From: Streptomyces sp. SAI-127 | GTDB taxonomy: Bacteria > Actinomycetota > Actinomycetes > Streptomycetales > Streptomycetaceae | Length of the DNA: 64,000 bases | NCBI RefSeq assembly: GCF_029894425.1 | Contig: NZ_JARXYJ010000001.1 | Coordinates: 434,001-498,000 of the forward strand | Reading direction: 5' to 3' | Shown here: positions 1 through 64,000 of the stretch, piece by piece | Numbering within the stretch: position 1 is the first letter of the stretch | Layout of the letters: each line of letters opens with the position of its first letter | Position numbers and translations under genes: made by a program | The notes under the pieces: generated by a model | The model's input: the letters and a program-made list of their open reading frames with translations, nothing else | Database searches by the model: none | Told to the model about the DNA's origin: nothing

Positions 1-462
1 GAACGCCTCTTCGACGGCGCACAGTTGAGACTCCCGAGCCTGCGCGCGGCCGTACGGACCGCCCGGGCGGCGAGTTCCGGCGCACGGCCCGAGGAGGCGG
101 AGGTGCTGTGGTCGGCGGCGCGGGAACTGGCCGATCACTGGCAGGTACCGCTCTTCGCCCAGCTGCCGTCCGGCCGCCCCCAGGAAGGCTCTCCTGAGCG
201 TGACCGGCCCTCCGCAGCACCCTCGCCGACGGCTTCGGCACCCGACCTCGCGTCTCTGACCCGGCGCGAGCTGGAGGTGGCGAGGCTGGTCGGCACCGGG
301 AGACGTACCCGTGAGGTCGCCGAAACACTGCGGGTGAGCCCGCGCACGATCGAGGTCCATCTCTCGCGCGTCTACCGGAAACTGGAGATCGGTTCTCGGG
401 CGGAGCTGGCCAGACTGATGGCCGTACGTGTTTCTACTGATGCACGTACACAGACTTCCTGA
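1..462 (+). CDS. LuxR-type HTH transcriptional regulator, C-terminal part (5' end outside window)
   Basis: The reading frame is open from base 1, so the N-terminus lies outside the window; 153 residues are visible. The C-terminal third is a typical GerE/LuxR helix-turn-helix: it begins LTRRELEVARLVGTG, continues through REVAETLRVSPRTIEVHLSRVYRKLEI, and ends near the TGA. Members of this family bind DNA with this domain, usually as dimers, and receive the signal upstream. The visible segment before the HTH is helical and Ala/Arg rich, as in large LAL-type regulators, but the sensor class cannot be judged. The gene precedes a SARP gene on the same strand after 223 bases. The HTH call is firm; the overall size and ligand are unknown. 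Confidence 0.85.
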   Translation, partial: ERLFDGAQLRLPSLRAAVRTARAASSGARPEEAEVLWSAARELADHWQVPLFAQLPSGRPQEGSPERDRPSAAPSPTASAPDLASLTRRELEVARLVGTGRRTREVAETLRVSPRTIEVHLSRVYRKLEIGSRAELARLMAVRVSTDARTQTS

Positions 463-685
463 GAGGCTGAAATCAACTCCATGGGAACAGCGCAGGACCG
501 GTTCCCGAAATGGGCGAACCTGTAACCGGAGGACATATTACGGAAACTTTCGGCGGGCAATGCCGGCGTGCGCAACCGCCGTTTTCCAGTGACACACGAT
601 CACCGCACCATCCGCCTCGACGAACGCTCCGGCCCAGTGTCGCGCCGAGCGTTGTCGGGCCTCCCCCCACCAGGAAGGCAGCCTC

Positions 686-1453
686 ATGCGATTCGAGATC
701 CTGGGAAGCCTGCGCATCACCGACGGCCAGGACGTGTTCACGGTCACCGCTCCGAAAATGGAGTCCCTGCTCGCCGCCATGGTGGTGCGCGCCGGCGATG
801 TCGTCTCCACAGACCAGATGTGCACCGAGATCTGGGGTGAGGAGCCCCCACGCCGTGCCGTCGCCACGGTGCACGTCTACATCTCGCAGCTGCGCAAGGT
901 GCTCGGACGGGTGGACCGGGGCCGCAGTCCGATCGTGACCCGGTTCCCCGGCTATGTCCTGGAGCTCGGTGACGGCACCCTGGACGCTCACGAGTTCCAC
1001 CGGATGGCCCGGCAGGGCCGGGCCGCGTTCCGTGCCGGGCGGTATCAGGAGGCCTCCGCGGCCTGCCACCGGGCGCTCGCGCTGTGGCGCGGCACGGTAC
1101 TCGGTGAGCTGCGCGGCGGCCCCATCGTGAACGAGTTCGCGACCTGGGCCGAGGAAGCACGCCTGGAGTGCCTCGAGTTGGGCAACGAGGCGGACCTGAT
1201 GCTGGGGCGGCACCGCGAGTTGGTGGGGCCGCTGTACGCGCTGGTGAACAAGCATCCGCTGATCGAGGCGTTCCACCGGCAGCTGATGCTCGCCCTGTAC
1301 CGGTCCGACCGGCGGGCCGACGCCCTCCAGGCCTTTCGGCAGGTGCGTTCCCTGCTCGACCGCGAGTTGGGTATCGCACCGTGCCGTCCGTTGCACGAGC
1401 TGCACCAGCAGATCCTGACCGGCCAGGAGTCGAGAGTGCCGGCGGCGGCGTGA
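686..1453 (+). CDS. SARP-family transcriptional activator (OmpR-like winged helix plus BTAD)
   Basis: This 255-residue protein has the classic SARP layout: an OmpR/PhoB-type winged helix at about residues 1-95 (start MRFEILGSLRI, with the VATVHVYISQLRKVLG recognition region), then the bacterial transcriptional activation domain to the end. SARPs activate antibiotic gene clusters by binding heptameric repeats near the -35 box. The length is that of a small SARP (RedD/ActII-ORF4 class), without the ATPase of AfsR. The start is supported by AGGAAGG 8 bases upstream. It lies beside two LLM oxidoreductases, a flavin reductase and a drug exporter, so a role in secondary metabolism is plausible but inferred. 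Confidence 0.92.
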   Translation: MRFEILGSLRITDGQDVFTVTAPKMESLLAAMVVRAGDVVSTDQMCTEIWGEEPPRRAVATVHVYISQLRKVLGRVDRGRSPIVTRFPGYVLELGDGTLDAHEFHRMARQGRAAFRAGRYQEASAACHRALALWRGTVLGELRGGPIVNEFATWAEEARLECLELGNEADLMLGRHRELVGPLYALVNKHPLIEAFHRQLMLALYRSDRRADALQAFRQVRSLLDRELGIAPCRPLHELHQQILTGQESRVPAAA

Positions 1454-1548
1454 ATCGCCGGGGCGGCGGGCCTTCCGGCGGGACGCCTGCCGACCGCCCG
1501 GGTCGGTTCGGCCGGGTCGGTCACGGTCCGGGGGCTCCGGCGAGCCGT

Positions 1549-1585
1549 GGGGCGCCGGGTGCTGGTCCTCCGCACCCGGCGCCCC
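1549..1585. terminator. Bidirectional hairpin terminator between convergent genes
   Basis: A perfect 13-bp inverted repeat (GGGGCGCCGGGTG and its complement) with an 11-base loop lies between the SARP stop (1453) and the LLM stop (1601), which are convergent. There is no strong U-tract, as is usual in Streptomyces. Confidence 0.7.
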
Positions 1586-1600
1586 GTCCATCCCGCGTCC

Positions 1601-2503
1601 TCACTCCGCCGAGACGAGCTCCAGCAGGTTCCCGGCCAGGTCGAGGGTGTGGTCGACCGTGCCGGCCACGAAGGTGAAGTCGACGAAGACCTCGGAAGCC
1701 GGCAGCACCGAGCGCATCTTCAGCACCTCCTCGGCGACCACCGTGACCGGCGTGCCGGAGGCCACGTTGACCCGCAGGATCACCCCGATCCCGTCCGGAT
1801 CCCTCCCGGCGTCCTCGGCGGCATGCCGGATGGTCGCCCACCCCTCGGTGAGCTGCTTCGCCGGAAAGGCCTCCGGGGCCCACCACACCGGCATCCAGCC
1901 GTCGGCCCGCGCCCCGATCCGCCGCAGCGCCCGCGGCCCGAACGCGCCGAGATAGATGGGCGGATGCGGTCGTTGCACCGGCTTGAGGCCGACGTGGCCT
2001 GCCGGGATCGTGAACAACGGGCCCCGGTGCTCCACGGGGTCGGTCGTCCACCAGGCCACGAGCACGTCCAGCAGTTCGTCCAGCCGCGCTCCACGCCCCT
2101 CGAACGGCACCCCCGCGGCCTGGTACTCCTCGGGCGACCAGCCGCTCCCGAACCCGGCGACGAGCCGGCCGGCGCTGGCCACGTCGATTGCGGCCAGGGC
2201 GCGCGCCAGCAGGGCGGGCGGGTACCACGGCGCGTTGATGCCGCTGCTGCCCAGCCGGACCTCGCCGGTGGCCGCCGCCGCGACCGCCAGTGCCGTCAAC
2301 GGGTCGGCCGCCACCCGGAATTCGTCCGGAATGAAACGGGAACCGGGCGAATAACCGACCGCCGGATCCACCGGGGTCAACAGTCGGTCGCCGACCCAGA
2401 GGCTGCTCGCGCCAAGTTTCTCCGCCTCGGCGGCGAACCGGGCGATGCCGTTCACCTCATTGGCCGCCGGACCGAATGTCGGAAGACCGAAGCCCAGACG
2501 CAT
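1601..2503 (-). CDS. LLM-class (luciferase-like) oxidoreductase, probably F420-dependent
   Basis: This 300-residue TIM-barrel protein starts MRLGFGLPTFGP and has the features of the F420-dependent LLM group: an early ASSLWVGDRLL strand, the GRLVAGFGSGWSPEEY segment, and HPPIYLGAFGPRALRRIG towards the C-terminus. The family oxidises or hydroxylates small molecules using F420 or reduced flavin; the substrate here is unknown. An upstream in-frame ATG at 2659 would add 52 residues unlike the family, so the ATG at 2503 was chosen. It is divergent from a second LLM gene, with 241 bases between them. It ends convergently with the SARP. Confidence 0.87.
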   Translation of the reverse strand: MRLGFGLPTFGPAANEVNGIARFAAEAEKLGASSLWVGDRLLTPVDPAVGYSPGSRFIPDEFRVAADPLTALAVAAAATGEVRLGSSGINAPWYPPALLARALAAIDVASAGRLVAGFGSGWSPEEYQAAGVPFEGRGARLDELLDVLVAWWTTDPVEHRGPLFTIPAGHVGLKPVQRPHPPIYLGAFGPRALRRIGARADGWMPVWWAPEAFPAKQLTEGWATIRHAAEDAGRDPDGIGVILRVNVASGTPVTVVAEEVLKMRSVLPASEVFVDFTFVAGTVDHTLDLAGNLLELVSAE

Positions 2504-2744
2504 ATGTCCGCTCCACCCGCTCTGGAATGTCATCAGCAAGGAAAGTGCAAGAACGCACCGGAATCTCTTCCAGCGACTTTCACCTACGTTAGGGGGGCGC
2601 ATAGCGGGGCTCCAGAGCGCGTTGGTCCCGCTACCACCGGCACTGGTGGTGCCGCCCATAGGAGAAACCGACTCCCCCCTGTCTGGCCGGTCGGCCCATA
2701 TATTCGTTCAGGCGGCGAACCAGCCATGACAGACAGGGGATTTG

Positions 2745-3908
2745 ATGTATCCGGAACGACTCAAATTCGGCGCGTTTCTGGCACCGTTCCATCCGCTCGG
2801 CGAGGATCCCACCCTGCAGTTCGAGCGGGATCTCGAACTGATCGAGCTGTTCGACCGGCTCAACTACGACGAATTCTGGATCGGCGAACACCACTCGCTG
2901 GGCTGGAACAGCATCGGCGTCCCCGAGTTGTTCGTGGCCGTCGCCGCCGAGCGGACGCGCCAGATCAAACTGGCCACCGGCGTGATGACACTGCCGTATC
3001 ACCATCCCTTCATGGTGGCCACCCGGGCCATGCATCTCGACCATCTGACCCGGGGCCGCTTCATCCTCGGCGTCGGGGCGGGAAGCAGCCCGGTGGACGC
3101 CCATATGCTCGGCCGCGAGTGGGGGGACATGCGCCGCATGTTCGGCGAGTCCCTGGAGGCGGTCGTGGAACTGCTCCACGGCGACCAGCCGGTCACCAGG
3201 AAGACACCGTGGTTCACCCTGCAGGACGCCAAACTCCAGCTCGCGCCGTACCGGGCGGGCAAGATAGAGATCGCGGCCGCGAGCGTCGCCTCGCCCCACA
3301 GCGTGCGGCTGTCCGGTCGACTCGGCATCAGCACCGTCTCGTTCGGCGTGTCCCGGCCCGGCCACCGGCCTCCGGACATGCAGACGCAGTGGCGGTACGC
3401 CGAGGAGGCCGCCGCGGAGCACGGCAGGACGGTGGACCGCTCGAACTGGCGCATCACGCTGCCGATCCATGTCGCCGAGACCCGTGCGCAGGCCATCGAC
3501 GACGTCCGCGCCGGTTACCAGAGGTGGGCCCACGAGTACTGGGGTGACCTGCGCGGCCTCGACGTGAGCATTCCCGGCGTCGAACCGGAGAACGCGATCG
3601 AGGCCGCGATCGAGGCCGGCAGCGCGATCGTGGGCTCGGTCGACGACTGCGTGGCGGGCATCCGGCGCATGCAGGAGGAGACCGGCGGTTTCGGCACCCT
3701 GCTGGTGTACCTCCAGGACTGGGCCGATCCGGAGCGGACCAGGCGCAGTTATGACCTGCTGGCACGCTATGTGGCTCCCCACTTCACCGGTTCGGCGCGC
3801 CCGCTGGCCGAGTCCGCGCGGTGGTATCAGGAGAACCGCGACCTGTTCGGCGGCAAGCTCACCCTCCCCGATCACGGAGCACGGCCGCGCGGCGCGGCCG
3901 CCGGGTGA
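2745..3908 (+). CDS. LLM-class flavin-dependent monooxygenase (limonene-monooxygenase-like)
   Basis: The 387-residue protein starts MYPERLKFGAFLAPFHP and has DEFWIGEHHSLGW and RFILGVGAGSSPVDAHMLG, typical of bacterial-luciferase-like monooxygenases of the limonene 1,2-monooxygenase subgroup. These use FMNH2 supplied by a separate reductase; a flavin reductase gene occurs at 8279. The ATG at 2745 follows AGGGGA by 4 bases; a TTG one codon earlier is less likely. The protein is longer than the divergent LLM at 1601-2503 and belongs to a different subfamily, so this is not a simple tandem copy. The substrate is unknown. Confidence 0.88.
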   Translation: MYPERLKFGAFLAPFHPLGEDPTLQFERDLELIELFDRLNYDEFWIGEHHSLGWNSIGVPELFVAVAAERTRQIKLATGVMTLPYHHPFMVATRAMHLDHLTRGRFILGVGAGSSPVDAHMLGREWGDMRRMFGESLEAVVELLHGDQPVTRKTPWFTLQDAKLQLAPYRAGKIEIAAASVASPHSVRLSGRLGISTVSFGVSRPGHRPPDMQTQWRYAEEAAAEHGRTVDRSNWRITLPIHVAETRAQAIDDVRAGYQRWAHEYWGDLRGLDVSIPGVEPENAIEAAIEAGSAIVGSVDDCVAGIRRMQEETGGFGTLLVYLQDWADPERTRRSYDLLARYVAPHFTGSARPLAESARWYQENRDLFGGKLTLPDHGARPRGAAAG

Positions 3909-3920
3909 GCGATCGTCCTC

Positions 3921-3973
3921 CAGCGCCGCTGCCGCACCGGGTGATGTCCGGCACCGGTGCGGCAGCGGCGCTG
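3921..3973. terminator. Strong bidirectional terminator hairpin
   Basis: A perfect 20-bp inverted repeat (CAGCGCCGCTGCCGCACCGG and its complement, 13-base loop) separates the convergent ends of the LLM gene (stop 3908) and the MFS gene (stop 4004). Confidence 0.9.
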
Positions 3974-4003
3974 CGCGCGGCTCTTCCCACTGCCGGCGGG
4001 CGG

Positions 4004-5431
4004 TCAGGCCGCGGCGACGGCGGCCTCGCGGTGTTCCGTACGGGCGATCAGCAGCCAGGCGCCCGCCGCGGCGGCGAGATACGCGACGCCGATCGCGGCG
4101 AAGCACAGCGCCGCCCCGCGGTTCCAGTCCGAGGTGGCGCCGAGTACGACGCTCATCGCGGCGATGCCCACGAGGGTGCCGATCTGCCGGTTGGCGTTGA
4201 GCACGGATCCGGCCGCGTTCGCGTGCTCGGGGCCGGCGGCGTCCACCAGAGCGGCTGTCATCCCCGGGGAGATGATGCCCGCGCCGATGTTGGCGAGGCC
4301 CACGGCCACCGCCAGCACCCAGTAGGGCGTGGCCGAGGACACCTCGACCATGGTCAGCGAGGCGATCCCGGCGACCAGCAGGAAGACCGTCAGCAGTGCC
4401 CCGTTGGAGAAACGGGCGGAGATGCGCGAGTACACGACGTTGGCCAGCGGGAACCAGATCGTCATCGGCAGCAGTTCGAGTCCGGCCTGGAACGGGGAGG
4501 CACCGCGGGCGTGCTGGAGGTACAGGCTCAACATGAACATGCTGCCGTACAGCGCGAGGTTGAAGAGGAATCCCACCAGGTTGGCACCGGCGAAGCTCGG
4601 CCGGCCGAACAAGCTCCACGGCATTACCAGGTTGTCGGCGCGACGTTCGCGCACCAGCAGCGAAACGGCGGCGACCACCAGCACGACGTACGAGATCACC
4701 ATCCCGCCGGCCCCCCAGCCGAGCCTCGGTCCCTCGATGAGGGCGAAGCTCAGGGCCGCGAGTGCCACGATCCACAGGACATGGCCGGGTACCGCCAGCT
4801 TGGTGGCCCGCGTCTCGGACGCGTCGATGAAGCGCCTGGTCAGCAGGATGCCGATGATGCCGATGGGCAGGTTCAGGACGAAGATGCTCTGCCAGCCGAA
4901 CGCGCTGACCAGAAGACCGCCCACGGTCGGGCCCAGGCCCGCCGAGGTGGCCACGATCGCCGACCACAGGCCCAGCATCCGGGTGCGCTGCCGCTTCTCC
5001 GGGAACGAGAACACCAGCAGGGACAGCGAACTCGGCATGAAGAGCGCGGCCCCCACGCCCTGCAGGAGCCGCGCGACGATCAGCACGACCGCGTTCGGCG
5101 CGAGCGCGCAGCCGAGGGAGGCCACGAAGAAGACGGCCATGCCCCACAGATAGACGTTCTTGGCGCCCAGGCGGTTCGCCAGGCCGCCGGCGAGCAGCAG
5201 CAGCGAACTGAAGACCAGGACGTACCCGTCCACGATCCAGGTCAGCTCCGGCAGCGAGGCGTGCAACTGCTCCTGGATCGCCGAGCCGGCGACGTTGACG
5301 ACGGTCACGTCCAGGGCGGCCATGACGAAGCCGGTGGCGAGGGCGGTCAGCCGCAGTCCGGGGGGCACCTCCCGCCGGGCCGGTGTCACCTCACCGGGCA
5401 ACGGCACTGCTTGGGACTCAGCACGGGGCAT
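4004..5431 (-). CDS. DHA2-type MFS multidrug exporter
   Basis: The 475-residue polytopic membrane protein resembles 14-helix proton antiporters of the EmrB/QacA (DHA2) group. Helix 1 carries MAALDVTVVNVAGSAIQEQL, the usual motif D1 region, followed by WIVDGYVLVFSSLLLLAGGL; the loop after helix 2 carries the motif A variant LANRLGAKNVY. RLLQGVGAALFMPSSLSLL is also present. It likely exports a toxic compound or metabolite. The start follows GGAGGAG by 7 bases. It is divergent from an ArsR-like gene across a region rich in palindromes, so repression by that ArsR is very likely. Confidence 0.93.
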   Translation of the reverse strand: MPRAESQAVPLPGEVTPARREVPPGLRLTALATGFVMAALDVTVVNVAGSAIQEQLHASLPELTWIVDGYVLVFSSLLLLAGGLANRLGAKNVYLWGMAVFFVASLGCALAPNAVVLIVARLLQGVGAALFMPSSLSLLVFSFPEKRQRTRMLGLWSAIVATSAGLGPTVGGLLVSAFGWQSIFVLNLPIGIIGILLTRRFIDASETRATKLAVPGHVLWIVALAALSFALIEGPRLGWGAGGMVISYVVLVVAAVSLLVRERRADNLVMPWSLFGRPSFAGANLVGFLFNLALYGSMFMLSLYLQHARGASPFQAGLELLPMTIWFPLANVVYSRISARFSNGALLTVFLLVAGIASLTMVEVSSATPYWVLAVAVGLANIGAGIISPGMTAALVDAAGPEHANAAGSVLNANRQIGTLVGIAAMSVVLGATSDWNRGAALCFAAIGVAYLAAAAGAWLLIARTEHREAAVAAA

Positions 5432-5536
5432 CGTTCTCTCCTCCGGGAGGGCTCACTGGGGCGAAGAACGACCGCAGACCACCGAAGACCGCGGCCAGGG
5501 ATCTCTCCCCGTGTCCATTGAAACCACTATGACGAT

Positions 5537-5569
5537 GACGGTCAAATTTGATGACCGTCGTCATATGAC
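5537..5569. promoter_or_regulatory. Operator region between MFS and ArsR genes
   Basis: A perfect inverted repeat, GACGGTCA-N7-TGACCGTC (5537-5559), abuts the 10-bp palindrome GTCATATGAC (5560-5569). Related TGACG/CGTCA half-sites flank both. The placement in the short divergent promoter region fits autoregulation by the ArsR protein; the link is inferred. Confidence 0.75.
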
Positions 5570-5620
5570 CGCCGTCGTACGATGAAGGCGTCATACCGGA
5601 ACGCAAGGAGGCCGAGTCAC

Positions 5621-5959
5621 GTGACCGCACCGACCACCGAGCGCATCACCGATCACCTCGCCGCCGAGGACATAGCGCTCCAAGGCGTGCTGGAGGCACT
5701 GGCCGACCCGGTGCGGCGCAGCATCGTGCGCCAACTCGCCGACTCGGAGCGGAACATGGCGTGCGGGACCTTCGACATCAACGTCACACGCTCCACCAGC
5801 ACCCATCACTTCAAGGTGCTGCGAAGGGCGGGAATCCTCAGGCAGCAGTACGAGGGCACGGTCAAGACGAACTCCCTGCGCCGCGCCGACCTGGAGCGCG
5901 CCTTCCCCGGGCTGCTCGACGCGATCATCGAGGCGGCCCGGCGCGAGGCGAAGCAGTGA
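5621..5959 (+). CDS. ArsR/HTH_20-family transcriptional repressor
   Basis: The 112-residue winged-helix protein contains VLEALADPVRRSIVRQLADS followed by a recognition helix in RSTSTHHFKVLRRAGILRQQ and a wing. This is the usual ArsR small-regulator plan, with no CxC metal-binding motif in the alpha-3 helix (one lone Cys in MACGTF), so a metal sensor is unlikely. The GTG at 5621 follows AAGGAG by 10 bases; an upstream ATG at 5582 lies inside the operator zone and is rejected. It is divergent from the DHA2 exporter and probably represses it until a ligand binds. Confidence 0.88.
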   Translation: MTAPTTERITDHLAAEDIALQGVLEALADPVRRSIVRQLADSERNMACGTFDINVTRSTSTHHFKVLRRAGILRQQYEGTVKTNSLRRADLERAFPGLLDAIIEAARREAKQ

Positions 5960-5995
5960 CTGAACATCCGGCGGATGCCCAGGCCGTGCCGGAGC

Positions 5996-6844
5996 TCACC
6001 CGGCCCGCTCGCCGTCGGTCGGGATGGGCATGTAGAGCATGAGCAACGGCTCGGACCTCTGGTGCAGCCCCATGACGACATGGTGGAAGGCGGCCCTGCG
6101 ACCGGGGGCGGGACGCACCTCCACGGTCGCGATCCCCGTGTCCCAGGTCTCGTGCCGCGCCCACATCCGCTCGAAGTCCGGACTCGCCGAGCACAGCCTT
6201 CTCGCCAGGCGTTCGAAGTTCGGATCGTCGAGAAAGCGCACGGCCTGGACCCGGAACTGACCGACGAGGCGGCTCGCCACGTCCGACCAGTGGGGATAGC
6301 GGCTCCTATAGCGGCCGTCGGTGAAGAACGACCAGAGGTAGTTGGAGTCCTTGTCCTGAACACCGAGCAGCGTGCGCGCGGGGCCGTTGCTCACCAGGAC
6401 GTTCCAGTACCGGTCGACCACGAAGGCCGGGGCCGGCTGCCACGCCTCGGTGGCGAGCCGGAGCCGGGACAGCTCCTCCGCGGTGACCTCCTGGCGGGCG
6501 GCCGGCGGGTTGACTCCGGCCAGCAGGTACAGGTGCGCGCGCTCGGTGCGATCCAGGCTGAGCGCCTTGCTGACCGCGTCGAGCACGTCCTCGGACACCT
6601 TGATGTCCCGGCCCTGCTCGAGCCACGTGTACCAGGAGGCGCTCACCCCGGCCAGTACGGCGACCTCCTCGCGCCGCAGCCCCGGCGTGTTCCTGCGCCC
6701 GGCCACCGTCAGCCCGACGTCCCGGGGCGAGAGCCGGGCCCTGCGTGACCTGAGAAAGTGGCGCAGAGCGGCCCGCCGCTCTCTGTCGGCGCCCTTGTTG
6801 TCCCTGGTCTCCTCCTGAGCCGGAGCGACACTGTCGACCTTCAT
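5996..6844 (-). CDS. MmyB-like helix-turn-helix transcriptional regulator
   Basis: The 282-residue protein begins with an XRE-type HTH (about residues 30-100: GLRREEVAVLAGVSASWYTWLEQGRD). A PAS-like MmyB ligand-binding domain follows (AFVVDRYWNVLVSNGPARTLLG onward). MmyB in the methylenomycin cluster activates biosynthesis, and many streptomycete homologues neighbour an oxidoreductase gene that they control. Here an MDR oxidoreductase lies just upstream on the same strand. The start is ATG 6844 after AAGGG; a GTG three codons upstream is possible. Its 3' end is convergent with the ArsR gene, 36 bases away. Confidence 0.9.
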   Translation of the reverse strand: MKVDSVAPAQEETRDNKGADRERRAALRHFLRSRRARLSPRDVGLTVAGRRNTPGLRREEVAVLAGVSASWYTWLEQGRDIKVSEDVLDAVSKALSLDRTERAHLYLLAGVNPPAARQEVTAEELSRLRLATEAWQPAPAFVVDRYWNVLVSNGPARTLLGVQDKDSNYLWSFFTDGRYRSRYPHWSDVASRLVGQFRVQAVRFLDDPNFERLARRLCSASPDFERMWARHETWDTGIATVEVRPAPGRRAAFHHVVMGLHQRSEPLLMLYMPIPTDGERAG

Positions 6845-6896
6845 GCAAGCCACCCTTCACACACGTAGAAGCAGTCCAGGTCACCGACAACGGCTG

Positions 6897-7841
6897 TCAG
6901 AAGGCCAGGATCAGACGCCCCCGGACGCCCCCGGCCTCCAGTCGCCGGTGCGCCTCGAAGGCCCTCTCGGGAGCGAGCACGTCGGCGGTGCGCAGGGTCA
7001 GCACACCCTTCTCCGCCAGCGCGGCCAGCTCCTCCAGGGCGGACCGCTTGGCAGGGTGCCCCGGAACCTGCACCGCGTGGATGGTGATGTCACGTTCCGA
7101 AGCGAGCTCGTAGGGGCGGCACTTGGCGAACCCTCCGCCGTCCTTGACCACTCCCAAGGCGTCGGCACCGATGACAGCCGCGTCGACGATCGCGTCGGCA
7201 CCCTCGGGAACCGCGGCGCGATACGCCCCGGCGAGATCGGCGGTGGCGGTGGCGCGCGGCACGACCAGATCCGCACCGAGCCCGCGGACCAGGTCACGGT
7301 CCCCCACGGCGGCATCGGCGACCACCCGCAACCCACGGTGCTTGGCGAGCTGCACCACATAGCCGCCCAGCGCGCCCGCCGCTCCCGTGACGGCCAGCGT
7401 CGCCCCTGCCGGCAGGTCGAGGAGAGCGAGGGCCAGGTTCGCGGTGAGCCCGTTCATGGGCAGCCCGGCGACATCGCGGAGGTCGAGGCCCCGGGGCGCC
7501 GCGACGACCTGGTCGCGGGGCACCACGATGTACTCGGCCTGGGCTCCGCCACCGGCGTGGAAGGGGTTGACGAAGGCCATGACCGGCTCCCCGACCGCGA
7601 GGTCGACACCGTCACCGACCGCGTCGACGACTCCGGAGGCGTCCATACCGGGGGTGTACGGCGGCTGCTGTCCGGCCAGGGCGGCAGCCAGTGCCCCCGA
7701 ACGCAGCAGCAGGTCGGTGGGGTTGACCCCGGCGGCGGTGACCCGGATACGGACCTGCGCCGCCCTGGGTACGGGCATCGGACGGTCGACGACCTTCAGC
7801 ACTTCGGGTTCGCCGAACTCTTCTATTCCGACAGCGCGCAT
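6897..7841 (-). CDS. Medium-chain (quinone oxidoreductase-like) NADP-dependent oxidoreductase
   Basis: The 314-residue protein starts MRAVGIEEFGEPEVLKVVD, the usual zeta-crystallin/quinone oxidoreductase N-terminus, has the GroES-like fold to about residue 120, and then the Rossmann motif LAVTGAAGALGGYVVQLAK. The structural and catalytic zinc Cys/His sets of alcohol dehydrogenases are absent, so a zinc-free quinone or enone reductase is expected. An upstream ATG at 7958 would add a Pro/Arg-rich tail unlike the family. The gene lies 52 bases upstream of the MmyB-like gene on the same strand, suggesting a shared transcript or regulator-target pair. Confidence 0.88.
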   Translation of the reverse strand: MRAVGIEEFGEPEVLKVVDRPMPVPRAAQVRIRVTAAGVNPTDLLLRSGALAAALAGQQPPYTPGMDASGVVDAVGDGVDLAVGEPVMAFVNPFHAGGGAQAEYIVVPRDQVVAAPRGLDLRDVAGLPMNGLTANLALALLDLPAGATLAVTGAAGALGGYVVQLAKHRGLRVVADAAVGDRDLVRGLGADLVVPRATATADLAGAYRAAVPEGADAIVDAAVIGADALGVVKDGGGFAKCRPYELASERDITIHAVQVPGHPAKRSALEELAALAEKGVLTLRTADVLAPERAFEAHRRLEAGGVRGRLILAF

Positions 7842-8278
7842 GAGGCGGGGTTCCTTTCGCGGATCGAACCAAGGGTTCGTGAGAGGGGGCGCACCAGGCC
7901 AGCGATCCGGTGGAGGGCGGCGGGTGGAGGGCGGCGGTCGCAGGGCCGCGGTCTCCACGGATCAGGGTCTCTGTGCGAACCGGAACGCGGCGAGAGGGGG
8001 CAGCCGCGTCACGGCCCTGCGACGGAGACCCCAACTGGGCCTGGTCAACCCGGACATGAACACGATGATTCACCGGCAGGCGGAACCGAACCAGTTCGCA
8101 GATGTCATATTGGCAGCACCAATACGCACGAGGCGCGAGCGTGGTGGTGGCGCACCCAGGGGGACGGCTACCGGCACAGACTCGCCCTCTCCGCCCGCCG
8201 GATCAGCTCCTACGATTTTTCCGTGAGCGATCAACCGCCGTGCGTTTGTGCGGCGGCTACCTTCTCATGGGGAGAGCG

Positions 8279-8779
8279 ATGACGACTCGTGTGGATGCCT
8301 CGGTCTTCGACTCGGCGCACTTCCGCCGCGTACTCGGACATCTTCCGACCGGTGTGGTCGCCATCTCGGCGATCGACGGGGACGAGCCGGTCGGTCTGAC
8401 CGTGGGTTCCTTCGCGTCGGTGTCGCTGGAGCCGCCCATGGTCGGTTTCTTCCCCAGCGTGACCTCCACGAGCTGGCCACGTATCGAACGGGCCGGGTCC
8501 TTCGTGGCCAATGTGCTGGCGGAGCATCAGGCGGAGTTGTCCACGGCCTTCGCGACCAGTGGGGGCGACAAGTTCGGCCGCCTCGACTGGCGCCCGGGAG
8601 CCACCGGCGCCCCGGTGCTCGACGGCGTCGCCGCGTGGATCGAGTGCGAGGTGGCGGATGTCGTCCCGGCCGGCGACCACCTCTTCGTCCTGGGCCGGGT
8701 GCTCGACCTGGCGGTCGCCGGGGATCCCCGTCCGCTGGTCTTCTTCCAGGGGGACTACGCCAGACTCGCCGGCCGGTGA
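8279..8779 (+). CDS. Flavin reductase (HpaC/ActVB-like), FMN-binding split barrel
   Basis: The 166-residue protein has the short flavin reductase pattern: RRVLGHLPTGVVAISA at the N-terminus, GLTVGSFASVSLEPPMVGFF, then WIECEVADVV and a C-terminal FFQGDYARL. Such enzymes use NAD(P)H to reduce FMN or FAD and pass it to a partner monooxygenase. The LLM monooxygenase at 2745 is a credible partner. The ATG at 8279 follows GGGGAGAG closely; an ATG four codons earlier has no such site. The 3' side runs into an IS701 remnant, so the original downstream neighbour is gone. Confidence 0.92.
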   Translation: MTTRVDASVFDSAHFRRVLGHLPTGVVAISAIDGDEPVGLTVGSFASVSLEPPMVGFFPSVTSTSWPRIERAGSFVANVLAEHQAELSTAFATSGGDKFGRLDWRPGATGAPVLDGVAAWIECEVADVVPAGDHLFVLGRVLDLAVAGDPRPLVFFQGDYARLAGR

Positions 8780-8851
8780 GTCGCGGGGGTGGTCCGGCGG
8801 AGCGCCCGTGGACACGTGTGCACTCGGGATCCTCCGCACGCATGTCCACGG

Positions 8852-9252
8852 TTCGACCACGAGTGCGGCCTGGACGAGTACGAGGTCCGCCGCTACATCG
8901 GCTGGTACCGCCACATCACCCTGTCCATGCTCGCCCACGCCGTCCTGACCGCACTCGCAGCACAAGCCCAGGGCGGCGGAGAGGCAAAGGGGCTGCAGAA
9001 AACGGATCAGCACCCGTCCCGCTCACCGTGGCAGAGACCCGGCGACTCCTGGACGCTCCCCTGCCCCGTCCACGAGCCGACCGCGATCCCGTCATCCACG
9101 CACTGAACTGGTCGGCCTGGAGAAGACACCACCAAGCCATCGCCCGCCGCTGCCCCTACCGAGAACACAGCTCAGGGCACCAACCGCTGCCGGACTATTG
9201 GCGCCCGGACGTGGGAGGAGTCGACCACGCAGCGGGACCAGTCCAGACGTGA
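8852..9252 (+). pseudogene. IS701-family transposase, C-terminal remnant with frameshift
   Basis: Bases 8852 onward translate as [24 protein letters not shown] followed by [11 protein letters not shown], the conserved C-terminal signature of IS701-family transposases. Near 8990-9005 the match jumps to another frame ([17 protein letters not shown], then [18 protein letters not shown]), which is the expected tail. The catalytic N-terminal two-thirds is missing. It is a dead fragment marking an old insertion or deletion downstream of the flavin reductase. The exact IS end was not found. Confidence 0.8.
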
Positions 9253-9503
9253 GCCTGCGTTCAGCTGGGCGAGCGGGACCTCGTGCAGTATTTGCCAGAC
9301 GCCGGCTTCGTTGGCGCAGCCCACCACTCGCCCCACTCATAGGGACCCTTGTACCTGAGCGGCCAGCGGCCCTGCTGACACGTTCCGACATGAGGATTAG
9401 AGGGGGCCGGAGACGCTGCACCAACATCTTCGCTGCGCGAGCCTCATGGTGAAACGATCAGTTAGCCAGTGGCGTTGTCAGTGGTGGGAGGCAGGATGAC
9501 GAC

Positions 9504-11585
9504 ATGACCACACCAGTTGCGCAGATCGTGGACGCCGCTGCCTACGCGCAGGCCGTCGAGGACGTCGTGGCGGCCGCGGCCGCCTACTACACGGACGGCA
9601 CTTCTCCGCTCGACGACGACGCCTACGACCAGTTGGTGCGCGGCATCGCCGTGTGGGAGGCCGCACACCCCGACCAGGTGCTGCCGCACTCCCCCACCGG
9701 CAAGGTCGCCGGCGGCGCGGTCGAGGGCGATGTGCCGCACACGGTGGCGATGCTGAGCCTCGACAACGTGTTCTCGCCCGAGCAGTTCACCGCGTGGACG
9801 GCCTCGCTGGCCCGCCGGATCGGGCACGAGGTGGAACGCTTCAGCGTGGAGGCCAAGCTCGACGGTCTCGCCGTCGCGGCCCGCTACGCCCAGGGGCGCC
9901 TGACCCGGCTGATCACCCGCGGCGACGGGATCGCCGGGGAGGACGTCTCGCACGCGATCGGCACCCTCGAAGGGCTGCCGGAGAAGCTGGACCAGCCGGT
10001 CACCGTGGAGGTGCGCGGCGAAGTCCTCATGACAACGGCCCAGTTCGAGCACGCCAACGAGGTGCGCACCGCGCACGGCGGGCAGCCGTTCGCCAACCCG
10101 CGCGGCGCGTCCGCGGGCACGCTGCGGGCCAAGGAGCGGGCGTACACGGTGCCGATGACGTTCTTCGGCTACGGCCTGCTGCCCCTGCCGGACACCGACG
10201 CCGAGCTCGCCGAACGGCTGGACGGGCTCGCCCACAGCGAGCTGATGACTCTGGCCGCCCGGCTGGGAGTGCACACCGCCGCCGCCACCGCGGTGCCGAC
10301 CGTCACGGCCACGACCGTGGACGAAGTCCTGGAGCGTGTGCGGGAGATCGCTGCACTCCGCGCCGCACTGCCCTTCGGGATCGACGGCATCGTCATCAAG
10401 GCCGACCTGGCCGCCGACCAGCGAGCCGCCGGTTCCGGATCGCGCGCGCCCCGCTGGGCGATCGCCTACAAGCTCCCGGCCGTGGAGAAGATCACCCGCC
10501 TGGTGGCGGTGGAGTGGAACGTGGGCCGCACCGGGATCATCGCCCCGCGCGGCGTCCTGGAGCCGGTGCAGATCGAGGGCGCCACCATCACCTACGCGAC
10601 GCTGCACAACCCGGCCGACATCACCCGCCGTGACCTTCGGCTGGGCGATCACGTCATGGTCCATCGCGCCGGCGATGTCATCCCGCGCATCGAAGCGCCG
10701 GTCGCCCACCTGCGCACCGGCGACGAACAGCCCATCGTGTTCCCCGAGATGTGCCCGAGGTGCGGCTCCGCCATCGACACCAGCCAGGAGCGGTGGCGGT
10801 GCGAGCAGGGCCGTAACTGCCATCTGGTGGCCTCCCTCTCCTACGCCGCCGGCCGCGACCAGCTCGACATCGAGGGCCTGGGCGCCACCCGCGTGGTCCA
10901 GCTCGTCGAGGCCGGCCTGGTCTCGGATCTGGCCGACCTGTTCGCCCTGACCCGTGAGCAGCTTCTGGCGCTGGAGAGGATGGGCGAGACGAGCACCGAC
11001 AACCTGCTCGCCGCCCTCGCCACGGCCCGGACCCGGCCGCTGTCGCGGGTGCTGTGCGCGCTCGGCGTACGCGGCACCGGCCGCTCCATGTCCCGCCGCA
11101 TCGCCCGCCACTTCGCCACCATGGACAACATCCGTGCCGCCGACGCCGAGGCCCTGCAACAGGTCGAGGGCATCGGCCCGGAGAAGGCCCCCTCCATCGT
11201 CGCCGAACTCGCCGAACTCACCGAGCTCATCGACAGACTCGCCGCGGCCGGGGTGAGCATGACCGAACCAGGCGCCACTCCCCCGCCCGCGGCAGACGAC
11301 AACCCGGCAGTCCCCGCCGACACCCCGGACGACCGGCCGCTCACGGGTATGACGGTCGTCGTCACCGGCTCGATGACCGGGCCCCTGGAAAACCTCAGCC
11401 GCAACCAGATGAACGAGCTCATCGAGCGGGCCGGCGGCAAGTCCTCCTCCAGCGTCTCGAAGAAGACCTCCCTCGTGGTCGCCGGTGAGGGCGCAGGCTC
11501 CAAGCGCGCCAAGGCGGAAACCCTCGGCATCCGCCTCGCCGCACCCGACGAATTCGCGCTGCTCGTCGCCGACTACCTGCCCTGA
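9504..11585 (+). CDS. ligA: NAD-dependent DNA ligase (LigA type)
   Basis: The 693-residue protein has the full bacterial LigA order. Domain Ia and the nucleotidyltransferase contain the adenylation motif AKLDG (K118), [11 protein letters not shown], and GEVLM. An OB-fold has [12 protein letters not shown] Cys4 zinc finger lies at C417, C420, C433 and C439. Four HhH motifs and a C-terminal BRCT domain (about 610-690) follow. It joins nicked DNA using NAD+. The sequence diverges from the housekeeping streptomycete ligase and sits among IS debris with no gat or replication neighbours, so it is probably a second, accessory copy. A purine-rich GGGAGGCAGGA lies upstream of the ATG. Confidence 0.93.
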
Positions 11586-11988
11586 TCACATCACCGCCGA
11601 CCGCCTGACCGCTGCGCCCAGCGGCACGGACCAGGGCAATGGAAGTCCTCCCAGAGCGGGGAGGCCGCCGACCACGCCGGGAAGCAGAAGCCCGTTCAGC
11701 GCGAGCGCGGCCTTTCCGCCAGGTGGGTTTCGGGCGCCCGTTCGGTGATGGCCGGGTCCTGGCTGATGGTGCGGCCGGGCAGTCCGACGGCCTGCAGCAG
11801 GCCGGTGAATGGAGTACTGGGGCGTATGGTCCAACCGCCCTTGTCGGCCACAAGGATCGGCAACGGCGCGGACGGGGCGTTGAGCCGGGAGATCAGTGCG
11901 GCCAGGGGCGAGTGGGGTGGGATCAGCCACGCCACCAGTGCCCACAGGCCCAGGCCGACTCCGACACTCAGCAGTACGAGGGCATCAT
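11586..11988 (-). pseudogene. TadC-like (type II secretion F family) membrane protein remnant
   Basis: Read on the minus strand from 11988, the frame gives NDALVLLSVGVGLGLWALVAWL, then a loop ending ITERAPETHLAE. Near 11715 the homology continues in a second frame as KAALALNGLLLPGVVGGLPALG plus a hydrophobic segment. This is the start and first membrane region of a Tad-type T2SSF protein. There is no proper start codon: CTG stands where ATG is expected, 4 bases after GGGAGG. With the frameshift and the missing second half it is a pseudogene. It directly follows a similar broken gene upstream, as tadB-tadC pairs do. Confidence 0.6.
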
Positions 11989-12444
11989 TCAGGTCGCCTC
12001 CCGAGGCATGGATGCGGCCGCCTCAGTTGCGTGGCCGACGGATTCGATCCCACTGGAGAACCGGTCCGGTTCCGCGATGCGGGCCATGCGGCGCGGCCAC
12101 GCGACCGTGAACAGCGCTCCGATCAGGGGCCAGGATTAGTTGCCCGGTAACGGAGTCGCAGGGGGTGAGGTAGGGGGGGTGAACAGGATCAGGGCACTCG
12201 CGAAGGTCAGGGTGGTGATCACCGGTACCGGCACGGTGGTATGAGTGCGGGCGCGGCTGGCCTCGACCCGGTGGTGCATCTCCACCTGGGAGCAGGCGGT
12301 GGCGTCGAGTTCACCCAGGAGCGGGGCCAACTGCCGGGCTAGGTCCTCGTTGGCCAGGATCAGCGCGGCGATCACCAGATCGGCGGTCGGCTCTTCAAGG
12401 TCGTCCGCCAGGTGCCGCTGGGGAGTGTCGTCAAAGTGCCCCGC
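11989..12444 (-). pseudogene. TadB-like (type II secretion F family) membrane protein remnant
   Basis: On the minus strand the frame reads DDTPQRHLADDLEEPTADLV, then ILANEDLARQLAPLLGELDA and the hallmark HHRVEASRARTHTTV followed by a membrane helix. An in-frame TAA at 12136-12138 interrupts it, after which the same frame continues with WPLIGALFTVAWPRRMARI and EPDRF, the usual tail. The N-terminal half is absent. Intact homologues form the inner-membrane platform of Tad/Flp-pilus-like secretion systems, which in streptomycetes occur on integrative and linear elements. It is inactive here. Confidence 0.6.
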
Positions 12445-12516
12445 TCACGTCAGAAGTGATGCGAGGGTGGCGGCTTCTGATAGCACCGGGCCGTGACCGC
12501 TCCGGAGCCAGCACCG

Positions 12517-13101
12517 ATGACTCTTTTACCTGGCAGTCGCCCGCCCGCTGCCCCGGCCCACACCCTGGAGCCCTCTTTGTCCCTACGAACAGGTATCAGC
12601 CGCCCGATATCCCTTCTACTGGCGCCCGCGTTCATGGCCGCGACGCTCACCGGATGCGCGCTGCTGGATCCCGCCGAGGACTGCGAGGGGACCGACCCCC
12701 GAGTGGAGGAGATGGCTGCGCTCGACATCCTGGACTCCCGGCCCGCCGAGGCCACCGTCGCCCGGGGCTTCGAGAAGGTCGACGCCGGCTGCTGGGCGGA
12801 CAGCGGCGATGTCATGGTGTACGCCGAGCGGACATACGCCTTTCCCGGCACACGGGCCGAAGCGGCTGGGCACTACCGGACGGCGACGCTACAAGGCGGA
12901 TGGAGCCCAGACCCTGAAGCGTCGCCTGACGATCTGTGCTTCGTCAGAGAGGCGATGAGCCTGCGGATCGTCTTCCTCACCGCCGAACTTCTCGCGGAGG
13001 ACGGCCATGGGAGCCGCCCGGACCTCACCACCGGTGCCGGTTATTCGATCAGGGTCGACTCGTACGTGAACAGCGGTATCGAGGCGGGCTGTTACCGGTA
13101 G
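12517..13101 (+). CDS. Putative secreted lipoprotein, function unknown
   Basis: The protein is about 194 residues with an N-terminal hydrophobic stretch ending in the lipobox LTGC, so it should be anchored outside the membrane. The mature part is acidic, with several Cys (ALLDPAEDCEGT, DAGCWAD, DDLCFVRE, AGCYR), suggesting disulphides. No family is recognised. The start is uncertain: ATG 12517 has GGAG 9 bases upstream, GTG 12493 would lengthen it, and TTG 12574 would give a more usual signal peptide and also has GGAG nearby. It sits between Tad and MFS remnants. Confidence 0.65.
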   Translation: MTLLPGSRPPAAPAHTLEPSLSLRTGISRPISLLLAPAFMAATLTGCALLDPAEDCEGTDPRVEEMAALDILDSRPAEATVARGFEKVDAGCWADSGDVMVYAERTYAFPGTRAEAAGHYRTATLQGGWSPDPEASPDDLCFVREAMSLRIVFLTAELLAEDGHGSRPDLTTGAGYSIRVDSYVNSGIEAGCYR

Positions 13102-13111
13102 TTCGCCCACC

Positions 13112-13744
13112 ATGAACCGCCGCACCCCAACTCGCAGCCCTGCCGACACCGCCGTCGGCAAGTCCGCCCCCAGGCACCGGCTGCAACCCGTCGCCGTCCT
13201 GACCCTCGGCTCGTTCGCCATGGGCACCGGCTCCTTCATCCTGGCTCAGATCGCCCACGGCTTGGACATCACCACCGGCGCCGCCGCCCACGATCACCGC
13301 ATTCGCCCTCGCCTACGGCCTGGCCGCCCCTTCCTCGCCGCCTCCACCAGCAGGCTGCCCCCGCAAGCCCCTCATGGCCTGCACCCTGACCCTGTTCATC
13401 CTGGCCAACCTCGCCATCGCAGCCCCCAACCTCGCCCTGCTCCTCACCGCCCCAACCGCCGCCGGCCTCGGTGCAGCCCTCGGCTTCCGCCGTTGCCGCC
13501 GCCCTGGCCGGGCTGCCCACCGCGGCCGCGCCATGTCCATCATCATCGGCGGCCTGACCCTCGGCACCGTCGTCGGCGTCCGCGTCGGAACCACCATCGG
13601 CCAGCACATCTCCTGGAAGGCCGGCCTCGTCTTCGTCGCCGCCGTTGACGTCACCGCACTGCTCGGGAACCTCGCGGTCCTGCCCGCCCAGCCCATCCCG
13701 CCGGCGGTTCCCCTGCAGCACTTCACGGTTCTCACCGATCGCCG
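13112..13744 (+). pseudogene. MFS transporter (arabinose-efflux type) pseudogene, N-terminal part
   Basis: The start reads normally (LQPVAVLTLGSFAMGTGSFI with the first membrane helix). The homology then shifts frame near 13290 (AFALAYGLAAPFLAAST) and again near 13350 (LMACTLTLFILANLAIAAP). A final shift near 13480 leads to MSIIIGGLTLGTVVGVRVGT followed by GQHISWKAGLVFV. These are the first helices of a DHA1-type exporter. Several frameshifts and loss of the C-terminal half make it non-functional. The junction at about 13745 is with a piece of an ISAzo13-type transposase. Confidence 0.75.
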
Positions 13745-13871
13745 TGTCGTGGCGCACTTTGCGCTGGACCACCAAGTCCCTGCGCAACTTCGCCGTGGAG
13801 CTGACGAGACAAGGGCATCCGGTCTCCGCTCCGACCGTCGGCCGACTGCTGAAGGGGCGGGGTCTCAGTGA
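13745..13871 (+). pseudogene. ISAzo13-family transposase fragment
   Basis: The short stretch translates as LRWTTKSLRNFAVELTRQGH followed by VSAPTVGRLLKGRGLS. This is the internal HTH-like segment of ISAzo13 (Rhodopirellula-type) transposases. The same segment occurs in the larger remnant at 26550-27240 (SPLRRTVKSTRTLPRELTRA). Nothing else of the element is seen. Confidence 0.65.
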
Positions 13872-13881
13872 GCCTCTTTCA

Positions 13882-14626
13882 TCATGAATAGTCGCAGGTC
13901 AGCAGGATGTGAATGGCTTGGACGATGCGGCTGATAGGTCGGGGCGAGCAGCGCGCTCTGCGCATGATGCGCCAGGACTTGAGCCGGGCGAAGGCGCGTT
14001 CGCCGGGGGCTCGTAGGCGGGCGTGGTCGCGGTTGAACTGCTGGTAGTGCTCAGGCTGTTCGCTGTGGTGGTAGTAGGGGGTGCGGACGGCGGTGCCGGC
14101 GCCCTGGTAGGCGCGGTCCGCCAGGACCAGGATGTGTCGGGTCGGGCATGCCTGGACGATGCCGTGGGCACGGGCGGAGGTCAGGTCGTGGGTGCGGCCC
14201 GGGGTGGGGCGGGAGAACCAGGGGCGGTGTGCCGTCAGTTGCAGCGATGACCTGGACGTTCATGCCGTGTTTCTTGTGCTTCTGCGAGTAGTGCGGCTCA
14301 TCCGCGTGGACTCGGTCGGTGGGAATCAGCGTTCCGTCAACGATGACGTGGTCGCCCTCACCGAGGCCGGTGAGGGCTTCGTGCAGGCCGGGAGCCCGGG
14401 AGGCCAGGACGTCCCGGGTCTCGTCGACGTAGCGCCAGGCAGCGCTCTCGGATATGCCGAAACCGGCGCCGAGCTGGGAGAACGTCTCGTTCTTACGCAA
14501 GTGGACCAGGGCGAGAAGAGCCTGCTCGAAGCAACCGAGCCTGCGCCAACGAGTCTTGCGTGTGCGACGGTGCTCGTGCAGCAGCCAGGCAACATGCTCG
14601 ACGAGCTCGCGGAGGACGTCCAGCAT
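13882..14626 (-). pseudogene. IS5-like (DDE_Tnp_4) transposase with one frameshift
   Basis: The N-terminal HTH (WRRLGCFEQALLALVHLRKN, then FSQLGAGFGISESAAWRYV) and first catalytic region (DHVIVDGTLIPTDRV, then KHKKHGMNVQVIAATDGTP) read from ATG 14626. At about 14221-14226 a C-run shifts the frame. The continuation (WFSRPTPGRTHDLTSARAHG, then LADRAYQGAG and GERAFARLKSWR) then runs to the TGA at 13882. The full DDE protein is present apart from this shift. The split lies inside the DDE domain, unlike known IS427 programmed frameshift sites, so mutation is more likely than recoding. IS ends were not found. Confidence 0.78.
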
Positions 14627-15069
14627 GGCTGGGCCGTCCTCCGTCCCTGGGATCGCGGAGCCCTCCCAGTGCCGACGTCTGGCGCCGCACCGAACAAGTG
14701 AGCGAGACCCTTGCACGCTTCACACTGATCGGACGTGCGACGCCGAGGTATGGCTGTACGACTCGGGCGCCTTCTCCGGACTCAGCGACCGCGACGGCCG
14801 GAGGATCGGGGGGACCTGTACGTCCGCGGGTTGCGCCAAGTTGGCCCCGCCTGTAACGAGACGGCGGGCGAAGGTGAGAGCAACGTCGAGGTCCCGGCGA
14901 ACCGGACATCGAATGGATTGAGCGGAGGAGAACGGGGCATAGCAACGTGGGGGTTTGCTCGGAGGAAAACGACGCGCGGGGGCTACGTGACGTTCTTCAG
15001 AGCGAGGCCACGTCAGGCAGGTTACGGCCGGGGGCCTGGAAGGATCGAACGGATCGGTGCGCGGAAGAC
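14627..15069. other. 443-base stretch without a supported gene
   Basis: The region lies between the divergent ends of the IS5-like transposase and the MazG-like gene. Open frames cross it but none has a family match, good start and codon bias together. It should contain the promoter of the MazG/PPDK-like operon. No clear palindrome was noted. Confidence 0.5.
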
Positions 15070-15396
15070 ATGGCCGAAGGAAAGCTGGTCCGGGACGGAA
15101 TCCCCGAGATCATCCGCGCATCCGGTGCACAGCCTGTCCTGTACACCGCCGGTCCCGCTGAGTACAGCGCGCGTCTGCGGGACAAGCTTCGCGAGGAAGT
15201 CGACGAATTCCTCGCGGCCGAGAACAGTCAACAGGCGCTGGAGGAACTTGCCGACGTCCTTGAGGTCCTCCGTGCCCTCAGCGGGGATCTGGGGGCGGAC
15301 TGGCACGTTGTCGAGTCGGTGCGCACAGCGAAGGCGGCAGAACGCGGGTCCTTCGACAGCCGCCTGGTCTGGCTGCGCAACGAGACGGCCGGTTGA
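15070..15396 (+). CDS. MazG-like NTP pyrophosphohydrolase-family protein (phosphoribosyl-ATP pyrophosphohydrolase-like)
   Basis: The 108-residue protein starts MAEGKLVRDGIPEIIRASG, matching the KLVRDKIPEII N-terminus of a small all-alpha pyrophosphohydrolase family. The metal-binding ExxE...ExxD pattern is present (E43/E46 and E59/D62, in REEVDEFL and LEELADVLEVL). Relatives hydrolyse nucleoside triphosphates to monophosphates or act in nucleotide sanitation. It is the first gene of a run with a PPDK-like protein, an unknown, a HIT protein and a NUDIX hydrolase, all linked by nucleotide or phosphoryl chemistry. The ribosome site is weak; a longer N-terminus from GTG 14947 lacks family support. 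Confidence 0.8.
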   Translation: MAEGKLVRDGIPEIIRASGAQPVLYTAGPAEYSARLRDKLREEVDEFLAAENSQQALEELADVLEVLRALSGDLGADWHVVESVRTAKAAERGSFDSRLVWLRNETAG

Positions 15397-15450
15397 CACT
15401 GCCACGCGGCGCCCCGACGTAGCCAAGCCCTAGCACACGGGGAGGCCGTG

Positions 15451-18195
15451 ATGAGTAGTCTACGGATACGCGCTTGGGGCGAGCCCGACCCGGCCGGAAC
15501 AGCGCGCACCCACTGGTCCCTCGACGCCCTGGCCCACCGTGGCTTGCCAACCGTGCCGGGTTTTGGGATCGAGCTTTCGCCCGATCCGAACGGTGCCCGC
15601 ACAGTGGGCGACCTGTCCGAGGCGTTGAGGCGTATCCCTGAGGTGATGCACGTGCTCGCCCCGGGCATGGCGGAGGGTCAGCCGCCGACCGTCCGGGCCA
15701 CTGTCAGCTGCCTTACATCTTTGCCAGGCGCCGGTCCGATGCACGACACGCGGCTGCTCGGCCCGATCCACGTATTACTGACGGGGGGCGAACAGCGCGG
15801 TACGGACGGAGCGTTGTATCTAAAGCGCTTCGTGGAGCAATTCGCGGTCCAGGTTTGCGAGGTTCCCCAGCAGATCTTCGTGAAAACCGAGTTGAAAGCG
15901 TTGTCCGACGCTGGGGTCACACGCGACCGATATCTGTCCGCAACCGCACTGGGACGACTCACATACCGCTTTCTCGACCTGTACGAGAAGAGCACGGGCA
16001 CACGATTTCCCGGTCTTCCCGTCGATCAACTCGCCGTGACCCTCGAGCGGCTGAGCGGCGCCCCGACTCGAACGGGAGCAGAGGAGCAGCGAGCCGTGTC
16101 GTTAGCCGTCCGTCACGTTGTCGACCTCAACACCCCTGGCTTCTGGGGAAGCATCGCGGTGCATTCCTGCGACCCGCGCACCGGCACTCCCACCTTTCAC
16201 TGCGCGTACGCTCCCGGCAGCAGTCTCGACGATCTCCTGGGCGGTGGTGCGGAGGAAGTGCTCGACGCGCGGGAGCTGGAGAGGTCCCATCCGGACCTCG
16301 CCGTGCAAGCCCGGGATCTGTGGTCGCGCGCCAGCACCGGCGACTCCTGTGGTCCGGGGCAAGCCGAGCAGCTGGAGGGTGTGGTGGTCTCCGGTGCGGT
16401 TCTGCTCTGCGGCCGCACCGTTCTTGACCTGACCACGGACGCGTTGGTCACGGCTGCGAACGCGGCCACAGTAGGCAGCGCCGACTGGCTGGCCCTTCTG
16501 GATCGCATGGAACCCGCCCGAATGAGGCGGTTGTTCCATCCGTACTTTGCCAACTCCCAGCCCGACGCCTTGTCCGGGCAGCCCCTGGCCGCCGGAACCG
16601 CCGGGGCGGCGGGAGTGTGCACGGGCGTGGTTTGTCTCGACTCCGCTCATGTGGCACAGGCCCTCCGGCAGAATCTGCCCGCAATCTTCGTCGCGGAGTC
16701 ACCACTGCCCGAACACATGCCGAACGTACTCCAGGCAACCGGACTCGTATATGGAACCGGCGGCCTGACGTCTCATGTCGCGGTCATAGCGCGCGGTGCC
16801 GGCAAGCCTTGTGTCATGGGCGTGTCCTCCCTGCGAGTGCCGCAGGAACGAGACGTGTGCTTCCTAGGGGGAGAAAAGGTCGCCGTCGGAGGCTGGTTGA
16901 GCGTCGACGGCGACAAAGGCGTCCTGTACAAGGGCCGCCGTGTCACGGTTTCGCCGACAGTCGAAACGCACGGCCCGGTCGCCACGCTGCTGCAACACTG
17001 CGACGACCGGGCTCAGGTCCGGATCTACGCCAACGCGGACACTGCCGACGAGGCCGCCACAGCCTTCGGGCACGGCGCCAGAGGCATCGGGCTCTGCCGA
17101 CTGGAGCACTTGATGGTCAGGCCGAGCCTCCACGCGCTGCTCCAGGAAACCCTCGTGCTTACCCTGGCCACGAGTGAGTTGTCCCGAGAGGAAGCCGTTG
17201 CCCGCGCTCAACTGAACCGCTGGGGACGCAGCACCGGGGCAGTGGCATCGTACGAGGAGACGATCCGCAACTCGGTCCGGAGCCCATCATATGTGCGCTA
17301 CAAGGAATGTCTGGACGCGCTGAGGCAACTATTGGCGGACGAACTCACCGCCCTGCTGAGGTCCGCGGACGGACGGACAGTGGTCGTCCGGCTGCTTGAC
17401 GCGCCGCTGTCGGAATTCCTGCCGCAGGAGGAGGTCCTGAGGGAGAGGATGGGGTCACTTCTGACGGAAACCCAGATCAGGGCTGCCTCCAGAAGGGCCC
17501 ACCTAGCGGACTCGTCGCTGGGACTGCGTGGTGCACGCCTGTGCCTGACGGCGCCCGAACTGGCCGCGATGCAGGTCAAGGCCCTCTTCATTGCCGCGTT
17601 GCGGGCGAGCGAGGCGTCGAATGAGGTGAATCTCGGCGTGCTGGTGCCCATGGTGAGCGCGCCTGAGGAACTCCGCGTCATCCGAACCATGGTGAACGAG
17701 GTCGCCACCGAGCTCTCTGTGGCGCAGTCCGGGGTACGCCATCGTTTCGGATCCATGGTGGAAACTCCGCGTGCCGCCCTCGTGGCCGGTGAACTGGCCC
17801 GTGAATGCGACTTCTTGTCCTTCGGTACCAACGACCTGGCTCAGGCGACCTGGGCGAGCTCCCGAGAATTGGCCGAATCGACCTTCCTGGCGCATCCGGC
17901 CTACCGGCAGATGTCGGCAACACCCTTCCAGGAATTCGACGCCCAGGGCGTGGGTCGATTGATGTCAGTGGCCCTGGCCGAGGCGCGCGCGGTCAAACCG
18001 GGAATGACCGTGGGCATCTGTGGTGAGCAGGGCAGCCGGCCGGACATCCTGGAGTTCTCCGCCCGATTGCGGATCGACTACGTCAGCTGCCCATCCCCCG
18101 CCGTGCCGAGTGCACGCCTGATAGCTGGCCGTCTGGGCCCTGTACACGGTCGGGAAGCGTCGCTGCGGACAGGCGGCGACAGCGGCCGTCCGTGA
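15451..18195 (+). CDS. Pyruvate-phosphate-dikinase-like PEP-utilising protein with degenerate ATP-grasp domain
   Basis: The 914-residue protein follows PPDK along its whole length. Residues 1-340 match the ATP-binding region but have lost its signatures: the usual VRSGA...PGMMDT stretch reads VRATVSCLTSLPGAGPMHDT, and the conserved QDxEF and LQxR residues near its end are missing. The phosphohistidine swivel is intact (GGLTSHVAVIARGAGKPCVMG, His442). The PEP-binding TIM barrel (about 520-885) keeps GIGLCR, SMVETPRAALVAGE, FLSFGTNDLAQATW and GICGEQGS with the acid/base Cys857. It should bind PEP/pyruvate and carry phosphate on His442, but may not bind ATP alone. ATG 15451 follows GGAGG by 5 bases. 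Two TTA codons (residues 109 and 218) suggest bldA dependence. Confidence 0.85.
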   Translation: MSSLRIRAWGEPDPAGTARTHWSLDALAHRGLPTVPGFGIELSPDPNGARTVGDLSEALRRIPEVMHVLAPGMAEGQPPTVRATVSCLTSLPGAGPMHDTRLLGPIHVLLTGGEQRGTDGALYLKRFVEQFAVQVCEVPQQIFVKTELKALSDAGVTRDRYLSATALGRLTYRFLDLYEKSTGTRFPGLPVDQLAVTLERLSGAPTRTGAEEQRAVSLAVRHVVDLNTPGFWGSIAVHSCDPRTGTPTFHCAYAPGSSLDDLLGGGAEEVLDARELERSHPDLAVQARDLWSRASTGDSCGPGQAEQLEGVVVSGAVLLCGRTVLDLTTDALVTAANAATVGSADWLALLDRMEPARMRRLFHPYFANSQPDALSGQPLAAGTAGAAGVCTGVVCLDSAHVAQALRQNLPAIFVAESPLPEHMPNVLQATGLVYGTGGLTSHVAVIARGAGKPCVMGVSSLRVPQERDVCFLGGEKVAVGGWLSVDGDKGVLYKGRRVTVSPTVETHGPVATLLQHCDDRAQVRIYANADTADEAATAFGHGARGIGLCRLEHLMVRPSLHALLQETLVLTLATSELSREEAVARAQLNRWGRSTGAVASYEETIRNSVRSPSYVRYKECLDALRQLLADELTALLRSADGRTVVVRLLDAPLSEFLPQEEVLRERMGSLLTETQIRAASRRAHLADSSLGLRGARLCLTAPELAAMQVKALFIAALRASEASNEVNLGVLVPMVSAPEELRVIRTMVNEVATELSVAQSGVRHRFGSMVETPRAALVAGELARECDFLSFGTNDLAQATWASSRELAESTFLAHPAYRQMSATPFQEFDAQGVGRLMSVALAEARAVKPGMTVGICGEQGSRPDILEFSARLRIDYVSCPSPAVPSARLIAGRLGPVHGREASLRTGGDSGRP

Positions 18196-18234
18196 GGCTC
18201 TGCGTGGCAGGCCGGGACGAACGGGAGGACGACG

Positions 18235-19080
18235 ATGGTGCTCGCGCTAGATGTCCGGGAACGGTTTGCCGCACTGCGGCTGCCGAGTGCTGCGAACGGC
18301 CTTGCCGGACAGCAACCGCTGCTGCGGGAAGAGGAGTTAGCGGCCGAACCGCTGAAGTGGCTGAAATATCTGGTGCTGGCACGCACGGGCCTCGAGTCCC
18401 TGAAGACGATCGAGGAGCAGGTCAAGCGGTTCGACCTGTCCCAGGTCGACGAAGCGGTGCAGTGGACCACGGACCGGCTGGCGGGGAGAGGGCGGGACCA
18501 CATGGTCGTGATCAAGGTAGTCCCGTGGCACAGAGGAGCGCAGCTCGCGAACTGCCGCGTCTCCGACGTCGAGGAGGTCCCGGCCGCGTTTGCCCGGATC
18601 CGGGAGCAGAACGAGGGACTCAGGCACGAACTGTGGTGCTGCGATTCCTCGGTGGACACGAGCGGCTTCAACCTCGGCGGTCGGCTCACGGTACCCGGAC
18701 CGGATGGGGAGCAGGTGCTAGAGATGGTGTGGTACGCCAGCCCACGGCTCATCGAGAGCGTGACGCTGCCGGACTTCGACCGTCCGTATATACGGGCCGT
18801 ACGTACACGTCCCACCTGCACGTTCGACGTGCAGGTGATACATGTGCCATCCGCCTACCGGCGTGTCACGTCCCCCGAGGGTGTTCCTGACGACGGGCCG
18901 TGGCGGGGCGATTTCAGGGCTGTCGCCCGAGAACTGCATGAGCGCAGAGAGGCCATCGGGCGCCTTGCCCAGTGCCTGCGTGAAATAGGCGCCCAGGAAG
19001 CCTGCCTCTGCTTCAAGGTCAGTGACGGGCGGCTCACGGTCATCGACTGGGACACGGAAATCGAGAGCAGTGCCCGGTGA
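18235..19080 (+). CDS. Unknown protein, candidate detached ATP-grasp partner of the PPDK-like protein
   Basis: The 281-residue protein lies 39 bases after the PPDK-like gene, with GGAGG ahead of the ATG. It matches no family I recognise with certainty. Its layout recalls the ATP-grasp half of PEP synthase or PPDK: a strand with lysine in HMVVIKVVPWHRG, a strand-helix VSDVEEVPAAFARIREQ, an acidic strand ending EQVLEMVWYASPRLIES, and a C-terminal IGAQEACLCFKVSDG then LTVIDWDTEIES. The last segment resembles the region where ATP-grasp proteins place metal ligands. Because the neighbour has lost these residues, it may supply ATP phosphorylation in trans. This is inference. One TTA codon (residue 35). 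Confidence 0.55.
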   Translation: MVLALDVRERFAALRLPSAANGLAGQQPLLREEELAAEPLKWLKYLVLARTGLESLKTIEEQVKRFDLSQVDEAVQWTTDRLAGRGRDHMVVIKVVPWHRGAQLANCRVSDVEEVPAAFARIREQNEGLRHELWCCDSSVDTSGFNLGGRLTVPGPDGEQVLEMVWYASPRLIESVTLPDFDRPYIRAVRTRPTCTFDVQVIHVPSAYRRVTSPEGVPDDGPWRGDFRAVARELHERREAIGRLAQCLREIGAQEACLCFKVSDGRLTVIDWDTEIESSAR

Positions 19081-19114
19081 CGGATCGGGAACCGGAGCGA
19101 TATCGACACGGTCG

Positions 19115-19243
19115 TCACCGGCCGGTCTCGTCGGCATCGCCCTCCTCCCGGTCCCGGTCCTGTGCGCGCTGGCGACTGTAGTCCAGGATGATCTGCGCCG
19201 CCGTCAGAAGAACGCTGGACAGCGCGAGAACTGTGTCGACCAT
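19115..19243 (-). CDS. 42-residue single-helix membrane peptide
   Basis: ATG 19243 follows GGAGGGGA by 3 bases on the minus strand, a very good ribosome site. The peptide starts MVDTVLALSSVLLTAAQIIL, one hydrophobic helix, then a charged tail with RQRAQDRDREEGDADE. It lies antisense in the gap between the unknown gene (ending 19080) and the HIT gene. No family is recognised. Possible roles are a small membrane regulator or a type I toxin-like peptide; no antitoxin RNA can be shown from sequence. It is too short for normal gene callers. Confidence 0.55.
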   Translation of the reverse strand: MVDTVLALSSVLLTAAQIILDYSRQRAQDRDREEGDADETGR

Positions 19244-19258
19244 GTCTCCCCTCCAAGG

Positions 19259-19284
19259 ACTTGGCGGGCCTACGCCCGCCAAGT
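19259..19284. promoter_or_regulatory. Stable hairpin upstream of the 42-residue peptide
   Basis: A perfect 11-bp inverted repeat (ACTTGGCGGGC and its complement) with a 4-base loop starts 16 bases upstream of the small gene's start. It could terminate the plus-strand operon ending at 19080 or act in the leader of the minus-strand peptide gene. Confidence 0.6.
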
Positions 19285-19483
19285 CAGGAAAAGGAACAGG
19301 GCTGCCCAGGGCCTGCCCATGCCGTGACCAGCCGTGCCCGGGATATGCCCCAACCCCGGGCACCTCCATGAAACTTGTCCTCTGCACTTTGCGGACTCCA
19401 TGGGTTACTCTCCGCTGAATGTCGCCGACTCGTACGACCGTCCAGGCCCGATGCGTCGAGCGCACACCACCCCAGGAGGACGG

Positions 19484-20200
19484 GTGTCCGGACCGAACCT
19501 CGCTCCTCCGCACTGCGGGAGCATCGCTACGTGCCAGTTCTGTACGAAGGACTACGAGGGCCGGGTGATCCTGGAGACGGCGAACTTCGTCGCCATCGCT
19601 GGCCTGGGCCCTCTGGCGGAGGGGTATGTCCTAGTCGTGACCCGCGTTCATGTGTCCTGCATCGCGGCGGCGCCGACCGCGTGGGGGGACGAGCTGGAAG
19701 AACTCCGCCGGACGATCGCGACCGCTCAACGTGGCGTGTATGGAGCCTCGTTCTTCTTCGAGCACGGCCGAAGCGGAGCCTGCCTACCGGAGGGAGAGGG
19801 CGAGGACCACTGCTACCACGCGCATCTGCACCTGGTGGCGTCTGCGGTCGACCTGCCCGCGGCTGTCAGCCAGGATCATCGTCTCGTGCCGCTGCGTGAC
19901 TGGCAGCACCTCATCGACCACTACGCCCAGGACCCCCTGCCGTACATCATGGTCGAGCGCGCCAACGGCGGCATCGGGTATGTGCCGACCCCGAAGAAGC
20001 TGCCCCGGCACTATCTGCGGACGAAGACCGCCGAATTGCTGGGCGTCCCCGAACTCGCGGACTGGATGGCCTTCCCCCGGCTCGACGTGGTCGAACGAGG
20101 CCGGAGCCGGCTCAGCGCGGTGATAGCAGGAGCGGAGCCCCGGCGCAGTGGACACGGACACCCGGTTGACCAACCACCCGATCGATGGGACCAGCGCTGA
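19484..20200 (+). CDS. HIT-family (histidine triad) protein with N-terminal CxxC
   Basis: The 238-residue protein carries CQFC (C17, C20), a zinc pair usual in HIT proteins, a PLAEGYVLVVTRVHVSCI strand region like the HIT core, and the triad HAHLHL (H112, H114, H116). HIT proteins hydrolyse or transfer nucleotides on phosphoramidate, dinucleotide or adenylated substrates. The C-terminal 100 residues extend beyond a simple HIT domain. The GTG at 19484 has AGGAGG 4 bases upstream; ATG 19451 is an alternative. The stop overlaps the NUDIX start (TGATG), so the two are translationally coupled and probably act in one pathway. Confidence 0.85.
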   Translation: MSGPNLAPPHCGSIATCQFCTKDYEGRVILETANFVAIAGLGPLAEGYVLVVTRVHVSCIAAAPTAWGDELEELRRTIATAQRGVYGASFFFEHGRSGACLPEGEGEDHCYHAHLHLVASAVDLPAAVSQDHRLVPLRDWQHLIDHYAQDPLPYIMVERANGGIGYVPTPKKLPRHYLRTKTAELLGVPELADWMAFPRLDVVERGRSRLSAVIAGAEPRRSGHGHPVDQPPDRWDQR

Positions 20201-20697
20201 TGGCCGAGACGAAGGTTCAGTTCGCACAGAAGGCTGTGATCATCGAGGCGGGCAAAATTTTGCTGATCCGTAAGGGCGCCGGAGATCCCTACCAGCCGCT
20301 GAAGTGGGAGATCCCCGGGGGGCGGCTCGAAAGCGGCGAATCACTCGACGAGCACATCAAACGGGAGGTCAGGGAGGAGGTGGGGCTCGAGATCGAGGCC
20401 CACGAACCCCTTGCGATCTGGTCTTGGACGCTGAATACGCGTGCGGAGGTCCTCACGGTCGTCGCCGTCTCGCGTCGTTGCTCGGCTCTGACCACCGACA
20501 TCAGTCTGCAGAGCGAGGGTGATTGCATCGTGGAGAGCAACTGGGTCGATCTGTCGGACGTGCGGCATGTCGACCTCATTCCCAACGCTCGTGCGGCGAT
20601 TCTGGAGTCAATCGAGCTGGTGCGACGCAGGACAACTCCGCACGGCCCCGGTGGGGATACATACATCCGCCCTGCTGATCGCAGAGTGCCTCAGTGA
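20200..20697 (+). CDS. NUDIX hydrolase
   Basis: The 165-residue protein has a perfect Nudix box at residues 41-63 (GRLESGESLDEHIKREVREE followed by VGL), preceded by KWEIPGG. The family cleaves nucleoside diphosphates linked to another moiety, using Mg2+ held by the REVREE glutamates. The exact substrate cannot be read from sequence. It begins inside the stop codon of the HIT gene (TGATG). Its 3' end overlaps the STAND ATPase gene on the other strand by 7 bases. With MazG-like, PPDK-like and HIT neighbours it points to metabolism or clean-up of a modified nucleotide. Confidence 0.93.
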   Translation: MAETKVQFAQKAVIIEAGKILLIRKGAGDPYQPLKWEIPGGRLESGESLDEHIKREVREEVGLEIEAHEPLAIWSWTLNTRAEVLTVVAVSRRCSALTTDISLQSEGDCIVESNWVDLSDVRHVDLIPNARAAILESIELVRRRTTPHGPGGDTYIRPADRRVPQ

Positions 20698-23240
20698 CCT
20701 GACCACGGGGCGCGGACGCCCATGAGGGCCTCACGCACCTCATCCGCCTGAGGGTCGTTGAGCTCGTTAAACAGCGTGAGGGCCTCGGCCCAGGCAGTCC
20801 GGGCCGCCTCCACATGACCCAAGTCGAGTTGGGTTTGTGCCAGCTGGTGCAAGGTACACGCGATACCCCACCGGTCCTCGAGCCCCCGTCGGATCGCGAG
20901 CGCTTGGGCAAGATATTCCATGCCCTGCTGTACCTGTGCCGACTTAGAGTGCGACACACCCAGATTGTGCAGCGTCCGGCCTTCTCCCCAGTGATCCTGC
21001 ACTTCCCTGCGCAGCAGCAACGCGTCTGTGAGGTAGCCAATGGCGTGCGCGTGTTCGCCCAGGGACTGATATGCCTCGCCAAGGTTGTTCAAGCACCATG
21101 CTTGACCGTGCCGATCGGATATCTCTCGGCGCAGGTCCAGGGACTTTCGATAGGACTCGATGGCCAGATCGAAGCAACCGGTCTCACGCTGGGCGTTGCC
21201 CAGGCTATCCAGGGCTGAAGCCTGGCCCACGGTGTCGCCGATCGCAACGCGATTCATCAGCGCTTCCTGATGGAAGGCGACGGCCTCCTCGAACCGGCCC
21301 AGTTGCTTGCAGACCGTCCCAAGCCCGTTGAGCACGCGGCCTTCGCCGTACGGGTCCCCTGCGGCACGGGCGGCAGTGAGCGCCACCTCGTGGGTGGTGG
21401 TCCAGTCTGTCCAGTGCTTGCGGATGTTGAAGAACCCGCGTAGCACAACCGCAAGTTGCCAGGCCGGCACATGCAGGCCGTGCTCATCCGCCTGCACCAC
21501 GACCCGCGTCAGATTGGAGCGCTCGCTCTCGCACCATGCCATGGCCCTCGCGTAGTCGGCTAACACTGGGACCTCCGCCGGCTCCTCCAACGGGTGCAAT
21601 GGGAACGACTGTCGCTGCGGCATGATCATTCGGTTCGCGGATTCCGCCGCGTGCAAATACCAGGTGGCCAGGCGTTCGACTCCGGAACGGAGTTCCGCGG
21701 GCTCCTCCTGCTGCTCAGCACGTTCTTTGGCGTAGGAACGCAGCAGGTCATGGAAGCCGTAGCGGCCCGCTTCCCCTTCCTCGACGAGATGGTCGCGGAC
21801 CAGCGATGCCAGGCTGGCGCGTGCGGCATGCGGGGGCAGTCCGGCCAGCGCAGCCGCGGCGGGCATGGTGATGTCAGCGCCGGCCTGTACCCCCAGCAGT
21901 CTGAACATCCGAGCATCGGTGTCCTTGAGGCTCTTGTACGACCAGGAGAAGACCGACCTTACTGCAGTGGATTCGTCGTCGAGGCTCAACTCGTCGAGCC
22001 GGCCGGTCTCGTCCTCCAATTCCGCCACCAGGGACGCTAGTGACCGACGTGGGTGCGTGACCGCCCGTTCCCCTGCGATGCGCAGAGCCAACGGGAGATA
22101 AGAACACAGCCGTGACATCTCCATGAACTGAATCTCGTCATCGGGCCCGTTTCTAGCCGTCATCTCGCGCAGCAACTCCACCGATTCCAATTCGGAAAGC
22201 AGGTCGAGAGTGATACGGCGAGCCGAATGCGTCGTGGTCAATCCGGACAGTCGACTTCGGCTCGTCACCAGGACGAGGCAGTTCGCGGACGCGGGCAGCA
22301 GGGGCCGGACTTGATCAGGAGTCGCCGCGTTGTCCAGCACGACGAGCATACGTTTGTCGTGCAGCAACGTCCGGAAGAGCCCTGCCTTCTCGTCGACTCC
22401 ATCGGGGATCTTCTTCGGTGAGACTCCCAGGGCGCGCAAGAAGTAATCCAGAGCCTCGGCCGCGGTGACCGGGGCGGAGAAATCGTAACCGCGCAGGTTG
22501 ATGAAGAGGTCCCCATCGGGGAAACGCTCGCGTACTCGGTGGGCCCAGTGCACGGCCAGGGTTGTCTTGCCCGCTCCGGCAGTACCGTCGATGGCAGAAA
22601 TGATCACCGCCCTCGATGCTGGGTTCGTGTCTCGACCCAGCATGCGGTCCAGCTGGGTGATGGCGTCGTCCCGACCCACGAAGTCACCGATCGTCGTGGG
22701 CAGTTGCCTGGGAACGGGATCTGAGCGGCTCGGGCTCTGATGCGCGGTCCCTTGACGCTTAGGGCTGTCCGTGGGCATGTCCTGATCTAGGATTCCGGCC
22801 TTCCCGTTCAGCATCTGTGGTCCCGCCGCAAGGCGGCTTCGGGCGAGGTCGACGATTGCGGCCGCAATTTGCGTGAGGAGCCTCTCCTCCAGCCCTCGCT
22901 GACGGAAGTGGCTCAAGGAGTAGCCGTACACGTCGGCCGCTCGCGTTCTGCGTTCCACTGAGCGAAGGAACCGGATATCGCTGTCCAACCCGAACTCAGC
23001 GCGGAGCGCCTTCCGGTCCAGCTCCGTCAGTTCCGGCAGAATTTCCAGTAGAACATTGCGAACCAATTCACCTTGTCGTGTCGGCGGTCGGTCCAGAATA
23101 ATCAAGGCCAGCTTCTCGAAATGAGGAATGACTGGCAGAGGGTCCACGTCCAGGCGGACCGGCACACGGTCTCGTATTCGCTTCAACTCCGGTACGATGT
23201 CCGATACTTGGCCAGCATCCTGGATCGACATGACGTTCAT
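20691..23240 (-). CDS. STAND-family ATPase: N-terminal domain of unknown type, NB-ARC, C-terminal TPR
   Basis: The protein has 849 residues from ATG 23240. Residues 1-150 are helical and not recognised (LVRNVLLEILPELTELDRKA, RFLRSVERRTRAADVYGYSL). NB-ARC follows with P-loop GTAGAGKTT (219-227), Walker B RMLVVLDNAA and the CLVLVTSRSRLSGL sensor. After a winged-helix region come TPR repeats (for example ALDSLGNAQRETGCFDLAIE). STAND proteins are switches that oligomerise when the TPR part senses a signal; in streptomycetes they are regulators or defence sensors. No nuclease or protease effector motif is visible. A TTA codon lies at 21561-21563. The start is uncertain (ATG 23231 also possible). 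Confidence 0.88.
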   Translation of the reverse strand: MNVMSIQDAGQVSDIVPELKRIRDRVPVRLDVDPLPVIPHFEKLALIILDRPPTRQGELVRNVLLEILPELTELDRKALRAEFGLDSDIRFLRSVERRTRAADVYGYSLSHFRQRGLEERLLTQIAAAIVDLARSRLAAGPQMLNGKAGILDQDMPTDSPKRQGTAHQSPSRSDPVPRQLPTTIGDFVGRDDAITQLDRMLGRDTNPASRAVIISAIDGTAGAGKTTLAVHWAHRVRERFPDGDLFINLRGYDFSAPVTAAEALDYFLRALGVSPKKIPDGVDEKAGLFRTLLHDKRMLVVLDNAATPDQVRPLLPASANCLVLVTSRSRLSGLTTTHSARRITLDLLSELESVELLREMTARNGPDDEIQFMEMSRLCSYLPLALRIAGERAVTHPRRSLASLVAELEDETGRLDELSLDDESTAVRSVFSWSYKSLKDTDARMFRLLGVQAGADITMPAAAALAGLPPHAARASLASLVRDHLVEEGEAGRYGFHDLLRSYAKERAEQQEEPAELRSGVERLATWYLHAAESANRMIMPQRQSFPLHPLEEPAEVPVLADYARAMAWCESERSNLTRVVVQADEHGLHVPAWQLAVVLRGFFNIRKHWTDWTTTHEVALTAARAAGDPYGEGRVLNGLGTVCKQLGRFEEAVAFHQEALMNRVAIGDTVGQASALDSLGNAQRETGCFDLAIESYRKSLDLRREISDRHGQAWCLNNLGEAYQSLGEHAHAIGYLTDALLLRREVQDHWGEGRTLHNLGVSHSKSAQVQQGMEYLAQALAIRRGLEDRWGIACTLHQLAQTQLDLGHVEAARTAWAEALTLFNELNDPQADEVREALMGVRAPWSGH

Positions 23241-23432
23241 GGTGTCACACCACGACGGATCTGGGCAGAGCGAAGCAGCCTGCCAACCGCGCCGCCGTCG
23301 GCACTCCAGCAACAACTCGCCCATCGGACGGGAAGGCGAACTCGATCGCTCTCGACACCCTGCCCATCAGGGAAGCAGAACGCGGCGTGGCGGGAGTCTC
23401 CTGGAAGATCTTCGTCCACTTCCACGCCTGCT

Positions 23433-23664
23433 CAGTGAGCCTTTTCAGCGTTGCCGCTCCAGGGTGAGAACGGCGGCGGCGATTGACGTCATTCGATTCG
23501 GGCTGCACGGATCTCTGTGGAAGAGCCGCCATGCCTTCAGCCGCGCGATGCCGCGCTCGACCGGTGCCCGGGCTGAGGACAGCGCACGGTTGACGGCCTG
23601 TTGGGTGGGCGTGAGGTCACGGCCCGGCGGACGTCTGAGGGCTTTCGTCACCCACGAGCTGGCG
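23433..23664 (-). pseudogene. IS5-like transposase remnant, C-terminal 70 codons plus one IS end
   Basis: The segment encodes [20 protein letters not shown] then APVERGIARLKAW and [19 protein letters not shown], nearly the same as the C-terminus of the intact element at 25035-25914. It starts with the terminal repeat CAGTGAGCCTTTTCAGCG. Similarity breaks off at about 23664, one base before the ATG of the toxin frame. It is a truncated second copy in the same orientation as the intact IS. Confidence 0.85.
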
Positions 23665-23665
23665 C

Positions 23666-24187
23666 ATGGCCATGGGGGACACGGGTGGCCGCATCGACGC
23701 TCTGCTCCGTGGAATCGTAGGTGAATACCTCGGCAACTTCGAGGAAGCGGCCGGTCATTCGGCGGCTCTGGCCCAATTCGGATACCTCACGATGAGTGGT
23801 GGCGAATGGGACCACAAGCGGCAACTCCAGCAGAGGTTCGCCCTGGAGTCCTCGGACTTCCGAACGGAGATTCTGGCCAACGGCCCGGGAGGAAAGCTCC
23901 TCTACGATGTCTGGTCGAACATCCACTTCGGCTACGCAGGACGAGCTGCCGGGTTCGGCCGAGGCGAACTGATCGTGGGATCGCACGGGACCGGCGCAGC
24001 GTTCGGAGCGACAGACGAAGGGGGCGGTGACGACATATCGATCACCGTGGGAATGGATCTTTACGACCGGCTCGGTCCGGACATCACGGAAATGGACCTC
24101 CACCGAGCGATCGTGGACGCCATTCCCGGATGGCAGGCCGCTTCCGCAGGATCCGACGACAGCTGGGAATACAAGGTGATCCCGTGA
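23666..24187 (+). CDS. Polymorphic toxin type 44-like domain protein, probably truncated
   Basis: The 173-residue product contains GEWDHKRQLQQRF, LLYDVWSNIHFGYAGRAAGF and ISITVGMDLYDRLGPDITEMDLHRAI divided over its length. These match my knowledge of the type-44 (Ntox44, predicted RNase) C-terminal toxin domain. Such domains normally sit at the end of large secreted proteins, and here no delivery part exists. The frame begins at ATGs (23666, 23672) exactly where an IS remnant stops, so the N-terminus was probably lost in a deletion. The stop overlaps the start of a lipoprotein gene by 4 bases (GTGA), the usual toxin-immunity arrangement. Confidence 0.65.
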   Translation: MAMGDTGGRIDALLRGIVGEYLGNFEEAAGHSAALAQFGYLTMSGGEWDHKRQLQQRFALESSDFRTEILANGPGGKLLYDVWSNIHFGYAGRAAGFGRGELIVGSHGTGAAFGATDEGGGDDISITVGMDLYDRLGPDITEMDLHRAIVDAIPGWQAASAGSDDSWEYKVIP

Positions 24188-24798
24188 GAACAACGTTCCG
24201 GAACCGCAGCGTCCCTGCCGGCCTGATCGCCGTGCTGCTCGGCGTTCTTTCGGGCTGCGACGACCCGGAGTCCATCCCGGAGCCCGACATCGATCTGAGC
24301 GCCATGATCCTGCCCACGGCCGGGCTCACGGATGGCGAGTGCGGCGGCTCGTACGTCGACGTGAAGGACGGGGCGGGGTCCGGGGGCGACGCCCGGCTGT
24401 ATCACGCGACGCGCTGGTGGCGTACGGAACTCGGCTCCACGTCCGAGGGGTGCACCCTCGGGCAGTACGTCGGCTTCTACGGGGACACGGGGCGGGCGAA
24501 GGAGGTCTTCGGGCAGCAGTCTCCCGACAAGTACTACGCCAAGACGTGGCCGTGGAAGCCGAAGTTCGTCGACGCCCCCGAAGGGCTGAACGCCGACAGA
24601 ACCCAGGTGATCTGCCTGGACGGAGCTCCGGCGACCGGGTGCACCGAGTGGTACTACTGGGCGCAGTACGGGAAAGCCCTGTTCAAGATGTCGATGTCCC
24701 ATCTCGCGGGCGACCTTCCGAAAATCTCCGAAGGGGACTTCCTGCGGAACGTCCGTTCAGCGGACGCGCGGGTCGACGGGGTTCTCGGCTCCTTGTAG
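24184..24798 (+). CDS. Lipoprotein, candidate immunity protein for the upstream toxin domain
   Basis: The 204-residue protein begins at GTG 24184 with a signal peptide ending in the lipobox VLSGC (C25). The mature part is rich in Trp, Tyr and Gly, with paired Cys (DGECGGSY, EGCTLGQY, VICLDGA, TGCTEWYY). No family is recognised. It overlaps the toxin-domain gene by 4 bases, so the pair is translationally coupled. A surface-anchored protein encoded right behind a polymorphic toxin module is a natural immunity candidate, but the pairing is inference. An upstream ATG at 24130 lies inside the toxin gene and would spoil the signal peptide. Confidence 0.65.
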   Translation: MRTTFRNRSVPAGLIAVLLGVLSGCDDPESIPEPDIDLSAMILPTAGLTDGECGGSYVDVKDGAGSGGDARLYHATRWWRTELGSTSEGCTLGQYVGFYGDTGRAKEVFGQQSPDKYYAKTWPWKPKFVDAPEGLNADRTQVICLDGAPATGCTEWYYWAQYGKALFKMSMSHLAGDLPKISEGDFLRNVRSADARVDGVLGSL

Positions 24799-24907
24799 CA
24801 CGCAGGGCGGACCACCGCGGTGTGGCGGGAGCGGGACCGTCGGTCGTCCCGCTCCTCGTCGCGCCTGCGGTGATCGTCACAGGTTTCGGCTACCGCGCCG
24901 ATGTTCT

Positions 24908-25042
24908 TCAGCTGGACTTGAGGGCGGGGATGAAGGGGGTCCAGGCGGTGGCGGGGAGGAGGAGGGTGGGGCCGGTGGGGGTCTTGGAGTCGCGGACGGG
25001 GACGAGTCCGGGGATGTTGTCGGCGATCTCGACGCAGTGATG
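24908..25042 (-). pseudogene. DUF397-domain protein, C-terminal stump
   Basis: Minus-strand codons ending at TGA 24908 read CVEIADNIPGLVPVRDSK, then TGPTLLLPATAWTPF and a short end, the conserved C-terminus of actinobacterial DUF397 proteins. The N-terminal half is missing because the left end of the IS at 25035 interrupts it. DUF397 proteins usually pair with XRE regulators, but no such partner remains here. Confidence 0.8.
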
Positions 25043-25914
25043 TCTTCAGCGTTGCCGCTCCAGGGTGAGGACGGCGGCGGCGATTGACGTCATTCGATTC
25101 GGGCTGCACCGGGCCCTGCGGAAATTCCGCCATGACTTCAGCCGCGCGACGCCACGCTCGACCGGTGCCCGTGCTGCGGACAGCGCGCGGTTGACGGTCT
25201 GTTGCGTGGGTGTGAGGTCACGGCCCGGCGGGCGTCTGAGGGCCGTCGTCACCCACGGGCCGGCTCCCATATAGGCACGGTCAGCGAGAACCGGCACGCC
25301 CTGGCGCTCACAAATCCGGATGATCCTGTGGGTGCGGGCCGCAGTGAGGTCGTGCGCACGGCCGGGCAGTGCGGGCGAGATCCACAGCAGCCGCCCGGCA
25401 GGGTCGGTCACCACCTGCACGTTCACCCCGTGCCGGCGGTGCTTGTGAGAGAAGTCGGCCCGGCTGTCGCCGACCCGGTCGCACTCCGCAAGTGTGCCAT
25501 CCAACAGGACGTAGTCCGGATCGGCCTCACGCAGGGCACGCAGCAGGCAGGGCGCGCGGTCGGCCAGCAGGTCGACGACGGCTGCCACGTAGGCGTGCGC
25601 GGTGCCGACGGAGATGCCGAACCCGGCAGCGGGCTGGGCGAGGGTGTCGTGCCGACGCAGGTACACCAAACCGACCAGGGCACGCTGGTGCGGCGGGAGC
25701 TTGCAGCGGCGGTCACCCTCGCGGGTGACGATAAGCATCGTGACCCACTCGACCAGGGCATGAGGCAGGTCGAGTGCGGCAGAATACGGAACCAACGCGG
25801 CTCCTGTGCCTGTGGGTTGAGACTTCGAACACCTCCCCCAACGGCACGGGAGCCTCGTGCGTTGCGTGACCGCCGGTGTCACCCGATCAGTGGCCACTCT
25901 GAAACAGCTCAGTG
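25035..25914. mobile_element. Apparently complete 0.88 kb IS5-like insertion sequence
   Basis: Imperfect terminal inverted repeats of about 23 bp bound the element: CAGTGATGTCTTCAGCGTTG on the left, and the complement of CACTGAGCTGTTTCAGAGTG on the right (25892-25914). The right repeat matches the left end of the remnant at 23433 even better (18 of 23). One transposase gene fills the element. No target duplication could be identified. It cuts a DUF397 gene on the left and ends 41 bases before the broken membrane-protein gene on the right. Confidence 0.75.
25046..25795 (-). CDS. IS5-like (DDE_Tnp_4) transposase
   Basis: The frame is intact over about 249 codons from TTG 25795 (GGAG just upstream). 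An HTH region contains [19 protein letters not shown] and [15 protein letters not shown]. The DDE core includes [56 protein letters not shown] and [16 protein letters not shown]. The catalytic Asp in LLDGT, Asp in LADRAY and Glu in VERG are all present, so the enzyme may be active. An ATG at 25897 would extend it into the terminal repeat and is rejected. Confidence 0.87.
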
Positions 25915-25955
25915 ATTTTCCCGCCGCGCAATCCCTTGGAGAGAGAGAAGGACGA

Positions 25956-26518
25956 GTGACCGACGGATCGAGCGCAATGCAAGAGCTCCCAAGACTGCCG
26001 GAACTCGACTACAAGACGGCCGTCGAAGCATGGCGGCAAATGGTCGACATACGTTTCAAGCTTCTGGCTCTACTGCCTGCGGCGACCAGTTTGGGGGTCA
26101 GTCAGAGAATCCCCTGCGGAGCCTCGATCGCGGGCTTAGTGTCTGTCATAAGGTTGTCATCTTACGAAATTCGCAACACTCGGATCCATGATGCCCTAGC
26201 GAAACGCCTTGTGGAACTGGAGAGGCTGCTCGGCGACGGGATGGTCGCCGCCAGAGTTCGGAGCCCAAACCTTTTTCGAGTCGGCCTCGAGTGCGCCTCC
26301 GGGCGTTCGGTCTCGTCAAGATATGGAATAACCGTTCGATCGGGATCATCTACGGCACCAGCGTGGCCGCCTGGACCTGGCAGATGTGCACATCGTCGTT
26401 CATTCCGCCTGTACGGTCTGCTGTGATCGCCTCCATCCTCGGTCCTCTGTTCTACGCGAAATGGTCCGGCAGTCCCGCTGACTTCGCGGTGCTGAGGGCT
26501 TGCAGAGGGTCAAGGTGA
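25956..26518 (+). pseudogene. Conserved actinobacterial membrane protein, frameshifted
   Basis: GTG 25956 has AAGGA at good spacing, and the start ([34 protein letters not shown]) and middle (SSYEIRNTRIHDALAKRLVE) look like a family of streptomycete multi-helix proteins. The helix expected after LGVS is degraded. Near 26290-26310 the frame jumps to one reading LVKIWNNRSIGIIYGTSVAA, the expected last helix. It is therefore broken. The IS right end lies 41 bases upstream, so its promoter may also be lost. Confidence 0.6.
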
Positions 26519-26549
26519 TGCTTCCCGTTCTGAGGCTCGTTGGTGTGGT

Positions 26550-27240
26550 ATGCCCATCCCGGATGAAACTCGTCACCAACTCGCCGTGAAGTTCGCGGTG
26601 TTGCTCCCGCATCTGGACGAGCGGGAGCGACGGCTGTTGATGGCTGCGGAGGCCCGGGGCCTGGGGGCACGGCGGTGTCCGAGCCATGGCACAGGCCGCT
26701 GCGGTCAGCGAGACGACGGTCCGCAAGGGCGTGTTCGAACTCGAGGCCGGTGAGGAGCCTCTGGGGCGGGTGCGGCGTCCGGGCGGGGGCCGTCGGAGGG
26801 TCGCGGATCTGGATCCGGGGCTGCGGCCGGCACTGTTGGCGCTGGTTGAGCCGGATGTGCGGGGTGATCCGATGTCGCCGCTGCGGCGGACGGTGAAGTC
26901 CACCCGCACGCTGCCGCGCGAGCTGACCCGGGCCGGGCACCGTGTCAGCGCCGACACCGTCGCCGGCCTGCTGCGGGAGGAGGGGTTCAGCCTGCCGGCC
27001 CAACGCCAAGACCATCGAGGGCAGCCACCACCCGCACCGGACTTCGTGTGAGCGCCGCCCTCGACACCAACACCTATCCCACCGGAGTCCGTATCGGTGA
27101 CGCAGAGATGGCGGCACTGCCGCTGACCAGGCACGTCTTCCACGGCGACTGGAACCATGCCCTGCACCCGCAGCCCCGTCCGGCCGCCCCGACGGCCCGG
27201 GCTCCGCAGGCTCCGGCCCCGCAGTGGGACCTAGGCACTG
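26550..27240 (+). pseudogene. ISAzo13-family transposase with frameshift and large internal deletion
   Basis: The N-terminus (MPIPDETRHQLAVKFAVLLP, then LDERERRLLMAAEARGLG) shifts frame near 26670 and continues as MAQAAAVSETTVRKGVFELE and LTRAGHRVSADTVAGLLREE, ending FSLPA. Immediately after, near 27045, the sequence jumps to the C-terminal part, DTNTYPTGVRIGDAEMAALP then TRHVFHGDWNHALHPQP. The DDE catalytic centre between them is gone. It is a non-autonomous relic. A further piece of the same family lies at 13745-13871. Confidence 0.8.
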
Positions 27241-27320
27241 CTGTCCGATCCAGCCCTGAAGCGGCATGTCCCGGCAACAACCGCATGCACTCACAGGGAC
27301 TTTGGCCCTGGACGGCGATA

Positions 27321-27599
27321 TGGGGCGCGGCCGTCCGCCCCGGCTCGCCTTCCCCGAACAGGTCCTGGCGACCGTACTCCATCTGCGACTCGCCCTGGCC
27401 GCGGAACCTCTCGCCGTGCTGTTCGGCAGCAGCCGGACCGCGATGCACCGCACCCCCCGAAGAACAGGAAACTCCTCGAGGCACACGGCATCACCATCCC
27501 ACCCGCGACGACGCCACCCATCGTCCTCGCCGCCCTCAAAGCTCGGTTCTCGCGCAAACCAGCGAACCCCGCAACGAGATCAAGACGACGTTTAATGAT
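27321..27599 (+). pseudogene. IS-derived HTH protein remnant
   Basis: The sequence reads RPPRLAFPEQVLATVLHLRL then ALAAEPLAVLFGSSRTAMHR in one frame. It then continues in another frame near 27450 as KLLEAHGITIPPATTPPIVL and AALKARF. This looks like the N-terminal HTH part of a streptomycete transposase-related protein of a family distinct from its neighbours. No catalytic domain follows. The family assignment is tentative. Confidence 0.45.
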
Positions 27600-27609
27600 C
27601 TGCAAGCCC

Positions 27610-28398
27610 TTAGGGGCGGGCCATGCGGCCCATGAACCGGACGATCAGGCGGCGCGGCAGGATCTTGCCGGCGAGGGCGATCGGGCGGCCGTTGGTGATC
27701 ACCGACGGGGGCGCGGAGCGGCGGTCGAGCGTGTCGAGGGCCATCCTGACGACGTGTTCGGGGGTGACTCGCTTCGCGCCGTAGTCGGCCGTCTCGCTGC
27801 CGGCGGCGTCATAGAACTCGGTCTTCGTGGCGCCGGGGCACACGGCGAGGACGCGCAGGCCGGTTCCACGGTTTTCCTCCCACAGCGATTCGGTGAAGCT
27901 GAGGACAAAGGCCTTGGTGGCGCCGTAGACGCCCAGGTACGGGGTCGGCTGGAAGCCCAGCAGGCTGGCGACGTTGATCAGGATGCCGGTGTCGGCGGAT
28001 TTCAGCGGGCCGATGTAGGCGCGACTGAGGTCGACCAGCGCGCTGACGTTCAGCGCGATCATGCTCTGCAGGCGGTCCGGGTCCTCTTCGGTGAGGGCGT
28101 TGTGGCTGCCGAAGCCGGCGTTGTTGACCAGTCCGGTGGCGTGGATGCCACGGGATTCGAGTTCGGCGCGCAGCATGCGGCCGGCATCGGGCTGGCCCAG
28201 GTCGCGGGCGACGACATGCACCGTGACGCCGTGGGCGCGGGTGAGTTCGTCGGCCAGGTCCTTGAGCCGGTCCGCGCGGCGGGCGACGAGTACGAGATCC
28301 GCGCCGCGACGAGCCAGTTGGCGTGCGAATTCCGCGCCGAGCCCGGAGCTGGCTCCAGTGACGATGACGGTCTGGCGGCGATAGTCGATTTTGCTCAT
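27610..28398 (-). CDS. SDR-family short-chain dehydrogenase
   Basis: The 262-residue protein shows the classical SDR set: VTGASSGLGAEFARQLARRG cofactor motif, a VNNAGFG segment, an INVASLLGF serine strand and YGATKAF carrying the catalytic Tyr and Lys. It belongs to the DltE/YqjQ-like group acting on short hydrophobic carbonyls, but the substrate is not identifiable. ATG 28398 was chosen over an upstream ATG (28473) that lies within the TetR gene start. It is divergent from the TetR gene with a perfect palindrome between them. Confidence 0.9.
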   Translation of the reverse strand: MSKIDYRRQTVIVTGASSGLGAEFARQLARRGADLVLVARRADRLKDLADELTRAHGVTVHVVARDLGQPDAGRMLRAELESRGIHATGLVNNAGFGSHNALTEEDPDRLQSMIALNVSALVDLSRAYIGPLKSADTGILINVASLLGFQPTPYLGVYGATKAFVLSFTESLWEENRGTGLRVLAVCPGATKTEFYDAAGSETADYGAKRVTPEHVVRMALDTLDRRSAPPSVITNGRPIALAGKILPRRLIVRFMGRMARP

Positions 28399-28419
28399 GC
28401 CCTGCACTCTAGGCACATG

Positions 28420-28436
28420 CTTGCACCGAGTGCAAG
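28420..28436. promoter_or_regulatory. Palindromic operator between SDR and TetR genes
   Basis: CTTGCAC-CGA-GTGCAAG is a perfect 17-bp palindrome 22 bases upstream of the SDR start and 36 before the TetR start. Two further TGCA half-sites flank it (28403 and 28442). It is probably bound by the neighbouring TetR protein to repress both genes. Confidence 0.8.
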
Positions 28437-28471
28437 TGATTGCATTCAGAGAAGCGATGTACCATCGGTGC

Positions 28472-29086
28472 ATGACTCAGAAACCGGCACCCCTTCGTGA
28501 GCAGACCCGCTCGGTGGTTCGCGCGCTCCTCGCCAAAACCGCCCTCGAGCTGTTCGCCGCCAAGGGGTACGACGACACGACCCTCGACGAGATCGCCGCC
28601 GCGGCGGGTGTCTCCAAACGGACCCTGTTCAACTACTTCCGCAGCAAGGAGGACCTCGCGCTCAACGGCCTGTCCGAGCAAGGGGAATTGATCGCCGCGC
28701 GGCTCGCCGAGCGCCCGGCCGACGAGGACCCGTGGACGTCGCTGCGTGCGGCGTTCCAGGTGCTCGAGGAGATAGACCTCACAGCCGAGCGCCGGCTCGA
28801 GATGATCACGCTGCTGTTCGGCAATGAATCCCTGCGCGCCGGCCACGCCGAGAAGCAGGCCCGCTGGCAGGACCTGTTCGCACCGCTGATCGAGCCGAGA
28901 CTCCCCGACTCCGAACACCGCCCTCTGCAGGCGCGCGCGATTGCGGCCGCGGCAATCACCTGCCTCCAGGCAGCGACAGAGGAGTGGATGCGCCTGGGCG
29001 GACAGGCCGACACCTACGACCTCTACGACGCCGCCGTACAGGCCATCCGCCGCCCCGCCTCACCACCAGAGAAGACAACTACATGA
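28472..29086 (+). CDS. TetR-family repressor
   Basis: The 204-residue protein has a TetR HTH at residues 15-62: ALELFAAKGYDDTTLDEIAA then GVSKRTLFNYFRSKEDLALN. The all-helical C-terminal ligand domain is of the MftR-like type. It is divergent from the SDR gene and shares the palindromic operator, so local autoregulation is likely. ATG 28472 was used; ATG 28457 is closer to a GAGAAG and would add five residues. Its last codons overlap an ATG (29083-29085) that lies out of frame with the next protein. Confidence 0.9.
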   Translation: MTQKPAPLREQTRSVVRALLAKTALELFAAKGYDDTTLDEIAAAAGVSKRTLFNYFRSKEDLALNGLSEQGELIAARLAERPADEDPWTSLRAAFQVLEEIDLTAERRLEMITLLFGNESLRAGHAEKQARWQDLFAPLIEPRLPDSEHRPLQARAIAAAAITCLQAATEEWMRLGGQADTYDLYDAAVQAIRRPASPPEKTTT

Positions 29087-29117
29087 GCAAGCGCCTGCCC
29101 CCGCCGACCTGCCGAAC

Positions 29118-29882
29118 ATGGCCGCCGCCCTGCGCGCCGAACGCACCGAGATGCTGAACTTCACCAGCACCCTCACCGACGACGAGTGGACCGCGCCCAG
29201 CGCCGCGGCCGGATGGCGCATCGCCGATGTCGTCGCCCACATCGGTGCGATGGCGCGCAGCTTCTACACACCCGCCGGGCTGCGCACGAGCTTCGCCGCC
29301 AGCCTCGAACGGGCGAACGAAGACCCCGTCGACCGACGGCGGGACTGGAGCCGTGCCAAGGTGCTGGCCGAGTACCAGCGCGCCGGCCGGCGAGCCACCA
29401 GGCTCCTCGACGTCGTCAGACGCACACCGGCCGCCCGAGTACGGGCACCGATGGCCGAACTCGGCCGCTACCCCTTGGGTCTGATGATCGGCGGCGCACT
29501 CGTCTTCGACCACCACACGCACCTGCGCCACGACATGGCCCCCGCGCTCGGCCGGCCCGTGCCGGCCACCGATGCGGACAGGATGCGCGCGGTCGTGACG
29601 TGGATGATCGCCGTACTGAGCAATCAGGTCGCCAAGGCGCCGGTCGCCGGGCTCGACGCCCACGTCGCGCTGACGCTCACCGGCCCTGGCGGCGGGACCT
29701 GGTGGTTCGATGAGGCAGGCGGCCTGGCTCCGTCCGACGGCACGGTCGCGGCGCACATCACCGCCTCCGCGCTGGCCTTCCCCGACTGGGGCACGCAACG
29801 GTCGTCCTGGCGCGACAACGTGAGGGTCACCGGCGACACCGAACTCGCCGCCCGCTTCCTCGACACCGTCAACGTCATCTGA
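29118..29882 (+). CDS. Mycothiol-dependent maleylpyruvate isomerase-family (DinB-like) protein
   Basis: The 254-residue product has the family's N-terminal four-helix domain with LTDDEWTAPSAAAGWRIADV then VAHIGAMARSF. The H in VAHIG and the later DHHTHLRHD supply the typical metal-binding histidines. A C-terminal sterol-carrier-like domain follows. Relatives use mycothiol or act as metal-dependent transferases. The start is odd: an ATG overlapping the TetR stop (29083) is in the wrong frame by one base, and the segment between them (QAPAPADLPNM) looks like real coding. A one-base deletion may have moved the start to ATG 29118, which lacks a ribosome site. Confidence 0.75.
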   Translation: MAAALRAERTEMLNFTSTLTDDEWTAPSAAAGWRIADVVAHIGAMARSFYTPAGLRTSFAASLERANEDPVDRRRDWSRAKVLAEYQRAGRRATRLLDVVRRTPAARVRAPMAELGRYPLGLMIGGALVFDHHTHLRHDMAPALGRPVPATDADRMRAVVTWMIAVLSNQVAKAPVAGLDAHVALTLTGPGGGTWWFDEAGGLAPSDGTVAAHITASALAFPDWGTQRSSWRDNVRVTGDTELAARFLDTVNVI

Positions 29883-30301
29883 CCGGGGCAAAGGGAGCGC
29901 GCCTCCCAGACAGCCCCGGCCCGCCCGTCCACCACTTCTGGCGGCGGCGAGTTCCGGCCGGGGTGCCTCGTCTTCGAGCACACTGTCTTCGCTCCGGACG
30001 GGCGGCCAAGCCGGAAGTCGACACAATCTCAAGGCCGACGTCGAGGCACGAGTGGACGCTCTGCACCAATCCGCGGTGGAGAACGTTCACCTGCGCCATC
30101 AACTGGCCGATCGTATGTCGCTAGTCCGCACGGTCCCGGCGCAGGCGCCCCGGCTCAAGCAGCGGCCAGGTGCAAGCCGCCACACCAGGCGCCTTCCGCT
30201 CGTCAGCTGTTTCACCAATATGCGGACCAGACTGAAACCGAGGTGTTCGCGGCGCCCGGAGCCATCCCGTGCGCGCGAACCCCTCGGATTCTGTGTCTGA
30301 G
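29883..30301. other. 419-base gap between convergent genes
   Basis: No gene is supported here. A plus-strand frame from 30052 has no family match and poor codon bias. No strong terminator hairpin was noticed. Confidence 0.5.
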
Positions 30302-31309
30302 CTAGAAGGCCGCTGTCCGGTCTTCGCTGCGCGGGTCGCTCACCTGATGCTCCGTGTAGATGCCCGATCGTGCCTCACGACGCCAGGGACGCCCGTAGGT
30401 CACCGCGCCGGCAGCGGCCTCGGAACTGTCGTCGAGGCTCACGACCGCCACCGATGGCGAACCGTCCGCGCGGCACCGCGCGAGCCAGTCGCCGTTGGGA
30501 GCGACAATTCCGGACGGTGCGCTGTGCTGTGAGGGCACCGACAAACTGACCCAGTAGCTGTTGACCGCGGCGTGACCCTGGGCTTGGGCAGCGGTGTTCC
30601 CCGGGGTGCCGCTGGTGGAGAACAGGACGCAGCCGACATCCAGCCTCTCGTACTCTGCGAACAACTCCGGGTAGTGGATCTCCATGCCGAGCAGACAGCC
30701 GAGGCGCACACCGTCAACCTCGAAGGTCACCGGTGAGACGCCCGGCGTATACATGTACGAGACCTTCGTCTTCGACAGCAGTCGCTCGTCATAACGCGTG
30801 ACGACCTCGCCGCCGTCGGAGATGACATAGAGGCTGTTGTGCGGACGGTTCGGGCCGCTCAAGCGGTGCACCGATGCGATCACCGTCCACAACCGCAACT
30901 CGCGCGCCAGCTCGGCGATCGCAGCCAACTCCGATTGGAGCACCGGCCACTGGCACCGATCCCAGTCCGCCGGGCCGACCGCGTCCGGGCCGTCGACGGA
31001 CATGACGAACTTGCTGGGAAAGCAGATCGCGCCTTCCGGAAAGTGCACGATCCTCGCTCCCTGAGCGCTGGCCTGGCGCATCAGGGCACGGACCTCACGC
31101 CCGCTTTCGCGCAGCGCTTCTACGTCTCGGGGGTCTTCGCGTACGGCGGACTGCGCTACGGCGAGCCGCACGCTTTTGAGATTGCTTGCTTCCGACATGA
31201 CGTCTCCTGATGGAGTCGGAAGGAAGTGCCGCAGGGCGGACGTGTAGGACTCGCCGGTCTTGGCGGCGCGGGCACGCACCTGGCGCTTGAAGTTCCTACG
31301 GGCTGTCAT
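30302..31309 (-). CDS. Nitrilase-superfamily (CN hydrolase) homologue lacking the catalytic Cys
   Basis: The CN-hydrolase fold is clear: IVHFPEGAICFP holds the catalytic Glu, ERLLSKTKVSYMYTPG the Lys, and HYPELFAEY follows the nucleophile strand. Where active members have CxD (as in GVLICYDxRFPE), this reads LGCLLGMEIHYPE, so the nucleophile Cys is Gly with a Cys three residues earlier. It may be a pseudoenzyme or use altered chemistry. ATG 31309 (GGAAGG 5 bases upstream) gives 335 residues with an Arg/Lys-rich 37-residue extension (FKRQVRARAAKTGESYTSAL) seen in other streptomycete proteins. ATG 31198, also with AGGAG, would give the bare domain of 298 residues. Confidence 0.78.
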   Translation of the reverse strand: MTARRNFKRQVRARAAKTGESYTSALRHFLPTPSGDVMSEASNLKSVRLAVAQSAVREDPRDVEALRESGREVRALMRQASAQGARIVHFPEGAICFPSKFVMSVDGPDAVGPADWDRCQWPVLQSELAAIAELARELRLWTVIASVHRLSGPNRPHNSLYVISDGGEVVTRYDERLLSKTKVSYMYTPGVSPVTFEVDGVRLGCLLGMEIHYPELFAEYERLDVGCVLFSTSGTPGNTAAQAQGHAAVNSYWVSLSVPSQHSAPSGIVAPNGDWLARCRADGSPSVAVVSLDDSSEAAAGAVTYGRPWRREARSGIYTEHQVSDPRSEDRTAAF

Positions 31310-31980
31310 CGCGGCCTTCCACGCCTTGAGCGACGGCTCCCCAGCAACCTCGCACGAGGCGATCGGGCTGCAACAACGACCTGAGACGCTGGTCCCTTTG
31401 CCTCCGACAGGAGACCGTGCTGGGGACGGTCGCGGGAGGTTCGGCGTAGGCCACGCAGTCGGTCATCATGCCGTCACCCGTAGGCTCCGTCAACATCCTT
31501 CAACACGTCCAGGGCACCTCGAACGGCCGACTAGAAACACCTCAGTTCAACATAGCGTCTGCGGACCCCACGCAGGCGAACTGGTCCGCTCACTCGGGGC
31601 GGTCGACATCATCGACCGCCCCGTCCGCTACGACTTCATCCCGGACGCCGCCGGAAACCGCCCCAGAAACCGCCCCCTGACCCGCCTGGACCGCAGCTTC
31701 GCCCCACCCGGCACAGTCGCCTTCGTCGGCGGCAAGAACGGCGGTCGCGTAGTGGCTCCCGGCCCGTCGCCTTCGGTATCGCGCTCGTGGCGCTCTCATC
31801 TTCCGCCTGTTTCGACATGGAGAGAGCGTGGGCGTCCCCCACGGGCTTTGCCCGTGGCCAGTCCGACACGCCCACGCTCACCAATTGTCCTTGGCCCCCG
31901 TCACCGGCAGGGGGCCCTCGGCGCGCACCTCCTTGAGTCACCGCTCGCGGTTGTGGTCGTCGCCGGAAAGGAAATGTCGG
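31310..31980. other. 671-base stretch without a gene, rich in hairpins
   Basis: No coding region is supported. It holds a perfect 11-bp hairpin at 31596-31622 (GGGGCGGTCGA, 5-base loop) and the nested palindrome at 31824-31879. Both could be IS-end structures or terminators. The promoter of the nitrilase-like gene must lie near 31310-31400. Confidence 0.5.
31824..31879. repeat. Nested perfect palindrome (hairpin within hairpin)
   Basis: Outer arms GAGCGTGGGCGT (31824-31835) and ACGCCCACGCTC (31868-31879) are perfect over 12 bp. Inside lies CCACGGGC-TTT-GCCCGTGG (31839-31857), perfect over 8 bp. The inner hairpin resembles the subterminal hairpins of IS200/IS605-type ends, but no tnpA or tnpB is visible. 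Confidence 0.8.
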
Positions 31981-34362
31981 TCACTGCTGGGTCAGGGTGA
32001 CTTCGTCGCAGTAGCCGTCACCGCTTCCGGAGACGAGATGGCAGTAGATACGAGCAGAGGTCACGCCTGCGCCCGTGGTGAAGGTCGTCGACTGCTTCGA
32101 GTAGGTGCTCGATGTGGTCGAAGCGCTCGTGACAGCCGTGCCGTTGTAGAGCTTGGCCTCCAGTGCCGTCGTGGTGCCGGCGGTCTGGCTCGCAAGGGAA
32201 CCGGTCAGCCTGTACGTGGTGTTCGGTGTGAGGCCGGTGATGATCTGGAACAGGGTGCCTCCGCTCAGGGACGCGTTCGTCAGCGCGGCGGCGTTGCCGT
32301 TGGCCGCCGTGCTCGTGAGCGAGAAGTCGCCGTTGCGCCAGGGCACGGTGTGGCCGGACTCGAGGTTGCCGTTGATCGCGTAGTTCCTGACGGGCGTGAC
32401 GGCCATGTCGTCGCAGTAGCCGTTCCCCGTGCCCGAACTCTTGTAGCAGTACAGCCGTACGGTGTTGTTCGTCGCCCCGGTGGTGAAGTCCGCGGAGACG
32501 AACGTCCACGAGGTGCCGCTGGAACTCGCCACCGTTTCCAGACCGCCGGTGTTCTTGACGCCGACGTTCATGACCTCACCGGCGACATCCGACTTCACCC
32601 AGCCCGAGACGCGGTACGACGTCCGGGGCGCGACGGGGACGGACTGTTCGAGGGAGGCGGGCGACGACGAGATCTTGGCCGCCCAGGTTCCGGTGTGGGA
32701 GGTCGTGTTCACCACCGAGGCGGAGTTCCACTTGCTCCACCCGGTGGTCGTCCCCTTCTCGAAGCCGAGGTTCTCGTTCGCCAGGCAGGTCGCGTCGTTC
32801 GGCGAGCTGTACTGGTCGGCGCCGATGTCGGGCGCGCAGACCGAGGGAACGGTCGATCCCCAGTAGTCCTGGCCGCCGTTGTCGGGGATGACGACTCCCG
32901 CGCCGATGGCCGGGGAGGAGGCGGTGAGCTGGTAGCCCGTCACACTGCCGATGCCGGTGCCACCGGTGCCTGGCGAGTTCAGCAGCGGATCCGCCGTGAT
33001 CTTTCCTGGGTCGGAGGGCTCACCGGCCGGGTGGTTGCCGTAGAAGAGGTTGTTCCGCCAGGCGAAGTTCGAGGCAGGCTGGCCGGACGTGTAGACGTAG
33101 CCGCCACTGCCCAGGTTGTAGATGAGGTTGTTGGCGAGCGTGAGGTCGTTCCAGGCGCCCGTGACCTCGAGGACGTTCGCGGTGGATCCGGACGGGAGGT
33201 AGATGGTGTTGTTGTAGAACTTGGAGTCCTGCGACCCGTCCATGGTGATGGCGCGCAGCCGGTCGTCCTCGCTGACGTTGTAGCGGACCACCGCGTTGCT
33301 GGCGAGGTGTGACCCCCCGCCGCAGCCGCAGAAGAGGATGAACCCTCCCGCGTTGTCATGGCTGTAGTTGTACTGGACGACGGTGCCGTCCTGCCCGTAG
33401 TCGACGTCGAAGCCCTGGCCGTCGGAGTTTCCGGAGTTCTTCTGGGTTCCGTACGCCTCGTTGTACTGGATCACGGTGTTGTCGGAGTCCCAGGCCCAGA
33501 TGCCCGCGTTCGCCGTGTTTCCCTTCGCGGCGTTGTAGACGACGTTGTGCTGCATGACGGCGCCTTGCGAGTTCTGCACGACGATGCCGTCGCCGTCCGT
33601 GTCGTGGACGGTGTTGTTCTGGACGACGACGTCGGTCCAGGGGGTCCAGACCGGGTTGTTGCAGCCGATGGACGGCCGGCATCCCCACAGGCTGCCCATG
33701 TTGATACCGCTGCGGGCGACGTTGGACACCGTGTTGCCGTCGATGACGATGTCGTCGAAGGCGCTGGGCGTCGTGGTCCCGATGACGGAGAACTGGATGC
33801 CGGAGCTGCCGTCGACGGCCTTCGACTGGGTTCCGTTCACATCATGGATGGTGAGGTTGCTGACCTTGTAGTGGTGCCCCGTCCCGTAGTTCTCGAGGAC
33901 CACGTAGACACCGCGTCGCTCGTTCGCGCCCTTCACCGCGCCGGTGTTCGTCACCCCCAGGTCGGAGATCTCCCAGTACTCCTGGTTGTAGAGGTAGATC
34001 GCGTCCGTGCCGCCGCCCCCGGCGATGATCGGCAGGGCGCCGGTGCCGTAGGCGCTCATGGTGATAGACCCGCCTGCCGCGCTGCCCGAGCCCAGCGGGT
34101 GCAGGAGTCCGGAGCAGGTCGTGCCCCGCTTGAAGAGGAGTTGGTCCCCCGGGGCGAAGGTCGTCGCGTTCGGGCCTGCCGTCGAGTTCCATGGCGAGCC
34201 GGAGGTGCCGGTCCCGTTGGATGCCGCCGAGCAGTCCACGTAGTAGGTCGAGCCCGCCGCGTGAGCCCGCTCGGCCGGTGTCAGCACGACGGCGGCGCAG
34301 GCCATCAGCAGCGTGACGACGGCGACTGCGAAGGCACGTCTTGTCTCTGTGGGGTGTCTCAT
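31981..34362 (-). CDS. Secreted right-handed parallel beta-helix protein with C-terminal carbohydrate-binding modules
   Basis: The 793-residue protein has a Sec signal ending AHA (about residue 35). A beta-helix domain follows (about 40-500) with repeated Asn-rich coils such as NNTVHDTDGDGIVVQNSQGA and NAVVRYNVSEDDRLRAITMD. Two tandem CenC-like beta-sandwich modules (about 520-650 and 655-793) come next, each ending with a YCDD or YCDE motif. The architecture is that of extracellular polysaccharide lyases or hydrolases such as pectate or alginate lyases. The active site cannot be fixed from sequence alone. It overlaps the upstream lipoprotein gene by 4 bases and heads the far end of the sugar locus. 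Confidence 0.85.
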   Translation of the reverse strand: MRHPTETRRAFAVAVVTLLMACAAVVLTPAERAHAAGSTYYVDCSAASNGTGTSGSPWNSTAGPNATTFAPGDQLLFKRGTTCSGLLHPLGSGSAAGGSITMSAYGTGALPIIAGGGGTDAIYLYNQEYWEISDLGVTNTGAVKGANERRGVYVVLENYGTGHHYKVSNLTIHDVNGTQSKAVDGSSGIQFSVIGTTTPSAFDDIVIDGNTVSNVARSGINMGSLWGCRPSIGCNNPVWTPWTDVVVQNNTVHDTDGDGIVVQNSQGAVMQHNVVYNAAKGNTANAGIWAWDSDNTVIQYNEAYGTQKNSGNSDGQGFDVDYGQDGTVVQYNYSHDNAGGFILFCGCGGGSHLASNAVVRYNVSEDDRLRAITMDGSQDSKFYNNTIYLPSGSTANVLEVTGAWNDLTLANNLIYNLGSGGYVYTSGQPASNFAWRNNLFYGNHPAGEPSDPGKITADPLLNSPGTGGTGIGSVTGYQLTASSPAIGAGVVIPDNGGQDYWGSTVPSVCAPDIGADQYSSPNDATCLANENLGFEKGTTTGWSKWNSASVVNTTSHTGTWAAKISSSPASLEQSVPVAPRTSYRVSGWVKSDVAGEVMNVGVKNTGGLETVASSSGTSWTFVSADFTTGATNNTVRLYCYKSSGTGNGYCDDMAVTPVRNYAINGNLESGHTVPWRNGDFSLTSTAANGNAAALTNASLSGGTLFQIITGLTPNTTYRLTGSLASQTAGTTTALEAKLYNGTAVTSASTTSSTYSKQSTTFTTGAGVTSARIYCHLVSGSGDGYCDEVTLTQQ

Positions 34363-34928
34363 GGCGCTTCTTTCCGTACGACGTTGTCGGAATGGGTGGT
34401 GGGACTCACCGCCCCCTTGCGGAGCGCAGCGACGATCGCCTGTGTGGGGGCAGGGCGGTTCGTCCAATCGGCGACCACGTGTCCGTCGGCGCCGATCAGG
34501 AGTGTGTGGAGCTGTCCGTCACTGGACAGCTGGGTGGCGGCGGAAGCCGAGTCGGCGGCGACCACGAGTGTGGGCAGGATCGCCCAGTTCGCCGCGAAGT
34601 TCTGCAGCGCGGCGTCGGTCGTGCGGCCGTCCGCGTCGGTGATGAGAACCCGGACATCGGGATACTGCAGCGACACGCTCTTGAGCGAGGGGATCTGGCT
34701 CCGCGCGGCCGCCGCGTCGACATCGCCCTGGTCGTCGATGGGAATGGCCGAGACGACGGTCGGGCCCGAGACGGAGATCCGGTCCCCGTCGAGCAGGGTC
34801 ACACCCAAGCCGGAGCCGGAGCCGGCCGGTGCTTCGGCACGGCATGCGGTGACGAGGAGGAGCGCGGCGACGAACGGGATCATCCTTGTGAGACGGGGCC
34901 AGTTGGGGGTGAACGACTCCCGCGTCAC
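34359..34928 (-). CDS. Lipoprotein with thioredoxin-like fold (putative)
   Basis: This 189-residue protein begins at GTG 34928 inside the stop codon of the GH43-like gene (GTGA) and ends overlapping the beta-helix gene start (ATGA), so all three are coupled. A signal sequence ends in lipobox VTAC (C29). The body has YPDVRVLITDADGRT, WAILPTLVVAADSASAATQL and LHTLLIGADGHVVADW, a layout like TlpA/AhpC-type folds, but no CxxC is present. A redox role is therefore unlikely; it may be a structural or binding variant. The family is uncertain. Confidence 0.6.
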   Translation of the reverse strand: MTRESFTPNWPRLTRMIPFVAALLLVTACRAEAPAGSGSGLGVTLLDGDRISVSGPTVVSAIPIDDQGDVDAAAARSQIPSLKSVSLQYPDVRVLITDADGRTTDAALQNFAANWAILPTLVVAADSASAATQLSSDGQLHTLLIGADGHVVADWTNRPAPTQAIVAALRKGAVSPTTHSDNVVRKEAP

Positions 34929-35878
34929 CGGATCGGCCCTTCGAGAGGCAGGATGGGGGCCTCAAGGGCTTCGTCGCGGTCGCACACGAGGGTGTCTCCG
35001 TTCACCCGCAGGCGGGCGACCTGGATCGAGCTTCTGCGGTCGTGGTGGGTGCTGTGGTGCGCAGCACCCTCGTCGGATCGCCCGGGATGCGTGAAATAGA
35101 AGACGAAGGCGCCGAGTTCACTGGTGACGACATCGGCGTGGTATCCATAGGACGCGTCGTCCGGGCCCTGCCCCGGCCGATCGAGAACGAGTCCTCGCGG
35201 TTCCCAGGTCTCCAGATCCCGCGAGTGAAGAACCCGCAGGCCGTGCCATTCGTCGACGAGCATCCAGTAATTGCCGCCGAACTCGAAGACGTTCGGGCCT
35301 TCGTGCTCCGAGCACTCGACGGCAGGTCCTCGGACGGTCCACCGGACCAGGTCGTCGCTGTCCGCGGCGTAGGTGTGGGCGTGATCGGCCTCGTCCTTGT
35401 ACCACATGCGGTAGCCGCCGGTGGGGAGCCGCAGGACGCAGGCGTCGATCACCGTCTCGGACGAGAGCGGCAGGGTGGAACGGTAGGTCCACGAGAAGAG
35501 GTCGTGGCTCGTGTAGTGACGGATTGTGCGTCCGTGGCCCGCCCACTGGGTCGGAACACCACGGATCACGCTGACGAACATGTGGTATTGGGTGCCGTCG
35601 TCGACGATCTCGGGGGCCCAGTAGGTGTGCCGCCCGGGCTCGATGTCCAGCCCTTGGGTGATTCCCCGGTACAGCCAGGTGGCTCCGCCGTCCGAGGAGG
35701 ACGCGATCCCGATGTCGGTCCCATGCACCCAGCTCACGTCGTCCATCGGTGGCGCGTCGGCGCGGCGGCTCGTGTAGAACATCCACCACTCGTCGGCGTG
35801 CCGGTTCCAGATGACGGTGGGGTCGGCCGCGCCGTCGTGCACGGGGTCTCGGAACAGAGGTCGGGCAACGGTTGTCAT
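34925..35878 (-). CDS. GH43/GH117-like five-bladed beta-propeller glycoside hydrolase
   Basis: The 317-residue protein has no signal peptide. It shows the propeller pattern of glycosidase clans GH-F/GH-J: DPVHDGAADPTVIWN near the start with the catalytic-base Asp, HTYWAPEIVDDGTQYHMFVS, then VIDACVLRLPTGGYRMWYKD and ECSEHEGPNVFEFGGNYWML with a Glu in the acid position. Likely substrates are arabino- or galacto-oligosaccharides, which fits the adjacent arabinofuranosidase; exact specificity is unknown. GGAAG precedes the ATG. Being cytoplasmic, it would act on imported oligosaccharides. Confidence 0.78.
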   Translation of the reverse strand: MTTVARPLFRDPVHDGAADPTVIWNRHADEWWMFYTSRRADAPPMDDVSWVHGTDIGIASSSDGGATWLYRGITQGLDIEPGRHTYWAPEIVDDGTQYHMFVSVIRGVPTQWAGHGRTIRHYTSHDLFSWTYRSTLPLSSETVIDACVLRLPTGGYRMWYKDEADHAHTYAADSDDLVRWTVRGPAVECSEHEGPNVFEFGGNYWMLVDEWHGLRVLHSRDLETWEPRGLVLDRPGQGPDDASYGYHADVVTSELGAFVFYFTHPGRSDEGAAHHSTHHDRRSSIQVARLRVNGDTLVCDRDEALEAPILPLEGPIR

Positions 35879-36052
35879 GGGTTCTTCCCGGGCGTGAGTG
35901 CGGTGGTATCCCGAAGGCGGAGCTCGTGCGAGGTCCGGGGCGCGTGGTGATCCGGATGGCCCGGTCCGCGGCCGGCAGACCCGTGCGCCGGCGTCGGCGG
36001 CGTTGACGCCGGCGGTGGCATGGGCCCGTGGGCGGTCAGTACGTCGATGTCG

Positions 36053-37585
36053 TCAGTTCTGCCGGCGTGTCAGGCGGATCATGTTCCAGGAGAGCGGTTC
36101 GAGTTCGGCGTGCAGGACGCCCTCGGTGAGCGTCGTGCCGGTGGCGGCGTGCGGGGTGACACGGTCGGGCCGGTCCGCGGTGTTGGTGGCCTCCGGGTCG
36201 CTGTCGGCCAGGACCAGGTGTTCGGCCACGGTGCGGGCGTCGACCCCGCGCAGGTCGATCTCCAGCGGCAGCGCGTCGGTCTGGCTGCGGTTGACCGCGA
36301 AGACAGTGATGTCGCCGGTCTCGTCGTCGGTCACCGCGGTGGCGTGCAACAGCGGTACGTGACCGAAGCGGGCGGTGGGGTACGTCGGGCTGTCCACCTC
36401 GACGCGCAGCACCCTGCCGCGTCCGTACGCCGACGCCTGGGCGAAGGGGAAGAACGTGGTCTGCCGCCATGCCGGGCCGCCCGGCTCGGTCATGATCGGC
36501 GCGATGACGTTGACGAGCTGCGCGAGGGAGGCCGAGGTGACCCGGTCGGCGTGCCGCAGCAGCGCGATGAGCAGCGAACCGAAGACCACGGCGTCGGTGA
36601 CGGTGTAGACGTCCTCCAGCAGGCGCGGCGCCTGCTGCCACTCCTCCACCGCATGCGGGTTGGGCCGCTTCTGATACCAGACGTTCCACTCGTCGAAGGA
36701 GAGGTTGATGTGCTTCTTCGCCTTGAGGCGGGCCCGCACGTGGTCGCAGGTGGCGACGACCGACTCGATGAAGTGCTCCATGTCGACGGCGGAGGCCAGG
36801 AAGGAGTCCCGGTCGCCGTCGATCTCCTCGTAGTAGGCGTGCAGGGAGACGTAGTCCACGAGGTCGTAAGTGGCCTGGAGGACGGTCGACTCCCAGGAGG
36901 CGAACGTCGGCATGGAGGAGCTGGAGCTGCCGCATGCGACCAGTTCCAGACCGGGGTCGACCTGCCGCATGGCACGGGCGGTCTCGGCGGCGAGGCGGCC
37001 GTACTCCTCGGGTGTCTTGTGCCCGGTCTGCCAGGGGCCGTCCATCTCGTTGCCCAGGCACCACATGCGGATGTCGTACGGTTCCTTGTCGCCGTGGGCG
37101 GCGCGGCGGTCGGACAGCTCGGTGCCGCCGGGGTGGTTGGAGTACTCCAGCAGCCGTACGGCGTCCTCGACGCCGCGGGTGCCGAGGTTGACGGCCATCA
37201 TGGGCTCCATGCCGGTCTTGCCGCAGAAGTCCATGAACTCGCCCAGGCCGAACTCGTTGGTCTCGGTGGACTTCCAGGCCAGGTCCAGCCGGGTGGGCCG
37301 CTCCCCGCGCGGGCCGACGCTGTCCTCCCAGCGGTAGCCGGAGACGAAGTTGCCGCCGGGGTAGCGGACGGTGGTCACACCGAGCTCACGGACCAGTTCC
37401 AGGACGTCCTGGCGCAGGCCGTCCGCGTCGGCGGCTGGGTGCCCGGGCTCGTAGATGCCTGTGTAGACACAGCGGCCCATGTGCTCGACGAACGATCCGT
37501 ACAGACGGGGGTTCACGCTGCCGACCGCGAAGGCCGAGTCGAGGGTGAAGCGGGCGGCCGGGGTGGTGGTGCCGGGCTCGGACAT
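36053..37585 (-). CDS. Alpha-L-arabinofuranosidase, GH51
   Basis: The 510-residue protein matches GH51 throughout: NPRLYGSFVEHMGRCVYTGI near the start, TTVRYPGGNFVSGYRWEDSV, the acid/base CLGNEMDGPW (E180), the nucleophile region INLSFDEWNVWY (E299), and a C-terminal beta-sandwich. It removes terminal L-arabinofuranosyl groups from arabinan, arabinoxylan or arabinogalactan oligosaccharides. No signal peptide, so cytoplasmic. The start ATG 37585 follows AAAGG. Cleavage would release L-arabinose, and galactose from side-chain-bearing galactans, for the downstream oxidative pathway. Confidence 0.95.
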   Translation of the reverse strand: MSEPGTTTPAARFTLDSAFAVGSVNPRLYGSFVEHMGRCVYTGIYEPGHPAADADGLRQDVLELVRELGVTTVRYPGGNFVSGYRWEDSVGPRGERPTRLDLAWKSTETNEFGLGEFMDFCGKTGMEPMMAVNLGTRGVEDAVRLLEYSNHPGGTELSDRRAAHGDKEPYDIRMWCLGNEMDGPWQTGHKTPEEYGRLAAETARAMRQVDPGLELVACGSSSSSMPTFASWESTVLQATYDLVDYVSLHAYYEEIDGDRDSFLASAVDMEHFIESVVATCDHVRARLKAKKHINLSFDEWNVWYQKRPNPHAVEEWQQAPRLLEDVYTVTDAVVFGSLLIALLRHADRVTSASLAQLVNVIAPIMTEPGGPAWRQTTFFPFAQASAYGRGRVLRVEVDSPTYPTARFGHVPLLHATAVTDDETGDITVFAVNRSQTDALPLEIDLRGVDARTVAEHLVLADSDPEATNTADRPDRVTPHAATGTTLTEGVLHAELEPLSWNMIRLTRRQN

Positions 37586-37656
37586 GACTGCCTTTCGGAC
37601 GTCACTTCGGACGTCATTTCGGATGTGGAGGGGAGGAAACAGGGAAGGGAGGGCGG

Positions 37657-38730
37657 TCAGAGCGCCAGGGCGCAGACCACCGAGGGCGCGGAGATCGGCG
37701 GGTGGAGCTGGGCGAGGGTTCCGTCCTGCAGGACGCGCAGGGTGGCGAGCGTGCCGCTGTGCTGGTTGGCGACGAGCAGATGACCGTCCACCAGAGCGAG
37801 GCCGCGGGGCCACGTGCCGCCGGCGGGAACCTCGCCGAGCGGTTCCAGGGCGGTGCCGGCGAGGCGGAACGCGGCGATGGTGTCCGCGCCGCGGTTGGTC
37901 ACCCACACGAAGCGTCCGCAGGGCGACGCGACGATTCCGCCGGGCTGGTTGACGACGTCTTTCGCTGTCGTGGCGGGAGCGGAGGAGAGAGCCGTCAGCG
38001 TGCCGTGCGTGGCGTCGTAGCGGTGGCAGGTGACGGTCGAGGACAGTTCGTCGGCGCTGAACACCAGGTCGCCGCCGGGCGCGAAGGCTAGGTGGCGGGG
38101 GCCGGACCCGTTGCGCATCGGGTTCACCGCTGCCCGCTCCAGGGTTCCGGTGACGGTGTCGAGCCGGTAGGTGAGGACGGCGTCCGCTCCCAGGTCGGTG
38201 GCCAGCACGAAACGGCCCGCGGGGTCGACGAGGACCTGGTGGGCGTGGCTGCCCTCCTGCCGTCCGGTGACCGGTCCCGATCCCTGGTGGACGACGAGGT
38301 CGGTCGGCTCCAGCAGGCGTCCGTCCGCGCCCAGCCGGTGCACCGCGACGGTCCCGGGCGCGATGTCGCTGCCGTAGTTCGCGGTCAGCAGCCACTCCCC
38401 ACTCGGATGGACGTTGAGGTGGCACGGGTTCGCCCCGCCGCTGCTCGCCGGGTCGCCCAGCGGGGACAGGGTGCCGTCGCCGGCGCGGGCGACGGCGCTG
38501 ACGGTTCCCGTCTCGGTCTCGTTCGTGCTGTAGACGACGCCGAGTGACGGGTGCGCCGCCAGGAAGGAGGCCCCGCTGACGGGCAGCGGCTTCACCTCGT
38601 CGTCGTAGGCCAGGCGGCCGGTCGCGGGATCGAGCAGGAGGGCGGCGATGCCGGGGCCGTCGCCGCCGGAGTCCGTGGTGTACGAGCCGGTGAGGACGGG
38701 GATCGCGCCGGTGAGGGGGCTTGTGCGCAT
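37657..38730 (-). CDS. Lactonase of the seven-bladed beta-propeller (6-phosphogluconolactonase-like) family
   Basis: The 357-residue protein has repeated propeller blades, including VLTGSYTTDSGGDGPGIAAL, PCHLNVHPSGEWLLTANYGS, SHAHQVLVDPAGRFVLATDL, GPRHLAFAPGGDLVFSADEL and NQPGGIVASPCGRFVWVTNR. This is the PF10282 lactonase pattern. In a locus with a sugar dehydrogenase and galactonate dehydratase, its likely job is hydrolysis of an aldonolactone (for example galactono- or arabinonolactone) to the acid. It has no export signal. It lies between the GH51 and kinase genes with short gaps, so it is probably co-transcribed. Confidence 0.85.
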   Translation of the reverse strand: MRTSPLTGAIPVLTGSYTTDSGGDGPGIAALLLDPATGRLAYDDEVKPLPVSGASFLAAHPSLGVVYSTNETETGTVSAVARAGDGTLSPLGDPASSGGANPCHLNVHPSGEWLLTANYGSDIAPGTVAVHRLGADGRLLEPTDLVVHQGSGPVTGRQEGSHAHQVLVDPAGRFVLATDLGADAVLTYRLDTVTGTLERAAVNPMRNGSGPRHLAFAPGGDLVFSADELSSTVTCHRYDATHGTLTALSSAPATTAKDVVNQPGGIVASPCGRFVWVTNRGADTIAAFRLAGTALEPLGEVPAGGTWPRGLALVDGHLLVANQHSGTLATLRVLQDGTLAQLHPPISAPSVVCALAL

Positions 38731-38777
38731 GGGTGGTCCTGGGAAGTTCGTCGAACGGGGCGGGTGGAAGGCGGGTT

Positions 38778-39746
38778 TTAGCGGACGATGTCGTCGTGGT
38801 GGTCCAGCAGTCCGAGTTCGGAGCGCCGGGGCAGGCCCTCCCAGTCGCCGGCGGTGCTCACCGCGAAGGCGCCGAGCAGGGCGGCGGTCCGCAGCCGCCG
38901 CTCCGGGGGCTCCCCCGCGAGCAGTTCGGCCAGGTACCCGGCGGCGAACGCGTCTCCCGCACCCACCGTGTCGTGGACGCGGACCGGTACGGCGGGCTGC
39001 CGGTGGGGCTGTCCGTCGAGGAGGGCGTACGCGCCTTCCTCGCCCAGCTTGATCACCGCTCCGGCGGGTCCGAGGTCGCAGATGCCCTTGGCGAGTTCCT
39101 CCGGTCCGTACGCCCCGGGCACGACGAGAGCGGCCTCCTGCGGTCCGGCGAAGACCAGGTCGCTCCGGCACAGCAGGGGCCGCAGGACCGAGCGGGCCTC
39201 GGCCTCGCTCCACAGCAGTGATCGGAAGTTGACGTCCAGGGAGATGGTGACTCCGGCGGCGGCGGCGATGTCCACAGCCCGGGTCACGGCCGCGGCCGGC
39301 CCCTCCCCGAGTGCCGGCGTGATGCCCGTGATGTGCAGGACCGCGGCTCCGGCGACAAGGTGCTCGGGGATGTCGTCGGCGGTCAGCCGCGCGCCGGCCG
39401 TGTGGGTGCGGTAGTAGCGCGTACGGCTGTGCGTGGAGGTACGGCGTTCCTTCAGCAGCAGGGACGTGGGTGCGGGGTCGCGCGCGGCGACGGTGGTGAC
39501 CCCTTCGGCCCGTAGCTCCCGCAGCACGAGGTCGCCGAGTTCGTCGTCGCCCACCCGGCCGATCCAGGTGGCGGATCCGCCGAGACGGCTGACGCCGACG
39601 GCGACATTGGACTCGGCGCCGGCGATCCCCAGGCGCAGGGTCGTGCCGAGCGCGAACGGGCCGGGGTTGCGGGTAGCCATGACGGCGAGGACGTCGCCGA
39701 GGGTGACGAGGTAGGGCTCGCGGGGCGGGGGCTGAGGGTTGCTCAC
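38778..39746 (-). CDS. PfkB-family sugar-acid kinase (2-keto-3-deoxy-gluconate/galactonate kinase-like)
   Basis: The 322-residue protein has the PfkB signatures: GGSATWIGRVGDDELGDLVL near the N-terminus and DTVGAGDAFAAGYLAELLAG with the catalytic Asp near the C-terminus. The middle GARLTADDIPEHL and ISLDVNFRSLLW match KdgK-type kinases, which phosphorylate 2-keto-3-deoxy sugar acids. It starts at GTG 39746 within the aldolase stop (GTGA), so it is coupled to the next enzyme of the pathway. Galactonate pathways more often use the unrelated DgoK; here a PfkB enzyme appears to fill the step. Confidence 0.87.
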   Translation of the reverse strand: MSNPQPPPREPYLVTLGDVLAVMATRNPGPFALGTTLRLGIAGAESNVAVGVSRLGGSATWIGRVGDDELGDLVLRELRAEGVTTVAARDPAPTSLLLKERRTSTHSRTRYYRTHTAGARLTADDIPEHLVAGAAVLHITGITPALGEGPAAAVTRAVDIAAAAGVTISLDVNFRSLLWSEAEARSVLRPLLCRSDLVFAGPQEAALVVPGAYGPEELAKGICDLGPAGAVIKLGEEGAYALLDGQPHRQPAVPVRVHDTVGAGDAFAAGYLAELLAGEPPERRLRTAALLGAFAVSTAGDWEGLPRRSELGLLDHHDDIVR

Positions 39747-40414
39747 GTGTTCGTCCCCCCAGCCCGTACGGTGTCCCCCACCGCGTCCAGCAGGGTGCGC
39801 GCCCTCGTGGTGAGGGCGTCCAGTGCCTGCGCAGTCGGGTCCCGGTCCGCCCCGCGCAGCAGCGGGGAGCCAATGCCGACCGCGCAGGCCCCCGCGTCCA
39901 GGTAGGCCCGTGCCTCGTCGATGCCGACTCCGCCGACGGCGACGAGCGGGATGTCGGGCAGGGGTGCTCGTAGCTGGCGAAGGTGGGCAGGTCCGCCCGT
40001 GCTCGCGGGGAAGAGCTTGACGGCGGCGGCGCCCGCCTGCCACGCCTGCCACGCCTCGGTCGGTGTCCAGGCGCCCGGGTAACACGGGATGCCACGGTCC
40101 GCCGCGTGCCGGATGACGGCGGTGTCCACGACAGGGGCGACCAGGAATTCCGCTCCCGCCGCCAGGGCGTCCCGGGCCTGGCCGCCGGTGATCACGGTGC
40201 CGGCGCCGACCGCGACGTCGGGGCCGAGTTCCGCCCGGATGCGGGTCAGCGCGTCGAGCGCTCCGGCGGTGGTGAGGGTGACCTCCAGGCAGGTGACGCC
40301 GCCGGCCGCCAGTGCCCGGGCCACCGCGGGCAGCCCGGAGGCGTCGGTCGACCTGAGGATGGCCATGACCCGGGTCCGGCCGAGTTGCGGGGTGAGGGCG
40401 GGACGCTCTGTCAT
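39743..40414 (-). CDS. KDPG/KDPGal-type class I aldolase
   Basis: The 223-residue TIM barrel carries CLEVTLTTAGAL with Glu44, GAGTVITGGQARDALAAGAE, and the Schiff-base Lys133 in AVKLFPAST, then GGVGIDEARAYLDAGACAVG. It splits a 6-phospho-2-keto-3-deoxy acid into pyruvate and glyceraldehyde-3-phosphate. Coupled by overlap to the PfkB kinase, it completes the De Ley-Doudoroff-type route begun by the SDR and galactonate dehydratase on the other strand. Whether it prefers gluconate or galactonate derivatives cannot be told. Confidence 0.92.
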   Translation of the reverse strand: MTERPALTPQLGRTRVMAILRSTDASGLPAVARALAAGGVTCLEVTLTTAGALDALTRIRAELGPDVAVGAGTVITGGQARDALAAGAEFLVAPVVDTAVIRHAADRGIPCYPGAWTPTEAWQAWQAGAAAVKLFPASTGGPAHLRQLRAPLPDIPLVAVGGVGIDEARAYLDAGACAVGIGSPLLRGADRDPTAQALDALTTRARTLLDAVGDTVRAGGTNT

Positions 40415-40512
40415 GCCCCCACCGCCGCAGGGGACTTGGCGGTTGCCTGGCTGTCGGTCATACGAAGTTCCTTTGCAGCGGGGTGCGTTGGTGAACGTGA
40501 GTCAGACGCGGG

Positions 40513-41334
40513 TCACTTGAGGCCGGAGGTGGCGACGCCGGCGACGAAGCCCCGCTGCACGATCAGGAACAGGGCCAGCACCGGGACGACGTACATCACC
40601 GCGCCCGCGGCGACCAGGTTCCCCAGCGGTGAGCCGTGCTCGTTGACGTAGCCGTAGGCGAGCTTGACCGCGAGCGTGGTGTGGGCGTCGTCCAGCAGCA
40701 GGGCGGGCGCGATGTAGTCGCCCCAGGTCCAGCTGAAGGAAAGGATCAGGCTGGTGGCGATGACGGGCCAGGACTGCGGCAGGAAGATGCGCCAGAAGAT
40801 ACGGAACTGCCCGCAGCCGTCGATGATCGCGGCCTCCTCCAGCTCCTTGGGCATGTTCGAGAAGAACTGCCGGAACAGGAAGATCAGGTACGGGGCGCCG
40901 CACAGACCCCACAGCACCCAGGGCACGTAGGTGTTGGTGAGGTGCAGCTTGGCGAACAGCAGATAGGTCGGGATGAGGGTGAGGATCTGCGGCAGCATCA
41001 TCGTCGACAGCAGCACGTTGAAGATGAGCCGCTTGCCGGGCGCGTTGAGGCGGGCGAATCCGTAGCCCGCCCATGCCGAGGCCAGGGTGACCAGGACGGC
41101 GTACAGAGTGGCGATCGTCAAGGAGTTGCGGGCGTAGCCGAAGTAGTCGATCTGGGTCAGCGCGTCCCGGAAGTTGTTCAGGCTGGGGTGGTGCGGCCAC
41201 CAGTGGATGGGCAGCGCGCGCAGCTCGTCGGGGGCCTTCAGAGCGGTGTCCAGCAGCCAGGCGAAGGGGCCCAGGAAGAGGACGAGGGCGCCGACCAGCA
41301 GCATGTAGACGGCACTTGTGCGGCGGAACACCAT
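40513..41334 (-). CDS. Carbohydrate ABC transporter permease (MalG type)
   Basis: The 273-residue protein has six hydrophobic segments and the EAA loop (PKELEEAAIIDGCGQFRIFW) that contacts the ATPase. It starts with RTSAVYMLLVGALVLFLGPF and ends in LFLIVQRGFVAGVATSGLK, the MalG-type ending. Its ATG overlaps the last base of the upstream permease stop (TGATG). No ATPase gene is present, so a shared MsiK-type ATPase encoded elsewhere is probably used, as is normal in streptomycetes. Confidence 0.93.
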   Translation of the reverse strand: MVFRRTSAVYMLLVGALVLFLGPFAWLLDTALKAPDELRALPIHWWPHHPSLNNFRDALTQIDYFGYARNSLTIATLYAVLVTLASAWAGYGFARLNAPGKRLIFNVLLSTMMLPQILTLIPTYLLFAKLHLTNTYVPWVLWGLCGAPYLIFLFRQFFSNMPKELEEAAIIDGCGQFRIFWRIFLPQSWPVIATSLILSFSWTWGDYIAPALLLDDAHTTLAVKLAYGYVNEHGSPLGNLVAAGAVMYVVPVLALFLIVQRGFVAGVATSGLK

Positions 41335-42377
41335 CACTTGCCTCCGAGGGTGCGCGGCCGGGACGTCTTGTCCGGCTCCGGGTCGACGGCGTAGAAGACC
41401 GCGCCCTTGCTGAGTTTGAAGACCAGGAAGGTGATCGCGATGATGATCAGGAACAGCACCCAGAGCATCGCGGAGGCGTATCCGTAGCGGCCGTTGGCGA
41501 AGTACTGGGCGAACACGTGGATCATGAACAGGTAGTTGCCCTCGGGTACCGACGTGACGCCCCTGGGCGTGGGGTCGAGGGAGATCAGCAGTGGCAGGAA
41601 GCTCTGTACGGCGGCGATGATGCCGGTGATGACCTGGAAGAACAGCACCGGGGAAAGCAGTGGCAGGGTGATCCGGGTGAAGGTCTGCCAGGTGTTGGCC
41701 CCGTCGATGCGGGCGGCCTCGTACAGCTCCTTGGGCACGTCCTGCAATCCCGCCAGCGAGACGATCATGGCGTTGCCGGCGCCCCAGAGGGTCAGGGTGA
41801 TCAGGACCCAGCGGGCGTAGGGGTCCATCAGCCAGCTCACGCCGTCGATGTTCAGGGCGTCCAGGAAACCGTTGGCGGCGCCCGAGTCCCGGTCGAAGAT
41901 CAGCTTGAAGGTGAGGGCGGCGCCGACCGGTGGGACGACCGCGGGCAGGTACAGCAGGGTGCGGAACAGTCCTCGTGCCCTGATCGGCTGGTTGACCAGT
42001 ACCGCCAGCAGCAGCCCCGCGGCGAGTGTCAGCGGCACGGTGATCGCGGTGAACACGCCGGTGCGGGCCAGCGAGGACAGCGTCTCCGGATCGGTGAGGA
42101 CCTCCCGGTAGTTGGCCAGGCCCACGAAGCGGGAGTTGTTCGACAGCCCGTCGGAGTTGGTCAGGCTCAGCCACAGCGCGTAGCCGAGCGGGAAGGCCGT
42201 CAGGGCGAGGAAGCCCAGCACCCAGGGTCCGGCGAACACGTAGAAGGAGAAGGCGCGGCGGGTGGTGAGCGAGCCGCGCCCGCGGCCGGTGGGCGCGCCG
42301 GCCCGGGGCCCGGGCCGGGCGGCCGTCTCCCCGGAGGGGGACGGCGCGCCCGGCGCGGTGATCTGTTCGGTGCTCAC
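41334..42377 (-). CDS. Carbohydrate ABC transporter permease (MalF type)
   Basis: The 347-residue protein has a Gly/Pro/Arg-rich cytoplasmic N-terminus (about 40 residues), then six membrane helices. The EAA motif reads PKELYEAARIDGANTWQTFT. It starts at GTG 42377 overlapping the binding-protein stop (GTGA) and ends overlapping the next permease. With the binding protein it should import the oligosaccharides or monosaccharides handled by this locus. Confidence 0.93.
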   Translation of the reverse strand: MSTEQITAPGAPSPSGETAARPGPRAGAPTGRGRGSLTTRRAFSFYVFAGPWVLGFLALTAFPLGYALWLSLTNSDGLSNNSRFVGLANYREVLTDPETLSSLARTGVFTAITVPLTLAAGLLLAVLVNQPIRARGLFRTLLYLPAVVPPVGAALTFKLIFDRDSGAANGFLDALNIDGVSWLMDPYARWVLITLTLWGAGNAMIVSLAGLQDVPKELYEAARIDGANTWQTFTRITLPLLSPVLFFQVITGIIAAVQSFLPLLISLDPTPRGVTSVPEGNYLFMIHVFAQYFANGRYGYASAMLWVLFLIIIAITFLVFKLSKGAVFYAVDPEPDKTSRPRTLGGK

Positions 42378-43729
42378 CCCACGAGCTCCTTGCCCTGGGC
42401 GAGCTGCTCGTTCATCCGGGAGTTGAGCGTGTCGGCGACCTTGCCCGCCGGGGTTCCGGACTTCAAGGCGCCCGGCAGGACCTTGCTCAGCACGCCCTCC
42501 AGGGCGGCCTGCTGGGCGTAGGGGGTGAAGCTGAGCACCGAGAAGTGCGGCAGCTCCTGCTCCTGCACCTGGAAGGCCTGCTTCTGGAAGGCGCTGGTCT
42601 GCGGCATCTTCGAGCGCAGCGAGGTCAGGGAGGGGATGCCCCAGCCACTCGCCGCGCGCTCCTGGGCGGGCTTGCCGCCGAAGTACCACTCGAAGAACTT
42701 CCAGGACGCTTCCTTGTTCTTGGCGTCCCTGGGGATCCAGAAGCCGGTGGCGCCGAAGCAGGAGCTGACGCGATGGCTGCCGAGCTGCGGGGCGGGCGCG
42801 AAGCGGGAGACTGCCGCGAGCTTGGGGTCACCGCCGATGAGTCCGCCGAACCAGTAGCCGTTGCAGCTCATCGCCATGCGGTTGGCCTGGTAGGTGGGGC
42901 CGTCCCAGCCGTCCGGGTTGGGGTTGCTGACGCTGGGGCCTATGTCGGCCTTGGCGTAGTCCAGATACCACTGCAGCGCCTTGAGCGCCTCCGGGGAGGA
43001 GAAGTCCACGGTGGCCAGGTCCTCGGCGAACAAGCTGCCGCCGGCGGAGGCGGTCATGCCCATGAGCTGCGGGAAGACGCCCATTCCGGTGGCGTTCAGG
43101 CCGTACACCTTGACCTTGCCCAGACGGCGCTTGACCAGCTTCTTGCCCAGGTCGAGCCACTCGTCGTAGGAGATCGGTTCGGTCGCGCTCGGCGCGTCCA
43201 GTTTGGCGGCCTCGAACAGGTCGGTGCGGTACCAGAACATGGAGTCCTGGGAGTAGTCCTTGGCCATGCCGTAGCGCGGGCCGGCGCCCTGCTTCTTGCC
43301 GTCGTAGCGCCACACGTCGTTGACCGGGTCGAGGTCCGAGGCCTTCAGCACCGAGCTCTTGGCGAAGTACGAGTCCAGGTCGGTCATCAGGCCGCGAGCG
43401 GCGAAGTACGGGGTCTCGGTCGCGCCGAAGCCACGGACCACGTCCGGCGGGTTCTTGGCGGCCAGCATGGCGTTGAGCTTGGTGGGGTCCCAGATGATGA
43501 CGTTGAGGTTCATCCCCAGCGCCTCTTCGGCGGCCTTGAGGGCCTTCTTGTCCGGCCACTCGTTCTGCACCGTCATCACGGTGAGCGTCGTCTTACCGCT
43601 CCCCGTTCCGCCCGTGCTGTTGCCGGCGGTGCCGGCGCAGGCGGACAGGCCGGTCGCGGCGAGCGCGGTTCCGGCGGAGACGGCGAGGAAGCGTCGTCTG
43701 TCGAGGGATGTCGTCGTTGACATGGGCAT
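42374..43729 (-). CDS. Extracellular sugar-binding lipoprotein of an ABC importer
   Basis: The 451-residue protein starts with a twin-arginine-like signal (LDRRRFLAVSAGTALAATGL) and lipobox LSAC. The mature part is a family-1 solute-binding protein: KTTLTVMTVQNEWPDKKALK at the start, DVVRGFGATETPYFAARGLM, and DAKNKEASWKFFEWYFGGKP near the end. It would capture the substrate outside the membrane. It is the first gene of the minus-strand transport and catabolic operon, divergent from LacI. GAAAGG lies upstream; ATG 43723 is an alternative start. Confidence 0.93.
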   Translation of the reverse strand: MPMSTTTSLDRRRFLAVSAGTALAATGLSACAGTAGNSTGGTGSGKTTLTVMTVQNEWPDKKALKAAEEALGMNLNVIIWDPTKLNAMLAAKNPPDVVRGFGATETPYFAARGLMTDLDSYFAKSSVLKASDLDPVNDVWRYDGKKQGAGPRYGMAKDYSQDSMFWYRTDLFEAAKLDAPSATEPISYDEWLDLGKKLVKRRLGKVKVYGLNATGMGVFPQLMGMTASAGGSLFAEDLATVDFSSPEALKALQWYLDYAKADIGPSVSNPNPDGWDGPTYQANRMAMSCNGYWFGGLIGGDPKLAAVSRFAPAPQLGSHRVSSCFGATGFWIPRDAKNKEASWKFFEWYFGGKPAQERAASGWGIPSLTSLRSKMPQTSAFQKQAFQVQEQELPHFSVLSFTPYAQQAALEGVLSKVLPGALKSGTPAGKVADTLNSRMNEQLAQGKELVG

Positions 43730-44003
43730 GCCTAAAGGCCTTTCGTGCGTGACGTACGCGAGTGGGAGACGTACGGCGGCTGCGGGGACGTGCGACGGGG
43801 GTCATGGCGGCAGGAGGGACTACCGCGGGAAGCGAACGGAGGTGCGCGGCGGCGGTGGAACGCCGGCTCGCTCGGCGGTGGTGCGAGGTACCCGAGACCG
43901 AGCGCATCCGTCTGCGTGGACGGGTGCGCACACCGATGGCTGGGGACCGCTGGTGCGACGGTGGTCGCGTGTGCGGTGAGCCCGAGGGCGACTCCCCCGG
44001 CCC

Positions 44004-44022
44004 AGTTGACTTGAGGTCAACT
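44004..44022. promoter_or_regulatory. Palindromic operator candidate in the sugar-locus divergent promoter
   Basis: AGTTGAC-TTGAG-GTCAACT is a perfect 7-bp-arm inverted repeat, 275 bases upstream of the binding-protein gene. It contains a TTGAC that could be part of a -35 box. The regulator is unknown. Confidence 0.6.
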
Positions 44023-44114
44023 CTGGCCGACATCTTGCTGTTTCGGTATGACCCGTTTCTAGGGCTCTGCTCAGACTTATCGCTTATTTCCGTCTGAGGA
44101 AACCGGTTGACTGA

Positions 44115-44130
44115 AACTTTCGCGAACGTT
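44115..44130. promoter_or_regulatory. LacI-type operator candidate
   Basis: AACTTTCGCGAACGTT is a palindrome (14 of 16 bases) centred on CG, the usual form of LacI/GalR operators. It lies about 95 bases upstream of the LacI start, in the 496-base divergent region (43730-44225) that otherwise holds only promoters. Confidence 0.65.
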
Positions 44131-44225
44131 AGGTTGCGTCGCCAGAAGGTGTCAAGAGGCAAAAACGCGTCACCCCCGTCCACAGCAGCGCGGACCGGGC
44201 AACGCCCACCGGAGAGGGGGAGCAC

Positions 44226-45275
44226 GTGCCGGAACAGCCCGCCCGGGCCAGGCTCGTGGATGTGGCCCAGGCGGCCGGGGTCTCCAAGGCCACCGTGTCC
44301 AAGGTGCTCAACGGCCGACAGGACCTGTCCGTACGGCCGGAGACACGTCAGCGCGTCCATGAGGCCGCCGAGGCACTCGGCTACCGGCCGCACTCCGGGG
44401 CCCGGGCCCTGGCCGGCGCGAGCACCCACGCGCTGGCCCTGCTGATCCCCGCCCTCGCCAACCCCACGTACGTCACCATCGCCCGCGGCGCCTACCAGCG
44501 GGCCCGCGAACTGGGCTATCTGTCCCTGCTGGCCGAGGACTTCGACGGCCAGGAAGCAGACGAGTCCTTCCACGACCTGGTACAGGAGGGCAGGGTCGAC
44601 GGGCTGCTCATCGCCTCTGCCCGTCCCGGCCACCCCCTGCTGGACGCGCTGAGCCGCAGCGCGATCCCGCACGTCTTCCTCAACCGCTCGGTCGAGGGCT
44701 CCGGCCGCAACATCACCATGGACGTCGCCCGCTCCAGCGTGACCGCGCTCGACCACCTGCACGGCCTCGGCCACCGAGCGGTCGGACACATCGCGGGCCC
44801 TCCCGGGATCACGCCCAGCGAGGTCCGCAAGGAGGCGTTCCTGCGGCACGCCGACACACTGGGGCTCGACGCCGCTCCGGTCGCCTCCGGGGACTTCACC
44901 GAGGACGGCGGCGGATCCGCGGCGCGGGCGCTGCTGAGCCCCGCTGACGGCGACGGGCGGCCACCGGTCACCGCCCTCTACACCAGCTCGCTCGCCCAGG
45001 CGATAGGCGCCATGGCGGCGATCAGGGACCTCGGCCTCAGGATCCCGGAGGACGTCTCCGTGGTCGGCAACGACGACCTGCCCGTGGCCGCGCACCTCCA
45101 TCCCCCGCTGACCACCGTCGCGATGCCCCTGCACGAGCTGGGAACCGCCGCGGTGGACGCACTGGTGGCCACCATCGAGGGCAAGCCGACGGGAGACGTC
45201 GTCGTACCGACCGAGCCGCGGCTGGTGCTGCGCGCTTCCACGGCCAGACCAGCACGACCAGGAGAAACGCCATGA
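44226..45275 (+). CDS. LacI-family repressor of the sugar locus
   Basis: The 349-residue protein has the LacI HTH and hinge ([20 protein letters not shown], then [14 protein letters not shown] hinge), followed by a periplasmic-binding-protein-like sensor ([29 protein letters not shown] segment near residue 280). It should repress the divergent uptake operon and its own operon until a sugar or sugar acid binds. GTG 44226 follows GAGAGGGGG. The stop overlaps the SDR start (ATGA), so regulator and enzyme are made together. Confidence 0.93.
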
Positions 45276-46039
45276 CCGTCGCCGCCGCACCGGCACGTTT
45301 CACCGGCCGTACCGCCCTGCTCACCGCGGCCGCCTCCGGCATCGGGGCGGCCACCGCCCGCCGCCTGGCGGCGGAGGGAGCGTCCGTTCTCGTCACCGAC
45401 GTGGACGTCGAGGGCGCCCATCGCGTCGCCGAGGAGATCCGCGCCGAGGGCAGGCAGGCACGCGACCTGCCCTTGGACGTCACCTCGCCGGCCCAGTGGG
45501 CGGCTGCCGTCGCCGAGGCCGAGTCCTGGACCGGACGCCTCGACGTGCTCCACCTCAACGCCGGTCGCAACCTGCCAGGAGCGGCACACGAACTCGACGA
45601 CGCCGGCTGGCACGACCAGCTGCGGCTCTCCCTCGACTCGGTGTTCTACGGCGTCCGGGCCGCGGTGCCGCTGCTCAGGACGGCCAGGGGCGCGGTGGTG
45701 ATCACCTCGTCCGTCCACGCGGCCGTCGGCTTCAAGGGCTTCCCGGCATACGCGGCGGCCAAGGGCGGAATCGACGCTCTCGTGCGCCAGTTGGCCGTCG
45801 AGTACGGCGGACAGATCAGGTTCAACGCCGTCCTGCCCGGAGCCGTGGTCACGGCCCTGTGGACCCAGACGCCCTCGGAGTACAAGGTGCAGACCATCGG
45901 ACGCACACCTGTCGGCAGGCTGGGCGCCCCCGAGGACATCGCCGCCGCTGTGGCCTTCCTCGCCTCCGAGGACGCCTCCTTCATCACAGGACAAAACCTC
46001 CTCGTGGACGGCGGCCGCAGCATCAGCTCCCAGGAGTAG
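45272..46039 (+). CDS. SDR sugar dehydrogenase (galactose/arabinose 1-dehydrogenase-like)
   Basis: The 255-residue classical SDR shows a cofactor motif [20 protein letters not shown] (the usual first Gly of TGxxxGIG is Ala), LNAGRN in place of [24 protein letters not shown] with Ser, Tyr and Lys, and [11 protein letters not shown] at the end. Such enzymes oxidise aldoses or sugar acids with NAD(P). Coupled to LacI and upstream of galactonate dehydratase, it likely makes the aldonolactone opened by the lactonase at 37657. The exact sugar is inferred. Confidence 0.82.
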
Positions 46040-46237
46040 GCCGCCGGGCCTCGCCCGTACCGGGCGGCCAACCGCCACGCCCGTCCCACTCCGACCCGAC
46101 CGCCGCACGCCGGCGGACTGCCCGCGCCGCACGGACGCCCGCAACCCTTCCTCGGACCCTCCCTCCCCCTCCGCGCGGGGAGCCGCCGGTCTGGGGGCCG
46201 TACACAGCACTGAACACAGAACCCGGAGACCCACCCC

Positions 46238-47383
46238 ATGAAGATCACTGGATACGAGCTCTTCCTCGTCGAACCGCGCTGGCTCTTCCTCCGCATCGAC
46301 ACCGACGAGGGCGTCTCCGGGTGGGGCGAGCCGATAGTCGAGGGCAAGGCCCACACCGTCGCCCGCTGTGTCGAGGAGATGTTCGACTACCTGGTCGGTC
46401 AGGACCCGGCCCGGATCGAGGAGCGCTGGCAGGTCCTCGCCAAGAGCGGCTTCTACCGCGGCGGCGTCGTCCTCAGCAGCGCCCTGGCCGGAATCGACCA
46501 GGCCCTGTGGGACATCGCGGGCAAGACCCACGGCGTCCCGGTCCACCAGCTCCTCGGCGGCCACGTACGCGACCGGGTGCGCGTCTACGGCTGGGTCGGC
46601 GGCGAGACCCCCGAGGAACTGGCCGAGTCGGCCGCCGAGCAGGTCGCCAAGGGCATGACTGCGGTCAAACTGAACCCCTGCGGCCAGCTGGAACCCCTCG
46701 CCACACCTGCCGCCATCAACGCCATCGTGGACGGGGTGGCCGCGGTCCGCGAGGCCATCGGACCCGAGCGCGACCTGGCACTGGACTTCCACGGCCGGTT
46801 CAGCGGGGCGATGTCCCGCCGCGTACTGCCCCTCCTGGAGCCGCTCCTGCCGCTCTTCGTCGAAGAGCCCGTGCTGCCGGAGTTCTCCCGGGACCTCGGC
46901 GCCGTGGTGCGCTCCACCTCCATCCCCATCGCCACCGGCGAACGCCTGTACTCCCGCTGGGACTTCCGCTCGGTCCTCTCCGACGGCATCGCCGTGGCCC
47001 AGCCGGACATCAGCCACGCCGGCGGCATCTCCGAGTCCCGCCGGATCGCCGCGATGGCCGAGGCGTACGACGTCATGGTGGCCCCGCACTGCCCGCTCGG
47101 CCCGATCGCCCTCGCGGCCAGCCTCCAACTCGACTTCGCGATCCCCAACTTCCTCATCCAGGAACAGGCACTGGGCATCGGCTACGGCGACAGCAGCGGA
47201 CTACTGGACTACCTCGCCGACACCACACCCTTCACCTTCCGCGACGGCTACATCCACCGTCCGACCGCACCCGGCCTCGGCATCACCATCGACGAGGACG
47301 CGGTCCGCGCCGCCGCCGAACGCGGCCACCGCTGGCGCAACCCGGTCTGGCGCAACACGGACGGCTCACTGGCCTCCTGGTAA
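46238..47383 (+). CDS. dgoD: D-galactonate dehydratase (mandelate racemase family)
   Basis: The 381-residue protein aligns from end to end with E. coli Dgo[41 protein letters not shown], and the metal-site residues at the same numbers (D183 and H185 in [10 protein letters not shown]209 in FVEEPV, E235 in ATGERLYSR, then H284 in APHCPLGP). It ends [16 protein letters not shown]. It dehydrates galactonate to 2-keto-3-deoxygalactonate with Mg2+. The product would go to the PfkB kinase and aldolase on the other strand. A close aldonate such as fuconate cannot be excluded. Confidence 0.93.
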
Positions 47384-47885
47384 CCCGTGGGCAGGTCCCG
47401 GCCGGACGGCCGCATCCCGCCGCCTCCGGCCCGGGCCATCCACCCGCCAAGCCCCCGGGTCCCGAGTCGTCCCTCAGGTCATGGCGACGCGCAGTACTCG
47501 ATCCTGCCGAATGCGTCCCCGCGCGAACAAACGGAAAGTGACCGCGGTCGGGAGACACAGGGCACTCAGCGGGCCTGGGCATTCGCAGGCGCCCAGCGAC
47601 AACGGCGGAGTCTGGTCCGGCGCGGGCCAGGTACCGAGGCGCGCACCGGCGGGGGCGCGGGCGATGGGTGATCCCCCATCGTTCAGCAGCTCCCACGACG
47701 CGACGGGCCCGCCATGGTTCGCGGCCCCTCAGCCCGATCGCCTTGCGCCGCTTCCGGATGGATCATGGGTATGGCGCTCGTCCGACAGTCGGATCGAACC
47801 AGGGCCGCCGGGCCGTTGAACAGAGGGCGTGAGTTGCCGTCCGGTGCAGGTACAGAAGGGCTCATGAAAGAGTCCGGCCGCGTGA
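47384..47885. other. 502-base gap between convergent genes
   Basis: The gap lies between dgoD and a TetR gene that end towards each other. Frames on both strands lack family matches. GC falls somewhat after 47500. No decisive hairpin was seen. Confidence 0.5.
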
Positions 47886-48527
47886 TCAGGGCCGATCGCT
47901 GACGGCTCGGTAGGCCGCGATGAACAGGGTGTGGGACAGGTCGATCAGTTCGTCGACGGTGGCGTTCTGGTGGCCCAGCGTCCAGTCCACGAGGAGTTCG
48001 TTGACCCCGCCGACCAGGCTCATCGCGGTCATGGTCAGCCGGCCGGAGGAGCCTTCCGGGCCAGGGAGCGATCCGACGACGGCGGCGACCATCGCGGCGA
48101 ATTCGTGCAGGACCTCACGGCGGCGCACTTCGAGGCGGGGGCTGGCGCCCACGACCTCGATGAGCACCAGGCGGGCCTTGCGGGCGTCGTCGGCCAGTGT
48201 GCGGATGAACACCTCGAGGCCGGCGCGCAGTTGGGCGTCGACATCGGGTGCGGCAGCGGCTGCGGCCTGCGCGGTTTCGGCTGTGATCGCAGCGATCAGC
48301 TCGTTGTAGACCCCGGCGAGAAGGTCTTCGCGGTCCCGGAACGACTCGTAGAAGTAGCGCTCGGTCAGTCCCGCATGCGAGCACACCTGCTTGACGGACA
48401 CCGAGGCGTATCCGGCCGTGCCGAACAGGTCGAGGCCCGCCTGGACGAGGCGGGTGCGGCGCTCCTGCTGTCGTTGCGCCGCATCGCGTCCGCCGTAGCG
48501 CCGCCCGGCGGCCTGTGTGCCGGTCAT
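47886..48527 (-). CDS. TetR-family repressor of the SDR/MBL/PF10118 operon
   Basis: The 213-residue protein has a TetR HTH (LVQAGLDLFGTAGYASVSVK, then HAGLTERYFYESFRDREDLL) and a C-terminal domain of the fatty-acid/steroid-regulator type. ATG 48527 follows AAGGGGAAAA. It is divergent from the SDR gene, with two identical-pattern operators between them, so it almost certainly represses that operon and itself. The ligand is probably a hydrophobic substrate of the pathway. Confidence 0.92.
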   Translation of the reverse strand: MTGTQAAGRRYGGRDAAQRQQERRTRLVQAGLDLFGTAGYASVSVKQVCSHAGLTERYFYESFRDREDLLAGVYNELIAAITAETAQAAAAAAPDVDAQLRAGLEVFIRTLADDARKARLVLIEVVGASPRLEVRRREVLHEFAAMVAAVVGSLPGPEGSSGRLTMTAMSLVGGVNELLVDWTLGHQNATVDELIDLSHTLFIAAYRAVSDRP

Positions 48528-48566
48528 TTTTCCCCTTCGCAGAGGTGTTGACACCGGTGTGCTCTG

Positions 48567-48614
48567 AACTGACACTCTAGCTTGTCAGTTCATCTGACAT
48601 GGCATCGTGTCAGA
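48567..48614. promoter_or_regulatory. Tandem TetR operators
   Basis: Two perfect inverted repeats share the pattern CTGACA-N8-TGTCAG: 48567-48590 (arms AACTGACA) and 48593-48614 (arms TCTGACA), with centres 25 bp apart. Identical arm and spacer length at the divergent promoter mark them as sites for the adjacent TetR protein. Confidence 0.85.
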
Positions 48615-48680
48615 CGTGCGTGGGGGCCGCTTGCCGCCTCGGCGTTCCGCTCATGCTCAGGGCAGGGAAGGGGCTCGACC

Positions 48681-49592
48681 GTGGCAGCACCGCCCAGGCA
48701 CCCGTACAGGTTCGGCCGACGAGACCGCGACAGACTCCCCCGCACACAACCGCTGACCGGCCGAGTGATCGCGGTCACCGGGGCGGGCCGCGGAATCGGG
48801 CGTGCCGTCGCAGCCCGGCTCGCCGCGGCCGGAGCCGCCGTGGCGATCGGCGATCTCGACGCGGAGCTCGCCACGGAGGCGGCTGATGCCATCGGCGCGC
48901 ATCCCGGTGGCCGACCACTCGGACTGTCTCTCGACGTCACCGACACACATTCCTTCGAGGACTTCCTGCGCACCGTCGAGACCCGGCTGGGGCCGATCGA
49001 CGTGCTGATCAACAACGCCGGAATCATGTGGGTGGGCCCCTTCGGGGAGGAACCGGAGGAAGCCGCCCTGCGCCAGTTCGACGTCAACGTCCACGGCGTA
49101 CTGCGTGGGATGAAACTCGTGATCCCCAGGATGCGGAAACGCGGTCACGGCCACGTGGTGAACATCGCCTCCGCCGCCAGCAAGGTCGCCCCGCCCGGCG
49201 AGGCGACCTACGCGGCGACGAAGCACGCCGTCCACGGCTACAGCACAGCCGTCCGCGCCGAACTGCGCGGCACCGGCGTGCACGTGTCCCTCGTGATGCC
49301 CGGCGTCGTGGACACCGACCTGGCCGTGGGCACCGCGTCCGGCCCCACCCGGCGCCTGACGACAGATCAGGTGGCCGACGCGGTGCTCGACGTCGTGCTG
49401 CGCCCGCGGTTCGAGGTCTTCGTTCCACGCCAGGTGGCCGCCCTGACCCGGTTGGCCGCGGTCCTGCCGGGCCGTGCCCGCGACGCCCTGCATCACCTCC
49501 TTGTCCCCGACCAGCTCGCCGCCCTGTCCGACCGGTCGGTCCGCGCGGCCTACGAGCAGCGCACCCGGACCGCCCGCCATCCCGAAGGATGA
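48681..49592 (+). CDS. SDR-family dehydrogenase
   Basis: The 303-residue protein starts at GTG 48681 (AAGGGG upstream). It carries VIAVTGAGRGIGRAVAARLA, LINNAGIMWVG, NIASAASKVAPPGEATYAAT with Ser, Tyr and Lys (TYAATKHA), and a C-terminal extension of about 50 residues (VFVPRQVAALTRLAAVLPGR) typical of SDRs acting on lipid-like substrates. It is the first gene of a five-gene operon under TetR. The substrate is unknown but likely a hydrophobic alcohol or ketone. Confidence 0.9.
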   Translation: MAAPPRHPYRFGRRDRDRLPRTQPLTGRVIAVTGAGRGIGRAVAARLAAAGAAVAIGDLDAELATEAADAIGAHPGGRPLGLSLDVTDTHSFEDFLRTVETRLGPIDVLINNAGIMWVGPFGEEPEEAALRQFDVNVHGVLRGMKLVIPRMRKRGHGHVVNIASAASKVAPPGEATYAATKHAVHGYSTAVRAELRGTGVHVSLVMPGVVDTDLAVGTASGPTRRLTTDQVADAVLDVVLRPRFEVFVPRQVAALTRLAAVLPGRARDALHHLLVPDQLAALSDRSVRAAYEQRTRTARHPEG

Positions 49593-49596
49593 GCCC

Positions 49597-50751
49597 GTGA
49601 CCACCACGCCCAAGCCGGCGCCCAGCGCGGAGAAGGCCCAGGACGCCGCCGCTTTGCGTCCCATTCCCGAATTCGACGGTGTCCACGACGTATGGCCCCG
49701 CGGTGACCGGCTGCGCGCCGTGCGCCGTGCCGCGGCCACCTACCGTGAGCGGTTCGTCCAGCAGGGCCGCATCCACGCCGTCCGCAGTTTCGACATCGCC
49801 GCCGCCCCGTACCCGACCCGGTTCGGCTTCCACGGCGCAGCCCTCGCCGTCAACCCGTTCGTGAGCATCGTCAACCGGATGCTCGTCGTGCAGTTCGACG
49901 GCTTCGACGGTGAGCCGAAAACACTGGTGTGGGAGCCGACCGTCGCCGCCGGAACGGCTCGAGCGCCGTACTACGCCCAGCTCAAGCGGCTGGCGGGAGA
50001 CTTTCTCACCGAGCACGTCTTCGCCCGCTACTACCACGACCCGAACACCGTCCTGCCCTCCTGCGGACTGCGACCCGAGGACGTGGACTTCGTCAGCTTC
50101 GACCACCTGCACGTCCAGGACGTGCGCATGATCATGGGAAGTACCAGCATTGTTCCCGGCGAACGGGCGCCCCGCGAAGCGCTGTTCCCACGCGCCCAGC
50201 TGTTGGTGCACCGAAGGGAGCTGGGCACCTTCGAATCGACGCATCCGATGCAGTGGGCCTGGTACGTCGACGGAGGCATGGACGGGGTGCCGGACGAGCG
50301 CGTCACCGCCTTCGACGGGGATGTCGAACTCGGTGTCGGCGTCAGCCTGTTGTGGACCCCCGGCCATACGGACGGCAACCACTCCCTGGTGCTGAACACC
50401 CCCGACGGGGTGTGGGTCTCCTCCGAGAACGGCATCTCGGCCGACAACTGGCAGCCCGAGCTCTCCCGCATCCCCGGGGTGCGCCGCCACGCCGCGTTCT
50501 ACGGCCGTGAGGTGGTCCCCAACGCCAACACCCTCGAGGACTCCCTCGATCAGTACGACTCCATGGTCAAGGAGAAGACCCTCGCCGACCCCAGCCGGCG
50601 CGACCCGCGCTGGCTGCAGATCTTGCCCTCCTCGGAGCTGGCCCCCTTCAAACGGCAGTGGCCGGTGCTGCCCAGCTTCCTCCACGGCGGTCTGAACTAC
50701 GGCGAACTGACCCCTGCCGGTGAACTGACCTCTGCCGGTGGTGGCCTATGA
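49597..50751 (+). CDS. MBL-fold metallo-hydrolase
   Basis: The 384-residue protein has a metallo-beta-lactamase core: FVSFDHLHVQD (H170, H172, D175) is the HxHxxD metal motif and LLWTPGHTDGNHSLVL supplies the later His. The N-terminal 100 residues are an addition not found in small MBL enzymes. It may hydrolyse an ester, lactone or thioester in the pathway. GTG 49597 follows GAAGGA by 8 bases. The end overlaps the alpha/beta hydrolase start (ATGA). Confidence 0.85.
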   Translation: MTTTPKPAPSAEKAQDAAALRPIPEFDGVHDVWPRGDRLRAVRRAAATYRERFVQQGRIHAVRSFDIAAAPYPTRFGFHGAALAVNPFVSIVNRMLVVQFDGFDGEPKTLVWEPTVAAGTARAPYYAQLKRLAGDFLTEHVFARYYHDPNTVLPSCGLRPEDVDFVSFDHLHVQDVRMIMGSTSIVPGERAPREALFPRAQLLVHRRELGTFESTHPMQWAWYVDGGMDGVPDERVTAFDGDVELGVGVSLLWTPGHTDGNHSLVLNTPDGVWVSSENGISADNWQPELSRIPGVRRHAAFYGREVVPNANTLEDSLDQYDSMVKEKTLADPSRRDPRWLQILPSSELAPFKRQWPVLPSFLHGGLNYGELTPAGELTSAGGGL

Positions 50752-51686
50752 CCGGCCCGGCCGCCCGCCGGATCGCCGCGGACGGCGTGGAGTCGGACGG
50801 CGTGGAGCTGGCCGCCTATCAATGGGGAGCGTCCACGGCTCCTCCGGTGGTGCTGGTCCACGGCTATCCGGACACCAGCGCCGTGTGGCACCCCGTCGCC
50901 GAGCGCCTGGCCGACCGCTTCCACGTCACCGCCTTCGACGTGCGCGGAGCCGGTGCCTCCCACCGGCCCAGGGGGCTGCGCGCTTACCGGATGTCCCGTC
51001 TGGAAGCCGACCTGGAGGCGGTTCTCGACGCCGTGAGCCCCGACCGGCCGGTGCACCTGGTCGGACACGACTGGGGATCGATCCACTCCTGGGAGTCGGT
51101 CACCGGCACCCGCTTGGCCGGGCGGATCGCCTCGTTCACCTCCATCTCGGGACCCTGCCTGGACCACGTCGGCCACCTGATCCGTGCCCGCCTCGGGCCG
51201 CGGCATCCGGATCTGCCGAAGATGCTGCGGCAGGCCGCACGGTCCTGGTACATCGCCTACTTCCATCTTCCGCTCCTGCCCGCCCTGACCTGGAGAGCAC
51301 TGGGACACCGCTGGCGCGCCTTCCTCACCGGCTCCCAAGGCATGCCCGGGGACACGCCCTACCCCGCGCCGACGCTGGCCCGCGACGCCGTGTCCGGCAC
51401 CGCGCTGTACCGCGCCAACATGCTGCCCCGCCTGCTGCGTCCCCGGGACCGGCGGACCACGGTCCCGGTTCAACTCATCATCCCCAGCCGCGACTTCTGC
51501 GTCACCCCGGTGCTGTCGTACGGAGTGGAGCACTGGACGGGCCAGACACAACGGCGTCCGATCGACGCCGGGCACTGGGTACAGCTCAGTCACCCCGAGG
51601 AGGTCGCGTCCCGGATCGCGGAATTCGCCGAGCGCGTCGAAGACAGCTTCCGCCGCGATTCGGACCACACCGCGCACCCGATCTGA
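50748..51686 (+). CDS. Alpha/beta hydrolase, epoxide-hydrolase-like
   Basis: The 312-residue protein has HGYPD in the oxyanion region and an Asp nucleophile in LVGHDWGS (D108), as in epoxide hydrolases and haloalkane dehalogenases rather than serine esterases. The C-terminal His is in IDAGHWVQLSHPEEV. It overlaps the MBL gene by 4 bases, so they are coupled. A likely step is hydrolysis of an epoxide or ester formed by the oxidative partners in this operon. Confidence 0.87.
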   Translation: MTGPAARRIAADGVESDGVELAAYQWGASTAPPVVLVHGYPDTSAVWHPVAERLADRFHVTAFDVRGAGASHRPRGLRAYRMSRLEADLEAVLDAVSPDRPVHLVGHDWGSIHSWESVTGTRLAGRIASFTSISGPCLDHVGHLIRARLGPRHPDLPKMLRQAARSWYIAYFHLPLLPALTWRALGHRWRAFLTGSQGMPGDTPYPAPTLARDAVSGTALYRANMLPRLLRPRDRRTTVPVQLIIPSRDFCVTPVLSYGVEHWTGQTQRRPIDAGHWVQLSHPEEVASRIAEFAERVEDSFRRDSDHTAHPI

Positions 51687-51756
51687 CGGATCAGCAGTAC
51701 GGGACAACTGCCTGACCGCCCCTCCCCCACACCCATCGCTGATGGAGGAACCTGTC

Positions 51757-52668
51757 ATGTTCCGAGCCGCACATGCCCACCCGCACCGACCGTCCGAGCC
51801 CATCGACCACCACGACCTGGTGCTGCAACCCCGGGACGTCACCTTCGACTGGGGCGCCACCCCGCTGCACTGGCTGCCGGGCGAGCCCTTCGCGACCCAC
51901 ACCTTCGACGTGCTCCACCTCATGCTCCCCGAACTCGAACGCTGGTTCGTGCGCACCTTCGAGCAGGCACTGCCGCTGATCACCGATGACCGGCTGCGCG
52001 AGGACGTACGCGGCTTCATCGGCCAGGAAGCGATGCACGCCGAGGCGCACCAGGGGGTCCTGGAGCACCTGCTCGCCAAGGGGCTGGACCCGGCTCCGTA
52101 CACCCTCCAGTCCGAATGGATCTTCCGAAGGGTGCTCGGAGACCGGCCGGAGCTGACGCCGGCCGCCACCCACGCGCACCTCCTCCAACGGCTCGCCCTC
52201 ATAGCGGCCTTCGAGCACTTCACCGCGTACATGGGTCACTGGATTCTCAGCAACGGACACCTGGACCAGGCCGGCGCGGACCCCGCGATGCTCGATCTGT
52301 TCCGCTGGCACGGCGCGGAGGAGGTCGAGCACCGTTCGGTCGCGTTCGACCTGCTGGTGCACCTCGATCCCCGGTACCGGCGCCGAGTGGTCGGCATGCT
52401 CGTCACCGCTCCGGTGCTGACCCGGCTGTGGATCCGCGGAGTCCGCTTCCTGATGAGCGCCGACCCCGAACTCGACGAGCGGGTCAAGGTCCGCTTCCGC
52501 TACTACCTGGCCGCGGCCCGCAAGGACCTGTTGCCCCGGCCGGGCGCGTTCGCCCGCTCGGTGCTGCGCTACTTCCGCCCCGGCTACCACCCGACCCAGG
52601 AGGGCTCGACCCAGCAGGCGGTCGCCTACCTGGCGGCGTCCCCCGCTGCCCGAGCGGCTGCCCAATGA
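51757..52668 (+). CDS. PF10118-type 'metal-dependent hydrolase', ferritin-like diiron candidate
   Basis: The 303-residue all-helical protein belongs to a family usually annotated as predicted metal-dependent hydrolase. It carries two ExxH motifs (E91/H94 in GQEAMHAEAH, and E189/H192 in EEVEHRSV) plus Glu59 and Glu153-His154 (AFEHFTAYMG), the ligand set of ferritin-like diiron enzymes. The next gene encodes a flavin/[2Fe-2S] reductase overlapping by 4 bases, which suggests an oxygenase or desaturase instead of a hydrolase. ATG 51757 follows GGAGGA by 7 bases; an ATG at 51742 is part of that site. Confidence 0.8.
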   Translation: MFRAAHAHPHRPSEPIDHHDLVLQPRDVTFDWGATPLHWLPGEPFATHTFDVLHLMLPELERWFVRTFEQALPLITDDRLREDVRGFIGQEAMHAEAHQGVLEHLLAKGLDPAPYTLQSEWIFRRVLGDRPELTPAATHAHLLQRLALIAAFEHFTAYMGHWILSNGHLDQAGADPAMLDLFRWHGAEEVEHRSVAFDLLVHLDPRYRRRVVGMLVTAPVLTRLWIRGVRFLMSADPELDERVKVRFRYYLAAARKDLLPRPGAFARSVLRYFRPGYHPTQEGSTQQAVAYLAASPAARAAAQ

Positions 52669-53816
52669 CCCGGCGACCAGTGAGGCATCCCATGGACATC
52701 AGCGCACCCGTCACCCGGCCGCCGGACCTGTACGGCAGGCCCCGCAGCGACTCCTTCATGCAGAAGCTGGCGGCTTTCAGCGACAACGCGGTCACGCGCC
52801 TCGCGCGGCGCAGCACTCCACCCCGGCGCCCGCCGACCTCCGAAGAGCCCGTGATCCGGGAGCTGGTGGTCGCCGCCAAGCACCAGGAGGCCGAGGACGT
52901 CGTCTCCCTGCGCCTGGCAGCACCCGACGGGGCATCCGATGGGTCATCTGATGGGGGAATGCTCCCGCCCTGGCAGCCCGGCGCCCACATCGAACTGCAC
53001 CTGCCCTCCGGACGCAAGCGGCAGTACTCTCTGTGCGGCGACCCCGCCGACCGGTACCGGTACCGCATCGCGGTGCGCCGCATCGCGAACGGCGGAGGCG
53101 GTTCGGCCGAGGTACACGGCGCCCTCGGAGAGGGCATGCGCGTCGCCGTCACCGGGCCCCGGAACGCCTTCCCCTTCGCCGCCGAAACATCCGTCCTGCT
53201 CATCGCAGGCGGCATCGGAATCACCCCCATCCTGCCGATGGCCCGGGAAGCCGTCCGACGCGGACTGGACTGGAGGCTCGTGCACACCGGCCGCAGCCGC
53301 GGCTCGATGCCCTTCGCGGCAGAGCTGGCCGAACTCGCAGCCGCAGCCCCCGGCCGGGTCTCCATCCGCCCTGACGACGAGTCGGGCGCGCCCGAAGCAG
53401 CCGATCTGCTGAGCGTGAGCCCGGCGGCGGGTGCTGTGTACTGCTGCGGGCCCGCGCCCATGATCGACGGCGTTCGGCGCGCGTTCGGTGACAGCCGCGC
53501 GTCAGCCCTGCACTTCGAGCGCTTCGCCCCGGCCCCGATCACGGACGGCCGTCCCTTCGAACTTCAGCTGGGCGACACCGGACGGGTACTGCCCGTACCG
53601 CACGACCGCTCCGCCCTGGACGTTCTCCACGAAGCCCTGCCGGACGTGCCGTTCTCCTGCCGCCAGGGGTTCTGCGGCACCTGCCGGGTACGGGTGGCCC
53701 ATGGGCACGTAGATCATCGTGACCGCCGGCTCACCACCACCGAACGTGCGGCCGGCGCCATGCTGCCGTGCGTCTCGCGTGCACCGGAAGGAGAACGGTT
53801 GGTGCTGGAGGTGTGA
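52665..53816 (+). CDS. FMN/[2Fe-2S] oxidoreductase (phthalate-dioxygenase-reductase type)
   Basis: The 383-residue protein has a flavin domain (RKRQYSLCGD, the RxYSL motif), an NAD domain (LLIAGGIGITPILPMAREAV, YCCGPAPMI) and a C-terminal plant-type ferredoxin with C332, C337, C340 and C369 (SCRQGFCGTC, then LPCVS). This order matches PDR/VanB reductases, which pass electrons from NADH to an oxygenase. It starts inside the PF10118 gene stop (ATGA), so that protein is its probable electron acceptor. It is the last gene of the operon. Confidence 0.93.
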   Translation: MTRRPVRHPMDISAPVTRPPDLYGRPRSDSFMQKLAAFSDNAVTRLARRSTPPRRPPTSEEPVIRELVVAAKHQEAEDVVSLRLAAPDGASDGSSDGGMLPPWQPGAHIELHLPSGRKRQYSLCGDPADRYRYRIAVRRIANGGGGSAEVHGALGEGMRVAVTGPRNAFPFAAETSVLLIAGGIGITPILPMAREAVRRGLDWRLVHTGRSRGSMPFAAELAELAAAAPGRVSIRPDDESGAPEAADLLSVSPAAGAVYCCGPAPMIDGVRRAFGDSRASALHFERFAPAPITDGRPFELQLGDTGRVLPVPHDRSALDVLHEALPDVPFSCRQGFCGTCRVRVAHGHVDHRDRRLTTTERAAGAMLPCVSRAPEGERLVLEV

Positions 53817-53939
53817 GTCGGCCGAGCGCCCGTCGAGGAAGTCGTGCGTGACGCCCTCGCATGCGTCTTGTTCCGACAACGGACCGAGCCCTGCCCCGTC
53901 CCTGTTACGAACGCCGTCAGAGACCGATGCCCTCAGCCG

Positions 53940-54041
53940 CTTCTCCGAGAGGCGTGGCCAGGGCACACAATCCTCGTCGGCGTCTGGCACCTCCTCACCT
54001 ACCAGTACGACTGGCTGCCCTTCGGGCTGTATCTCGGCTGA
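53940..54041 (+). pseudogene. Possible IS110-family transposase tail
   Basis: The short frame ending at TGA 54041 reads PGHTILVGVWHLLTYQYDW, recalling the C-terminal ILVAVWHLLT signature of IS110-family transposases. Nothing upstream supports the rest. Low confidence. Confidence 0.3.
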
Positions 54042-54072
54042 CCCGCCGTCCCTTGTCTCATACACTCAGCCG

Positions 54073-54249
54073 ATGGAGACGGCACTGATACTCGCCGGCA
54101 GCGGGGTCACGCTGCTCATCTTGATCATCGTCACCGTGCTGCTGCTTGCTGGCCGTCGAATGCGGCGCGGCCGGAAACTCGGCCACTACCCATACCGTGC
54201 CAAGCCCAACGGTACCTACGACAACTCGTCGACGGGCAGTCCCCACTGA
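54073..54249 (+). CDS. Small single-helix membrane protein (58 residues)
   Basis: ATG 54073 opens a frame beginning METALILAGSGVTLLILIIV, one strongly hydrophobic helix, followed by a basic cytoplasmic stretch (GRRMRRGRKLGHYPYRAKP) and a polar end. The composition is that of a genuine small membrane protein, though no clear ribosome site is seen and no family is recognised. It lies between the FdR operon and the APH-like gene. Confidence 0.5.
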   Translation: METALILAGSGVTLLILIIVTVLLLAGRRMRRGRKLGHYPYRAKPNGTYDNSSTGSPH

Positions 54250-54600
54250 GCTTTTCCAAGCCTCCGCGTCAGGTGGGAAGTTGGCCTGACAGACGGATGA
54301 ATCCCCTGGTAGATGGGTTTTCGACCAAGATAACCGTGGTCCCACGTCGGTTCCGGTTCCGATGAGGTCTCTGAACTGCTCCCCGTACCAGCGGAGAGTG
54401 GTCCCGTCGCGGAGTCCCACCCGGTAATCGCACCCAGTTACTCGCTGCGGAGCTTGTGCCATGCCCCGCACCATCTGGAGCGGCGCCATCTCCTGATCTG
54501 CAGCTCTCAGAAACCGAATTGGTGGTGCCGGAGGAATCACAGCGAGATGATCCGGAGAGCGAGAGCCGCTCCGCCTGCCGCCTCAGTACTGTGACTTCGC
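54250..54600. other. 351-base region of lower GC without a clear gene
   Basis: A minus-strand frame (54058-54540) crosses it and reads plausibly in part (DYRVGLRDGTTLRWYGEQF), but it would run antisense across the small membrane gene and has no recognised family. No other feature was found. Confidence 0.4.
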
Positions 54601-55497
54601 ATGACCGACACCGATATCGAGATCACCGCAGACCTGGTGCGCGACCTGCTGCAGGAACAGCATCCAGACCTTGCGGGGCTGGCCATCCGCGAGGTGGCGG
54701 GCGGCTGGGGCAACCAAATGTGGCGCCTCGGGGAGGAGTTGGCCGTGCGCATGCAGCGCATGGACCCCACCCCGGAGCTCCAGCTCAAGGAGCGGCGGTG
54801 GCTCCCCGTGCTGGCCCCGCACCTGCCGCTCCCGGTGCCCACCCCGGTGCGGTTCGGTGAACCGTCTGGGCGCTTCCCCAAGCACTGGACCGTGATGACG
54901 TGGGTCGACGGCGAGCCGCTGGACCACGGCTCGATCAGCCGCGGCGACCACGCGGCCGACACGTTGGCGGGCTTCCTGCAGGCGCTCCATGTGGAGGCGC
55001 CCGCCGACGCGCCCATCGGTACCGACCGCGGCGCCCATCCCAAGAACTGCACCGACGGCTTCGAGAACTTCCTCCAAGCCGTTGCCCTCGACGACATCGC
55101 TGCCGACGTCCGGGCGGTCTGGGACGACGCCGTTGCGGCCCTGCCGTGGGAGGGCCCGCCGGTGTGGGTGCATGGCGACCTTCATCCCGCGAACGTCGTC
55201 GTCTCGGACGGAACGCTCTCCGGCATCGTCGACTTCGGTGACATGTTCGCCGGCGATCCGGCCTGGGACCTCGCCGCCGCATGGGTGTTGCTGCCCACGG
55301 GCGCCGCCTCACGGTTCTTCGACACATACGCGCATGCAGACGAGGCGGCGATCCGGCGCGCCCGCGGGCTGGCCACCATGAAGAGCCTCTTCCTCATGCT
55401 CATGGGGCAGAACGGAGACCGGGGTCTTCCCGGCGGCAAGCCGCACTGGGGACCCGTAGGCCGGGCGGCACTCGATCGCGTCCTGGCGGGCGTCTAG
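54601..55497 (+). CDS. Aminoglycoside phosphotransferase-family (APH) kinase
   Basis: The 298-residue protein has the APH/choline kinase fold: WVHGDLHPANVVV with the Brenner-motif catalytic Asp, GIVDFGDMFAGDPAWDLAA with the metal Asp, and a shortened N-lobe (IREVAGGWGNQMWRLGEELA). The family phosphorylates aminoglycosides, macrolides, homoserine or small metabolites; sequence does not fix the substrate. Its TAG stop (55495-55497) coincides with the left boundary of an IS5 insertion. The last codons may therefore have been altered, though the C-terminus appears complete. Confidence 0.88.
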   Translation: MTDTDIEITADLVRDLLQEQHPDLAGLAIREVAGGWGNQMWRLGEELAVRMQRMDPTPELQLKERRWLPVLAPHLPLPVPTPVRFGEPSGRFPKHWTVMTWVDGEPLDHGSISRGDHAADTLAGFLQALHVEAPADAPIGTDRGAHPKNCTDGFENFLQAVALDDIAADVRAVWDDAVAALPWEGPPVWVHGDLHPANVVVSDGTLSGIVDFGDMFAGDPAWDLAAAWVLLPTGAASRFFDTYAHADEAAIRRARGLATMKSLFLMLMGQNGDRGLPGGKPHWGPVGRAALDRVLAGV

Positions 55498-56473
55498 GGT
55501 GCGTATCGGGTCGTGCTCAACGAATCGCTCCGGTGAGCTCCTTGCCCCAGATCATCGAGGCGCTCAGGTAACGACCGGCAAGGTAGCTGTCCGGGGTCTT
55601 GTCGTAGCGAGTGGCGAGGCCCCGCCATGCGCTTGCGCTTGTTGATCAGCCGGTCGACGGTGTTGCTCTCTCTGTAGAGGCCGGCGCCGGTCCGGGCCGG
55701 CGGATCGCCGCGACGGCGTCCGGCCGGGCGCGGGGGCGGCCGACGGACCCGCGGACCCGCGGATCCCCATCTTCCGCGGGCCGGGGATGAACTGCGGGCT
55801 GTCAGCCACCTGTCCGGCGATCAACGCGAACGCCGACGGGCGGCACCTGCGGTCGGCGGCGAGGTGGACCTGGCTGGTCCGCCCGCCCCGCGAACCTCCC
55901 AAGAAGGCGGTCTTCAGGCGGAGCTGTCACCGGCCGAACCCGTCCCCGTTCCTCCCGCTCGGCGGCCGCTTCGGCGTCGCGTCCGCTCTGTTCTTCGGGG
56001 CTGCCCCCTCTAGTCGAGCTTTCTCCTCTTCCGCGGCGGCCTTCTCCAGGGCGGTGCAGACCCACTGGCCCAGGTACATCCCGGCGGCATCGCGGTGGGC
56101 GCCTGCGATGGTGGAGTCAATGCTGAACGGGGACATCTCGCCGCGACTCGCCGCCTCCGCGATCAGGTCCTCCATCGGGGCATCGGGCGCCGGCCTCGTG
56201 CCACCGGCTGAAGCGGTTGGAGACGGATGCCCAGACACCGAACGCGCTCGGCATCTCCCGCCACTGCCCGCCGGTCGAAACCGCCAGATCACGCCGGCGA
56301 ACTGCCGCCGCAGAGTCTTGGGGTACAGGCCGTACCCGCCGATCGGCAGGTGTGGCCCGATGAACTCCCACTCTTCGTCAGTCAGTTGTGGGCGCGTCAC
56401 GCACGACGGTCTACCGGGCCAGGGCCTGGAACGGGGCGAAACCCACGGATTGATCACTACCCGATCCGCACCT
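55498..56473. mobile_element. Decayed IS5-family element, about 0.98 kb, with both ends
   Basis: Terminal repeats match in 21 of 25 positions: AGGGTGCGTATCGGGTCGTG on the left (from 55496), and the complement of AAGGTGCGGATCGGGTAGTG on the right (to 56474). Flanks read CTAG on the left and TTAG on the right, consistent with a YTAG or TAG target duplication. The transposase inside is broken. The insertion lies exactly between the stop codons of two convergent genes. Confidence 0.8.
55517..56402 (-). pseudogene. IS5-family transposase pseudogene
   Basis: GTG 56402 starts VTRPQLTDEEWEFIGPHLPI and continues LRRQFAGVIWRFRP, after which the frame shifts (GQWREMPSAFGVWASVSNRF). It returns as MEDLIAEAASRGEMSPFSID with the first catalytic Asp (DSTIAGAHRD). 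Another shift leads to SRGGRTSQVHLAADRRCRP, and the tail ASMIWGKELTGAIR ends at 55517. Several frameshifts and a shortened middle make it non-functional. Confidence 0.85.
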
Positions 56474-56858
56474 TAGGCGGACTGCGGGGCGGGTGTTTCC
56501 GGAGTGGCCGCGACCTTGCGAGTCTCGAGCATTATCAGCAAGCCGTTGACCACCATCAGTGTCGCGGTCAGGCCGTGGACGCCGAGCGCGGTGGCCACGG
56601 AGCCGTGGTGGGCCAGCACCGCAGTCATGTCGCCGTACGCGGCGAGGGCCTCAACCAGCAGCACCCAGCCCAGCGCCCGGCGGTGGCCCGTCACCAGCAG
56701 GATGCCCAGGACCAGTGCCAAGACGACGTCGCGGATTCCCTTGATGATCAAGAAGCTGTCGCCGTCGTCTCCGGTCTCAGGATGAACTCCGTCCCGAACC
56801 AGAGGATGAAGAGGACGAAGGCGGCGGCCAGTACGGTATTGATCTTCTTCAGCGACAC
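56473..56858 (-). pseudogene. DUF4267-family membrane protein, frameshifted
   Basis: GTG 56858 opens SLKKINTVLAAAFVLFILWF then GTEFILRPETTATAS and a TGA. The remainder (IIKGIRDVVLALVLGILLVT onward, three helices) reads in another frame to TAA 56473. About 20 residues expected between the two parts are missing. A single deletion near 56760-56770 thus both removed residues and shifted the frame. The stop lies at the right boundary of the IS5 element. Confidence 0.7.
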
Positions 56859-57130
56859 GGTTTCTTGCCCTTGCGAAACTTCGTCAGCTTGGTGAGCTTC
56901 ATGGAGCCCGGTGAGTCGTATGGCCTGATCAGGCCGATCTGCGCGGCAGCTGCATTTGCGGATGTCGGGATCTCGGTGGGCAACCGCCCTGAGGAGTGGG
57001 GATGTTGCGGCCACCGGCGCGGCACCTGCCCGCGGGCGCAGAAATCCGAAGCCCTCTCGGGCTCGCCCCGACTGGGCAGAAGCCGTCGATATACAGGGGC
57101 GATCCAGCTCATCTCGAGGTGGCGGCGGTA

Positions 57131-57577
57131 TCAGACGAGGGCGGAGGTGAGCAGGGCGAAGGCGGCGATGATGACGGCGACGCGGACGTAGTGGTAGCGC
57201 TCCCAGCGGTGCAGCTGCTCCTTCCAGTCGGCGGGGCGGTTCTCGGGGGTCCAGGTCCTGTTTCGGTTGTTGATCGGGACGAGTAGCAGCATCGACATGA
57301 CCACGCTGACGATCAGCAGACCGGCGGCGGTGGCGACGAGTCCGGCGCCCTTGTGGTCCCATCCGGCGGCGGCCCAGATCGCGCTGAGGACGAGTGAGCC
57401 GATGTACCAGAACGGCATCAGGGTGCCGAGCATCCGGCCGCCGTGGGCGTGGCCGAGCTGGGCGCTGTCCTCGGGGAGCGCGTTCAGGATCCGGTTCATG
57501 ATGAAGGCGACGGAGAACTCCACCCCCACCATCAGGCCGACGACGACGGTGGTGACGACTCCGAGTGCGTTGAGCAT
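57131..57577 (-). CDS. DUF1772-family membrane protein
   Basis: The 148-residue protein has four hydrophobic segments: VVTTVVVGLMVGVEFSVAFI, then LMPFWYIGSLVLSAIWAA, VATAAGLLIVSVVMSMLLLV and VRVAVIIAAFALL. The NRTWTPENRPADWKEQLHRW loop typical of DUF1772 (anthrone-oxygenase-like) proteins is present. Some relatives act in polyketide oxidation, most are uncharacterised. GGAGG precedes ATG 57577. It is divergent from a TetR gene that shares its operators, so it is probably the main target of that repressor. Confidence 0.85.
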   Translation of the reverse strand: MLNALGVVTTVVVGLMVGVEFSVAFIMNRILNALPEDSAQLGHAHGGRMLGTLMPFWYIGSLVLSAIWAAAGWDHKGAGLVATAAGLLIVSVVMSMLLLVPINNRNRTWTPENRPADWKEQLHRWERYHYVRVAVIIAAFALLTSALV

Positions 57578-57597
57578 GAGGATCCCTCCGTGGCGAA

Positions 57598-57661
57598 CTA
57601 GCGTTGCTAGCTGATGAAGCAACGCTAGTACTGCTGCCGCTCGATTGTCTAGCGGTGCTAG
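57598..57661. promoter_or_regulatory. Operator cluster between DUF1772 and TetR genes
   Basis: The unit CTAGC-N3-GCTAG occurs at 57598-57610 and 57649-57661. The first also forms one arm of a perfect 12-bp inverted repeat (ACTAGCGTTGCT, 57597-57629, 9-base spacer). The second unit lies 10 bases before the TetR start. These are very likely TetR binding sites. Confidence 0.87.
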
Positions 57662-57670
57662 GATCAATCC

Positions 57671-58249
57671 ATGTCGGTACAGGAACGCAAGCAGCGCGAA
57701 CGGGCGGAGCGCGAGCGCCTCATCGTGGCGACAGCCCGCGAACTCGCCGAGCAGCAGGGCTGGGACGCAGTCACCACCCGCCGGCTCGCCGAGCGCATCG
57801 AATACAGCCAGCCCGTCCTCTACAGCCACTTCCGAGGCAAGCGCGAGATCATCGGCGCCGTCGCCCTCCAAGGGGCCGCCGAACTGGCCACGGCGGTGCG
57901 GGCCGCAACCGCCACCGCGGACGGCCCCCGCGCCCGGGTCGCCGCCCTGGCCCGCACCTACCTCGACTTCGCCGCACGCAACCCGGCGGTCTACGACGCC
58001 TTGTTCCAGCTCGACGGCGGCCTGCCGTACGCGCAGGAGGACACCCCCGAGCCGTTGAAGGACGCCTTCGCCGCCCTGCTGGAAACTCTCGGCGAGGTCA
58101 CCGGCGACGGCGTCCAACCGGAACTGTTCACCGAGGTGTTCTGGGCGGCCCTGCACGGCCTTGCAACCCTGACCCGCGCGGGCCGCCTGCTGCCCGAGGA
58201 CGCCGAGCCGAGGGTGAAGCTGCTGGTGGACCGCCTCGCCATCGTCTGA
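57671..58249 (+). CDS. TetR-family repressor
   Basis: The 192-residue protein has a TetR HTH (LIVATARELAEQQGWDAVTT, then RIEYSQPVLYSHFRGKREII) and a WHG-type C-terminal domain (TEVFWAALHGLATLTRAGRL). It is divergent from the DUF1772 gene with operators reaching to within 10 bases of its ATG. There is little room for a leader, so translation may be leaderless. The inducer is unknown. Confidence 0.92.
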   Translation: MSVQERKQRERAERERLIVATARELAEQQGWDAVTTRRLAERIEYSQPVLYSHFRGKREIIGAVALQGAAELATAVRAATATADGPRARVAALARTYLDFAARNPAVYDALFQLDGGLPYAQEDTPEPLKDAFAALLETLGEVTGDGVQPELFTEVFWAALHGLATLTRAGRLLPEDAEPRVKLLVDRLAIV

Positions 58250-58325
58250 CACACCGCCCCGGCGGGCACGCATCCGGGGCCTTCGGAGCCGCCAGGCCTT
58301 CCTGCCGGGCCGGCCCGGGCGCGCG

Positions 58326-58446
58326 CACCGGGCCATCGAGAACACCGTCCACCGGACCAAGGACGTCACCTTCAGCGAGGGCGCCGGTCAGGTCCGCCAC
58401 CACAGCCCGGTCGTCGTGAGCGGCTTGCGCGGTCTGGCCCGGCTAC
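58326..58446 (+). pseudogene. ISAs1-family transposase, C-terminal remnant
   Basis: The frame reads HRAIENTVHRTKDVTFSEGA then VVVSGLRGLARL, the conserved end of ISAs1 transposases (WxIENxLHxVRDVTFxED...LRNLA). Only about 40 codons remain. The rest of the 403-base gap (58250-58652) shows no gene; it should contain the LacI promoter. Confidence 0.7.
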
Positions 58447-58652
58447 CCTCCACCGGGACGGTGGATCAGCATCGCCGGCGGATGACGTGCTTGCTCCCCA
58501 TCCGAAGCGGTCCCCGCCCTCCGGGGACTCCGGTGTTCAAATCGGACGCCCACACCGCGGCCTCCTGAGGATCTCCCGTGTGCCGTGGCGCTCCCCGCGG
58601 ATAGGGTGGGCGGTGATCGACAGGGACGGGCTGGGCGAGGGCGGCGGACGGC

Positions 58653-59717
58653 GTGGGCGGTGCCGAGGAGAGCAGGAGCACGGGCACCGGGCGCCCGACG
58701 TCACGGGACGTCGCCCGGCTCGCCGGCGTGTCGCACACCGCGGTGTCCTTCGTGTTCAACGGCCGAGCCGAGGGCAACCTCTCCCCCGCCACCCAGGAAC
58801 GTATCCGGCAGGCCGCGGCCCGGCTGGGCTACCGCCCCGACCCGGTGGCCCGCGGTCTGCGCCGTCGCCGTACGGCCGTGATCGGGCTGGTCACCGATGA
58901 GATCGCGTCCTCGCCGTTCGCCGGTCGGCTGCTGCGCGGCGCCATGGACACCGCCTGGGGCAGCGACCATCTCATTCTCACCGTCGACTCCGGCGGTGAC
59001 CCGGCCAAGGAGGACGCGGCCGTCGCGGAGCTGCTCGACCGGCGCGTGGACGGCATCATCTACGCGGCCATGTCATTGCGCCGGGTCCGCGTCCCCGAGG
59101 GCCTGCACCGCACCCACTCGGTGCTGGCCAACTGCCTGCCCGAGGACGGCTCCCTGCCCGCCGTGGTCCCTGCCGAGCGCGCTGGTGGCCGTACCGCGGC
59201 CCGGCTGCTGCTCGGTGCGGGCCACCGCCGGCTCGCCGTGATCGGCGGTCTGGACGACATCGCCTCGGTGGAACGCACCCGCGGCTTCCGGGACGCGCTG
59301 CGCGCCGAGGGCGTCACCGTGCCCGCGGAGTGGATCGTGCGCGGCGGCGGGGAGATCTCCGCGGGATACGCGGGGGCGCTGCGCCTGCTCGACGGGGTCG
59401 AGCCGGGCCGTCGCCCCACTGGCGTCCTGTGCTACAACGACCGGGTCGCGGCGGGTGTCCTGCACGCCGCGACCCGGCTCGGGATCGATGTGCCCGCCGA
59501 TCTGTCCGTGGTCGGTTACGACGACCAGGAGCACATGGCCGCGTTCCTCACACCGCCGCTCACCTCGGTCGCGCTGCCGCACCGGGCGATGGGCGAGGCG
59601 GCGGCCCGGCTGCTCCTGGACGCCATCGAGGCCGGACGTACGCCGCCCGCGACGGTCCGGCGCCTGGCCTGCCCTGTGGTCAGCCGCGCCTCCGTGGGTC
59701 CGGCGCCCACCCGGTGA
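58653..59717 (+). CDS. LacI-family repressor of the fructan operon
   Basis: The 354-residue protein has the LacI HTH (SRDVARLAGVSHTAVSFVFN), hinge (LGYRPDPVARGLRRRRTAVI) and sensor domain (TGVLCYNDRVAAGVLHAATR, LSVVGYDDQEHMAAFLTPPL). It faces the GH32/ABC operon and their 3' ends overlap by 38 bases. The probable ligand is a fructose or sucrose derivative. GTG 58653 was taken; the ribosome site is weak and a start a few codons later is possible. Confidence 0.9.
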   Translation: MGGAEESRSTGTGRPTSRDVARLAGVSHTAVSFVFNGRAEGNLSPATQERIRQAAARLGYRPDPVARGLRRRRTAVIGLVTDEIASSPFAGRLLRGAMDTAWGSDHLILTVDSGGDPAKEDAAVAELLDRRVDGIIYAAMSLRRVRVPEGLHRTHSVLANCLPEDGSLPAVVPAERAGGRTAARLLLGAGHRRLAVIGGLDDIASVERTRGFRDALRAEGVTVPAEWIVRGGGEISAGYAGALRLLDGVEPGRRPTGVLCYNDRVAAGVLHAATRLGIDVPADLSVVGYDDQEHMAAFLTPPLTSVALPHRAMGEAAARLLLDAIEAGRTPPATVRRLACPVVSRASVGPAPTR

Positions 59718-61071
59718 CCCGGGCACCCGGCCCGTCGACGACCAGCTCGGCGATGTCGCCGGGGCGCCGGTAGACGCGCTCGGTGACCATGGCCCGTTCC
59801 ACGACGAAGAGTTCGAGGAGCGAGCCGTCGACGAGCAGCCGGAGCGTGAGTTCCGGCCCCTCGGGCACGTGCACGGTGATCGGGGCGGAGCCTTCCCTGC
59901 CGGTCCGGGGCCAGGCGCTGCGGTCGAGGACGACGGTCCCCGAAGCAGGGTCCGCCCGGACGGTCAGCTCCCGGCCCGCCGCGCCCCGGAGCAGGCTTAC
60001 CGTGGTCGGTTCACATGCGGTGACCGTCAGGTCGTACGTGTGGGGAAGCGGAACCCGGCCCGGCGCGGTGACGAACGGTTCGGCCGGGCGCAGCAGGTCG
60101 AGTTCCGGGGCCGGACTCACCCGCAGTGAACCGTCGGGGTGGATGTCGACGACCCGTGGCGCGGTGAGTACGCCTGCCCATCCGGCCCGGTGCACCTCCT
60201 CTTGCGGGCGGGCCTCCCACGACCAGCCCCACAGCAGTACGCGGTCCGGCTCCTGGAGCACGGCGGGAGCGTAGAAGTCCCGCCCCTGGTCGAGCCGGCC
60301 ACCGGCGCGCGGCACGAACCTCAACGCGCCCTGGCCATCGACCTGCAGACGGCCGGTCAGGTATCCGGTGGAGCAGGGATCTCCGTCCCACAGGGACACC
60401 ACCAGCACGTGGTCGCCGCCTGCTGTCCGGTACAGGTGCGGGCACTCCCAGCCCACCGACTTGTCGCCGAACGCGCCTGCGGCCACCGGGTCCTTGCCAT
60501 CCAGCAGCACACCGGCGAACCGCCAGTCGGTCAGGTCGTCGCAGTCGTAGAGCAGGACCGACGGCGTGCCGTCGGCGTGCCCGGCCCCGACGAGGGCCCA
60601 GCGTCTGTCCGCGAGGCGGAAGACGAACGGGTCGCGGAACATCACCACGTCCAGTCCCGGCGGCGGTCCTGCCACCACCGGCGTCGGCAGGGGCTTCCAC
60701 TCGGTCAGCCGCTCGTCGTCCGGGTCCGCCGCCCGCGCCAGGCAGATGGTGCCGAGTCCGGCGTGAGCACGGTCGACTCCCGTGTATACGGCGGTCGGTG
60801 TGCCGGCGTCGTCGACCACGCAGCCCGACCAGCAGCCGGCCTCGTCGGGGCCGCCGGTCGTCGGGGTGAGCGCGATCGGGTGGTGCTCCCAGTGCGCGAG
60901 GTCGGTGCTGGAGGCATGACCCCAGTGGACGTTCGCGTGCACCGGTGCGTCGGGGTTGTGTTGGTAGAAGAGGTGGTAGCGGTCCCGCCAACGGAACGGC
61001 CCATTGGGGTCGTTGATCCAGCCGACGGGCGGACGGACCCTGAAACGCGGCACGTAGGGGTCATTGCTCAA
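59680..61071 (-). CDS. GH32 beta-fructosidase (levanase/inulinase/sucrase-type)
   Basis: The 463-residue protein carries all three GH32 motifs: WINDPNG with nucleophile D21, FRDP (MFRDPFVF) and the acid/base EC motif (SVGWECPHLY). A five-bladed propeller is followed by a C-terminal beta-sandwich (LRLLVDGSLLELFVVERAMV). There is no signal peptide, so it acts on imported sucrose or fructo-oligosaccharides. It starts at TTG 61071, inside the permease stop (TTGA); the nearby ATG is out of frame. The 3' end overlaps the LacI gene. Confidence 0.94.
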   Translation of the reverse strand: MSNDPYVPRFRVRPPVGWINDPNGPFRWRDRYHLFYQHNPDAPVHANVHWGHASSTDLAHWEHHPIALTPTTGGPDEAGCWSGCVVDDAGTPTAVYTGVDRAHAGLGTICLARAADPDDERLTEWKPLPTPVVAGPPPGLDVVMFRDPFVFRLADRRWALVGAGHADGTPSVLLYDCDDLTDWRFAGVLLDGKDPVAAGAFGDKSVGWECPHLYRTAGGDHVLVVSLWDGDPCSTGYLTGRLQVDGQGALRFVPRAGGRLDQGRDFYAPAVLQEPDRVLLWGWSWEARPQEEVHRAGWAGVLTAPRVVDIHPDGSLRVSPAPELDLLRPAEPFVTAPGRVPLPHTYDLTVTACEPTTVSLLRGAAGRELTVRADPASGTVVLDRSAWPRTGREGSAPITVHVPEGPELTLRLLVDGSLLELFVVERAMVTERVYRRPGDIAELVVDGPGARVTGWAPDPRRRG

Positions 61072-61922
61072 CGGTTGACTCCTGCCGAGGTGATGCCCTC
61101 GCGCAGAGGGCGCTGGCCGACGACGAACACGGCGAGGGCGGGGAGCATCGAGAGCACGACCCCGGCCAGGACCACCGAGATCGACCCGGTGCCGAGGTTG
61201 CCCTGCAGGGAGACCAGACCCAGCGGAAGCGTGTAGTTCTGGCTGGAGGTCTCCAGGATCAGCGGGCGGAAGAACTCGTTCCAGTGGTAGTTGAAGGCCA
61301 GTACGCCGACGATCGCCAGGCCGGGAGTGGCCAAAGGCGCGTACACCGAGCGGAAGATCCGCCAGGGCCCCGCGCCGTCCAGCATGGCCGCCTCGCCCAG
61401 GTCCTTCGGCATACCGAGGAAGTACTGGCGCATCAGGAAGGTGCCGAAGGCCGTCGGGAAGGCCGGGATGATCAGGCCGAGGAGCGTGTCGGTGAGGCTC
61501 ATCGACTTCAGCACCAGGAACACCGGCACGATGGTGACCTGCAACGGCACCATCATGGTCGCCAGGACCAGGCCGAAGAGCGGCTTCTTGAGACGGAACT
61601 CCAGGCGCGCGAAGGCGTATCCGGCCAGGCCGGCTGTGATCATCTGGCCGAAGGCGATCAGTGCGGTCACCAGTGTGGAGTTCAGGGCGAGCAGCCACAC
61701 GTCGATCTGCTGGAAGACCCCGCGGTAGGCCGCGGTCGTCGGGTGCGTCGGGATGATCTGCGGGGGCAGGTCGAAGGACTGGGCCGGAGTGCGCAGTGAG
61801 GTGGCGACGGTCCAGATGACCGGGCCCAGCGTCAGCAGTGCGCACACGGTCAGTGCGGCGATCCGGGCCCAGGGGCTGAGTGAGTGACGTACGCGACTCA
61901 GGGTCGGGGTTGCTTGGCTCAT
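61068..61922 (-). CDS. Carbohydrate ABC transporter permease (MalG type)
   Basis: The protein has about 284 residues and six hydrophobic segments. The EAA loop reads PKDLGEAAMLDGAGPWRIFR, and FVVGQRPLREGITSAGVNR is the usual MalG-type end. It overlaps the GH32 start by 4 bases and follows the MalF-type gene by 13 bases. GTG 61931 would add three residues. It should import sucrose or fructo-oligosaccharides with the next two genes; the ATPase is not encoded here. Confidence 0.92.
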   Translation of the reverse strand: MSQATPTLSRVRHSLSPWARIAALTVCALLTLGPVIWTVATSLRTPAQSFDLPPQIIPTHPTTAAYRGVFQQIDVWLLALNSTLVTALIAFGQMITAGLAGYAFARLEFRLKKPLFGLVLATMMVPLQVTIVPVFLVLKSMSLTDTLLGLIIPAFPTAFGTFLMRQYFLGMPKDLGEAAMLDGAGPWRIFRSVYAPLATPGLAIVGVLAFNYHWNEFFRPLILETSSQNYTLPLGLVSLQGNLGTGSISVVLAGVVLSMLPALAVFVVGQRPLREGITSAGVNR

Positions 61923-61935
61923 GCGGTTCACCGGC

Positions 61936-62886
61936 TCACTGGTAGTGGACGAAACGCCGGCTGAGCCGGAACTGGAGGGCGGTGACCGCCATGATCAGCA
62001 CGAAGAGCAGCACGCCCACCGCGGATGCCTCGCCGAAGTCGAGCTGCTCGAAGGCCCTCTCGTAGATCACCATCACCACGGTGCGGGTGGCGTCGCCGGG
62101 TCCGCCGTCGGTGAGGACGTAGGGCTGTTCGAAGACCTGCAGGGCATTGATGATGCCGACGACCGACGCGACGAGCAGCGTCGGCGACAGCAGCGGCAGC
62201 GTGATGCCGAGGTGTTTGCGCAGGCCGGTCGCGCCGTCGAGAGCGGCGGCCTCGTGGATCTCCTTGGGGATGTTGTTCAGACCGCCGACGAACAGCAGGA
62301 ACGAGAAACCGAACTGCTGCCAGACGTAGACCAGGATCACCGTGGCCATCGCCGCGTGCTCCGAGGTCAGCCAGGGCACGGGCGCGACGCCGACCAGGCC
62401 GATCAGCCAGTTCACCACCCCGAAGTCCTGGTTGAACAGGTACTTCATCACCACCGAGATCGAAGCGGCGGACAGCACCAGCGGGAAGAAGAACGCCGAA
62501 CGGAACACCGACCGCAGCCACACCGGCATCCGCCCGTTCAGCGCGAGGGCCAGCGCCAGCGCGATCAGCAGTTGCAGCGAGACCGCGAGGACCATGAAGA
62601 GGAGCGTGTTGCGGAAGGAGACCAGGACGGTCGAGTCCGTGAAGGTCGTGCGGTAGTTGGCGCCGCCAGCGAAACGGGGCGGGTCGATCACGTTCCAGTG
62701 GAACAGGCTCAGCACGAGGGACCCGATGATCGGCACGATCGTGAAGACGACGATGCCGACGACCGTGGGCGCCAGGAACAGCGCGGCCAGCAGCCGGGTA
62801 CCGCGGTCGCGGACCGACGGCCGCACGGCGACGGCGGGTGGTGTGGCGGGCCGCGGACGTACGGCCGGGACCTGGGTGTTCGTCAT
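61936..62886 (-). CDS. Carbohydrate ABC transporter permease (MalF type)
   Basis: The 316-residue membrane protein has the EAA motif PKEIHEAAALDGATGLRKHL and six helices after a short basic N-terminus (VRPSVRDRGTRLLAALFLAP). ATG 62886 overlaps the stop of the binding-protein gene (ATGA). It forms the transport channel together with the permease at 61068. Confidence 0.93.
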   Translation of the reverse strand: MTNTQVPAVRPRPATPPAVAVRPSVRDRGTRLLAALFLAPTVVGIVVFTIVPIIGSLVLSLFHWNVIDPPRFAGGANYRTTFTDSTVLVSFRNTLLFMVLAVSLQLLIALALALALNGRMPVWLRSVFRSAFFFPLVLSAASISVVMKYLFNQDFGVVNWLIGLVGVAPVPWLTSEHAAMATVILVYVWQQFGFSFLLFVGGLNNIPKEIHEAAALDGATGLRKHLGITLPLLSPTLLVASVVGIINALQVFEQPYVLTDGGPGDATRTVVMVIYERAFEQLDFGEASAVGVLLFVLIMAVTALQFRLSRRFVHYQ

Positions 62887-64000
62887 ACCTCACGCTCCAT
62901 GGCCTGCTCCAGGTCGCCCTGCATCCGGCGCAGCGCGGGACCCACCGCACGCGGCGAGGCCAGCGCCGTGCCGGTGTACTTGAGCAGGACGTCGGTCACC
63001 TCGGCGACCTGCGGCGGCGCGGGGATCGGGCCGGTGTCGGGAAACCGGTCGAGGGTGTCGTAGAAGACCTGCCAGTGTGCCGGGCCGCTCGCGGCGTAGC
63101 GGGCGGCGTTCAGCATCGAACGCCGGGCCGGGGTGGTCTGGTTGCTCTGGAACAGCCGGGTCATGGTGTCCTTGCGCGCCGCGTACTTGATGAACTCCCA
63201 GGCGGCTTCCTGCTTCTTCGAGGTGCGCAGCAGCGCGTAGCCCGCCGCGCCGAACTGGTGGCGCTGGGTACGCCAGCGCGGGAAGTACTGCACGTCGTAG
63301 TCGGCGGCCCGCATGCCGGCCAGGTGCAGGCCGCCCGCCCAGAAGCCGCCCGCCGGTGTGACGCCGACGCGGCCGGTGGAGAACACGCCGACCAGATTGC
63401 TGCCGTTGCCGCCCTCGGGCCGGCTGCACAGGTTCTCCTGGACGAGGGAAGCGAGATAGTCGTACGCCTCCTCGACCCGGTCGGCGGTGGCCTGCGGGGT
63501 CGTCCAACGGAAGCCTCCGCCGCGGCCCTGCCGGTCGGCGGCCGGGTAGAAGGTGTCCCAGAGCCAGGAGCCGCCGGGCGCCTTCGACTCCTTCAGCAGG
63601 TTCGTGCCGTTCGCGAAGAGCCAGGGCATCACGCCGCCCCACAGCCGGTTGGTCCAGAAGTACGGCGTGAAGTGCGCATCGCCGGCACGTTTCATCTCCC
63701 GCAGCAGCGCGGTGAAGTCGTCGCGGCTCCAGTCGGCCGCCGGGAAACCCGCGCCTGCCCGTTTCAGCACCTGCTTGTTGAGGTAGATGTCGGCGGCGTT
63801 GAACTCCATCGGCAGCTGGTAGAGGTTCCCCTCGTACATCATCGACTCCACCAGCGAGGGGTGGACGTCGGCGAAGTACTCACGCAGCTCCGCCGCGTCC
63901 CGCCGCACCCAGCGGTCCAGGGGCACGCCGAGCCGTTGGGCGAACAACTGCACGCCCTCGGTTGCCACGTACACAAGGTCGGGGGCGGTGCCCGCGGCGA
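62883..64000 (-). CDS. Extracellular sugar-binding protein of ABC importer (5' end outside window)
   Basis: At least 372 residues are visible and the frame runs on past base 64000 (AGTAPDLVYVATEGVQLFAQ), so the signal peptide and N-terminus are missing. The C-terminal two-thirds matches family-1 solute-binding proteins: YEGNLYQLPMEFNAADIYLN, FTALLREMKRAGDAHFTPYF, SNLVGVFSTGRVGVTPAGGF and SKKQEAAWEFIKYAARKDTM. It should deliver the sugar to the two permeases encoded next to it. It is coupled to the MalF-type gene by an ATGA overlap. Confidence 0.9.
   Translation of the reverse strand, partial: AAGTAPDLVYVATEGVQLFAQRLGVPLDRWVRRDAAELREYFADVHPSLVESMMYEGNLYQLPMEFNAADIYLNKQVLKRAGAGFPAADWSRDDFTALLREMKRAGDAHFTPYFWTNRLWGGVMPWLFANGTNLLKESKAPGGSWLWDTFYPAADRQGRGGGFRWTTPQATADRVEEAYDYLASLVQENLCSRPEGGNGSNLVGVFSTGRVGVTPAGGFWAGGLHLAGMRAADYDVQYFPRWRTQRHQFGAAGYALLRTSKKQEAAWEFIKYAARKDTMTRLFQSNQTTPARRSMLNAARYAASGPAHWQVFYDTLDRFPDTGPIPAPPQVAEVTDVLLKYTGTALASPRAVGPALRRMQGDLEQAMEREV

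Follow-up and report, generated by a model that had tools for sequence, protein, structure and literature searches.

Organization of the locus

The window, i.e., the whole stretch of DNA analyzed here (64,000 nt), comprises bases 434001–498000 of a 9.97-Mb contig of Streptomyces sp. SAI-127, the assembly totaling 10.7 Mb. Five plus-strand ORFs that an initial annotation had placed at 15070–20697 were all confirmed there. They encode, in order, a MazG-like/PRA-PH all-alpha nucleotide pyrophosphohydrolase of the "KLVRD" type (15070–15396, 108 aa), a PPDK-derived protein (15451–18195, or from 15448 if the start is GTG; 914 aa), a protein modeled as a stand-alone ATP-grasp fold (18235–19080, 281 aa; hereafter the third protein), a HIT-superfamily hydrolase/transferase with a C-terminal extension (19484–20200, 238 aa), and a NUDIX hydrolase (20200–20697). 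GGGGAGG lies 5′ of the ATG of the PPDK-like gene, 39 bases with a good ribosome-binding site separate that gene from the third gene, and AGGAGGA lies 5′ of the GTG start of the HIT gene. The NUDIX ATG at 20200 shares one base with the HIT stop codon (TGATG). Between the third gene and the HIT gene is a gap of ~400 bases (19081–19483), in which a 9-bp perfect inverted repeat can be read directly (19334–19342 and 19355–19363), so that the five genes probably form two units, MazG–PPDK–ATP-grasp and HIT–NUDIX. The repeat is a possible attenuator, terminator or operator; a terminator scan requiring a T run called none in the locus. The same gap contains a minus-strand ORF of 42 codons (19115–19243) whose ribosome-binding site is strong and whose product has a hydrophobic segment; a Pfam search of it returned no match.

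Convergent with these genes is a minus-strand gene (20691–23324) for an NB-ARC/TPR (STAND) protein (NB-ARC: E = 5.5e-12, together with TPR repeats), which is AfsR/HaaT-like at scores far below the NCBIfam cut-offs, and an Ntox44-domain ORF (23666–24187, E = 2.5e-12) adjoins it. Genes of the same Pfam transposase families flank both sides on the minus strand: a remnant at 14051–14716 (HTH_Tnp_4, with DDE_Tnp_4 partial and below cut-off) and an ORF at 25046–25897 (HTH_Tnp_4: E = 2.6e-16; DDE_Tnp_4: E = 2.7e-27). GC3 is 0.73–0.79 in the five genes, the NB-ARC/TPR gene (0.75) and the Ntox44 gene, and 0.81–0.95 in 30 other window ORFs; these 30 had to reach 200 aa and a GC3 well above GC2, a selection that biases the set toward high GC3. 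All 43 other window ORFs of the gene caller, some of them surely spurious, have a mean GC3 of 0.845 and a minimum of 0.61, and an ORF bordering the region (24130–24798) has 0.86. GC3 and the flanking transposase genes together suggest that the five-gene locus is an acquired island. The STAND gene is possibly a regulator that arrived with the island, its membership in the system being conjectural. Transposase genes on both sides and lower GC3 would also fit a distinctly unlikely reading in which unrelated acquired genes were joined by transposition into no functional unit, the PPDK-like gene being a decaying paralogue; the open frame of 914 codons, the good ribosome-binding sites and the overlapping HIT–NUDIX pair argue against it.

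A PPDK-like protein that keeps its PEP half

The PPDK-like protein matches the Pfam PEP domain (PF02896, E = 1.5e-55) and the swivel domain (PF00391, E = 6.7e-14). PF01326 (PPDK_N), which detects three other genes of the same genome, misses this one, with no match at E up to 1. NCBIfam models leave the protein outside the families that they define: 395.8 bits against a cut-off of 843.45 for the PPDK equivalog (TIGR01828), and 19.3 against 999 for the RPH model NF041857. Catalytic residues were read from an alignment and are numbered as in PPDK. As in PPDK (EC 2.7.9.1), the swivel His and all seven swivel and PEP residues checked (H455, R561, R617, E745, N768, D769 and C831) are kept. Unlike in PPDK, eight of the nine ATP-site positions checked (K22, R92, T253, R254, the Glu of QGEDVV, D321, E323, Q335 and R337) have changed, E323 being the one kept: the Lys22 column is a gap, and Arg92, Thr253, Arg254, the QGEDVV Glu, Asp321, Gln335 and Arg337 are replaced. 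The change of the QGEDVV Glu is a conservative one, to Asp, and least confidence attaches to the Arg92 column, the protein having an Arg a few residues off; the loss is therefore clearest for Lys22, Arg254, Asp321, Gln335 and Arg337.

The asymmetry between the two halves is also visible in overall identity to five reference PPDKs (three from other genomes and two of its own genome), which is 22–25% over residues 20–380, 31–33% in the swivel and 37–44% in the PEP part; the RPH-type gene of the same genome (L097) aligned poorly (19–21%) and was excluded from these ranges and from the five PPDKs. A further difference from PPDK is a ~38-residue insertion in the PEP half, which is lacking in three aligned PPDKs. 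A single-sequence structure prediction of the PPDK-like protein reached a pLDDT of 37 and was left out of the analysis. With one of nine ATP-site residues and seven of seven swivel and PEP residues kept, we accept two proposals of the initial annotation, that the ATP-grasp domain has decayed and that phosphoryl transfer from PEP to His442 seems possible. His442, in the swivel motif GGLTSH, and Cys857 are correctly numbered if translation starts at the ATG at 15451, and become 443 and 858 from the GTG at 15448. Judged from the sequence, the cis ATP site looks dead. The degraded half would suit a decaying paralogue; the restriction of decay to that half, with every PEP residue checked intact, would not.

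Among the 8000 candidates scored, a limit beyond which distant relatives may lie, the N-terminal part of the PPDK-like protein matched only itself. Used as a query, it found weak matches in 50 other genomes of the 296 of the class. Five of these 50 loci were read: three hold a full ordinary PPDK (L027, L028 and L031), one an ordinary ATP-grasp and swivel protein that is in part visible (L029), and one a gene not called by the gene caller (L030). The PPDK-like protein also resembles PTS enzyme I, in which PEP charges a His on a swivel domain and the PEP barrel is related; unlike enzyme I, it scores 105 bits against a cut-off of 341.7 on the corresponding equivalog (TIGR01417), and no PTS family occurs among the Pfam matches of eight window proteins.

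The third protein has a predicted ATP-grasp fold

The third protein, which the initial annotation had listed as an unknown, has no match in Pfam, PADLOC or NCBIfam. Its structure model (pLDDT 91) is an ATP-grasp fold, and on this model we assign it as an ATP-grasp-fold protein. Rifampin phosphotransferase (RPH) and PEP synthase rank first in Foldseek, and the longest structural alignments (209–219 residues) are with RPH, PEP synthase and HpeI, followed by PatZ (208). By Z, succinyl-CoA synthetase and synapsin score equally well, and LysX-type ligases only slightly lower. Sequence profiles gave no link to PPDK_N, a sequence search against solved structures found no ATP-grasp, and by eye the protein has no counterpart of Glu323.

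Because of the tie by Z, a ligase is possible. The third protein would then be an independent amide- or thioester-forming ligase in a small specialized-metabolite cluster, with the PPDK-like protein acting alone as a PEP-dependent phosphotransferase or PEP-binding enzyme. We consider this somewhat unlikely, though with an appreciable chance of being right. The nearness of LysX-type ligases and the AfsR-like STAND gene adjoining the locus are in its favor; RPH and PEP synthase as best Foldseek matches, and the position of the third gene directly 3′ of a superfamily protein without exactly the ATP-grasp function, speak against it. We propose that the third protein is the nucleotide/substrate subunit of a pair formed with the PPDK-like protein.

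Two-component dikinases provide a precedent. According to PMC12167813, HpeHI, CreHI and PpsAB require both components; in structure, the ATP-grasp subunit HpeI is homologous to the ATP-grasp domain of RPH, and HpeH to its swivel and RIF-binding domains. The window proteins are similar in that a separate protein of ATP-grasp fold, here by model, accompanies a swivel-His subunit of the RPH/PPDK superfamily. They differ from HpeHI in two respects: the swivel subunit here has a complete PEP/pyruvate domain next to its decayed ATP-grasp, whereas HpeH has swivel and RIF-binding-type domains only and no PEP domain, and the third protein has no sequence link to the PPDK_N profile.

Relatives of the third gene were found in 46 other protein clusters. 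Only the window copy was recovered from 297 genomes of the family and from 394 genomes of the class (draws that overlap with the family set), and none from 298 genomes of another family, a set without a positive control. Plasmids and viral contigs yielded none, and the genome contig collection one locus, from a Clostridia MAG (L008), with no PPDK-like match in its 8.6 kb. At 4581–7304 of that locus, the third-gene relative (E = 2e-24) is followed directly 3′ by a radical-SAM/NUDIX fusion.

MazG-like, HIT, and NUDIX proteins

The initial annotation had taken the partner proteins to be phosphate-bond enzymes, and the intact MazG, HIT and NUDIX motifs are in line with this. The MazG-like protein exceeds the Pfam PRA-PH cut-off (22.6 vs. 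21.3 bits) and has a complete EExxE…ExxD metal site (EEVDE at 42, ELAD at 59); it is 58% identical over 101 residues to a protein on a plasmid of Streptomyces sp. Mg1, and MazG-like relatives were found in none of 40 other relatives at E 1e-3. The NUDIX protein matches Pfam NUDIX (E = 1.4e-14, 54.6 bits vs. a cut-off of 21.1) with a perfect NUDIX box (GRLESGESLDEHIKREVREEVGL), and a search of plasmids returned 15 records, all below 60% identity. The HIT protein carries an intact HAHLH triad at 112; among 21 aligned sequences, H112 and H116 are invariant and H114 occurs in at least 90%. The Pfam HIT score is under the cut-off (17.7 vs. 21.5), and the HIT family profile detects solved HIT proteins with a best E of 1.6e-8. 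Profile A2 matches CWF19L1 over positions 10–194 (E = 7.3e-8), covering both the core and the C-terminal extension, whereas its match to the best ordinary HIT chain is limited to positions 4–135, the core; Pfam CwfJ_C_1 gives 0.0089, below cut-off. The window protein is therefore like the C-terminal HIT region of CWF19L1/CwfJ in core and extension, and unlike it in being bacterial and stand-alone, with no splicing context.

Another reading is a defense or stress system based on a modified nucleotide, which the PPDK-like/ATP-grasp pair would make and the hydrolases degrade, and to which the STAND gene would respond. We give this reading the least credence of those considered. The STAND and Ntox44 genes lie beside the locus, and the NUDIX protein matches the PADLOC candidate PDC-S07 (E = 7.8e-17). 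This is the one strong match of the five genes, which correspond to none of the named systems in PADLOC-DB 2.0.0 (2023), and NUDIX is a broad family. The PPDK-like, ATP-grasp and HIT proteins have no PADLOC match at E up to 1, and the MazG-like protein has only PDC-M64B at 0.019. None of the five genes is an obvious effector, the HIT protein has no match in the phage collection, and no relative of its family was confirmed in viral contigs.

Gene neighborhoods in other genomes

The complete five-gene set was seen in no other genome searched. Relatives of the HIT protein (53 other) and of the third protein (46 other) have one longest contig size in common, 1,247 bp, which is too short for both genes; the longest contig is at least 10 kb in 22 third-gene and 10 HIT clusters. 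Some HIT match was present in 178 of 296 genomes of the class, and at least seven other genomes have a near-full match to the HIT profile without an internal stop, by reading of the matches listed. In a phylum search with a widened HIT profile, the matches listed are mostly ordinary HIT proteins, and among them only the window protein spans the greater part of the profile uninterrupted by an internal stop.

We examined the neighbors at 12 other HIT-branch loci by a six-frame scan, with raw counts: seven in genomes of the class, four on plasmids found with the window HIT protein (L013 being a fragment), and one on a Caulobacter plasmid found with the fusion protein of genome G452 described below. 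The third-gene family occurs in none of the 12. A MazG-like match was found in three, ~3 kb from the HIT gene in L011 and within a fusion protein one gene away in L053 and L060, for which the nearest yardstick is the MazG-like query with its 0 of 40 other relatives. NUDIX was likewise found in three: L058 and L059, where one kinase gene separates it from the HIT gene (43% and 37% identity to the window NUDIX), and L056, ~4.6 kb away (38% identity over 47 residues). A Pfam-recognized PPDK_N gene (E = 8e-10) lies ~3.5 kb from the HIT gene in L054, and a full PEP synthase-type gene at a similar ~3.5 kb in L058; both genes are among the sequences that make up the PPDK_N profile of the scan. The remaining five loci (L010, L012, L013, L055 and L057) have no MazG-like, NUDIX or PPDK_N match. 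L055 and L056 share one type of cluster, and so do L053 and L060, which leaves fewer independent events than loci.

Several neighborhoods have a character of their own. In L058 (8321–10324) and L059 (7164–8869), NUDIX, P-loop kinase (Cytidylate_kin2 in L058, by eye in L059) and HIT-branch genes stand in a row, followed by a protein of 429–456 aa whose L058 copy has no Pfam match. In L055 and L056, the HIT-branch gene lies between adenylate-forming enzymes, with an FAD-like oxidoreductase (both by eye), and L055 adds a TauD dioxygenase and a DUF6624 protein that resembles nucleoside deoxyribosyltransferases at a score below cut-off; this looks like a small biosynthetic cluster. A trio of HIT-branch protein, small membrane protein and an 815–847-aa protein with a MazG-like domain occurs in L053 (4968–8686, genome G452) and in L060 (6702–10358, a plasmid of Caulobacter rhizosphaerae), and so spans two phyla. 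In G452, a type III restriction enzyme is encoded ~1.6 kb from the trio, and a search for the large protein in 74 other genomes of the family of G452 gave no match. A suggestion that the MazG fusions are tandem PPDK_N-like ATP-grasps had come from visual inspection of motif patterns and from a pairwise match to L054 (E = 0.002); it was established neither by Pfam (for the G452 protein) nor by profile searches, a profile comparison giving a probability of 2.8%, and the fusions are not counted as such. Only by eye does Lys41 or Lys44 correspond to PPDK Lys22.

The neighbors bear differently on the alternatives. For an independent ligase in a specialized-metabolite cluster, there are class V aminotransferases adjacent to the HIT gene or one gene away (L010 and L011 by Pfam, L012 by eye, and a fragment in L013 by annotation), the dioxygenase and the deoxyribosyltransferase-like match of L055, the adenylate-forming enzymes of L055 and L056, and phosphoribosyl-type genes in L012. 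For defense, there are the restriction enzyme near the G452 trio and weak PADLOC matches among the neighbors of the Caulobacter trio (mad2, 3.7e-5; PDC-M11A, 3.4e-8; PDC-S73, 1.7e-5), against which the three G452 trio proteins and two of the three Caulobacter ones, those scanned, have no PADLOC match at 1e-3. The lack of the complete set elsewhere fits genes that form no functional unit, and the intact motifs and the proximity of HIT to NUDIX and to MazG-like genes, each recurring in three of the 12 loci, do not.

The proposal that the five genes form one conserved system is not supported: the complete set was found in no other genome searched, and the third gene at none of the 12 HIT-branch loci. 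By the test of co-occurrence that the initial annotation itself had put forward, the strict one-system idea weakens. A recurring association survives in part, for HIT with MazG-like and HIT with NUDIX genes and not for the full set. In the genomes seen, conservation does not extend to the exact set, but pairs recur: HIT–NUDIX at three loci, HIT–MazG at three, and third gene–NUDIX at one.

A tentative model of PEP-driven phosphotransfer

A literature search returned no paper on this gene set, for which PEP chemistry together with nucleotide clean-up is plausible. Our leading reading, a tentative one to which we give somewhat less than an even chance, is that an acquired operon encodes a two-component phosphotransferase of the PPDK/RPH superfamily with associated nucleotide hydrolases. 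The PPDK-derived subunit, whose residues for this step are observed, would take a phosphoryl group from PEP onto swivel His442, and its own ATP-grasp, because of the lost residues, would no longer be a nucleotide site. The swivel would then give the phosphoryl group to, or take it from, a substrate on the separate ATP-grasp protein, a partnership that we infer from adjacency, the modeled fold and the HpeHI precedent; with the PEP barrel intact, the pair could run on PEP. The product would be a small phosphorylated molecule, for which a nucleotide is a plausible candidate. The MazG-like enzyme and the HIT–NUDIX pair may cleave nucleotide by-products or process the product, a role suggested by their motifs and by the recurrence of the HIT branch near MazG-like or NUDIX genes.

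The two-component reading draws on the placement of the third gene directly 3′ of a PPDK-family protein that is missing exactly the ATP-grasp function. Against it stand the lack of a profile link between the third protein and PPDK_N, the tie by Z with ligases, the five of 12 HIT-branch loci with no MazG-like, NUDIX or PPDK_N match, and the sole third-gene relative read in context, that of the Clostridia MAG, which has no PPDK-like neighbor. A broader reading, which we consider unlikely, is that the locus belongs to a scattered, undescribed family of systems that handle nucleotides, in which a central CwfJ-C-like HIT enzyme is joined by changing sets of MazG-like, NUDIX, nucleotide-kinase and PPDK-superfamily ATP-grasp partners; here PEP instead of ATP would charge a swivel His that serves an ATP-grasp in trans. 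We know of no described counterpart of PEP-to-nucleotide phosphorylation via a swivel His and a trans ATP-grasp.

The HIT/MazG and HIT/NUDIX neighborhoods provide a handle on a HIT branch that we have not met as described in bacteria. PPDK-family enzymes are modular swivel machines. If the two-component reading is true, it would show a PEP-driven swivel domain serving a separate subunit in trans, and the two-protein PEP system could reveal a new phosphorylated metabolite.
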